This document shows, piece by piece, positions 1 to 64,000 of a stretch of DNA of 64,000 nt (positions are counted from its first letter, which is position 1; each line of letters opens with the position of its first letter). Location of the stretch: positions 14,722,818 through 14,786,817 of the forward strand of contig JAVGWX010000011.1 in assembly GCA_036924085.1 (NCBI GenBank). The letters are read 5' to 3'. This DNA is from Ariolimax columbianus. Lineage: Eukaryota; Mollusca; Gastropoda; Stylommatophora; Arionidae. A program made the translations under genes and the position numbers. The notes beneath the pieces were generated by a model. That model saw nothing but the letters and a program-made list of their open reading frames with translations, had not been told where the DNA came from and ran no database searches.

Positions 1-169
1 TCTTTTTGTGAATTCTTCCATCCATTTATCCTGGTCTGGACGCCGGCTGAATGGCGCTACGCTTAAACTAGTTATACATGTGTCGTATCTCACGGGTTAG
101 TTCGCGGGTTAGTTCTGCCGGTTCACCTTCACGAATTTGGCGTGTGGGAATTTTAGATGCTACTATGAT
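1..169. other. No recognised feature
   Basis: Unique-looking sequence before the first repeat. It contains a short local duplication (GCGGGTTAGTT-type, around 103-120). No ORF, splice signal or promoter was recognised. Confidence 0.4.
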
Positions 170-905
170 GAACTGAATACAGCTGGGGAGAGATGCCAGA
201 CTCACTCACACGCTGAGTGTTGTCCATACGACCTCTTGTGGTTATTGAAAAGGCACGACAAACTGTGTTAGATGCCTTCCCACTTTTCTACCCTGCGGGT
301 TACATGTTTACGGAAACGGGAAAGGCTTCGGTGGTAACCCTGAGGCAAAATCTGCATCCTATGCTATCTCCAGTCGTCTCGATGAATGTCTTGCCACTGG
401 CAAAAGGTAGCTTAGGCTCTGTGAGTGAGGTTGACAAAAGGCGCAGTTTCTTCCTCACTTTAATCCAAATCTCCGCGCAAGTCACCCATTTCAGCGGACA
501 CAGCAAGAGATACGACTGTCCACACGGCTGAACAAAGAGAGTGGTCTTCATCTCTTGTGATGGACAAACTATCAGGAAGACTAACATCTGGTCAGGGACA
601 ATATACTGATCAGACATGTTAGTCAGGGTCTGACAAAACATATTGGCCAGGACCCACACCTCAGCTTCCTAGTAGCCCTCTCTGGAAACGGGCTGTTTTC
701 ATGGTTAACAAGGTGAGGGATCGATGTGATCCACGTAGTAGTGAGCGACACGCAGATGAAGCCAAGCATAGTACAACCGCCTGGAGGACCGCGGTCCACC
801 ATCATCAGCACGCTCGGGATGTGTGGAAAGCTATTGCAACCCGCCACTTAATGTCCTTTTCAGTTAACAACTCATTGTGGGCAAATTCAAACAACTACTA
901 CTTAG
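170..905 (+). repeat. Family C retroelement-like repeat, long copy
   Basis: The first ~370 bp are nearly identical to 20090-20460. The last ~250 bp match the family C core (GTCTGGTCAGG near the start, ACTACTACGGGGATCAC in antisense, and an end at CTCATTGTGGGCA followed by AACAACTAC). The (CAA)-rich end suggests a retroposon 3' tail with + orientation. ORFs here are not protein-like. The class is unknown; it could be a long SINE or a non-autonomous LINE derivative. Confidence 0.65.
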
Positions 906-959
906 GCAGCTAAGTGAAAAAGCTCTTGAGTATGACTTTTTCGACTTAGGAAAGGCTCT

Positions 960-1415
960 GGAGCAGGCTATGGGATTGCCTGGATAGGATAAACATCCCA
1001 GCACCCTTGATCTCCGCTGGAAGAGTTCTTATAAGACATGCAGATAGAAACTACATTAGGATAGGAAACCAAACCTCAGAGAAGTTCAAGACGACCAGTG
1101 GCGTAAGAGAGAACGACATTTCACCATACTGCTCATAGATGATGTTATCAAAGCCTGTAAGGAGAAGACTAAAAGGTACTCAATGGTGTATTGGAAAACT
1201 AGACCTGTCTATATATTGTAGCTGGCGTTTGCCGATGATATGGCCCTGATTACTACACTAGAGACACACCTCCAGACTAATGTTAAAATCTGGAAAGAGG
1301 AAGGGGAGAAGAGACTAATAACCATTGGCAGTGCAACAACAAAAACTATGGAGGAACAGCCTCTGTAACGGGTCAGGCAGTTCAAATACCTTGGAGCTAT
1401 AATATTCCATAAGGA
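960..1415 (+). mobile_element. RTE-like LINE fragment, reverse transcriptase core (degenerate)
   Basis: Frames with stops encode LIDDVIKACKEKTKRYS, then LAFADDMALITT (RT motif with ADD) and QFKYLGAI. This parallels the better preserved copy at 28657-28929 on the minus strand. It is joined directly to a CR1-like fragment at about 1419, so both are truncated. Confidence 0.75.
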
Positions 1416-1418
1416 AAG

Positions 1419-1985
1419 TTGGGCATGATAAAAAGAAACATTTCACATAAGAGCAAGGAAGTAATAGTCAAGTTATATAAATCATTAGTGAGACCTAAAT
1501 TAGAGTACTGTGTTCAGGTGTGGAGTCCATATAATAGAGTGGATATAAACATGCTGGAAAGGATACAAAGAAGAGCTACAAAAATGATCGCAGGGTTTCA
1601 GAATTATAGTTATGAGGAAAGACTAAAAAAGACTGGTCTTCAGTGTCTAGAACAAAGAAGTCGAGGTGACTTAATACTAGTGCATAAAATAATAAATGGA
1701 AAGGATAAATTAGACTATACCAAGTTTTTCAAAGTACAAGAGGGCACAGCTACAAATTGATTAAAGACAGGTCTAGATTAGATATTAGGAAATATTTTTT
1801 TAGTCAAAGATCGGTGAATTCATGGAATGCATTGCACCAGGATGTAGTGGAAGCAGAATTAGTGCATTCAAAAATTGAGTGGGTGCTCACAGTATTTTTG
1901 GTATCCATGGCGTGAAATAAACTGGCTGTATACAGACTCTATAGAGCCTTCTAAACCAGTATAATAAAGTTAAGTTAAGTATCAA
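1419..1985 (+). mobile_element. CR1-like LINE, 3' end fragment
   Basis: It encodes the end of a CR1-like RT ORF: MIKRNISHKSKEVIVKLYKS, LEYCVQVWSPY, then MLERIQRRATKMI. A 3' UTR with the conserved hairpin (1924-1961) and a TTAAG repeat tail (1971-1980) follow. It is 5' truncated and contains stops. Confidence 0.85.
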
Positions 1986-2059
1986 AGGGAAGAGTTTGTT
2001 ATGCAGAAGGTGGCAACTGGTAAACTTTTTTGTGTCAAAATAGAGGATTCTTCAGATAA

Positions 2060-2475
2060 GAGAAATAAGTAAGTGAAATAAGATCACTGTATACCACTCA
2101 GCCTCTGTACCAGTTGTGACTTATGAGTCTGAGGCATGACAACAACCCAGAAAAACCAGCTACAAGCCTCAGAGATGAGATCTACGGAATATGGTCCAAG
2201 TAACAAGAAGAGACAGGGTCTGCAATACAACAAGTGGAGCACCTCAATTTTGATGGTTTGGCCATGTCTGCAGAATGAAAGATGATTGGCTACTATGGCA
2301 TTCATGGGGAGCAAAGAGTCAGAAATCCAGACATTGAAAGCCACCAAAAGTCTGCTCGGATGACAACATAAGACAGTCTATAAGAGACCGTAGACTATAC
2401 TGAAACCAGGCCAGAAGGAAGACAGCGGATAAAACAATTTGGCGCTCTTTCTGGCAAACCTCTACACTCCACCAT
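2060..2475 (+). mobile_element. RTE-like LINE 3' end fragment
   Basis: Frames with stops read SATTQKNQLQASEMR, then FGHVCRMKDDWL and KSARMTT, the same C-terminal segment as in the minus-strand RTE copy at 28170-28445. It ends in a tract with SFWQTSTLHHKRE. About 220 bp of unassigned AT-rich sequence follow. Confidence 0.6.
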
Positions 2476-2699
2476 AAAAGAGAAGTGACTAAGCAAGTAA
2501 GTTTTCACAATATCCACATCTGACTGAAGGCATGTGTAGTTGAAAAAAGACCTCCAAAAATGATCCAAGTATTAAAATACAATACATTTTCCCAAGGCAG
2601 ATGGTGACAAATTTTTATAGTATCTAGAAGACAGGTAAAAAATGTAGGAGCCAGATAAAGTGCTGGATGAAGAGGAAATACAGTATTGAGGTAAATTGT

Positions 2700-3085
2700 G
2701 AAAGTAAATACAACAAATTTAGGATAAATTAGACTATAACAAGTTTTTCAAAATATAACCATCTTAAGAACAAGAGGATATAGTAAGGATTTTAAGTAGA
2801 ATGTAGTCCAGAGAACGGAATGCGTTGTGTCTTAGTTTACTACTTGACTGCAATATTTGCACATTTCAGTCCGACACATCCGATTTTAGCAGGCATTATT
2901 TTAGTACTGGGTTAGCCTTTCCTCTTCGATCCCTTTGCCTTTCCTCTTCGATCCCTTTGCCTTAGACAGTCTGCTTTGTTGCAGCCTATTATCCAGGATC
3001 ACCGCTTGGAGTTGTAGAAGGGTCTTGGCAGCTCTGGTTCGCTGGTCCTGATGCTAGCAGTCAGCTATGGGTTGCTGACCACTGA
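2700..3085 (+). repeat. CR1 fragment (2700-2780) followed by 5'-truncated family D repeat (2790-3085)
   Basis: The first ~80 bp match the CR1-like segment (GATAAATTAGACTATAACAA). From about 2795 the sequence is family D (GAATGTAGTCCAGAGAACGG to GTTGCTGACCACTG). A 21-bp stretch around CCTTTGCCTTTCCTCTTCG is duplicated in tandem at 2930-2965. It lacks both true ends of family D. Confidence 0.7.
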
Positions 3086-3584
3086 GATAGGAATATTAAT
3101 GTCATGGTAAACAAAAAAAAAAGTAATGACAACTAAAATTATGATTTTTTTATTTACGACACAGATTTTGTTTAAAAAGTTGAATTTAACTAAATAACAA
3201 GAAATGGTTGTTATGCGACATGGGAATTAAGATAAATCGGACTGTAAGTAGTGCTACTCTAGTTGCCTGCAATGGGCAAGTTAGACTGTAAAGGGTTAAT
3301 TTAAATTAAAAGACTGGGCACAACAGAAACAGTTCTAGGCATCAAGATAACCTGCCATCCAGCTTTTGTCCTGCCTTGCTCTAGGGCGTCCCTCCCTGTT
3401 TGGTCTATGTTTTATTAATTGCTGAATTGAGAATAGAAGAAATGTTAATCTTAAAAGTAGTTCACATCTTATTTATATGTAATTTATGGAAACTTGCTGC
3501 ATACTTTTACCTTGACTAGACTATATGGGTAACATTTTTATATAATTTGATATTAACAGTTACTTTATTATCTTCTTTATTTAG
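3086..3584. other. AT-rich gap before ATM exon 1
   Basis: No coding exon was recognised. GTAAAGGGTTAA at 3290-3301 resembles the right end of the piggyBac-like MITEs, but no left end was found. The stretch ends with the pyrimidine tract that may be the acceptor of the first coding exon. Confidence 0.35.
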
Positions 3585-3642
3585 CACTTGGGCATGAATG
3601 TTTGACAGAAATATTAATATTCAAACCTGATAGACTTTGACA
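3585..3642 (+). promoter_or_regulatory. Putative 5' UTR segment of ATM with two small upstream ORFs
   Basis: A pyrimidine-rich stretch ending in TTTAG at 3580-3584 could be the acceptor of an upstream non-coding exon, which would make 3585-3642 leader sequence. In human ATM the start codon also lies a little inside exon 2. Two ATGs precede the main start: 3594-3605 (ATG AAT GTT TGA) and 3598-3630 (10 codons plus stop). They are in different frames from each other and both end before 3643. The upstream exon and the promoter were not identified. Confidence 0.45.
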
Positions 3643-3711
3643 ATGGATAATCTTTATGAAGTTTGTAGCTGTTTGACTGCTATGGATTCAGCAAAGGCTA
3701 CAGAGCGAAAG
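3643..3711 (+). CDS. ATM: ATM exon 1 (first coding exon), residues 1-23
   Basis: The start is the ATG at 3643 in the context ACAATGG. An in-frame TTG six bases earlier is not needed. The 69 nt encode a short helix ending ATERK, the hallmark of the TAN motif (Tel1/ATM N-terminal motif), which is needed in yeast Tel1 for telomere and damage signalling. The donor is AAAG|GTGAGC, phase 0. Human ATM also has its first coding intron directly after this lysine-rich segment, in phase 0. Confidence 0.92.
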
Positions 3712-6700
3712 GTGAGCAGAAATTATAAATATAAACTGTCTATCATTGGGACGTTATTCCAGGTACTTGTACCACCTGGGGAGATTTATACGGATGAGGA
3801 AGATAGATCACTTGCCCCTGCAGTCACAATAATGTGTGCAGGTTAGGTTTTATTTACCACAGATTGAGAAAAAACCTAGGCCGAACCGAGATTTTGAACC
3901 CATATCCCGTAGTCAAGGTACCAAACATCTAACATGTTATTAGTCCTATATGCATAAAATGTGTACGTGAGTCAGTCACTCCATTTGGCCTTGTACAATG
4001 AACACTTCATCTCAGGCAACGGTGTTTGCCATGGGACTACATTTAGTTGAGTGAGTAGAATTTATGATCTTGACAGAATGAAAGAGGGAGTAAACAAGAT
4101 GTAAGAGTAGTGAGCAATCAATTACCTTTTTATTTAGCATTCCCATCAACGAATTGTAGATCTGTGATGTAATCATACATTAGGGTGTCTCAAATAAAAC
4201 CAGTAACCATTTTATTTTTCCAAATTCATTAAGTAGTCTCACTGTTATATGCTAGTCTCCCAGCTACTATAAAGTGCATGGATTCCCTTAGAAAGACAGT
4301 GGTCGTTTCTATTCTGGAGTCAACTGCCGTACACTCTTAGCATACAATTTGTGAAATTGGGACACATTATAGATAATGTATACTAAACTGTGACTGAGGT
4401 CCAGAAGTGCAGCGATTTCATTCACAGTCACTGCAATTTTTACATTCCTTTATGTTCGTCTGCTTTAGTTGACTCTGGTGTTACTACTTAGTGTACATGA
4501 CCGTATCAAGAACAGTCTGTCCAGAACTCGTCATTTCAGAACTTCCAACTCTTTTGACAGGATATTTTTTTCCACATGGACATTCATTTGTTTGGGAGAT
4601 TTTGAACCAATATAGATGGCCCAGTAATCTGCAGTGGCCCGTTCTCAGGTAGAAAATAGCAGTTTGCTGGTGCCTTTGTAGCTGGTGAATTGGGTCTGGA
4701 CTGTTACTCTCTCCTATTTCTTTCCTCCATATTATTTTATATTTGATGCGAATGAGAGTTTTAGCCTCCTTATATGGCACTTTATGGGTGTATTGTTCCA
4801 TCTGCTTTGGATAGTGCAGCGGCTCTCTTGTTTCCCATAATTCCACAATGAGAGGGGAGCCACTTGAAGGTGATCTTTTGTATAGCATTTAGCTCTGTTC
4901 TGATTTTATGTGTTATGTTCTCATTTATTGTTCTCATTTAAGAGAGGTGCCAGAGAGGACAGAGCAGAAGTGTATACAACCAGTGAGCAACAGGAACTAT
5001 CAATATCTACACCCTTTGCATTACTAAAAGGGGCTAATCACCTATGGGTCTGCCCGAAGTGCAATGATGTCGATTCTGAACAGAATAGAAATCATCATTG
5101 TATGAGATGCAGTGGCCAGTAGCTTTCTTCACGGCCTTGCTTTCTCTAGATATAAGTCAGAAACCCATTCACAGTTGGGTAGGTTCGTACATGCCTCTGC
5201 CAGGGTACTTCTTCGTTCATTCTCAATCTCCATACCCAGCCCTGCAATGGACTTTACAAGTAGCAGGATGTTGTCTGAAGAACGGAATGCGTTGTCGTAG
5301 TTCACAGCTTAACTGCAATATTTGCACCTTTTGGTTTTACTTCAGCAGGCATTTTTGAGTACCGTGCTAGCCTTCCCTCTTCGATTCATTCTCCTTAGCC
5401 AGTCTGCTCTGTTGCAGCCTGTTATCCAGGATCACCACATGAAGGTGTGGAAGGATCTTGGCAGCTCTGATTTTCTGATCTTGATGCTAGCAGTCAGCTA
5501 TGGATCGCTTACAATTGCAGTTCATGCACCGCTCAGCATCTTGATCCCCTGCTCATGTACAATAATTACATTTCTACTAAACAGCTTTATTGATTAAAAG
5601 AATTTCCCCCAAACCACAAAATGCTGGGAGCTAGTAAAATGGATTCTATGCCATTTCATTTCTGATAGCAATGTTTGCTGAAGAACACAAATTTTTCTGA
5701 TCTATTTCACATCTATTAACTGCTACAATATATTTCACATATTTAACAGAAAAATGCAATGCAACTGGAACAACTGCTTGGCAGAGATTCAGTGACTCGG
5801 GTCATTGATAATAATACATCCAGAAGCACAGGAAACAGGATTGTCACCTGGGATGTTGTACTAAAGGTTAGTTTCAGTGCTTACACAAATTACTGAAATC
5901 CATTCAGGATTTGCTTCAGCTTCAATAACAAGTAAAGATCCCATTTTGCCATGCGGTGCATAGGAAATATGGTGTTAGGCCCATATTATTTTGTAACCCA
6001 CGGCACTTAGTGGATGATGTGGTCAGCATCACGCCGGCTGCCTTTACTTCCCGGGCTGCACCTGTACCCATTTAAGGCTGGGTCGACTCTGGAGCCATTG
6101 CAGTCTGAATAACTATTTCCACCTCAATTGGGGAATGAACCCAGGACCACTCAGATGAGAAGCCAGCTCGCTAACCACTGCGCTTCGCTGCTTCTTTGAG
6201 CTTCAATACTGATATTAATTAGTGGTTTTTATTTGTTGTGTGGGAAGACGAGACTGTTTTACCGATCAGACTATGTTATTCAGGGTCAGGTAAAACATAC
6301 TGATCAGACTATGTTAGTCAGGGCCAGGTTAAACATACTGATCAGACTATGTTAGTCAGGGTTACAGGTAAAACATACTGATCAGACTATGTTAGTCAGG
6401 GTTACAGGTAAAACATACTGATCAGACTATGTTAGTCAGAGTCAAGCTAAACATACTGAATAAGGCCCTCACCTCACTTCTTTTGTTGGAAAGTGGCCGT
6501 TTCATGGCAGTCTGGCTAATGAGGTGGCGATCGGCACTGGGAATCCCACAGTGGTGAGGGGTCTTGCATTGCACTACAGCCATGGGGACACTGGTCAGCC
6601 TTCTCAAGTTCACCTTGGGATATGAGTAGAGCCACTGTAACCCGCCACCAAATAAATCTGCAAAGAATACATATCTCAAGTATGAGTAGCATTAACACCA

Positions 6701-9700
6701 ACACTTGTTTTCCTCATTTGTATGTCGTGCCAGATAGGAAATACTGTTACAGGAGATCGGCATTAGTGACGTTATTCAATATCGTTGCAGGAGATCAGGA
6801 TTAGTGACGTTATTCAATATCGTTGCAGGAGATCAGGATTAGTGACATTATTCAATATCGTTGCAGATCAGGATTAATGACGTTATTTAATACTGTAACA
6901 GGAGATCAATATTAGTGACGTTATTCAATACTGTAACAGGAGATCAACATCAGTGACATTATTTAATACTGTAACAGATCAACATTAGTGACGTTATTCA
7001 ATATCGTTTCAGGAGATCAGGATTAGTGAAGTTATTCAATACTGTAACAGGAGATCAACATTAGTGACGTTATTCAATACTGTAACAGGAGATCAACATT
7101 AGTGACATTATTCAATACTGTAACAGGAGATTGGCATTAGTGATGTTATTCAATACTGTTACAGGAGATTGGCATTAGTGACGTTATTCAATACTGTTAC
7201 AGGAGATTGGCATTAGTGATGTTAACCAAAAAGAAACTCAAAAATTTTCCATCAGGGGATATAAATGTTTCCATATAGATAGGAAAAATAGAGCCAAAGA
7301 AGGAATAATAACACTAGTCAAAAACTCTATACCAGCAGTAAAAACAAATAGATCTGGACCAGATGAACAGGAATACACCAGTTATGATAATCCTACCCAG
7401 TGGAGACTCAAGGATAACAAACTCATAGTGGGAGATTTTAACAGTCACTCCCCAAGCTGGGGGCTATGAAACAGTGGACAGAGAGGGGAGGAGGTAAAAT
7501 ATTGGATGATAGAAAATAAACTCATCCTAATAAAAAGGTCAGGCGATGGGCATACATATTACTCTAGAGTATGGGAAAAAATGAGTACTCTGGACCTTGT
7601 GATGGCAATGGACAACCTTCAATGGCTAATAGCAAGAACAGTCAACATCCAACTGGGTGATAGCAGCCATGTCCCAATAACTTTAGAAATATGTAACATG
7701 GGACAAACAGAGATAACAGAATTTCAACAAGCTGGAATTTCAACAGAGCAAACTGGACTCTATTTAGAGAAAATGTAAATAAACTCTGTCAAAAAATATC
7801 CCATGTAAAAAATGTTAACCATAATATCGCCATCGTGACGAAGGCTATCATTCAGGCAGCAAAGAAATCAATCCCACATGGGCAACGGAAAAGCTATAAA
7901 CCCTACTGAAGTGATAGACTAAGGAAAATCTACAAAGAACTAAACGAGGCAAAAGATACCATGGGGAAAAAATCCTTCACCAGAAAACAGGGAAACACAG
8001 CAAAATTAAAAACACATTTATAGAGCAAAAGAAGGATGAGATCCAAAAAAGTTGGCATGAAAATACTGAAAGACTCAATATGGACAGGGATACAAGTAAA
8101 CTCTGGAACCTGACAAGAGCCTTAAAGGAAGAAACCAGAGGGAGGCATGGCAAAACAGTCATTAAGGAAAATGAGAAACATTATAAAGGCAAATAGCAGC
8201 AAACATCCTGGCTGAATTTTTCAGAGAGAAGAGTACTACAACATTGACATGAGAACGCAAACTAAAGGTTAAACAGGAGATAAAAGAGAACCTGAAGACA
8301 CAGAATGCGGATCCCTACATGAAGGCATCATTCAAAATGATAAGAGTTAAACACTGCTATTCAGAAACTGAAAAATAAGAAAGCTCCAGGAAAAGATGGC
8401 ATCACAAATGAAATGATTAAAGACCTAGATCAAGGGGCAAGAAGAAAACTCCTGAAAATCTTCGACCAATCATGGAGCACAGGTAAGATCTCAGACCCAT
8501 AGTGGGAATCTATCATTATCCCCATCAGAAAATCAAAAAAGGACAAGACAAGCTAGGAAAGCTATAGGCCAATAAGTCTGCTCAGCTGTGTTTGAAAAAA
8601 ATATTAAACGCAAGACTAATAAAACATCTGAAAAAAACCCAGCTCCTACTCAACTCACAGTCAGCCTTTAGGAAATACCGCAGCACAGAAAACCAATTAG
8701 TATGCCTAACCCAAGAAATAGAAAATGCTTTCCAGGTTAAGGAAAAAGTACTTATGGTTTTTGTGGATATGGCAAAAGTTTTTGACAAGGTATGGAGAGA
8801 AGGATTCCTCCTTAAAATATTAAACAACAAAACAGAAGGGAGAATGTACAGCTGGATACGAGACTTTCTTCGATACAGAACAGCAAAAGTGAAATTAGAT
8901 GAGCCATAGAATAAATCTCCAATAAGGCATACCCGTGGGAGGAGTCTTCTCTCCTACCCTCTTTATCCTGTTCATAAACGATATAGTGGGGAAATCTCCC
9001 CAAGAAAGTATCCAGTGCCCTACACGCTGACGACTTCGCAATGTGGAGTGCTGCAGAAAACTACCAACAGCTAAAAACAGAATCCAGACGGCACTCGACA
9101 CTGTTGGAAAGTGGGTTACAGATTGGGGATTGCAGATTAACTTCTCAAAGACAGTTACAACATGCTGCTCACTGTCCAACACCAAGGAAGAAACAAAACT
9201 TAATCTAAATGGCAAAGAGTTTGTACAAAAAAAATACCCCTGTGTATCTTGGTTAAAATGGACAAGAGACTCATATTCAGGGAATACATACCGGAGATAG
9301 AACAGAAAGCAACCAGAAAACTATAGGCCAGTAATTGAATATGGCATGACAGCCTGGACCACATCATCAAAAACAAACACGGAACGCCTAAACAAAATTC
9401 AAAACTCAGGTTTAAGGATAATAACAGGCGGAATAAAGACTACACCAATCCAGACAATGGAAACATATACAAATATAAGATCCCTAAATACTAGACGAAA
9501 GGAAAGAGTGCTGACACATAATGAAAAGATGCTACGCATGCCTGATCATCCCATACATATCAAACTAAAACACCCAGTTAAAAATAGGCTAAAGAAAGAG
9601 AACCAGCTTCATCCATATATCCAACTACCTACACCAAAAATATGGAAAACTAATACCAACCTGCAGAAATAGAAATGCTTATCAACTATGAAGACCAAAG

Positions 9701-12700
9701 CTACAACATAAACAACACAGTGTCCAAGAGCTGAAAACTTTAGCGCAAGCAATGATTGAGTAGAAATATAATACCAAGGAATGGACACAGGTGTACACAG
9801 ATGGTTCAGCATAGGGGGCAGGTCGAAACGGGGGAGGAGGCATATTCATAAGAAATATAACAGAAGAGGCCCTCCCAACAGAAAAGTCATCCACAAACCT
9901 CAGAGCAGAATCTATGGCCCTCCTGCGAGCACTGAGAATACTTGAAACAGATAGGCAACCACCAACAAAAATAGCTGTATTCACAGACTGCAGAGTACTA
10001 TTAGAGGCAATACAAAAAACAAACAATGAACAGCTGTTATCAGAGATCAGAGCAGAACTGGGAAAACTCCAGAGATCCTCAACAATAGGGCTCCAGTGGC
10101 TACCCTCCCATTGCGGAATCATAGGAAATGAGAGAGCTGACACTCTAGCAAAAGATGGCAGAAAAAAGGCACAATTTAATCATTGAGTACCATACAGAGA
10201 GATCAAGAAGATCATAAGAAATCAGTATATACAACAATGGAGAGAAGATAGAAACACAAGCAGTACACCAGACCCAATTCACCAACTGAAAAGAAATAAA
10301 TAAACTACCGTATTTCGCAAAAGACCTGGACACTACAGACTACTAGAACATCTATATCGACTGAAGATCTCGCACACCGATGAGTGCCCATGTGGAACAA
10401 CAGGCCATAATCCTGAACACATTCTACAGGAAGGCCCAATCTATAGGAAAATAAGATACCAGACCTGGCCAGAGGGTGCGGAGCTGAGATAAAAGCTGTG
10501 GGGCAGCCGCTCTGACCTAGTGAAGACTACAGACTTCATCATGGTGACTGGCCTGCAGATATAGTATGACCAAAAGATCCTGAACGTAAAGAAGAAGAAG
10601 AAGTGACGTTATTGTGTTATGTTTTCAGTTTTGTGAGGTGGGTTGGCCAAAGGAAAACTGCAGCATGTGACATGGTCTAAGAAATATACCCCAGGGAAGC
10701 ATAGATTTAAGTATATACTGAAGAATCAGCAACAAGAGCACTGGAGAATGGAGGTGCTGCAATCTATGTAGTCTACCCAGATCAAGAAAAAGAAACCACT
10801 AGTTATTGCTGCAAAAAATAATAAAAAACAAGTTAATTTCAGCAGTTTGTATTCCTTACTGTTGCAATGTCAGTTCTTCAAGCCCTCAACTCACAAACTG
10901 CCAGAGTTTATAAAAGCCTTAGACGAACTAAACATAAAAAGAAGGGTAGTGCTACAGTGGATATTAAAAAAAATTTTTTTTTATTTACGTTCGCCTTATT
11001 TTTCTAATCCCCAAGGCGGTGTGCGTTCCACTGTGTTTTTATTTTGTGACTGTCGGCCCAGTGCATCCGACTTCAGCATGCATTTTATGTAAGGGTCTGC
11101 TTCCTCCTGCATTTTCTAAGGGTTTGCTTCCCCGGGGTAACGGCCGGTGCTGTGATGGGGATCGAACCCAGCACCTTCGGATTGTGAGCCGTGCCACTTA
11201 ACCACTAGGCCACGCCATCCCCTCTACAATGGATATAACCACACTGTGATATACCATGGAACAAGAGAGCACACAGGCAAGCAAATGAGGGAGCAACATG
11301 AGAATAAAAATAGCAAATAATCACCTTCCGGAATGATGAAGAAGATCCTTATCCAAGACATAATGAAAGTTGACCAAACGAGAGAGAACTATCACCACCT
11401 TGATCAAGTAGAGATTGTGACCCTATTCCACAGGAGAACGGACATAACAGATTGAATAGCTACTTACAAAGACTCAAATTGGCTCCCATTGTCCATGTGT
11501 ACCACCTATTCAATAAATTGAAGATAAGTGGCATTGACGAATGCATGTGCGGTACTGGGAAAATGACCGCTGAACATCTGCTGCAGGAGTCATGAGTAAA
11601 TAAAAGTGTGTCATGGAAGATACCAATACTTTACCTGCACACCCCTTCACACTGTATAGCAATAAAATCCTCTGCTATCTTGTTATAGATCAATTCTTTG
11701 AAAGTTATTTTTGTGTCTCTTTTCCCCAGGCTGTTAACAAATATATTGACATTGAAGTAACAGCTCTCCAGTCAGCTAAAGAAAGTCAATCGAGCACAAC
11801 TTTAAACAACAGGGATAAGAAAAAACAAGAACTATGTTCTCTTTTCAAACTTGTCGTCAGATCTGCTAATAAAGGTATGAGCAAACATTTAAAACTTTAC
11901 ACAGGATCCACTGATAAAAGTGTGAACAAATTTCAGTATTTCAAACGTGTCATCAGATCTGCTGATAAACATAAGAGCAAATATTTAAAATTGAACACAG
12001 GATCTGCTGATAAAAGTGTGAACAAATATTTCAAACTTGACATGATCCACTGATAAAAGTATGAACGAATTTCAGTATTTCAAACTTGTCATCCGATCTG
12101 CTAATAAAGGTATGAACAAATATTTTAAACTTGATGCATGATCTGTTTATAAAAGTATGAACAAATCTCAATATTTCATACTTGTCACGTGATCTGCTTA
12201 TAAAAGTATGCACAAATCTCAATATTTCAAACTTGTCATCAGGTCTGCTCTATTTATCTCTATTTATTCTCACTGCTGAGGTCCATATGGCTTAGGAATA
12301 AAGGCCGCCGCTAAATTACCTTTCCACGGCCCACTAAATAGTAAACATACTCATTGTGGGCATTAAACAACAAACTGTCCTGGTCAAGTGGAGGTTTGTA
12401 GGAATGAAAGAGATGACATCCTGGTCTCAAGGGCACCCATAGTAGTGATGTGGGCAATGTATTGTTGTTGTTGTTTAATGCTCATAATGAGTGTTTACTC
12501 GTTTGTGTGCCCTGAAAAGGGCATTAAGTGGCGGATTGTAGTAGCTTTCCTAACATCCCAAGTGTGCTGATGAAGGTAGGTCCAGGTGGTTGGCTTCATC
12601 TGCGTGACACTACTGTGGGGATCACGTCGATTCACATCTTGTCAACCAGACTGCCTAGAAAACAGACTATTTACAGGGAACACTACATGAAAGAGAGATA

Positions 12701-15700
12701 GGGGTCTTGGTCAGTATATTGTTTCTGGCCCTGACGCGACATCCTGGTCAGAATGTTGTGCCTGACCAGACTAGCGTCTGTTCCCGTTAGGCAATGGATA
12801 GAGGTGACATTTTGAAATTGATCAACTAACCACCTCTTGGATGAAGACACTGCAATTGATGAACCGGTGATGCACAGTTTTGAAATCATACTGGCGTTAA
12901 GCAGCGAGGAGCAACTAAGCAACTGGCACAGGATTGTGTACAACCAGCGAGCTATGAGAACCATCAGTATCTACACTCTTCACCATTTACTGATAGAGAC
13001 TGTACCTATGGGTCTACCTGGAATGCGATGACATTGATTCCTAATACAACAGAATAGGGAATAAAAAATTAATATTATATAAAGATTTTTAAATAATAAA
13101 TTTTTTACAGTCAAATTTGGATGGGTGAAAGTACAGCAGTAAATGAGCTGACAGCGGCCAGCAACTGATAAATGACCAAGGCTCTATTATGCCTTCAAGT
13201 AGCAGCTCTGAAGAATGACTGCAATCATGCAGCCTCGCTAAGAGAAATTTGGTCCCCAAAATACTGTGTTGATATAGGATGTGTTGGGTCGAAACATGCA
13301 GATATCGCAGCCATGTTGCAAACTACACCACGTCACAAACATTTTTTTCAGGACAGATGAAGAAGTTGTTGTTATCCCATAGCCGCCGAGCAAGGCAACT
13401 TTTAGCAGCCCAATTCCATTCTTGTATAGATCCAGGTCTTGTTCAGTTGTTTCACTGCTCCGTACAGTGTGTTGGCAATTGTAGGCAGTGATTGTAAGAA
13501 TCTTTTTCTAATGTTTGCAAGCACCTTGCACTCAATGAGTAGGTGTCTAACTATTTCATCAGGGTGAGAGCAATGACTGAACAAGGGCAGATGCTGGGGA
13601 TTGATGCGCTTCAAGTAGCTATTGACTCTGGCGTTGATCTCTTCTATGAAGTTTATTTATGCCATCATTTCTTTTTGGCTGTGACATTTTGCTAAATACA
13701 CCATGACCTGTTGTTCCCGTCGCCCACCAGTTCATCCAGATTTTCAGAGTATTATTCTTATTCGTTTTACTGTGGGGTTACTGCAGAGTCTATCCAATTG
13801 TTGTTTCAAGGCTCCTGTTTTTGCCAATCTGTCGGCCACCTCGTTCCCTAGTAGCCCACTATGTCCAGGGATCCATTGCAAGGTGACATTTATCCCGTGG
13901 GCAGTGATGATACAGAGTTTATATAATACATGCAGAAATTATGTGTGGACATCAAATCAAAAGTCAGGAGAGTTCATGAGCACTACCGAAGTAAGACAAG
14001 GTGACATTCTATCATCGTACCTTTTCATACTCCTCATGGATGAAGTCATCAAAGCCTGCAAGGAACGGACAAAAAAGTATGAAGTAGGGTACTGGAAGAA
14101 TGACTTTGATGTGTCCTGTTTGGAACTGAAAGAAGAGGCTTTGATCTCTTCTATGTAGTTTATTTATGCCATCATTTCTTTTTGGCTGTGACATTTTGCT
14201 AAATACACCGTGACCTGTTGTTCCTGTCACCCACCTGTTCATCCAGATTTCCCTTGTATGAAGAAGAAGAAGAAGATAATAAAATGAGTTATTTTGTATT
14301 GATATCAATTTGTGTCTCATGTAATTTTTTGATCTGAACTTTCTCACAGGAAAGGCCAAGTTGAGCTTTCAGCCGCTCATTGAGAGAATAGAAAATATCC
14401 TTACTGACACATACACACTGGAAGCTTTTGGAATGGATTACAGCAATGTATTTCTGAAATATGTGCTATGTCTCAGACCCTACTGGCTGAAAATAAGTCC
14501 AGAAAAGTGGAGAAGTGAGTTATATATTAATAAATTGTTTCAAACAAAAATGTGTGCAACCCTACCCTTTAGCGCGCACTGGTCAAGAATGTCTAGACTC
14601 ACGCTCCATACACAAAAACGCAGACACCCCCGACAGCCATTTTTTAAATGCTGAATACGTCATCCATATATACACGATATTTTGTCGGTTAAAGTATCGT
14701 ATGTGAGATTACAAATGGGGGACGGCGTGGCCTAGTGGTTAAGTGGCACAACTCATAACCGGAAGGTGCTGGGTTCGATCCCCATCACAGCACGGCCGTT
14801 ACCCCGAGGAAGTAAACCCTTAGAAAATGCAGGAGGAAGCAGGCCCTTACAAAATATGCATGCTGAAGTCGGATGCACTGCGCTGACAGGCGCAAAATAA
14901 AAACCTCAGTGCAACGCACACCGCTTTGGGGATTAGAGAAATAAGGCGAACACAAAAAAAAAAAAAAAAAAAAAAAAAAAAGATTACAAATGGCTTTTGA
15001 GCAGTTTTAATTTTGCATACGCCGTTTGGAGCAAGCCGACTTTTTGCGAAAGGTGAAGTAGGTTGTTGGAAAAGACCTTTATCGAGTACATCTGTTTATT
15101 TTGTTTGTTTAGATGAAAGAACTACGTTTGAATTGGAAACTAACAGTTGTGTCAATATTGTAAACACAGTATCGATACGTTGTTATGGTTTTTTTATCGG
15201 TCGAGTCCAAATTTTTCCAAGATTTTCATAAATTTTCAACTTCATCTTTTTGTAACTCAGAAACTAACAAAAACAACAACACCCACAAGTTCTTTATTCA
15301 ATTGTGTCTCTACACACAAGAAAATCATATTTATTGACAAACAAACAGAAAAGTTACAAATTTGGAAAGTTGACTACCATAGCGAGATGCACATTTTTCG
15401 TAAAAGAAGATTTAGCGTGCTAAAGATTAATTAGAAAACTGGAGTCAGAAAGTGGAATAAATAATAGTAATACTATAACCTGCCAGGCACATCGTAAGAG
15501 ATGACTAAGGAGGGTTGTGCATGGTACTGCCTACCCCATTCTGTAGAAACTTTAAACCAGAAGAGCTTCAATATTTGTGGGTAAGTCAGTAAGTAGGTCA
15601 CAAACTGATATAGTGTAGCTGAAAAAATTTAGTTGAGAGTTTATAAAGGTGTCATTAGGTGACAACAACATCTAGCTTTGTGATTACTGTAGAAAGATAT

Positions 15701-18459
15701 CGCTAGTTGTCACATGCACAGCTCAATTACAAAATGGCATCTGTGCTCACAGAATGTACATTCAATTCAAAGAACAACGTACTGTTGTGTTTATTTTTTG
15801 GGCAAGATAATTTTCTGCAAAAGATGTTCATAATAAAATGTTTCCTGTTTATGGTGAGAAGTGATTGTCGCGTAAAGCGGTGCATAACTGAATTGATCAA
15901 TTTTTCTCATAATAATAATGTTCGCTTAAGTGGCAGATGCCCGTTGCGTTGGTTAGTCACATCCGTGACCCACTGCTGCGGGATGGATCCAGGCCTCGTC
16001 CAGAACGGAGGTGGAGGTTGATATCTGCAGGAACCACACTGTGCCTCCAGCCGGTCCGGTGAAGACTTTTGACGCCGGTGAACGACTTGTGTAGTATCTT
16101 GTGGGCAGGAGTTACCTGGTCCAGCCGTACAATATGACTGAACAAAGAAACTTGGCGCCAGTCAAGTTTTTATGAGATTGGGAGGAGGTCTGTTTTAGCA
16201 GAGATCTCCACGTTGCGGAGGTAGTCATGCAATCAGATGCCAAGGATACGCCGCTGGTTGCGCATGTGGAAGGTCTCCAGTCTCGACATGTCATGTTTCG
16301 GCAATGTCCAGGTTTCTGTGCCATAAAGCAGGGCTGGTAGATGCACATTTTTGAATCAAGGGAGATCTTTCGGTTACACCACTCAAGGGCGCTAAAAAGT
16401 TTCTGATGATGTCTGACATAGTCGTCATGTTCAGATTGCAACAGAAGTATCTATGCTCTGGATGGGGTAGATAACTCAAACAAACAACAGACTGTAGCAA
16501 CCGTAATAGGATATCTGCATGATCACACCTTGACTAAAGACGTTTCGCGAATGACAAAGAAATTGAACATTGAGTGCAAATGTGGCTGATACAGCATACC
16601 AAAGACATCTATGCTCCAGGATTTGATTGACTGATAGGTTGATTGGATAAGTATGTCATTGTTGGTGGAAATTATGTTGAGAAATATATCATCATCATGT
16701 AGCATGTCATTTGTAGAACGTTGCTCTTATCACAGCCCGTCGATATGAATCTTGGTCTGCAGTCAATCTTCCCACCTGCTCCATGTTCATGTTTAGATTA
16801 TCCTTGATATCTTGTATCCAACTTCACCTTCGTCGACCCTTACGTCGCCTTCCAAATACCAAGCCGTCCATGACCGTTCTTTCCATTCCGTCATGACGTT
16901 TGACATGGTCGAAAAATTGAATTTCCGAAACATAACATTGTTTATGAGCCATTTTTCTTCAACATTCAGGTCTTCTAGGATGGTTTTCTTTGTCACTTTT
17001 TTTATTCAAGGAATTTTTAGGACGCTTCTGTAAAATTTTGTTTTGAACGCTCCAATTTTCTTTCTTGCTGCCTGTGTCATAGTCCATGTCTTGCTAGCAA
17101 TCTGGAGTTGCAGTACTGTTTTAACAGTGGACATTATCTTAGTTTTCTTACTGTTCAGGAAAAGGTTCCGAGCTTCACTGTGCTTCTGAACGGACATGAG
17201 CAGTCTTTCCAGGCCCTTGGCGCTGTTTGACAGCATGACTGTGTCATCTGCATAGCTTATCTCCTTCCCTCCTATTGTGAATGGATCAAAATTCTTGTAG
17301 CTGTCGTCTGTTTTTGCCTTTCGCATGACGTTTTCTGCGTAGATGTTAAATAAATAAGATGAAAGTATGCAACCTTGTCAGATTCCCTTGTGAATCTCAA
17401 ACCAATCTGTTGTGCCTTTTTTGGTTCTAAAGGCAGCTTGTTGTCCACAGTAAAGTGTTTCTATTAGATGTATCAGGTGTGTTGCAAAACCCATGTCCTT
17501 CATTATTTTCCACAGTTGCTGATGTTGTACACAGTCGAAAGCCTTGGTGTAATCTATGAAGCACGTATAGAAGTTTACATTGTACTCGCTGCACTTCGAA
17601 GATGTGTCTCATACTGAAGATGTGATCTCGCGTGCCTCTGCTTTGTCTGCATTTCGTGTATTTCATATGCTTGCTTTTGTTTAAAAAAAATTTTTTTTTA
17701 AATTTGGGACAATAATAAATGGTTTTCAAGCCTGTATCTCATTTAGTTTTCTTTTAATAGCCATTCTATGACCTATTCACTGATGCGCTCATATATAGCC
17801 AAGTCCTTGCTTAACCTACTTATTTAATCATGTTTTCACCACCAGGGAGTCGCGTAGTGGTTAGCAAGCTGGCTTCTCATCTGAGTGGTCCTGGGTTCAT
17901 TCCCCAGTTGAGGCGATAACGTTTTTTCAAACCGCAACAGCTCCCGGGTCGACCCAACCTTAAATTGGTGCCGGTTCAGTCTGGGAAGTAAAAGCGGCGT
18001 GGGAGAGGAGATGGCTACCGCCCTCATATACCCAAGCCTTTGAAATGGGAGATTGCTAACATCTCACACCCCTACGGCAGTAATGCTATGGGTTACTTTA
18101 CTTTCATCACCGACCAAGCTGTCGCTTCTTCTCTCAGTAAATACCATTGTAATTAGTTTAGTCTGTTTATAGAAATTCTTTGGAGTGCATCTCTTATATT
18201 TGTCGGCCATTGTGTCAGTGCATCATATATAATCAGTTATTTAGCTTATCCAGTTGGTTATTTATGTTTCCTCACAGTCAAAATACATTTGAACTCTAAA
18301 CAAAGTCAATTTTTTTTGCTGCTGTCTGTTAATTGGTGGTGTTCTTATCCTTGACCTGTCAGATATGCTGGGTCCTTATACATATATAAATAATAGATAG
18401 AGAATAGAAATATTGTTATACAAAAATATTAAATGAAGCATTAAATGAACACAGATAGT

Positions 18460-18513
<54 letters not shown>

Positions 18514-21500
18514 ACAACTATCTGTGTTCATTTAATGCTTCATGTAAAATTTTTGTTTAACAATGTTAACATTCTTTGATATGTTTGAACTTTTTTTAAA
18601 CAATTTTAATATTTTAACTGATAACCTTTTCCTGTTTTCATTTTTACAGAACTCACAAACCTGTTCTGTAAGTTGTTTGATGAAGATAAGATTGATAGGG
18701 GAATCCTGGCACAAATTATTCAAGATCTGATACGTGGCAGCTGCTTGCAAGGAGAGCCTTATCCTCGCAAGGCCTTCAGTTTTTTCACAAAAGTTTTTGA
18801 AAACATCAGGTATCTTTTTTTTATGTAAGACAAAGATAGGATTTGTTTTTGATTTTCCATTGGGACAGATATGTTTAGGATCTAGGCGGAATGTTAAAAG
18901 TTACGGGGCCAGGCATAGTTCTGGATGCAAAATTCAATGTAGGGTTGTGTAACATGTTAGAGTTGTTCTTGAAAATATGAAAAATGTGCAAGTTTATGTT
19001 GATTTTCTTAAGTAATACCTATTTCTGCTAATTCTTATTTGTGTTATCCCTTAGCTACTTTATGATATGATGCATGCAGTCTGAATTGGTGCTCCTTAAA
19101 CTCAATATTATAAGCATATAACCGATTATGCTTTAGGGAGAGCCATTAGAAGAAGTGGATAGCTTTACCTATTTGGGCAGAATAATTGACAAATCAGGAG
19201 TTGCAGATATAAGGATCAGAATTGGAAAGGCAAATGGGGCTTTACTGACACTAAACAACATATGGAGATCCAGATAAATCAAGATTCACAACAAAGTTAA
19301 AATATTCAAAGCCAGTGTCAAGTCAGTGCTGCTGTATGGAGTAAAGAATGACCAAGGTCATACATCAAAGACTCCAGTCCTTTGTTTACTGATGCCCACG
19401 AAGGATAATGTTCATTAAGTGGCAGGACATGGTGAGGAATGAAGACTAATGGGAAAGGAGCCAACAACAGCTCCTGGAACAACAAATTAAGTGAAGAAAA
19501 TGGGGCTAGATAGGACATACACTAAGGAAGGCACCGTCCAACATAGTCAGACAGGCTCCTACATGGAATCCTCAAGGGAAGAGAGAGAGAGAGCTAGACC
19601 CAAAAATACATGGAGAAGAGAAGGTGAGAAGAAGCTAAGATTAAATGATTACACCTGGAAAGCAACAGAAAAATCAGTCGAGGACTGTACACTGGCGGGA
19701 TGTTATCAGTGGCCTATGCATCAAGAGGGATGATGGACTGATTGATTGATTGAGTCTGACTTGGCGAAAGGAGAGAAATTATCTGGGAAAACATGAGGGG
19801 GGATATACATTACAGAGGAAATTGTGTGAGAAAATATGACACTAATCTTCCAATGTTAGGCCCCGCTGAAATATTTCTACGCACCATGGCGACCTGGCGC
19901 CTGGGATTTGTCATGGCCTGCTATAGCAGCAGAGTTGTAATGTTCATACATTTATATTATCAAATCACAACCTTTCAGCTCCCAATGGAACACGGGTCTG
20001 CAACAGATACACACCAAGACTTCCTGTCCTTTCCATCCATTCTAACTCTGTCCACGTCTTTGATATTTTCTCTATGTTTTAGTTGCTACTATGATGAGCT
20101 GAATACAGCTGGGGAAAGATGCCAGACTCACTCACACGCTGAGTGTTGTCCATACGACCTCTTGTGGTTATTGAAAAGGCACGACAAACTGCGTTAGATG
20201 TCATGCCACCTTTCTACTCTGCGGGTTACATGTTTACGGAAAGGCTTCGGTGGTAACCCTGAGACAAAATCTGCATCCTATGCTATCTCCAGTCGTCTCG
20301 ATGAATGTCTTGCCAATGGCAAAAGGTAGCTTAGGCTCTGTGAGTGAGGTTGACCAAAGGCGCAGTTTCTTCCTCACTTTAATTCAAATCACCGCACGTC
20401 ACCCATTTCAGGGACACAGCAAGAGATACGACTGTCCACACGGCTGAACAAAGAGAGTGGTCTTCATCACTTGTGATGGACAAACTATCAACACAGCAAG
20501 AGATACGACTGTCCACACGACTGAACAAAGAGAGTGGTCTTCATCACTTGTGATGGACAAACTATCAACACAGCAAGAGATACGACTGTCCACACGACTG
20601 AACAAAGAGAGTGGTCTTCATCACTTGTGATGGACAAACTATCAACACAGCAAGAGATATGACTGTCCACACGACTGAACAAAGAGAGTGGTCGTCATCA
20701 CTTGTGATGGACAAACTATCAACACAGCAAGAGATACGACTGTCCACACGACTGAACAAAGAGAGTGGTCGTCATCACTTGTGACGGACAACTACTATGT
20801 TTGTCTCCTTGCATGTTTTATTCTGCTTCTACTTCTCTTGACTTGGTGATTCCAGATGTCTTTCTTGTAATGATGACAGCAGGTTTCCTTAATAAATATG
20901 TCTCCAATGCTGTCCCTTTTCCTCATGCCATGATTCATTTATATCCATCCGGTTCTTTACAGCAGTTCCAAGTTAGGGATCTTTGAAACTTTACAGGAGA
21001 ACCAAGCACTCAGATGCTCACAAAGTTATGCTAGCCAAGAGAGAAAAAAAACTGGTGCCACAGAATAGTATAATTGAGCACATCAACGTTTGAAAATACC
21101 AGCCTGGAATCCATGGCTATGACACAAGAATAAACGATTGAAACATGTGAAATTTGATGTGATGAACAAGTGAAAGCTCAGTCACCAGTAAATAATCACA
21201 TTTTTGCGACACCAGTTACAGGACAAGTATATTATAATTACTCTGAAGACATTTACACCAAACAAGAGAAGGGAAAGGGAAGTACGAGGTCTGATCAATA
21301 AGTAAACGAACACATAATTATTTGAAACAAACCAATAACTGCCCTGAGGTGGGCTAGCATGGTGTGTGACCATGAAATTTTTTGTGCATGCAGGAATTTT
21401 TGTTAGACTGCACTTCTACAGTAGCTGCCTGCCTGCTTGATAGTCGGAATGGTACACTGCACTCGTCACATTTGTGTTTTGAGCAAAAATAACCAAATGT

Positions 21501-24500
21501 GTTAAGCAAAAAATGTATCTTGTTGTGGCAGATTGCAGTAGCTTTCCTCACATCTCGAGCATGCTGATGAAGGTGGACCATGGTTGTGCTATGCTTGGCT
21601 TCAACTGTGTGTCTCTCACTACTACGGGGATCATATTAATCCTTTACCTTGTTAGCCATGCTGCCATGAAAACAGCTCGTTTCCAGGGAAGACTGCTGGG
21701 AAGTCAAGGTGAGGGTCTTGGCCAGTATATTTTGCCTGACCAGACGTTAGTCTTCCTCCTCTTTCTCTCCCCCCCACCAATGTATCTTCAATTATGTCAA
21801 AAACTCTGTGTTACGCAATCGGAGACTATTGAGAAGATAAATATGGCTTTTAGTAATGGGCCTACGGTTACGACACTGAGACAAAAGCGCAGCCTTCTCG
21901 ATGAAAATCGTCCAGTCTCCACCAGCCAAAGAAGATATGGCAGTCATGAACAGATGTGATGGTTATTTTCACATTTTTGTTTCGACCATCACGATTACAC
22001 TTTTCTGGGACAAACAAAGGGGTGGTACCTAACTGTTATACATCACCTTTGAGGTGTAGTTAGATGTAAGAGACCACAACTCTGGGGGAGTGGCAACTGG
22101 CATATCCATTACGACAATGCTCTGACCCACGCATTGCATCCTCATCCAAGATTTTTTGCTGAAATATGGCACTGGACAGGTTTGGCACTCTCCCTACTCC
22201 TGAGGCAAAACTCCCTGCGATTTTTGGCACTTTCCAAGACTGAAGGTGCCATTCAAAGGGACAATATTTCAAAACATAGATCAAATCAAGGTGAATGCTT
22301 TAAATGTCTGATGAAGATTTAAAAAAAAATGACTTCTTGAAATACTGGATCCGTAACACCACAACAAATATTCTCATGAATATACAATTTGAAATAAAAT
22401 AATGTTTCAAATATCCATTTCAGGGAACTGAAAGATTTGTCAGTGACTGAGAACATCTTGACTTCTCTGAATATCTTCTGTAAAGCAGATGCCCCAAATA
22501 GCCGTGTCCAACTTTGTTGTTTCGGTGAAAGTCAGATGAGTGTATTTATCTCCTTGTGGGGCAGATGTACAGACAAAACAAAAGTGAGTGATTGCAATAT
22601 TGTTTTGTTTTGTTTCTTAACCTTTACCACGCGAGCGTCCAGATGCCATAAACAGACTTGGCCTACAAATTCAAAATTTAAAAAAAAATTATTTTTTGCA
22701 CGGAGACTCTACCCATAGCCATTTTGTTAATGTTGAATACGCCACGTCCATCTACACACGTTTTTTTGCTGATAAGAATATAGTATGTTAGATTACAAAT
22801 GGATTTTGAACGATTTTTGTTCTTATTATGCCGATTGGTGCAAGCCGACCTTTTGCGAAAGGTGAAGTAGTTTGTTGGGAAAGATCTTTATAGAGTAGAT
22901 CTGTTTATTTTGTTTACTTAGATGAAATAAGTACGTTTAAATTGGAAACTAACAGTTGTGTCGATATTGTAAACACAGTATCGATACATTGTTGTAGTTT
23001 CCATGGATTTTTATTGGAGTGACTAGGCCTAGCGGTTGAGTCCAATTTCTTTTTTGGGCTTTCAAAAAATTGTCACCTTCATCTTTTTGTATCTCAGAAA
23101 CTAACAAACACACAACAAAAACAATAACACCCACAAGTTCTTTATTCAATTGTGTCTCTACACATAAGAAGATCATATTTATTGACAAACAAACAGAAAA
23201 GTTAAAAAAGCTTCAAAAGTCATCAACCATAGCAAAATATAAAGTTGCGCAAAAATTTCGCAAAAATAATGTAGCGTGCTAAAGGTTAAACTTTACGACA
23301 CTGCATTAACAAATTATGCAATTTCCTCTGCAGCTGCATTATTTATCAGGTCACATTTTTCTAGGCTTATTGACTTTGAGAATCTGTAACTTTTTTATTT
23401 GACGATCTATTGATATGATTTGTTTCTTTTTTTAAATAGAGAAATAAATGAATAAAGAATGTGTTGGTGTTACTGTTTTTGTTGTGTATGTGTTTCTGAG
23501 ATACAAGTAGATGAAGGTGATAGTGTTGAACAACAGCACAAATGTATAGATTCGCCCACTTTCGGCGTCCATTGGTTGAAAAAAATAAATAAATTCCCGG
23601 AAATTGACTATCAATGTTTACCGTAATGGCCATATCTGTCTCTTTCGAGTAAATGTAGTTATTGTATCGACATAAAGAAACTAAATAGAATTACCTACAG
23701 AAAAATCAGAAACTTAACTTTCACAATCTTATTAATGGGTGAATCTTCAAATCCAACAACAAACATGAAATCGTTTCCAAATGTCTAACTAACACAAATG
23801 TCAAAATCGCCATTGTTTGTATTTATCTGTACAGGATGGAAATCAACTCTACAATTAAATGAGCAGTTTTGTTCAGACTATTTCTACGTAGCTATTTGAT
23901 TAGATCAGCCATCACTATGCAACAACATTGTAAGTTGATTTGGACAGACCTAGTGACGTAAATGTTAAAATTGTTCCTCCTTTATTTTATATGTAGCTCA
24001 TTTAGGATTTGCAGTGTCAAGAGAGGTTAATGTGCTTGTCTCTCTTTACAAAGGGTCTGCGTTTGATCCTTTATCATAACATGCTCCAGTTTAAATCAAT
24101 CAATCAAAATCTTTTCATCACCCTGTGGAGCATATGTCTTCAACAAAAATGTGCCAAATCATAAAATGTTGACCTGTTTATATCTGTTGAAGTCAACCCA
24201 ATGTCCAAACCTCTTTAGTTAACATGCCTGGCAGGTTACAGCATTACTTTTCTTGGTTTTTCATCAGGACCCTGATGGCACTCCAGTAGTTTACCCGGCT
24301 GTAAATATAGGCCTGACTTATTAACTAGGTGAACTAGGTACTCCACCTAACAAAAAGCCGAGACTTAGTACAATGAAATCTCTAATACTTCATCCCTGGC
24401 AGCAATGGTTGATATGGAGCTACCTTTACCTTCAGAACACAGGCTCCCAACCTTTTTCGAGTCGCGACACCATTTTATATAAGCAAAGTGACCGGAGACC

Positions 24501-27500
24501 CCGATATATTTAAAAAGGGCTTTTTAATAAAGTAAAAGAAAACACAGCGAAAATAGATTTTTCAGTACAATGTCATTCAATATAGTTTGAACTTACATAT
24601 TTCTGAATTACGCAGTTGAATCATCTGATTGATGGCAGAATCATAGGATTTATTATATTTTGCGGAATCAGCTAACGTAAACAAATCTCTGTGCTGGACG
24701 AGATGATAGGATTTTTTGTTGCGAAAAAACTGCGTATTGATGTATCCACTGGGAACACAAAATATAAAACTGCTCATAATTTTATCGGTTATATTACATT
24801 CGATATTTAAAAATATTAATGACATCAATATTTTTGTTGATTTACTGTTTCAGTCGACGACCCCACAGTAAACACTTTGCGACCCTCAATGGAGAACCGT
24901 GCTTTAGAAGCATTGGTCTTTTATAAACCCAAACCAAAAAATGATTGCTATTACAGTACTGCTAGCAGAAAAACCATAAATTGACAACTGTTACAATACT
25001 GTTATAATAAGACTAAGAAATGGCCATTATTACAGTACTGCTAGCAGAAAAACCATAAATTGACAACTGTTACAATACTGTTATAATAAGACTAAGAAAT
25101 GGCCATTATTACAGTACTGCTAGGAGAAAAACAATAAAATGACAACTATTACAATACTGTTATAAGAAAACTAAGAAATGACTACTATTACAGTACTGCT
25201 AGCAGAAAAACCATAAATTGACAACTGTTACAATACTGTTATAATAAGACTAAGAAATGGCCATTATTACAGTACTGCTAGGAGAAAAACAATAAAATGA
25301 CAACTATTACAATACTGTTATAAGAAAACTAAGAAATGACTACTATTACAGTACAGCTAGCAGAAAAATCATAAAATGACAACTATAACAGCACTGTTAT
25401 AAAAAAACAAAAAAATTATTATTTCTACAGTACAGCTAGCAGAGAACCCAAGGAATGACTACTATTAAAGTACTGCTATCAGAAAACCATGAAATGACTA
25501 CTATTACAGTACAGATATAAGAAAACCAAGAACCGTCAACTCTCTATGACATTCCTTTCTTGGTCAGTGTAAAGAATTATGACCAGCCCCCCTGTATATG
25601 TCATGTTTTAAAAATATATTTTTATATGTGTGTCTCTTGATATTTATTTGTTTTTATTTTTGGTTTTTGTCCTTGATGACAACCTTGTTTTCATAACATG
25701 TGTTTTACAACACAGAACGGAGGGGCAGAGATATTCCTGAGCCTACCAAATGGTAGAAAAGTAACACGGTCAGTGGCAACTGGAAAATACTCAAGCAATT
25801 TCAGAGCAGAGGCACTGAGGGCTGCAGTAGAAGAAATGGTGACAAGCAAGAGAAATGAAAGCCATATAGTCCTGCTTACAGATGCCCTGGCCGTAGTCAC
25901 AGCACTAAAAGGCCAGAAAAATACTGAACTTAATGATTTAAGTGCAGTACTCTGTCAACTATGCCAGCAGTCCGCACCAAAAAGAGTAGTGGTACAGTGG
26001 GTTCCATCCCACTGTAACATCCAAGGCAACGAGGAGGCAACAGACTGGCAAAAGAAGGTGCAAGACTACCACAACCAGATACTAGTGTGACATATGAAGA
26101 GTCAAAAAGGCTTATTAGAGCTAGATACATGACCAAAGGGGAAACAGAGCATACTGGCTACACAAAAAACGATGCCTATTACCAGTTGAACAGAAGAGAG
26201 CAGGCCGTGGTCTTCAGACTTCGCACTGGCCACAATAGACTGAGGTACCACCTATTCAATAAATTGAAGATAGGTGGCACTGACGAATGCATGTGCGGTA
26301 CTGGGAAAATGACTGCTGAACATCTGCTGCAAAACTGCCTGACAGAGAAAGCAAATGTGGCCATCACCAGTGGCAACACTAGACAAGCTCTATGGCAGTG
26401 TCGACAGCCTCAGGATGACCGCTGCTTTTTTCGAAAAAATTAAGGTTGACTTCTGACAGTGTACGATGAAGAAGAAGAAGAAGATAACATGTGTTTTGAT
26501 TTGTTTTTGTCATTGAACTGCCATTTTTCCATTACTCGTATATGTTTTTATCAAATTATGGCATAAGAAAGAGTTGCAGTTTTGATTTACTTTTATATAT
26601 TGTAAGGAGCGATTGCTTTTTAAGTTTTGGTTTATCAGGGCAATGTATAGTGCAAAATGGATAAAAGACCACCCTAGCCACATAGAAAGCGATGCCTACC
26701 ACTAACTCTCCAGGCGAGACCAAGTGATCATTCTCCGGCTATGCACAGGACACAGCACACTGAGATGTCATCTGTACAATAAGTTCAAGATTGGGACTAT
26801 GGACCTTTGTGCCTCCGGCAGAGTCCCCATGATGGCAGAATACATTTGCAGTCCTGTCCACTGTATACGGACAAAAGAAGTAGCATTTGGCAACAGCCAG
26901 TGTCCATCCACTTGAAGCTGTACAGAAGTGCATGGAGGCTCAAGTTGATTGCTGCCTTTATTAGAGTCATTGAAGTCGAGGTCTGAAGACGAAAGAGAAA
27001 GAAGAAGTTTTTGTCTATAACGTAGCAGTCAGTGTCCAACATGCCTGAATGTATCTTCCAGGACATCAACAAATTATCTGAACCTTGCATGGTCTAGGGC
27101 CAAACATTGTGTGCTGTAACCCACCTCCCACCCCTCTTTCCCCAAGCTAAGGTTTGGGATTGTCATTTTGGCTTCTATATTTCTTTGCCAACTTGGTTAA
27201 GGAGTGAAATGGAAGATAGGAGCAGAGGATTGACATTATTGTAAGACATGATCATCTATGCCAGTCTGCATGGCACGTGATGAAATATATATGAATTAAT
27301 TTTTTTAAAATATTTCGTTCTTTTTTCCCAGGACGAACTTGTGGAATTTCTTCACCTTCTAGTCCGAGCTCACCATCCAGAAGGAGTTTCAGATCCCACA
27401 GATGGAGCATATGCAAATGACTGGGAGCTGTGGAAGGTTTGTATCAAAGCTTGTCATACCCTCTCGGACAGAGGTTAGCAGCATACGGATTTAGTCCGTC

Positions 27501-30500
27501 GATCTAATCACTGCAGCTGATCCCATAAATGGAACCTAAACATAAAAAGCACATATGTATACTCTTTTAGCGGTTGTATGTGTAGCAATTCCTTTACATG
27601 ATGATGTTAATGCAATCAGTTTTACACATCATAGAATGCAGCCTTCTTTAGTCGCCTCTTACAACTTTAGAAACAGTGGTCCTATTTTGCTTGCCTGAAA
27701 CCTCTTGGGTGAGCGAGCTTGTAATTACCTTCAACAAATTCAAAATAAATATGTTATTATGTTAAAACCTCTCATTAACATACTTCTTTATTTAAAAGAA
27801 AAATATGTAGTTTAATGTAATGTTCATGATTACTTTCTTGTAATGTCCAACATTTATTGTAGCTGGCAAATTAAAATGTTTTTCCATTTCACATTTTCCA
27901 TTAATCCATGCTGTTTTTGTTTGATCACATTTTGTGAAAACCTTTGTAGAAACAAGTTACTTACCTACATGAAATGATTGTCATGGACATCGACAAGAGC
28001 ACGGACAGATCAAAGTTTATTTCTGGGTGAGTGTCTTGTAGTTTACTTATTTAGTCGCTCCTCTTCTACCGTGAGGTGTATAGTTTTGCCAGAAAGAAAG
28101 CCATACTGTTCTATCCGCCATCTTTCTCCTGGCCTCATTTCAATCCAGCCCTCGGTCACTTAGGGACTGTTATATGTTGTCCCAACGTACTTTGGGATGT
28201 CCTGGAGGTTTGCGTCCTTGACTTTTTGTCTCCCATGACCACCTTGGTATCTGAGCTTCTTCCATTCTACAGACATGGCAAAACCACTGTAGTTGGGACT
28301 GTTCCACTTGTGTCTGCATGGGTTGGGCTTCGAGATTGCTACGTATTATCTGCTTATGGATCTTGTCCCTTTTCGTCACCTGAACCACCTTTCTTAGGTA
28401 CCTCATTTCTGAAGTTTGCAGTTGCCTTTCTTTGGCTCTGGTCATTGTCCATGATTCACATCCTTAAATCAGGACAGGCACATAGGTCAAGCCATATACA
28501 TCCATCTTTGTTTTCCTGCTTATTTCTCTTTTGCTGAGTAAACCTGTTTATTGCATGGAAAAGTCTACCTGCTGCTGCCCTTTGTGCAATTAACTCTTCT
28601 TTGATTCATCCCCTACTGTCTGTTACCACTCCTAGATATTTGAAGTGGCTGACCTACTACAGTGGTCGTGTTCCCAGTGTTATCTGATGTCTCTTCTCAA
28701 CTCTGGCGATCACCATGGTTTTTGTTTTGAAGTTGCTGATGTGCATTCCTCTCTTCTTCAACTCTTCTTCCCAGACCTGCAAGTTGATCTGGAGATGTGC
28801 CTCAGATTTTGTGACCAGGGTCACGTCATCTGCAAATGCTAGCTCCAATATGCAACTTGGCCTATTCTTCCAGTACCCTACTTCATACTTCTTTGTCCAT
28901 TCCTTGCAGGCTTTGATGACTTCATCCATGAGGAGTATGACAAGGTACGGTGATAGAATGTCCCCCTGTCTTACTTCGCTAGTGGTCCTGAACTCTCCTG
29001 ACTTTTGATTTCTTCTTCTTCGTTCGTTCTCAATCTCCCACTACCAAACCCTGAAAGGGTAAGTAGCAGAATGTAGTCCAGAGAACGGAATGCGCTGTGT
29101 CGGAGTTTACACCTCAGCGGCGATATTTGCACCTTTTGGTCCAACACTCCGACTTCAGCAATCATTTTTTGAGTACCGGGTTAGTATTCCCTCTTCGATC
29201 CCTTCTCCTAAGCCAGTCTGCCCTTCTGCAGCCTGTTATCCAGGATCACTGCGTGGAGGTGTAGAAGGGTCTTGGCAGCTATGGTTCGCTGGCCCTGACG
29301 CTAGCAGTCAGCTATGGGTCGCTGACCACTGCAGCTCATGTGCTGCTCAGCATCTTGATCCCGACTTGATTTGATGTCCACACATAATTTCTGCATGTTT
29401 TATATAAATTCTGTATCATCACTGCCCACGCGATAAATGTCACCTTGGAATGGATCCCTGGACATAGTAGGCTACTAGGGAACAAGATGGCCGACAGATT
29501 GGCAAAAACAGGAGCCTCGAAACAACAATTGGATAGACCCTGCAGTAACCACACAGTAAAACGAATAAGAATAATACTAAGGAAATCTGGATGAACTGTC
29601 ACAGCCAAAAAGTAACGATGGCATAAATAAACTACATAGAAGAGATCAAAGTCTCATCTTTCATACCAGAGTCAAAGGGGACGGCGTGGTCTAGTGGTTA
29701 AGTGGCACGGCTCACAACCAGAAGGTGCTGGGTTCGATCCCCATCACAGCACCGGCCGTTACCCCGGGGAAGCAAACCCTTAGAAAATGCAGGAGGAAGC
29801 AGACCCTTACATAAAATGCATGCTGAAGTCGGATGCACTGGGCCGACAGGCACAAAATAAAAACCACAGTGTAACGCACACACGCCTTGGGGAATAGATA
29901 AATAAGGCGAATACAAAAAAAAAATAAAAAAAATAACCAGAGTCAATAGCCACTTGAACCGCATCAATCCCTGGCACCTGCCCTTGTGGAGACATTGCTC
30001 TCATCCTGATGAAATAGTTCAACATCTACTCATTCAGTGCAAGACGCTTGCGGACATGAGGAAAAGATTCTTTCAAGCACTGCTGACAATTACCAACACA
30101 CCGTACGGAGCAGTGACACAACTGAAGAAGACCTATATATATATTAGAATGGAATTGGGCTGCCAAGAGCAGGCTTGCTCAGCAGCTATAGGATAATAAT
30201 ACAACATAACAACAACATAGAAACTCTGTATGGCACAGATCAGGGGTCCTGTGATATTCTTCCTTGTCAGGCACTCCCAGAGTTTGTCATAAGAGACTTT
30301 ATCGAATGCTTTCTCCAAATCTAAAAAGCAGAGATGCATCTCCTTATCATACTTAAGAGCCTTTTCGCTCAGCTGTCTGAGTGTAAAGATAAGGTCTTGA
30401 GTAATTCTGTTTGCCCAAAACCGACATTGAGCCTCGTCCATATTTGGATCTGCTAGACCTCTTAATTGCTATTCTAGAATTCTATAGTAGACTTTCCCGG

Positions 30501-33500
30501 GGACACTGAGAAGGAAAATACCTCTGTGATTTTCACATTGTCGATTTAATCCTCTTAATCGAACCTCTTAATCTCTTGGTATCTTCTTCTGGCACCAAGC
30601 TGCCATAAGAATCTTTATAAATAGTATCTCTCCTGCTGTTCCCATGTATTTAACCATTTTTGGTGTTATACCATCATGTCCTGCTTATTTACTAATTTAA
30701 ATTTTCTCCAATGCTACCTTTAGTTCTTCCAATGTGATATTATCATTCCCCTCTATGGCATCCTCCTCTGAGATTGGGACTTACTGAGATGGGGCTGACT
30801 TAGGTGAATTGTGTAAACTATGATCCACGAGAATCAAAGGAACAGATAAATCAGACTATAACAGGTTTTCCAAATACAACCATCTACAAGAACAAGAGGA
30901 CATAGCTACAAATTAACTAAAGAAAGGTCCAGATTAGATATTAGGAAATATTTTTTTAGTCAGAGAGTGGTTGTTTACAGACTTTGCAGTCTTCTAAACC
31001 AGTATAAAAATGTTAAGTTAAGATAAGATACAGAAGACTATACACTCCATGGTAGGGACAGAGACTAAGTTAAGTCTTGTTATGCTATTATACGTGATGA
31101 CATGTTCCTCAGCAACGGTTGTGCTACTGTGGGTCCTAACTTCGTCTTCAATGATCTCTATCCTGGATTGTAGAGCTCCAATAAGCAATAAGTTTCTCTC
31201 CTGATTCATTATGGATGTTGGAGTGTAGTGCAAAGGAATCTGAACAATGCATTGGAGGTCTACCCTGTCGTCTTTTTCTGCATCAGTCGGGGGTACCAGA
31301 CTAGTGTCTTCGCACTCCAACGTTCATCCTTTGTTCAGAGCACGTGACCTGCCTACCGATGTTTTGCCTTGTTTGCGTGAATATCTGCATCACACGCCAA
31401 TGACATGCCTTGGTCAGAAATGCATAGATTTTACATGCCCTGTTTGTGGAGAGTAATGCCGACCATAAATCTCTCTGTCTCTCTCTCTCACTCAGGAGAG
31501 AAATATAGAGAGAGGTCTGGGTCACTCCCAGTGTGTTCTAATTACTTTGTAAATGCCCATGTTTCAGCAGCATAGCAGTCATGTTATATTTAAACATAAT
31601 TTGAGAATTTGCTTTAAAAGTTTGTTGTCCGAATCCCATACTATCTCATGTTTGTTTAATTTATTTCAGATCAAAATTGAGTACCCCAGTCTACATTGCT
31701 TTCGCTGCTGATGTGTTTAAACAGGTGAGAATAAACGACAAATTGACGGAACATTTTCCAGGATAATTTTTTTTGTTCGTGCAGGTTTTACCTTATTTTG
31801 GGCAATATGGAGGAGGGGGAGGTTTATCTGACTGGCTTGAGTGTTTTGGAGCCATATTAGCAGTTACATATGTTCCTGGCAGGATCACCCAGGCCTAGAA
31901 GATCACTTTGGTAAATGAACAGACTATGATTGACATCTTGAGTCCTCCAGGTTCGGGATTTTGGCACTGGACTAACACCCCTGTCTATATAAAAAAAAGG
32001 GGAACTGAGACTAAACGAGTAAAAGATTAAACTTACTCATTGTAGGAATTAAACAACAACAACAATGTAAAAGTAACTACCTTTGTTACAGAAACAGCAA
32101 TAGATAAACTTACTTTATCTTGGGATGGACATCCTGAATAGAATGCTCACATGACTGTCAGTGGTGAAAGCTGAAAGGAGCTGAACTGGTATAACCTCGA
32201 ATAATTATGAATCAAAGTTGGGGTACAGCACGAAGGATGGCTGCATGCTACATGAAGTGGAGGGAGTTTGTTGCTGCCTTCAAAGACACCATGAAGTTAT
32301 TGTTGTTGCTGCCCACAAAGACACCATGAAGTTATTGTTGTTGCTGCCCACAAAGACACCATGAAGTTATTGTTGTTGAATGCCTACAATGAGTAGGATT
32401 ATTCTTTTGTGCGCCCTAAAAAGAACATTAAGTGGCAGGTTGTCATATCTTTCCTCACATCCCAAGTGTGCTGATGATGATGGGCAGGGCTCCTTAGACG
32501 GTTGTGCTATCCTTGGTTTCATCTGCATGTTGCTCACTACTACGGGGATCACCTTGTTAGCCAGGCTGTTGTGAAAACAGTCTGTGCTATCCTTGGTTTC
32601 ATCTGCATGTTGCTCACTACTACGGGGATCACCTTGTTAGCCAGGCTGTTGTGAAAACAGTCCGTTTTCAGGGAGGTCTGCATGGAAGCGGAGGTGAGGG
32701 TCTTGGCCAGTATATTTTGCCTGACCCTGACTAACATGTCTGATCAGTATGTTTTGCCTGACCAGATGTTAGTCTTCCTTCCCACACCATGAGGTGTGAT
32801 AGTCACTGACCACTTTGTCAGTCTCTGACCAAGGAACCCAGAAGAAGAAGACTTCCATATAAGGACACCTTTGTATAATAAAGATCACAGTGTGTAAGGT
32901 TGGAACACATCCATAAAGACAGAATGCGACTACTCTGGGCTGCACTAGAGGTACCACGATTTTCAAGATGAGGTTAAGGCTAGATCTTCTGGACATCCAG
33001 ATATGAATTGGCACAGGCCAACGCTTGTATTCAAGACATGTTTGTAGTAACATCTCAGACATCACAGGGTCAAGAGTGGGTTGTCATGGATGGCACAGGC
33101 AGAGAAAGCCATTGGACAGATGACCACAGCCAGGGTGATAATTATGAGGGAAAAATGAACCCACTCTTGTCTTCATATGCAGTCTTCCCATTTTGTTTTG
33201 TAAATAACATGCAGTTTTCCTGTTCTGTCTTGTAAATAACATGCAGTCTTCCTATTTTATCTTGTAAATAACATGCAGTCTTCCTTAACTTAACATTTTT
33301 ATACTGGTTTAGAAGACTGCAAAGTCTGTAAATAACTAGTTTCATTGACATTTCCTTGCTCTGAAAGCTATGTGCATCCTATATATTCTTAAATGCATTA
33401 GTTGTCACTGCCTCCACTACTTTCTGTGACAATGCATTCCAAGCATTCACCACTCTGGCTAAAAAAATATTTCCTAATATCTAATCTTATCCTTTCTTTA

Positions 33501-36500
33501 GTTAATTTGTAGCTATTCCCTTTTGTTCTTACAGGTGTGTGTATATTGTTCTTTGATTATCTTATAAACCTGTATTAAATCACCATGAATTCTTATCTTT
33601 TCTAAACACTGTAGGCCAGTTTTTCGGAGTCTTTCCTAACTATGATTCTGGAACCCCACTATCAGTTTAGTCGCTCTTCTTTGTATTTTTTCCAGCATGT
33701 TTATAACACACACACAAAACCCCACGATTAGAATTCCACACCTGTACACAGTACTCCAATCTAAACCTAATTAATGCTTTATACAGTTTGACTATCACTT
33801 CCTTGCTCCTATGTTTAATATTTCTTTTTATCATACCAAACATTGCATTTGCCTTTTTCACTGCTACCTGGACTTGCTCACTCACCTTACCTGTATGATC
33901 TATTATAACCCTTGGGTCCCTTTCCTTTTCTATCATTCTAATATTGTTCTTGCCCATTCTGTAATTATGTTCCAAATTTGATCTACCCATGTAGGTAACT
34001 GTATTTTTATCTACATTAAACTCCATTTGCCAGCTTGCAGACCATTCTTGAATTTGATCTAAATCCAACTTCAAAATATCCACTTCTGCTTTAAATGAGA
34101 CACTGCTGCATAGTTTTGTGCCATCAGCAAATTTTGCATTCATGGATCCGATATCAATGTCCAAATCATTTATAAATATAAAGAACAAAATTGGTCCCAA
34201 CACCGAGCCTTGTGGCACTCCACTTTTCACTTCACACCACTCAGAGTACTTCTTATTTATGCCCACCCTCTGCCTTCGTCCTGTTAACACATTTTCAATC
34301 CATTTGGCAACTTCCCCACCTATTTAATGTGATTTTAACTTTCTAAATAATCTTTGATGAGGTACTCTATCAAAAGCCGTAGCAAAATCTATATAAATAA
34401 CATCCACTGCCCCTCCCCCTTTATCTATGATTTTAGTAACCTTCTCCATGATTTCTACTAGATTTGTTAAGCATGATCTCCCTCTAGTAAATCCATACTG
34501 ACTATTTCTGATTAGATGAACTTGTCTAAATACATTACAATTTTTTCTTTGATTATTGATTATTTACTATGCTAGTTAAACTCGCCGGTCTATAATTCGC
34601 TGGATCTGATTTGTTACCCTTTTTGAATAAGGGGATCACTCCTGCATCTTTCCAATCCCGTGAAACAATCCCTTTTGCAAGTGATTGAGAACATAATATA
34701 GCCAATGGTTTTGCTAATTGGTCTCTAATTTCAAACAGCAATTTTGGATGAATACCATCTTGACCTGGACATTTATCCACTTTCAACCCCTCTTGGTTTT
34801 TTTAAACCATTTCCTCTGTAATATAGATTGATCTTAATCCCGCTGTATCTATGTCTCTTTGAAAAATATCTAAAGGCTCGGGGATCTTGGAGCAGTCCTC
34901 TTTTGTGTAGACTGTGCCAAAGTACTGATTGAGTAGATTAGCTGCCTCCCTATTCTCACTTATTTTTCCTGTGCTATTTACAAGAGGGCCTACTTTTTCT
35001 TTCGTTCTTTGTTTATTTCTAACATAAGAAAAGCTTTTACTATCTGTCTTGATCCTATAAGCAAGTTTTTTTTTAAAGTCTATTTTTGCTGCTTTATTCA
35101 CTTTCTGAGCTATGTTTTGCTTGTCCAAATATTTTAAATGTTTCTTTTGATTTACCTGCCTTTCTATATTGTGTCCATGCTTTATTTTTAGCTCTTCTAC
35201 ATTTAACTACAAATCTAGTGATCCACTTTTTACACTTGGGGTTTACCTTCCTACATGGAACACATTCCTCTTTCAGCTTTTCTAGAACTGTTTTGAAACT
35301 TTCCCATTCTTGTTTAACATCTGTTCTTCCGACAATATCTTTCTAGATTATGAGGTGTGCTGCCTCTTTCATCTTTTTAATATCTGTCTTAGAGTAGTCG
35401 TATGTTCGCATGTTTATATTTACTTCTTTTCCTGCAAAAAGATCCCAACGGATGCTTTGATGGTCACTTGAGCCAAACAGCGTTTAGCCTAGTCGACAGT
35501 TAGCTTGCTTGCTAAGACTGGGATTACAACCGCACCAGGGTTTGAAATCATGGCGGATAGAAAAAAATCAGTGCGTAGTATGATCCAGGTACAACTCTCT
35601 CCAGACAACCTTCTTCTTCTTCTTCCTACGCTGTCAGACGTCAATTTGAATTTGTTCGAAGAAAGCAGCAGTCATCCTGAGGCTGTCGACACTGCCATAG
35701 AGCTTGTCTAGTGTTGGTACTGGTGATGGCCACATGTGCTTTCTCTGGTCCTCGTATGTCGGGCAATTTTGCAGCAGATGTTCAGCGGTCATTTTCCCTG
35801 TACCATAGGTGCATTCATCAGTAGCACCTATCTTCAGTTTATTGAATAGATCTCCAGACGACCAAGCTATAAATTGGTACCTGATGTATGGGTTGGGGAA
35901 GGTATAAACTTCAAGGAAGGGAACTGGCCACCCACCTCACATAGGCTGCGGCTTAGTCCATGAAGAGTTATCTTCATCCCCGACGGCAATTGTTGCCATG
36001 GGACCCACCTTGACCCTTACCTAGCACAAACTAGGTCGAGTGTGTTTTTGCTTCTGGTAGCTGCTTCTACATGTTCAATAAAAAAATTGTAAATTATGCA
36101 CTTAACAAAAGGTTTTTACTCTACAAGTGCTTCTGCCATATCCCATTTTATTTCTGGAAAGTTGAAATCCCCCATTTATAATTATTTGCCTTTTTCTATG
36201 CTACTAATCAGCTCCTCATCTTCCTTTTTTTTTGGCTTGATGGACATCTGTAGCATACTCCAACCATTGTTTTTTCACCCCCACTTTCTATTTCTCCCTA
36301 TATCCTTAAATATTTGTTGCCAGGTGATAAATGATCTGTGATAGTTATATTAGCTGAATTTGTGCAGTATAATAAAACGCCACCTCTTTTAGCCTTGCCT
36401 GCAACTACCCTATCGTTCCTTAACATTGTATATCTCTCTATTTCAGGTTCACTATCTGCAATGTCCTCATATGTCAATGATTCTGTTAATTCTATTATAT

Positions 36501-39500
36501 GAAACATTTTTTCTTCTATATACAGTTCAAATTCTTCTCTTTTATTTACTATGCTTCTCACATTTGCATAAAAACATTTTAGTTTGTTATTTTGTTGTTT
36601 TTCCAATTTTTTCGTTTGCTTTTCCACTGCTTATTTCCCACTTCCCTGACCTCAACTCTCCCCTTTGACTGCATCCTCTATAGCATCCTGTTTTAGGCCT
36701 GTCTTTAGTCTCAAATTTAATCTAGTTTTAATTTGTAACACAATGCTGAAACATATACTTCGCTACAGCATGCTGTCCTATCTCATTTAGATGTAAACTT
36801 CTCCTGTCTAGCATTTTACTTTTGTCTACTTACCACATCAATAAATACCATACCCATATCTTAACACATCACATGCAAACTATTTTGTCTTGTAAATAAC
36901 ATGCAGTTTTACAATATAATCATGCAAATAGCATGTAATCTTCCCAATGAATGAAATAAAGTTTGAAGTTTTAACAATATTTTCAGATGCCAGTGTGCAA
37001 GCTTGTCCCTCCAGACTTTGTTATTCCCTTATCTCAGGCAAGCCAGTCTGGTAACCATGGAGATGGTATTGGTGCCAGTGCAGCTAAGAGGCAGCGCTTG
37101 TCCACAGAAAGTAGATCTCTGCTAGAAATTATCAACGAGCGCTACAACACCTTACAAGCAATACCTTGGTTAGTTCGTCTTTCCTTCTTTCTTTCTTCTT
37201 CATCATTTTCACCTGGGTAGGCATAAGCCATCAATCACAACCAATCCTCTAATAGCAGACCTGCCCTGTGCTCTTTTTCCCAGTTCTTATCAGTTTTTCC
37301 CTGCTTTCCTTGTCAGTTTCCTTAACCCTTACAAGACCACAATTAAATTTGTTGCAATTTCCACATGCAACTGCATTATTTTCAGCACATCACATTCTAC
37401 TATTGTTGTTGGCTTTGAGAGCCTGTACCCGTTTTGATTTGTTGGTCTATAGATATGATTTGTTTGTGTGTAGAGACATAAATTAATAAAGAACTTGTTG
37501 GTGTAATTGTTTTTGTTTTGTGTGTGTTAGTTTCTAAGATACAAAAAAGAGGAAGGTGAGCCTATTGGAAAACAGCAAAAATATTTAGACTCACCTATTT
37601 CAGGGTATGATGGGTGTAACAATTTCATGTGACAGGAACACTATAAGTGAAATGACATATGGGGAGCATAGGAGTTGTGGCTAGCAACTTAGTATTTGAT
37701 AGCCACAATTAGCGGGGATAATAATAGGAAATTTCAGCACAGGTGGAGGCAGTTCAAAGGTCATGCACATTGTGTATTAATTGACAAAGCAGGGTTTTCA
37801 TTAGCAACTCGAGCAGGGATAGGAAATGTTTACTGTAGTAGGAGCTGTTGTCAAAGGTGGTGAGGGGGTACTGGACCAGCCTATTGGTTATGCTAGATAG
37901 AGATACAAAAAGGGGTAGAGGTATTGAGTGACACATAATTTGACGTCAGGCTGTCGCATTTAGATTGGCAGAGTGACAAGATAGTGAGAGAAGTTAATAG
38001 GACTCCAGGAGGGAGGAGCTGGATAGACTGACAACTGTTGCAGTCAAGAAAAGAACACTTACTAGGTCAATGGAGGAGTGACAGAGGTGCCTTGTGATCA
38101 TCGGCCATGTTGTATTGTGAGGAACTAAGATTCCAATAAAAATTAGAGGCAGTGCTCATTTGGGTTAGAATAGGCCGGGAGGCTTCTCCACTATGTTTAC
38201 GAAGGTATTGCACGCTTGTCTAAAAGAATGAATAGTGAGTCTCCACCCAGCGGCATGAACGAGAAATCTGATTACTTCGAGTGACAGAGTGAGAGCGAAG
38301 TATCTGTCAAAAGGGTGTCCGAACACCTGAGATAAAATCCCGAAGTCTCTGTCAAAAGGGTATTACGAACACCTGGGAGATAATTCCAAAGGTCGTGTCA
38401 AAAGGGTGTTGCGAACACCTGGGATACAATCCCGAAGTCTCTGTCAAAAGGGTGATGTGAACACTTGGGATACAATTCCAAAGGTCGTGTCAAAAAGGTG
38501 TTGCGAACACCTGAGAAAAAATCCTGAAGGCCGTGTCAGAAGGGTATTGTGAACACATGGGATACTTCTTCTTCTTCGTACGCTGTCAGACGTCGACCTG
38601 TATTTTTTCGAAAAAAGCAGCGGTCATCCTGAGGCTGTCGACACTGCCATAGAGCTTGTCTAGTGTTGCCACTGGTGATGGCCACATCTGCTTTCTCTGG
38701 TCCTCGTATTTCGGGCAGTTTTGCAGCAGATGTTCAGCTGTAATTTTTCCGGTACCACAACTGGAACACATGGGATACAATCTCAAAGGCCGTGTCATAA
38801 GCGTTTTGCAAACACCTTGTATTCAATCCTGAAAGCCATGTCAAAAGGGTGTTGCGAACACCTGGAATGCAATCCAGAATGCCATGTCAAAAGGACTTTG
38901 CAAACACCTGGGATACAATCTCAAGTCTCTGTCAAAAGGGTGTTATGAACACCTGGGAAACAATCCCGAAGACCGTGTCAAAGAGGTGTTGTGAACACCT
39001 GGGAAACAATCCCGAAGACTGTGTCAAAGAGGTGTTGTGAACACCTGTGATATAATTCTGAAGGTGTCAAAAGGGTGTTGTGAACACCTGGGATGCAATC
39101 CCAAAGTCTCTGTCAAAACGGTGATGCGAACACCTGGGATACAATTCCAAAGTCTCTGTCAAAAGGGTGTTGCAAACACCTGTGATACAACCCCAAAGGT
39201 CATGTCAGAAGGGTGTTGCGAACACCTGGGATACAATCATGAAGGCCGTGTCAAAAGGATTTTACTATGACCTGGGATACAATCCCAAAGTCTCTGTCAA
39301 AAAGGTGTTGCAAACACCTGGGATACAATCCCAGTCTCTGTTAAAAGGACTTTTACCCAGATGTTTATACACGATGAAGTGGTGTCTATGAGTCTGTCTT
39401 GCTGATGCAGCATTGATAATAAGTCTCAAATTTTTGTCAGGCGCTTAACAGCAACAAAGTCGTAGTAAAAGTTAAGGATTTGTCCTTTGAGCATGGCTTT

Positions 39501-42500
39501 TTTAGAGAAATTGATTGATGTTTCTTACAAAGACATCTCTTAGTGCGATGTTTGTGGCATATTCTTAGTGACATGCCATGTCTCTGAGACAAGCAGCAGG
39601 ATCAATTTTACTTTAGAATTGAAATGTCTAATCTTACTTTCTCTGTTTTCATATTTGAGCGAAGAGAATAAAAAGCCGTCCAGACTTTGTAGTAAATTCT
39701 GATGTCAACATATTGGTATAATGCTACGTCTTTGTTAGTATCATTTCTCAGTGGTCACAAGGTAAGGTATCCGCCTCGAATGCTGGAGGTTCAAGGTTCT
39801 AATCACAGTGGAGGCCGGGACTTTTTTCACACGGATCTTCTGATAAAAATTCCCCTGATCTCTGGTTAGTGAGATCTGACTCTAGTGTTCAGTATCGAGC
39901 ACATAAAAAATTACTTGGCAGTTAAAAATCTAATAAAGTAGGCTACACGGCCACTGCCCGGACAAAATTTAAGTTAAAAATCTACCCACGTTATTTGTAC
40001 CTATCTGCAGGTGGTTTGTTAAGAGCAGCTATAGATGGCACCAAAAAATGATTACATGTCTACTTAGCTCTAGTGTTTGAGTTTATTAAGATGGATTTGC
40101 ACTTCGGTTAAACTACCCTCCAAGAAACTGGTTGTATACAGACTCTGTAGAGTCTTCTAAACCAGTATAAAGACATCGATTCTGAAATAGTCCTAATACA
40201 AATCTGAAGATTAGTAAGTCTGCAGAGAAACTGAAAATCAGATGTAAATAATCGATCGTATTACGTACTTGGTCGTTCTGTGCATTCACACACAATCAGA
40301 TCACACACACACACATGCTCCAGCTGGAACTGTCACACCTATTCCTACTGATTCTGACTGAAACAGATGTTTTACGTACCACCAATCCAGATCGAATGGG
40401 ATTGTAAAGAGTTTAAAAAAAAACCGAAACATTAAAAATTGTGTCTCTAACAGTTACTCACAGATAGCAATGAATCCTACAGGACCACCCTAACTTATGT
40501 TTTGTATGCAAGTTGACATGTATATAAGTTTGGTTAGAAATAACTGTCTTAGAGTACTCCAGTGAGGCTGGTTTTCACATAATTTTTCTCTAGGCTTCAA
40601 GTACTGCATCATTTTGTAACCCTTTTCAGTTTTGGAAAATTTGCCGATTTGCATTTTATTTAGAAATAAAATTCCTTACAATTGAAAAAAAAATTGAGCT
40701 AAAATTATGATTTGAACATCGTAAGACACATAATTAAACTATCTATGACATGAAATATTCATAATAAAGATTATATATTAGAATGAAGCGTTAAATAACA
40801 TTAATGCACAGGTGGAAGTCGAAAAGGACAAAATTTTTTGGTATATACCACATTGTGTGTTTTGCCTAAATTTATGTCAATTCCTTTACATATACCTTTC
40901 ATATCATGTGTCCCAGTCAAAGTATACATTTTGTGTGTGTTGAATATTCATGATCATATCCACTGATCAAATAATAAATGGCTTGGCTTTGTTCGTTCTC
41001 AATCTCCCACTACCAAACCCTGAAAGGGCTTAAGTAGCAGAATGTAGTCCAGAGAACGGAATGTGTTGTGTCATAGTTCTACAGCTTGACTGCGATATTT
41101 GCACCTTTCGGTCCAACACATCCGACTTCAGCAAGCATTTTTTAAGTACCGGGTTAGCATTCCCTCTTCGATCTCTTCTCCTTGGCCAGTCTACCTGCTG
41201 TAGCCTGTTATCCAGGATCACCACTTGGAGGTGTAGAAGGGTCTTGGCAGCTCTAGTTTGCTGGCCCTGATGCTAGCAGTCAGCTATGGGTCGCTGACCA
41301 CTGCAGCTCATGCGCTGCTCAGCATCTTGATCCCAAATAATAAATCATTTCCACGCTCTTTAAACCTAATTTTTTTCGAAATAAATGTGAAGATTTTTAA
41401 AGGTCATAACACGCACAAATGTAAAACTGCAGGAAATATCCTAACAGTTAAGTATCTATTGCACTGGTGTGAATGCAACCATTGTGTAGAGTCATTAAAA
41501 AATGAAATTCCACAAACAAAATCACGAAATGAAGATGTCTATTTTGGCCGTAAAAGGAGGCCAGTTGTAGGTCTACGACATTTGATTTTGGTGCCTACAA
41601 TCATAACAGTTCAACAAGTATCTAGATTCCTATGGTGAAACATGCCTTGCTACCACTATATACAAGTTGGCATCAATGCAAGTTTGGTTAGGAACCACTG
41701 TTTCAGAGTATTCAATTAAACTGGTTTTCACATTATTTCTCTCTAGGCTTCAAGTACTGCATCATTTATTAAACAAGTACCCAGAATCCTTTGGTGAAAC
41801 AGGTCTTACAACTGCTCTTCAAATGATGGTTGTCATGCTGGCGGAGTGCAAAAAGTTTGTTGTTGTTTGTTTGTTTATTTTTCTTCAAATCTATTCTCAC
41901 AACCCAGACATGCATATGATCAGTTTCAACAAGTTCGTGTCCCTGTGGGAAGTAAACCTATTAGAAATATGTATACTGAAGTTGGATGCACTCGCCTGTA
42001 AGGTGCAAAACTCAGTACAACTCACTTCACCTTTGGAAACAAGGTGAACAAAAAAAGAGGTTGAATATTTCCTAATTTTCTTATTGATGAAAGTTATCTT
42101 TACCATGCTAGGCTAATTTAAAAAAAAATACTAAATGAGATCGTCGTGTAGCATGTCTTGGCAGAACGTTGCTCTCAGCGCTGCCATTCAATAGGAATCT
42201 CAATCAGCAGTTAGTCTACCTGCCTGCCCCATGTTGATGTTTAGGGTGTCGTTGATGCTTTGTGTCCATCTACGTCTTGGTTGACCTCTGCCTCGTCTTC
42301 CTGTAACGATGCCCATCAGAACTGCTTTTTCCAGTCCGTCATGGTGTTTGATGTGGCCCGAAAAACCTGTTTCCGAGACATAACACATAAGCCAGTTTTC
42401 TTCGACACTCAAATCTTGCAGGATGGCTTTATTTGTTATTTTCTTTACCCAAGATATTTTGATGATCCTTATGCAGCATTTTGTCTTGACAGGCCTGATC

Positions 42501-45500
42501 CTCTTTCTTAATATTTATGTAATGATCCATGTCTCCCATCTGTATATTGCCACCTGAAATCTTAAATACGCATGTTCTGAGGATCTTCAATTTTAATTCT
42601 TTGTTAGTATTGTGCCACACATTTTGCATACTATTGAGTTTCTGCATTGCTATGGACAACCGTCTCCTTATTTCCCTTGCACAGTCCCAATCGTTTGTAA
42701 TAAAAAAGCCAAGGTATTCAAAATAATCCATGTGTTCAATTTCTTCATTACCATTAGTAATCTTGGGCTGGGGTCTGTGTGTGTCAATGAATATTATCTT
42801 TATATTCAGGAAAAGATTCTGATCTTTACTGTGCTTCTGAACAGACGTAAGCAATTGTATCAGGCCCTCAGCACCGTTTGAGAGAGTAACTGTGTCATCT
42901 GCATATCTTAGTTCTGGAATCTCCTTTCCTTGAATTGAGAATGGGTCGAAATTCACAGTTTTCATTAATTTTTACCTTTCACGTGATATTCTCCGCGTAC
43001 ATGTTGAATAAGTAGAGGGAGAGGATGCAGCCTTGCCTAACACTATCTCAAACAAATGATTTTGTTATTATACATTTTTGACCGTGAGTATTGCCATATC
43101 TTCAATTTATTTGTGCCTAACTTATATTATGGCTATGATATTCTGTGTTACAAGTCCACAAAGGTAAGACCAATATTGTGAGAATAAATACAGTTGAGAA
43201 TGTTCTGATTGTGCTAGACACAGCTGTTCTCCAAAATGTGGATTCATTCCTTTATCTGAGCAATAACGTGGACAAATCTGAGAGCACAGAGAATGACATT
43301 CACTTAAGAATCAAGAAGGCAGGGGTAGCTTTATTATACCGGAGCTTACGTTCACTAGCAGAGGAATTGAATTTGCTGTGTTGCTAGGGACAGTTCAAAT
43401 GGTGGTTAGCAAGAAACTGATGTATCGTAAGGTGTTCACAATGGGAACCGATACTTCAGTATCTTGCTAACCACCATTTGAACTATCCCTAGCAATACAG
43501 TGAATTCCTCTGCTAGCGAACGTAAGCTCCAGCAACAGTTCACCTGAATTGCTGCATCAATTTTGGCGATAGCATCTTCTTCTTCGTACGCTGTCACACG
43601 TCAACCTTTATTTTTTCGAAAAAAGCAGCGGCCATCCTGAGGCTGTCGACACTGCCATAGAGCTTGTCTAGTGTTGCCACTGGTGATGGCCACATCTGCT
43701 TTCTCTGATCCTCGTAGGTCGGGCAGTTTTGCAGCAGATGTTCAGCGGTCATTTTCCCAGTACCGCGTGTGCATTCGTCGGTGCCACCTATCTTTAATTT
43801 ATTGAATAGGTGGTACATCAGTCTATTGTGGCCAGTGCGAAGTCTGAAGACCACGACCTGCTCTCTTCTGTACAACTGGTAATAGGCATCGATTTTTGTG
43901 TAGTCAGTATGTTCGGTTTCCCATTTGGTCATGTATCTAGCTCTAATAAGCCTTTTTGACTCTTCGTATGTCACACTAGTATTTGGTTGTGGTAGTCTTG
44001 CACCTTCTTTTGCCAGTCTGTCTGCCTCCTCGTTGCCTTGGATGTTACCCACTGTACCACTACTCTTTTTGGTGCGGACTGCTGGCATAGTTGACAGAGT
44101 ACTGTACTTAAATCATTAAGTTCAGTATTTTTCTGGCTTTTTAGTGCTGTGACTACGGCCAGGGCATCTGTAAACAAGACTATATGACTTTCATTTCTTT
44201 TGCATGTCACCATTTCTTCTACTGCAGCCCTCAGTGCCTCTGCCTCCACTCTGAAATTGCTTGAGTATTTTCCAGTTGCCACTGATAGTGTTGTTTTTCT
44301 ACCATTTGGTAGGCTCAGGAATACCCCTGCCCCTCCATTCTGTGTTGTGTTTGTTACAGAGCCGTCGGTGTATGCATGGGTCCAGTCCATGCTTTGGTAG
44401 TTTTTCGTTATGTACCTCAGGGTAATGTCTCTTCTTTCTTTTTCAGTCTGGCTGTTCTTTTTTCCAATACCTGGTATATTTTCTACCACCTCTGGAAATA
44501 TATACTGCCTCCAGGTAGGTTTGTGTACAGTAATGATGGGCTTTGGTGTTGTTAGTGTGTTCATAGGGTCGTTCATCTTTGATTTGGCTATTTCTGCAAA
44601 GTTTCTCAGCTTTAGTTTCCCATTTCCAAAATTATTTAGTCTCTTATGCATTGGATGGTCAGTCAGTCTTCTGAGTTTTTCTGCTCGCTGTTGGGCTCTG
44701 CAGTCTCTTCTGTCGGTCATGGATTGCAGATTTGTAATCTTTTCCAGTTCTACAATTGGCGTTGACTTCAGGCCTCCTGTTATAACTCTCATGGCTTGGT
44801 TTTGGAGTTTGCTAATTTTGTCAAAGTTCACCTTTGCTGCTGTTGTCCATGACGCAATCCCATACTCGAGAACTGGTCTCACTCTTCTAGTGTACAGTTT
44901 CTTTAGTATACTTTCGTCTGCTCCCCAGCTTGTGCCAGCAAGTTTCCTCATGATTGCTATTCTTTCTCTGGCTCTCATTCGGTTTCTCTCGATCTGACTT
45001 TTCCATGTCATGCGGCGATCAAATGTGACTCCCAAGTAGTTTGGGTTGTCGTTTGGCCCCAGATATTTGCTGTTAAGACTTATTTTGGTGTTTTGGGGTT
45101 TGTTTGAAAGCGAGAATATCGTACATGTTGTTTTTTCCTCATTTATTTTGACCAGCCATGAGTTCGCCCACTCCTCCAGCGATGTTAGGGCCTGCTGCAT
45201 CCGATTACTTGCTATGGTGAGATTGTTTTCAGAGGTCCACATAGCCAGATCGTCTGCAAACATGGAGCTGTGGACTCTTCTTGGTATATTCTCTGCGATT
45301 TTATTTATATACACCAGAAAGAGTGTGGGTGACAGTACTCCTGCTTGGGGTACTCCCTGCTCAAGTGTCACGTTTTTGCTCATCTGCCCTTGTACTTGAA
45401 CTCTGGCTGTTCTATTTTTGAGGTAGTGGATAGCAGCTTATTAGACAACAATATACACCTGACCTGGTCTCGAAAGATCTTTCGTTAACTCGTGTCCTTC

Positions 45501-48500
45501 TTTAAACATTGTTGTCCAGTTCTTCACTGTTGTCTTTGACACACTTTAGTCACCATACACTGCCTGCATTCTGCGATGAATGTCAACTAGTCGACATCCT
45601 TCAGCTCTTAGAAACCGAATCACTGCTCGCTGATTAACTCTGGACGGGTTCTGTATCACACCTGCCATGTTTTCAACATTCCGCTGAGGAAACCATGAGT
45701 TAGGGGATAATGAAACTTCGCAAACTTGATGGTTGGTATGTGCTGTTTACACCTGAAGAAACGTCATCACGGGCATCGTACGTATGTTCACTTGGTGCAG
45801 TTGGAGCTGCTTTCATTTGAACACGCCTCGTATGTAGGATAAACTCTGGAGATCCCAGGAATCAGGTTAGGATTAGGATTTTTAACTTGAATGTCAAATT
45901 GATTCTGCTCTACGACTCAAAAGAAGTTAACAAGCAAGGTGCAGGCATTCATGAATAACTGCCTTTGCAGAATTTTGAATTTGAAAATTTGAAGTGGTAT
46001 GATAAGGTCACAAATGTCAACATGTGGCTCAGGTCAGTAGTGCAAGAGGTGAAGAGGAGATGATGGGAATGGATAGGCCACATCTTGAGGAGGTAAATTG
46101 GTAGCATTACTCAATAGTGTCTGCACATGAACCTGGTGGGAAAGAGAGGGAGAGGTAAACCTTGACACACCTGTTAACAGAAAATGGAGACAAATAGAGA
46201 GAGCATTGGTCGGTTGTGGATTGATTTGGAGCGGCTGATTGAAGCTTGTGAAGCTAATGATGATTATTTGTTGAGGACCTATGCTCCGCATGCGGTTGAA
46301 GGGTTATTGATTGATTGATTGGGACGACGTGAGCTAGTGGTTAAGTGACACGGCTCACAACTGAATGTGCTGGGTTCAATCCCCATCAAAGCAGGCCGTT
46401 ACCCCGGGGAAGCAAACCCTTAGAAAATGCAGGAGGAAGCAGACCCTTACATAAAATAGATCCTAAAGTTGAGTGTACTGGGCCGACAGGCGCAAAATAA
46501 AAATCACAGTGCAAGGCACACCGCCTTGAAAAAATAGATAAATAAGGCGAACGCAAAAAAAAAAAAAATAAAAAAAAAAACATTGATTGATTGATTCTAC
46601 GCTTACAGGGGTCAGCTGTTCCGGTTTCTGTTTGAAGTTCTGTCTGTGTTGATCAATGCTGTCCAACTTTTCGATGGTCTCAAGGAGAAAGTTGCTAGCA
46701 TGATGAGGGTTGTGTGGTCACACTGTGTCAGGTAATGGCTTTGTCAGTCTGTATAGATGTTCATTGCACCACATACATCTGCCTCACCTTAGACAATACC
46801 TAGAGACTTTACTGCCTGTTTGCTATGTCTTATATAGAATCATAATTTATATATTTATATGTTTTATCAAATGTTATTATGTTCTGTATACATTATATTA
46901 TATACTTTATCATGGTAGCCGCGATGCGCAGTGGATAGCGAGCTGACTTCGCATCTGAGTGGTCCTGGGTTTTTTACCCAGTTGAGGTGGAAATGTTTTT
47001 TCAGACCGCAACGGCTCCCGGGTTGATTCAGCCTTAAATGGGTACCGGTTCAGTCCAGGAAGTTAAAGCGGCGAGGGAGAGGAGATGGTTACCGCCCTCA
47101 CATAGTCGAGCCTTTGAAATGTGAGATCGCTAAACACCTCACACCCCTACGGCAGTAATACTATGGACTACTTTACTTTACTTGCATTATATAAAGCCAG
47201 AATTAATTTTCTCTTTATATTTAAATATAATTGTATTTTAAATTATATTATTCTCAGCGTAACTTTGGCACATGTATGTGAGGAAGTCAACAATATTCTT
47301 TATGCATTCCAACACAGTACCAATGCGGGCCTAGATCTTTGGTCAGTCCATCTCGCTATAGCATAGGTGGATGACTCTGTGGACGTGTACAGACATATGG
47401 CCACCAAAACGTTGTTCTACGTGTCCATCTGTTCATAGTCATGCATAGCACATGTTCAGCCCAACGATGTTTGTGTGATATCAATGCTTATACAGTGTCT
47501 CAAAACAGAGTTTGATGGATGTTGAATTTCTTGTTGCGGATCTTATCCTGTATCTAAATTTTTACTATGTGCTGCTCATTGCTCTCTGATTGACTCTGAG
47601 CTTCTCAGCGTCTGTTTTGCGCAAGTTCCACACTTCACATCTGTAAATCATTGATGGAATGACCATTGGATTGAAAGTGTGTGCTCTTGCGGTGTCGTCT
47701 TTCATCTCTTGGAGTTAAAGCTGCTTTTCGTCATCTAGATTTTTATTCCTTGATTCGATCCTGCTGGCTCTTATTGGAGATGAATGAATAGTGCCATACC
47801 AACTCCATGTGTGTCGTAAAAGGTGACCAAAGAGAGTTGTGCATGGGGCTAGCAACCTCAATATGTTACATGTTAATTGCCGCAGAAACATCATTGCAAC
47901 AGAGCACACCAAGTGTTTTGGTGCAAGCTTTCTAAAGGAGGCCAACTGTAGTGATGTTTTTATCATCCAGCTGCAGTGAAAAAGAGTGAAGTGGAATCTG
48001 TTATGTTTTATATGAAACCATAAGACAGTAATGCCTTCTCTACCCATTCTGCTCTTGTTGACTATAGATTGGATAATGAAGACATCAAATTATGGATAGA
48101 AAACTGATATTCAGTGGATGCTATGGTCACAATTGGAGAACCTGGATTACACAGATGATCTGGTCACACTTTTGTCATAGACAAATCCAATTGTGGACCA
48201 GACCAAAAGGACAAGAGGAGTAGAGAGTGGCCCAGGGCACGCTTGGAGAAAGGATATAGCTGTAAACATGGCGGAAACTAGTCAGATGGGGAACAAACTG
48301 GACGTGTTGACAGAAGATGAAAGGCTTGGTGTGTGTTTGTTGAGGGCGTATGTTCCACTTATTGTCATTGGCTCTTTTCGTCATGTCAGACGATAGTAAT
48401 TGTGCTATTATTGAGATTGCCTTTCCTCATTCTAGTATAAGACATTGTATCCTCTTGCGTGTGCTCCTTCGCACATCGTCGGTTGTCAGGTTTGGTAGAC

Positions 48501-51500
48501 GCTGACCAACTTTCAGAGTTATCAGAAAACAGGTTGCACACCCATATCTGACAAAACTCATCAATATATGCCAGTATCTTTTCTACAAGGCTTCAGATGG
48601 TTTGAAATCAGAGTTTTTCTTCTCCTAGATGATCTGCCTTCCTAGGCTTTCGAGCTCCATCTGCCCGAAACTACTGCTTTTAAGGCCCCAGTAGCTCATC
48701 TTCCGCCCCGTATCCTGTTAGTAAAAACAGTTCTGCCGCACGAAGGCCAGGAGATGAACTTTGTTGTCAGAGGCTATATGAGATGCATGCCATGGGAGCA
48801 TTTAGTTGGTGTTAAAGAGTTCATCCTCAACCCCACCCCCGGCTATAATAACATTTAGAACCTATGTTCGATTAGGATAAACAAAAAGGTGACTGATGAT
48901 GATCGATGCAATGTCAATAAAAATCAAGATTGAAAAAAATTGTTTTCTGTTTAGATTAGATTGTCTGTTTTCAATGTTTTATAATAAGCAATGATTTCTT
49001 GTCTGTTTTGTTCTACAGCACCATAAATTCCCGCCAAGCAGAAGTTGAGGGCTATCAGGAACATGGTTTTTATGTCATGGCCTGCATTATCAATTCTGGC
49101 CTTGTTTCACCAACAAAAGAGATCTGGAATTTATTTCTTCACACATTCAGTCACCCAAGCCGTGCAGCCGATCAGTTGTTGACATCTTTAATCATCACAC
49201 ATGGGCTGCCAGAGAACCACGTTCCAAGTATTGTCGGAGCACCATTCGATAAAAGTGTGATTGAAAAATGCCCTGCATATCCTTTGAGGCAGTCACTTAT
49301 CACCTGGTTGCTTCCAGTTGTAGATGTGGAAAGTGTGAGTCAGTTTCGGATGACCATGTCCCCTTTGAGGGCAGCGGAAATTATATATGCACTCACCCGT
49401 CAAGACCCATCTGTGATACAGACTGACTTGAGTTATCCCGTCTTATCAAACAAGAGTTCTGAGTCATCATTGTTAGAAACCACATACCTTAAGTCGACCT
49501 TTGACCACCAGTCTAAAAGGAGACAAGAATTACAAAAACAGCAAGACTGGTTACGGAAACAGCGGGAGAAGAATGGTTGCCAGCACAGAAATATGCATAT
49601 TTCTGTGGTTTTAGAGTTTCTGTTGAAGCATCTGTCCAATTTGTCTAACAGTCTTGATCAACAGGTAAGCATATTTGACTCAAATACAGACTGCCAACAC
49701 ATACTGGTTCCTAGTAAGACAGTGACAGGCTACTCACACTGACTCATAGCACTTAGACCAACTGATAACTCTTACTGACTCATAGCACTTAGACCGACTG
49801 ATAACTCTCACTGACTCATAGCACTTAGACCGACTGATAACTCTCACTGACTCATAGCACTAAGAATGGTACAGCTCTCACTGACTCATAGCACTTAGAA
49901 TGTGACAGCTCTCACTGACTTATACGACTAAGAATGTGACAAACAGCTCTCACTGACTTATAACACTAAGAATGTGACAGACTTCTCTCACTGACCTATA
50001 ACACTAAGAATGTGACATACATCTCTCACTGACTCATAACACTAAGAATGTGACAACTAGCCCTCACTGACTTATAACATTAAGAATGTGACAAACAGCT
50101 TATGACAAACAGTTCTCACTGACTTATAAGACTAAGAATGTGACAAACAGCTTATGGCAAATAGCTCTCACTGACTTATAACACTAAGAATGTGACAACT
50201 AGCCCTCACTGACTTATAACATTAAGAATGTGACAAACAGCTTAGGATAAACAGTTCTCACTGACTTATAAGACTAAGAATGTGACAAACAGCTTATGGC
50301 AAATAGCTCTCTTTGACTTATAACACTATGACAAAAAGCTCTCACTGACTTATAACGCAAAGAATATGACAAACAGCTCTCACTGACTTATAACAAAGAA
50401 TATGACAAATAGCTCTCACTGACTTATAACACTATGACAAATAGCTCTCACCGACTTATAACACTATGACAAATAGATCTCACTGACTTTATAACAAACA
50501 GTTCTCACTTATTTATAATACTAATGATGTGACAAATAGCTCTCACTTATTATAACACTGAGATGGATAGACAGCTCTCACTGCTAATAGTGGTTTTTCT
50601 GTTCTGATGATGACTTTGCTGTTCTAGTGGGGGCTTTTCTGTTCTGATGGTGATGGTAACTTACCTGTTCTGATGATGGCTTTTCTGTTCTGGTGGAGCT
50701 TTTCTGCTGTGATAATTTTCATTGCTTCTGTATATGCCATGTTTATTTTAAAATTAAATTTTTTATGTACTTTGTTTAGAACATCCAAATGTTTTTGAAA
50801 AATGTTTTGCTCTGGAAGTATTTTCTTCTTCGTCTTGTCCCTTTGTCACTCAATTTAGAGTATAAGCCACTACTACAAGTCGTCTCCTTATTAGGAAGCC
50901 TGGTAAGGACCTCTGAGATCATCAAATCAGAACACTCTGAGTGCATGATGACACTGTTTATCAGGAAAAAGAAAAACCTAATTTATTAACAGATTTTGTT
51001 TAGATGTTAATTTTTTAAGATTTTAATGCAAATTTTTAAGTTTTGTGAAAACTCCAGACAAAAAGTGTTTGGTTGAAACAAATTTGACGTTGTCATGCAT
51101 ATGACTTGGCTTGGCTTCATTTGTTCTCAATTTCCCGCTACCAAACCCTGAATGTAGTCCTGAGAACGGAATGCGTTGTGTCGTAGTTTACAGCTTGACT
51201 GCGATATTTGTACCTTTCGGTCCAACACATCTGACTTCAGCCAGCATTTTTTCAGTACCAGGTTAGCATTCCCTCTTCGATCCCTTCTCCTTAGCCAGTC
51301 TGCCCTACTGCAGCCTGTTATCCAGGATCACCGCGTGGAGGTGTAGAAGGGTCTGGGCAGCTCTGGTTCGTTGGCCCTGACACTAGTAGTCAGCTATGGG
51401 TCGCTGGCCACTGCAGCTCATGCGCTGCTCATCATCTTGATCCCAGACATGCATATAAACATTAGAAGTGTTCGGTGAAGTGTATGCGGATGATATCTTA

Positions 51501-54500
51501 GGTTATTCATTGCCACTCCTCCAATGATGAGCCATGGCAACCCCATTATCTATTTGAATACCATTATCTGTGTAGATATTAAAGAGACAAGGGGATAATA
51601 CACATCCTTGTCTCACTCCTTTTTACATCTTTACTTGGAGAGCATATCTTTCTTCATTTTACTGTCATAGTTTGTTTAGTACAAATTACTGAGCAGTTTT
51701 GTGGAGGTACATACACCGAACTGCCAAATTGGGAATGGACTATTTTCACACACACACCGACACACATACACACACTGATATCGATGGCTCTGGTTAAAAG
51801 ATTAAGGTATGGCATATTTATGGTTTCATTTTTACGCTGAATCTGTGAAAGTGTAAATAACACATTGTTTGAATATTCCCAGGATCCAGAGTTTCTTTCA
51901 TGGTTCGGCAGTCATTTAACGAGACTGCTATACCACCTTTGGGATGATGACACAACCACTGCAAGCATTCAAACCACTGCAAGCATTCAGCGTATCCTGA
52001 AGAGAGTCCTTGGAAAATTGGCTGATGTTCTAGTGTCACAATTGCAGACTGAAATGTTGTCATGCATTTCATCACACTTATCAAAACTGGCTTCGATGTT
52101 AACATGGGAAGAAGAAACAAATACTAGAATGTTCCTCACTGCAGAGTTTGTCCGAAGCTGCTTTCCTGATAGTTTTGTAGATGTGCTTCTGGATTTTGCA
52201 AGTGGCAAGGTTAGTGGTTAATTTATAGTTCTTTAGCTCTTTGAACACTAACTACCCAGTCAGAAAAAATCCCATTTCCCTGTGCTCCTAAGAAAATATG
52301 CACAATGTAAACATTTTAGCAAAGCTATTTACTATATTAAAACTATGTGCTCTAATTTAGTTATTTTATTTAAATTTGACTGGCCTACTAATCTGCAATG
52401 TTCCTACTTCAGTAGAGTGGAATTTATTCAGCAAATTTACTTTATACATTATGTGGGATACACCCCTGGACCATAGTCTGATCCTCCTAGGAACAGATCT
52501 AGCTTGATCCTATTCAATGATCCTATTCAGTGTCTCGAAGAGAGAAGAATTCGTGGTGACTTAATACAGGTTTATAAGATGATCAGAGGAATCGATAAAT
52601 TAGACTATAACAAGTTTTTTAAAATACAGCCACCTACAATAACACGAGGGCATAGCTACAAGCTGATTAAAGAGAGGTCCAGGTTAGATATTAGGAAATA
52701 TTTTTTTAGTCACAGAGTGGTGTCTGCTTGGAATGCATTGCCAGGGGAGGTAGTGGAGGCAGGGACAGTTAATGCATTTAAGAATAAACTGGATGCGCAT
52801 AGATTTTAGAGCAAGGTGATGTAAATGTAACTGGTTGTATACAGACTCTGCAGGGTCTTCTAAACCAGTATAAAGATGTTAAGTTAAGATAATTCAAATC
52901 ACATTTATGTTGTCGCTCAAATAACAACTGATCCAAATATCCTTTCAGTTACTTTCAGAGTCTTGTTCTTTTATTAACCTTTTTCTGAATTTTCAAAACC
53001 CCTTTACAACATGAAAATCATAAAAATCATTGTACTTAGATGTTTACGCCGCCATATTTGTTATTTCTGACAGTGTATACTTTCAGAGTCTTGTTCTTTT
53101 ATTAACCTTTTTCTGAATTTGAAAACCCCTTTACAACATGAAAATCATAAAAATCATTGTACTTAGATGTTTACGCCGCCATATTTGTTATTTCTGACAG
53201 TGTATACTGTGTAGACGTCACTATAATATGGCCAAAACCCAAGCAGTACGGTCCAAAATACACCTTAAAATAATGGTCCACCCGTCACACCGGCAAACGG
53301 GTGGCTCAGGGAATGGGGTATTTACACTCACCTCGAAATATGATTGTTATGGGTTCAAAGGGTTGAAGTAAATTTAATTATGTCTCGTGTTCTTAACCTT
53401 TACCACTTGAAATGCTTGTTTTCAAACATGCATGTTTTATGTCTGATGCCAGGTAGCCGAAGATTTCAGCTATGGGTAGTAGGTATTTTAGAACTTCCTA
53501 CGGCTTACTAGGCCTCTGAGAAGGTACAACTATTTTGGGTATACTTTTAAAATTTGAATTTTAAAATTTTGTCTGGGCAGTGGCCATTAGACTTACTCTT
53601 TTTCTATTTTTAACTGCCAAGAGATTTTTAACGAGAAACACGAGAGTCCGATCTCACTACCCAGAGATCAGGGGAATTTTTACCAGAAGATCCACGTGAA
53701 AAAAATCCTGATCTCCACCGTGATTCGAACCTGGGACTTCTGGCACCTGAGGCGGACACTTTACCTTGAGACCACTGAGCCTCCTACCTTTACCATCACA
53801 CACACAAAAAAAATTACCGCAATTTTCCCTGCAGCTGCATTATTATTCAGCACATCAGTTGTTATTATAGTTGTTGACTTTAAAAGCCTGTAACTTTTTT
53901 CATTTGTTGGTCTATAGATGTGATTGTTTGTGTGTGTATAAATTAATACACAAATTAATTAGAGACATAAATTAATAAAGAACTTGTAGGTGTTATTGTT
54001 TTTGTTGTGTGTCTGAGATACAAGAAGATAAGCTGAACATTTTTGAGATTATCACAAAGGACGGAAAAATGCTCTTGTACAAGAACAGCATTTCTGTTCA
54101 TTTCCACTACAAATGTATTTATTACATCTACATAAACAAACTAAACTGTCCTACCTCAGAAAAATCCTTTGCAACAACTTAACTTCATCACCCTCAATAA
54201 TGGGATAATCTTCCAAATTCAATGATAAAGAGAATAAAAAAAAAAAAAGAATAAAGAGAATAAATCATGTAAAAATTCTCTTTAAAATAAAAACAAGCCA
54301 TTTTCTCGGTTGATATTGAAGCGGATAGAAGTGAAGTCTATATTTAGATTCAAAATACATGTATATTCAGCAATTTTTTGTAGCATTAACCTAGGTGATT
54401 TTACAGAGTAAACCAATTCTAATGGGATATCTCAACTATGTCCATAAAAATTAAATTTTTTTTCAGGCAAGAAATCTCGCCATAGGTGTGACAAAAGTTT

Positions 54501-57500
54501 CGGTATATGTGGTTTATAAATATATTGTATTTGCAGGACTCATTTTATGGCAGGGCTAGGTTACAGCAAAATAAGGGGGCAATTTTTTTCAGGCAAGAAA
54601 TCTCACCAGAGGTGTGGCGAAAGTTACGGATATCTGGTTTATAAATATGTTGTATTTGCAGGACTCATTTTATGGCAGGGCTAGGTTACAGCAAAATAAG
54701 GGGGCAATTTTTTCAGGCAAGAAATCTCACCAGAGGTGTGACGAAAGTTACGGATATCTGGTTTATAAATATGTTGTATTTGCAGGACTCATTTTATGGC
54801 AGGGCTAGGTTACAGCAAAATAAGGGGGCAATTTTGTTCAGGCAAGAAATCTCACCAGAGGTGTGACGAAAGTTACGGATATCTGGTTTATAAATATGTT
54901 GTATTTGCAGGACTCATTTTATGGCAGGGCTAGGTTACAGCAAAATAAGGGGGCAATTTTGTTCAGGCAAGAAATCTCACCAGAGGTGTGACGAAAGTTA
55001 CGGATATCTGGTTTATAAATATGTTGTATTTGCAGGACTCATTTTATGGCAGGGCTAGGTTACAGCAAAATAAGGGGGCAATTTTTTTCAGGCAAGAAAT
55101 CTCACCAGAGGTGTGACGAAAGTTACGGATATCTGGTTTATAAATATGTTGTATTTGCAGGACTCATTTTATGGCAGGGCTAGGTTACAGCAAAATAAGG
55201 GGGCAATTTTGTTCAGGCAAGAAATCTCACCAGAGGTGTGACGAAAGTTACGGATATCTGGTTTATAAATATGTTGTATTTGCAGGACTCATTTTATGGC
55301 AGGGCTAGGTTACAGCAAAATAAGGGGGCAATTTTTTTCAGGCAAGAAATCTCACCAGAGGTGTGACGAAAGTTACGGATATCTGGTTTATAAATATGTT
55401 GTATTTGCAGGACTCATTTTATGGCAGGGCTAGGTTACAGCAAAATAAGGGGGCAATTTTGTTCAGGCAAGAAATCTCACCAGAGGTGTGACGAAAGTTA
55501 CGGATATCTGGTTTATAAATATGTTGTATTTGCAGGACTCATTTTATGGCAGGGCTAGGTTACAGCAAAATAAGGGGGTAAAATGAAAAATCGTTTAAAC
55601 AAGACTGCATTAAAAAAAAAATATTGCTGAGGTAGGATTTATAGGGATAAAGAACAAAGTCCTTACCCCTGCAGTCGTCATGCATTGTATAACTTCTCAC
55701 TAGCTATAGCAAATTTCTGTCAATGTTCATGACTATAATGTGTTTGACTGTCTGTGCTGCTTGTCCGCATGTACACATGGCTGATGGTTTCAATTGTCAT
55801 CATGCTGCCCTTGGTGTATTAACATGATATTATCCAGCTCTTGGATTATTAACTTGATATTATCCAGCTCTTGGATTATAAACTTGATGTTATATTGCTC
55901 TGGATTATTAATGTGATGTTTTCCAGCTTGTGGATTATTAACTTGATATTATCTAGCTCTTGGATTATTAACATGATATTATCCAGCTCTTGGATTATTA
56001 ACTTGATATTATCCAGCTCTTGGATTATTAACTTGATATTATCCAGCTCTTGGATTATAAACTTGATGTTATCCAGCTCTTGGATTTTTAACTTGATATT
56101 ATACAGCTCTTGGATTATTAACTTGATATCAAGGTTCCTTTCTGTAATAACTTGATGTCCTAATGCCCTTTGTGTAATAACTTGATGTCCTGCTGCCCTT
56201 TGTGTAATAACTTGATGTCCTGCTGCCCTTTGTGTAATAACTTGATGTCCGGCTGCCCTTTGAGTATAATAACTTGATGTTAGGAGTCCCTTGGCCATTA
56301 ACTTGGTTTTGGCCTGTCCTTTATTCATTAACTTGACATCATGCTGTACTTGGTCCATTAGTTTGACTTATGCTTTGACTTTTTTGGGGGCGTTTTCTTG
56401 TACTGTGTTTTGCTCCTTAGCTGCTCAATGCATCCAACTTCAACATCTATTTAAAACCTCATGATTCCAAACACAAGCAAGTTTGGGTCGTGACCAGCGC
56501 CTCTAACCACTTTGCCATTTAACCCCCTGGTCATGAATGATAATGATATATTGAAGATATATATTGTATCCTTTTTTTCTAGTATTAAATTACATTTAAA
56601 AAAATATTTTTTTCATCAGTTGAACAAGAGGAGAGATTCTAAAAATACTTCAAGAGGATCCTTTATTCGGCATCATTCAGCGACTGACAGGAGAGAAACT
56701 GCCAGTACAAGCAGAACAGATATGGACTTGGAATTTCAAACTTTTGACATGGCTGGGCCTTCATGCTTGAATCACAGCAGTTCTGGCATAGACGACTTTG
56801 ACAGCGATGATAGCCTGAGGGACTCGGATAATGGATCATTGGCTAATCAGGGTTTGTTTTTGACTCATTCCTCCTAGTTTCCCTTGGAATTACGTACTGT
56901 TGTGTTAGCACCCCACCAATTTTATCTTGGGGTGTCTTTTTGGGAGCTCCACCCATGAATTATTTTAGCATCCTCTTCCCTTAATGTCTTGATCAGTATA
57001 TTTCACCTGACCCTGGTCTTTGTTCCCAACACTAGAATAGAAAGTTCAATCCAGGATGGTATTAATAGAGAAGTCTGGCTGAAGATCAGTGCTTTGAAAG
57101 GGAGGAAGACTAATGTCTGGTCAGGGTCAGGCAAAATATACTGGCCGAGACCCCTACCTCAATTTCTTCCTCGTAGTCCTCCCTGGAAATGTAGTTTTTC
57201 TTGGCAGTCTATCAAACGAGGTCGAGGATTGATGTGATCCCCGTAGTAGTGAGCGACACAGGTAAAGCTAAGCATAGTACAATAGCCTGAAGGACCTTCA
57301 TCTGTAACCTCGGGATGTGAGGAAAGCTTCTGCTACCCGCCACAAAATGTCCTTTTCAAGGCACACAAAAGAGTAAACCTACTCATTGTGGACATTCGCA
57401 ACAACAACAACAACAACATACAGTTGAAAGAGAATGATAATAATAATGACGATATAATCTCTTTAACTGTGAACTGGTAGCTCTTGACAGCCCAATGCCT

Positions 57501-60500
57501 TCTGGGCAAAATCACATGACTCACTCAGTTGTTGTGGGAATGTGTTATGTATGATGGGTGCGGTTGAAACAGCTGGTTTTGCAGCTCTGTTAGCCCTGGG
57601 CATATGGACAGGAGGGGCTTGACTTATTCCTTGTGGTGGGGACAGAATCTGCAATTTAGTTCACAAAATGAGTCTATTCTATTCAGATGTCTGTTGAGAG
57701 TGGCATGGCTTTTTCTCTGCTTGAAGATCAAACTCTGGTCTCTTTTTGATTGTTTGGCTGAGTCCTGCGAATCTGGTTTTGATTGTTTGGCTGAGTCCTG
57801 GGAATCTGGTTTTGATTAGTTTGGTTGAGTCCTGCGAATCTGGTTTTGATTGTTTGGTTGAGTCCTGCGAATCTGGTTTTGATTAGTTTGGCTGAGTCCT
57901 GCGAATCTGGTTTTGATTGTTTGGTTGAGTCCTGCGAATCTGGTTTTGATTAGTTTGGTTGAGTCCTGCGAATCTGGTTTTGATTGTTTGGCTGAGTCCT
58001 GCGAATCTGGTTTTGATTAGTTTTGTTGAGTCCTGCGAATCTGGTTTTGATTGTTTGGCTGAGTCCTGCGAATCTGGTTTTGATTAGTTTTGTTGAGTCC
58101 TGCGAATCTGGTTTTGATTGTTTGGCTGAGTCCTGCGAATCTGGTTTTGATTGTTTGGCTGAGTCCTGCGAATCTGGTTTTGATTGTTTGGCTGAGTCCT
58201 GCGAATCTGGTTTTGATTGTTTGGCTGAGTCCTGCGAATCTGGTTTTGATTGTTTGGCTGAGTCCTGTGAATCTGGTTTTGATTGTCTGGCTGAATCCTG
58301 CGAATCTGGTTTTGATTGTTTGGCTGAGTCCTGTGAATCTGGTTTTGATTGTCTGGCTGAATCCTGCGAATCTGGTTTTGATTGTTTGGCTGAGTCCTGT
58401 GAATCTGGTTTTGATTGTCTGGCTGAATCCTGCGAATCTGGTTTTGCTTGGTGTCTGAAATATTTTTGGCATGTCTGCAATGTAGCCCACTGATTTAAGC
58501 ATTCTTGTCTATAGTTGTTTTTTAGGATCTACCTGCAGGTCTGGAGTGTGATACTAGGTAGTGGCTGTGGTAGTGTTGTTCTGCTTCTGGCCAGTTCATC
58601 AGCTGTAACATTTCTTGGGACTCCAACATGCCCAGATATCCAATGGATCACCACTCAGCTCTATGAGAGGTGGACATTTAGCCAATTAATTTGTCGATGT
58701 TATTAAAAACGGGAGACATTTTATTTTTCAAGAATTGGGAGTGCCAATCTTTAGTCTGAGAACATAATTTTATCCTAAGGCGATGTGCTGCCACTGAACT
58801 ACAATAAAGAAGTAGAAAAGGCGTTCATTGCACTGTCATAACATTATTTTTAAATAATTTTCTTCTATCTTATCATGTTAAGCATTGCTATTTATTTACT
58901 GTAATATTGCTTCCCTAATATTAAAAGAAATGGTTGTTGTTGTTTCGAATGCCCACAATAAGTAGATTTACTCTTTTGTGCTCCCTGAAAAGGAAGTTAA
59001 GTGGCGAGTTGCAGTAGTTTTCCTCACATCCACTACTACGGGGATCACGTCGATCCCTCACCTTGTTAGCCAGGCTGCCATCAAAACAGCCAGTTTCCAG
59101 GAAGGGCAACTAGAAAACTGAAGTGAGAGTCTTGACTAGTATATTTTGCCTGACCAGACGTTAGTCTTCCTACCCCCTATCAGTGGTTGTTGTTGTTTTG
59201 AATGCCCACAATGAGTAGGTTACTCTTATGTGTACCCTGAAAAGGGCGTTAACCCTACCACGCCGCTGTACCTAATTATCGGTAATTTCCTAAACTGCCG
59301 CTAAACCGCTGTACCTAATTTTCGGTACTTTGGATAGTACGTCATAAAATGGATCAGAATCTAAAAATAACCAACCAATCGTGGTCAATCCTCGTGATTA
59401 GTCATTGCAAATGGCTGCCCCCATGTTTGAATTGATTTTGTGGGGTTTAACGTGAACAAATTCGGAAAATTTACAATGAAACAAACGGCTGATGAACCAA
59501 GCACTTCAACAGGAAAGCAAAGTAAGTCTAGGCTTATGACAGTCCAACAGGTGATCAATAATTTGGTTGATTCAGACTCTGTTCAAGTGAAACAGACAGT
59601 GAGAGCTCGAGTGATGAGATGAAGGCTTTTCTTGGACTGAGGATCTATATGGAATACTCATGTATAAAGCCCAGCTATCAGGATTATTGGACAAATGAGG
59701 GCTCTTTGTTGTGTTAACTCCCGGATTTCGAAATGTTTTATGACTCGAGACAGATTCTTTGCCTTTTGCTGGGTGGATTGGCACACAAAGGTGGAATATT
59801 GACGCTAGATGAACGGTAAACCTATTTTCTACAATGTCTCCTCGTTACATCTTATTCTAACCACTTGTTTGCATGTAACTAACATTTTTCTATATCATGT
59901 TGGTTTTTTCTCATTAATGCTCTGGAACCCAGGAATGGTGGACAGTTGGGTTCAGGGCCTTAGGTCTGGTAGGGTTAAGTTGCAGTAGCATTCATCACAT
60001 CTCGAGCGTGCTGATGAAGGTGAATCGGGGTCCGAGCGTGTTGCTCACTACTACGGAGATCACGTCGAACCTCACCTTGTTAGCCAGACTTGTCCTCGAG
60101 AACAGCCTGTTTCCCCCCTATCAGTGGTAAAAACATGTAATACTATCAAGTGGGCTCTTAAACAAGATCTTCAAAGGCAAAGGCAAGGTCCCTGACAAGA
60201 AAAAAACAGATGTAGCGTCAAGAGGTGCTGTGCAGATTTTGTTTGAAAGTGGGTGGACAAAACTTAGAAAGATTGAAAGATAGCAAGGTTATGGTGTTGG
60301 GCAAACAGACATGGCGGCAAATAGTTTGTGAAACCATGGTGAGATGTGATCCCCTAGGGTTATGGAAAAGACGAGACGAAAGATAGTCCCATAGCAGATG
60401 CTGCTGTTGGGGATGAAGTGTTAAAAACTTCAGTGTACGAGACCACAATTTGGTTATGATGTCGAAGTGGCCTTCCTTGTTGCCTTTCCTTCTTTAATAG

Positions 60501-63500
60501 GTGCCTACCTTTTTACAAATTTCAGAGTTCATGTCTTGACATAAAAGGTACATACTTTTTATAAATGGGTGCATGCATAGAATATTAGAATATAAACTTT
60601 GAAATGACGTGATAAGGTCACCAATGTTAAACTGTTGAATAAAAACCAGATAGACAATAGTGGAACAGGAAGTGATGAGAAGATGCATGCATTGGACACA
60701 CATTAAAGAAATCAGTTGATAGCAAGGCAGTCTCTATTCTGGAATCTAGAGGGAGACGAAAACACACATGAAGAAGGCAGCTCGAGACAAGCATTGAGGA
60801 GCTATTGTAGACAGGAGAGATCTGTAGAAGATGACTCAGGACAGGGCAAATTGGTATTTCGCTGAAAAGGATTTGAAGATGATTAGTGTGGTGTTGGTGT
60901 TCAGTTCAGTTCATCCCGTATCCCTTGATATTACTGCAGCATCTCTGTTGACACCTCCGCAGTCATGCTCTCTCTGTCTGTGCCTGCTCTTTGTGCCCCC
61001 TCTCGAGTCAAAGTTTAGTACATTCATCTGCTGAAGACGGATGTGTCAGACCGAAAGGTGCAAATATAGCAGTGAAGCTGTAAACTAGCGACACAGTGTA
61101 TTTCATTCTTTGGACTACATCCTGCTACTTGCAAAGCCCTGTTCAGGGCTTGGTAGCGGTAGATTGAGAACGAACGCAGAAGAAGAAGTCCATTCATGAG
61201 TGCTGTCGTTCCATCATTTTCTTGGACATCCCCGCCCTTGCCTGCTCTGCAGTATCGTATTTGCAAGGCCCTTGGATCTTGAGATGGGGTCATACCAAGT
61301 TAACTTTTGTCTTTTGATCATTGTGTGGAGGTCGTTGCAAAGTCCAATTGCTTTCCCGATTCTTCAGCGTACTATATCATGACGTATTGACATAATAATT
61401 CCTTTTCTTTTTTCAGACATCACTGAATTTCTCAAGAAAGAAAATTTGACAGACATCGAACAAATGCGTGTACTTTGTACTGAAGTTCTATGCAGACTGA
61501 CATCTTATGACAAGCGTGAGATGGATGGAACTGATGACATGCAGACAATCAAGACTGAGGTGGACTTTGACAGTGTCAACTCCAGGCTCCTGCAGCTTAT
61601 CAGCTCAGAAAGCTATGATCCAAATCAACCCATGCATGTGCATTTAGTGAGAACAATTTAACACACTCAATTTGCTACTTTGGGTAATAACACATAACCA
61701 TAACCCCTCTATGGTAGAAGACTTCCCTTCTATCAACTGATGCAATGCTTCTAGTCAGGCCACGTTCACGACGAGACTGCATTTCAAGTCGCCAGTCGGC
61801 CACAGCTTTTCGAGTATGTTTGCTTCCCTGAGCCAGACTTCCTCTCTTTGGTCTGTATAAGTAGGACAGTCCTGCATGAAATGTTCTAGTGTTTGCTTGG
61901 GTGCTCCAAATTCGCATGTGACGGTGTTTCTGAGACCCCCATTCTGTGGAGGTGGGTCTGCAACGTCCCACTATTAGTCTGAAGATCTTTGTCTGCCTTT
62001 CTCTACGAAGTTTGTCTATGATGGCTTCTTCTGGTTGTATTTTTGTTTGTCTTTTCATTCCGTCTCCATAGATCGTTTGATGAGTGTCTTTGCTTCTTTA
62101 TAGCTCTGTGGATGGCGATTCAGAGTGCTGCCATTCCAGCTTTTGCTAGCTCATCTGCTTTCTCGTTTCCAAGGATCCCACAGTGGGCCGGAATCCACTG
62201 TAGGACTAGATCATTTTTTTTGGGACAGCAATCCTATGTTGTATTTTTTTCTGTGAGAGAGTCAATCTTGTTTGGGGCTTGAAATGGCTTGGAGTATGCT
62301 CCTGGAGTCTGTTTGAACGAGAAGACTCTCCAACCCATGATATTGCACACTGTCATACGCAGGATAAAAACATGCTAAGTCTGGGTTTCAATAAAGGCTA
62401 TAGAAACAACACCCCAAATACGATTAAATGGAAGCATGTTTTCTAGCATTTTTAATCATTCATCGTTTGCTCCATTAGGAACTGCATGTTTTAAGTGCTG
62501 CTGGTCTCTTTATTGGAAGTCTTCTTCTTCTTCTGTGTTCGTTCTCAATCTCCGCCTATCAAGCCCTGAACAGGACTTTGCAAGTAGCTGGGTGTAGTCC
62601 AGAGAACGGAATGCAAGTGTGTCTAGTTTACAGCTTGACTGCGATATTTGCACCTTTTGGTTCGACACATCCGTCTTCGGCAGGGTTGGAAGTCTATGTT
62701 TGAGCTTTTTCAGTGGCTGATTAAACTTAAACCTTAATGTCTTTGTACTGGTATAGAAGACTCTGCAATCTGTATGCAACCAGTTCAATTTAGTTACCTT
62801 GCTCTAAAAACTATCTGCATTTAATCTATTCTTGAATGCATTAATTGACCCTGCCTCCATTATTTCCTATGGTAATGCATTCCAATCATTCACCGCTCTC
62901 TGACTAAAATAATTTTTTCTGATATCTAATCTGGACTTTTCTTTAATTAATTTGTAGCTCTTCCCTCTCGTATTTTGAAAAAACTTGTTATGATCTAATT
63001 TATCCGTTTCTTTAATTATCTTATAAACCTGTATGTCACCTCAAATGCTTCTCTTTTGTAGACATAAAAAAGTTGGTAAATAAAAGCTGTGGTGGTACTG
63101 AAGGTCAGAAATTTATAAAAACATATATAGTAATGGTTTAGTGACTGCAATTGGACAAAAACAAAACGAAATCCATGGTGCGAGTGCAAGGGCTTCAATG
63201 GGGACAAATAGGAAAGGGAAAAAAAATTTTAAATCACAACAAAATACGAGATTTCATTTAAGACGAATGTACGATAGAGATCAAATGATTGTAATTCTTA
63301 GATGATTTTCGTTTTAACCCTTTACATTCTCATTTGACCGATATCGACTGCCTGAAAAATGACAATTTTTGTTTGATATCCATCACAAATGTTACGTTTT
63401 GTTATTTAATTTGTGGAATTTCAGATTTTGAAGGAACTTGCAAGATGAACAATGGTTTACACAGCTGTGGTTTAATTCAGTTATTTTTGATATGTAGAAA

Positions 63501-63793: not shown

Positions 63794-63819
63794 GTAAGTC
63801 ATTCTATTATGTTAATCTT

Positions 63820-64000
63820 AATTTCTTTATACTGTTTAGAAGACTCTGCAGAGTCTGTATACAACCAGTTTCTTCTATTCCACTTGATCTAAACATAGCT
63901 AGGTGCATTCAATCGATTCTTGAATGCATTAACTGACCCTGCCTCCATTATTTCCTGTGGTAATGCACCCCAAAGCACTCACCATTCTCTGACTACACAA
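63820..64000 (-). mobile_element. CR1-like LINE 3' end, cut by the window edge
   Basis: Hairpin with the perfect palindrome GACTCTGCAGAGTC at 63842-63855, then antisense of the C-terminal codons (AATGCATTAACTGACCCTGC, TAATGCACCCCAAAGC). It starts 27 bp after the exon 18 donor. Confidence 0.88.

Follow-up and report, generated by a model that had tools for sequence, protein, structure and literature searches.

The plus-strand open reading frames of the window (the whole stretch of 64,000 bases that was analysed) read as an ATM gene of gastropod type. Part of the long ORF at 48960, used as a protein query, gave three matches: proteins of Physella acuta and Aplysia californica that are named ATM or ATM-like, and a hypothetical protein of Bulinus truncatus. 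Using the Physella, Aplysia and Bulinus proteins in tblastn, we find 14 collinear ATM exons from 3643 to 63794; four weak, out-of-order matches were left out (three from Aplysia, E 0.33, to the array at 57744-58450, and one from Bulinus on the minus strand, E 0.83), and exon ends were picked by hand from homology and splice signals. A search with the N-terminus of the Physella protein returned eight proteins, from Physella, Aplysia, Biomphalaria, Bulinus, Potamilus, two fishes and a cockroach. We take Physella, Aplysia, Bulinus and Biomphalaria to be heterobranch gastropods, Potamilus a bivalve, Festucalex and Paramisgurnus fishes, and Periplaneta the cockroach. On these matches, the source animal is most likely a gastropod near the heterobranchs. 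By eye, the introns also hold broken ORFs resembling LINE-type reverse transcriptase and RNase H (7182-10186 on the plus strand and 43594-45437 on the minus strand), and an ORF at 56494-56877 with a Ser/Asp-rich stretch, located between exons 12 and 13, is a candidate ATM exon overlooked by tblastn.

Our analysis centers on exon 3 and the intron that follows it. Exons 3 and 4 together (104 residues) match the TAN domain PF11640 above the cut-off (E 5e-7) and align without gaps to chain residues 65-164 of human ATM from the PDB (phmmer E 3.4e-14), so that the exon 3-4 junction is gapless against the human protein. Exon 3 is also covered by the tblastn matches of Physella, Aplysia and Bulinus ATM. 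These comparisons of exons 3 and 4 jointly, plus the gastropod ATMs, are what point to ATM. They replace the peptide FKLVVRSANK, encoded at the end of exon 3, which an earlier note on this DNA had described as a match to vertebrate ATM; human ATM shares only 3 of its 10 residues (K, A and N), so the peptide is a weak argument alone and it is the whole exon that carries the homology.

At the end of exon 3 lies a tandem array. TRF rows cover 11843-12249, and a repeat finder reports six copies of a 25-nt element from 11843 to 12249. We cut the array into units at a repeated TTT, the start of each unit below, which shows the 45-nt segment at the junction of ATM exon 3 and intron 3 to be present, in diverged form, about 8.5 times. 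The slash in the motifs marks the exon-intron boundary or the corresponding place in a copy.

11730 to 11874, plus strand: ATM coding exon 3, 145 nt, starting in phase 0 and ending in phase 1, within the TAN domain; acceptor AG at 11728-11729, donor GT at 11875
14350 to 14514, plus strand: ATM coding exon 4, from homology, the expected splice partner of exon 3; donor GT at 14515
11843 to 12249, plus strand: whole tandem array, eight full units and a 25-nt partial unit, from TRF, the repeat finder and unit alignment
11843 to 11887, plus strand: unit 1 (45 nt), the founder, joining 32 nt from the end of exon 3 (11843-11874) to 13 nt of intron 3, with the real donor AAG/GTATGA at 11875
11888 to 11938, plus strand: unit 2 (51 nt), donor-like AAA/GTGTGA at 11920, which would add 45 nt in frame and without a stop
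11939 to 11983, plus strand: unit 3 (45 nt), GT lost at the donor place (AAC/ATAAGA)
11984 to 12028, plus strand: unit 4 (45 nt), donor-like AAA/GTGTGA at 12016, which would add 141 nt in frame and without a stop
12029 to 12077, plus strand: unit 5 (49 nt), TGA at 12051-12053, donor-like AAA/GTATGA at 12059
12078 to 12122, plus strand: unit 6 (45 nt), the unit closest to the exon end, with the exact donor 9-mer AAG/GTATGA at 12110 (plus 235 nt)
12123 to 12173, plus strand: unit 7 (51 nt), donor-like AAA/GTATGA at 12155
12174 to 12224, plus strand: unit 8 (51 nt), donor-like AAA/GTATGC at 12206
12225 to 12249, plus strand: unit 9, partial (25 nt), the end of the array

Pairwise identity between units ranges from 0.64 to 0.92 over the first 44 columns. 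The reading frame is broken in unit 5 because this unit is two bases shorter than a 51-nt unit, and the ORF through the array ends at the TGA at 12051-12053. Some units of the 51-nt type contain TTTCAG, a possible acceptor for an internal cassette exon by eye.

The array is in register with the exon-intron boundary and includes it. The best local match between exon 3 and the array joins the exon tail to 12078-12109 with 30 of 32 sites identical and a score of 54, while the same comparison in 1000 dinucleotide-preserving shuffles gave a mean of 18.8 and a maximum of 29. By contrast, the body of the exon (11730-11842), which we considered as a possible part of the array and rejected, scores 21, a value equalled by 152 of the 1000 shuffles. 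Given that the exon tail stands far above the shuffles and the exon body at their level, the repeat register starts at 11843 and the exon end lies inside it. The proposal that the array begins within exon 3, its first unit being the exon end plus the donor, is thereby confirmed, and the alternative raised with it, an exon end lying outside the register, is answered by the same alignment. Likewise borne out is the suggestion that a unit at about 12077-12120 recreates the junction: unit 6 is a mismatch-free repeat of CTAATAAAG/GTATGA, and its GT, at 12110, lies 235 nt beyond the real donor.

Comparative data indicate which of these sequences is the original. The tail of exon 3 has a homologous, ungapped position in human ATM and in the four gastropods (Physella, Aplysia, Bulinus and Biomphalaria). 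Because the ATM proteins of these relatives carry the tail at the same place, we regard the tail as ancestral and a genuine coding exon as the source of the array, and the view that the exon is original and the intronic units are copies is upheld. Two codons bear on the order of events. At the fifth residue of FKLVVRSANK, all four gastropods have I and the exon has V (GTC); the other four proteins aligned have V (Potamilus and Festucalex), I (the second fish) and T (the cockroach). None of the 8 intronic units has GTC at this codon: units 3, 6 and 9 have ATC (I), units 2 and 4 ACA, unit 7 GCA, unit 8 ACG and unit 5 AT followed by a deletion, so that 5 of the 8 have neither GTC nor an intact ATC. 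At the seventh residue, T in all four gastropods, a serine codon is found in the exon and in all 8 intronic units. Both sites would be explained if copying took place in this lineage once T had become S but while the exon still had I in place of V, a suggestive reading only, the polarity of copying resting on these two sites.

Among the closest known parallels are the 'mirage' minisatellites of lancelets, one of which, in the gene Adh3, is reportedly the subject of a paper by Canestro et al. 2002. Two reports describe lancelet mirages as minisatellite-like tandem duplications that span an exon-intron boundary and have AG/GT signals in many, though not all, copies (PMC3087553, PMC3902484); the genes named there include Adh3 and the globins BflGb6 and BflGb9 (PMC3087553), with PGBD5 and TnC as further cases (PMC3902484). 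Adh3 data and RT-PCR reportedly suggest that mirages do not interfere with regular splicing, the clusters are described as variable in length, and the copies are said to be still able to serve as cryptic sites (PMC3087553). The ATM array shares with mirages its position across an exon-intron boundary, the splice signals in its copies and a similar unit size (10-72 bp in Adh3); it differs in lying in the ATM gene of what appears to be a mollusc, and the length variation and normal splicing are reports from lancelets.

Here too the copies carry splice signals. Of the 7 full intronic units, one has AAG/GTATGA, five have a GT preceded by A at -1 and one has lost the GT; at the donor place, GT thus survives in 6 of 7 and the exact 9-mer in 1 of 7. 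We consider it very likely that the array is a lineage-specific minisatellite of the mirage type, seeded from the exon-intron junction, with the original donor in use and little or no function for the copies. Replication slippage or unequal exchange would have duplicated the exon 3/intron 3 junction in this lineage, after which the intronic copies would have decayed: a six-base insertion may have produced the 51-nt unit type, unit 5 would have lost two bases, and in 6 of the 7 full intronic units either the GT or the preceding G (at -1) would have disappeared. Splicing would keep using the donor at 11875, with the copy at 12110 an occasional cryptic site at most. The array is probably neutral. 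We also considered a coding or once-coding repeat and rejected it: minor letters amount to 24/127 at first, 15/120 at second and 12/128 at third codon positions of the units (raw counts, with no statistical test), and since third positions vary least, the copies give no hint of coding constraint. The array is a real exon-derived minisatellite, ordinary in its likely origin.

A different outcome had been proposed in the earlier note, which saw the array as a built-in source of unproductive splicing. In a fuller form of this reading, the donor at 12110 would compete with that at 11875, adding 235 nt with the in-frame stop at 12051 and sending part of the ATM transcripts to nonsense-mediated decay. 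The geometry is correct as computed, and the same stop is met from the donors at 12059, 12110, 12155 and 12206, whereas those at 11920 and 12016 keep the frame into exon 4 without a stop. By a generic donor matrix, not fitted to molluscs, 12110 and 11875 tie at ranks 3 and 4 among the 162 GTs of 11731-14299, 12110 is the only array copy to equal the real donor's score, and two intronic GTs outside the array (12576 and 13564) outscore both, so that high scores also occur away from the array. The identical 9-mers, the tied scores and the premature stop that the added 235 nt would bring are what the proposal has in its favor. Against it are the two stronger GTs, the length of the extended exon (380 nt versus 145) and the lancelet mirages, which reportedly leave splicing undisturbed (PMC3087553, PMC3902484). 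Unproductive splicing from the array is therefore possible but unsupported, and we consider it unlikely; of the earlier interpretation, the seeding from exon 3 and its donor and the priority of the exon are supported, and the role in unproductive splicing is not.

The minisatellite of human IFI6, whose original description as a splice-donor array is said to be Turri et al. 1995, lies at the donor end of an exon, has a short unit and keeps a strong donor in most of its units. Most ATM intronic units have no strong donor, by contrast, and only 1 of 7 keeps AAG/GTATGA. In IFI6 (also 6-16 or G1P3), two downstream repeat units are reported to be used as donors, giving three mRNAs (PMC4526556). In both arrays, a single intron-exon region is supplied with several donors by its repeat units, and they differ in that donor use was seen in IFI6 mRNAs, while the ATM array is known here from its sequence.

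A molluscan counterpart of IFI6 would be a copy-number-variable tuner of ATM splicing, in which the length of an allele sets dosage or isoform mix; if this were true, the surviving donors would bring in either a premature stop or an in-frame extension of the TAN domain by 15 or 47 residues. We consider this very unlikely. Likewise very unlikely is a reading in which the donors at 11920 and 12016 act as alternative in-frame sites and lengthen the TAN domain of ATM by 15 or 47 residues. The intact frame into exon 4 would allow it, as would unit lengths of 45 or 51 nt, multiples of three, in 7 of the 8 full units, and the reported use of repeat units as donors in IFI6 (PMC4526556) offers a precedent. 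Neither site has G at -1, however, and both score -0.24 against 3.2 for the real donor on the generic, not mollusc-fitted matrix; the codon-position pattern of the units is opposite to coding constraint, and the insert would split a region that is gapless against human ATM.

That the array instead derives from a dispersed satellite or a transposon, a piece of which inserted at the end of the exon and replaced its tail, is scarcely credible: the sampled genome is array-rich and the window has ORFs that look retroelement-like by eye, but the tail has homologous, gapless counterparts in relatives, and strong copies of the array are found neither elsewhere in the 64,000-base window (best E 0.26) nor in 200,200 bases sampled from a single contig of this assembly (best E 0.065).

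The abundance of arrays also bears on how surprising the mirage-type minisatellite should be. By hand, we merged the 44 TRF rows of the window into 24 arrays, which occupy 7034 of its 64,000 bases; an exon edge falls within one of them, and two have some overlap with an exon. Random placement would put 2.1 arrays on an exon edge in the window (P of at least one, 0.90), against one observed. In a genome like this, arrays at exon edges are therefore to be expected. In the genome sample, 20 stretches of 10 kb and one of 200 bases from that one contig, 84 arrays with a period of at least 10 cover 35,444 of 200,200 bases (approximately 18 percent), and this sampled stretch of the genome is minisatellite-rich. 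The exon 3 array fits the idea that exon-edge arrays arise by chance where minisatellites are dense, and array-rich genomes would be the place to count them. Another array in the window, at 54457-55578, repeats a 125-base unit nine times (98 percent matches), with an acceptor-like T-run and CAGG in the consensus; it lies 2248 bases from the nearest ATM exon found.

The moderate interest of the exon 3 array is in its place and its gene: minisatellites at exon boundaries, described in lancelets, are now seen in an apparent mollusc and in a key gene of DNA repair. Among the matches listed in a search of the open-licence literature, none described a mollusc exon-boundary minisatellite. The abalone TSSK1-like gene has a polymorphic intronic minisatellite with a 27-bp unit (PMC6905558), likewise inside an intron of a gastropod gene; the part of that paper available makes no mention of an exon edge or splice site being included. 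A paper on gastropod hemocyanin discusses intron gain, and the word 'minisatellite' is absent from the text obtained (PMC7931591). Exon-edge arrays could provide raw material for new donors or introns. In the model of Rogers, as cited in PMC3087553, introns are gained by tandem duplication of AG/GT proto-splice sites, and potato RdRp is reported as a case of intron gain by tandem duplication (PMC4974935). The process shares with the ATM array a junction duplication that yields spare splice signals, and the two differ in that ATM has no new intron, the exon 3-4 junction being gapless against human ATM.

As a control, we compared the flanks of all 14 homology-found exons with the exons themselves. 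A partial copy appears near exon 3 (score 54, downstream) and near exon 9 (score 43, upstream), and the remaining 26 flanks, including the upstream flank of exon 3 and the downstream flank of exon 9, score 15-25. Within exon 12, an 18-base unit, TTASIQTTASIQ, occurs in two perfect copies at 51954-51989, an in-frame tandem duplication of six residues; near it, Physella and Aplysia have a six-residue gap. At exon 9, the segments 41610-41670 and 41769-41829 agree at 44 of 61 sites and in the same frame, as a diverged partial copy of the exon in intron 8, 159 bases upstream (score 54; the highest of 500 shuffles is 34). This is a second exon-derived copy in the ATM gene, possibly left by an old exon duplication.
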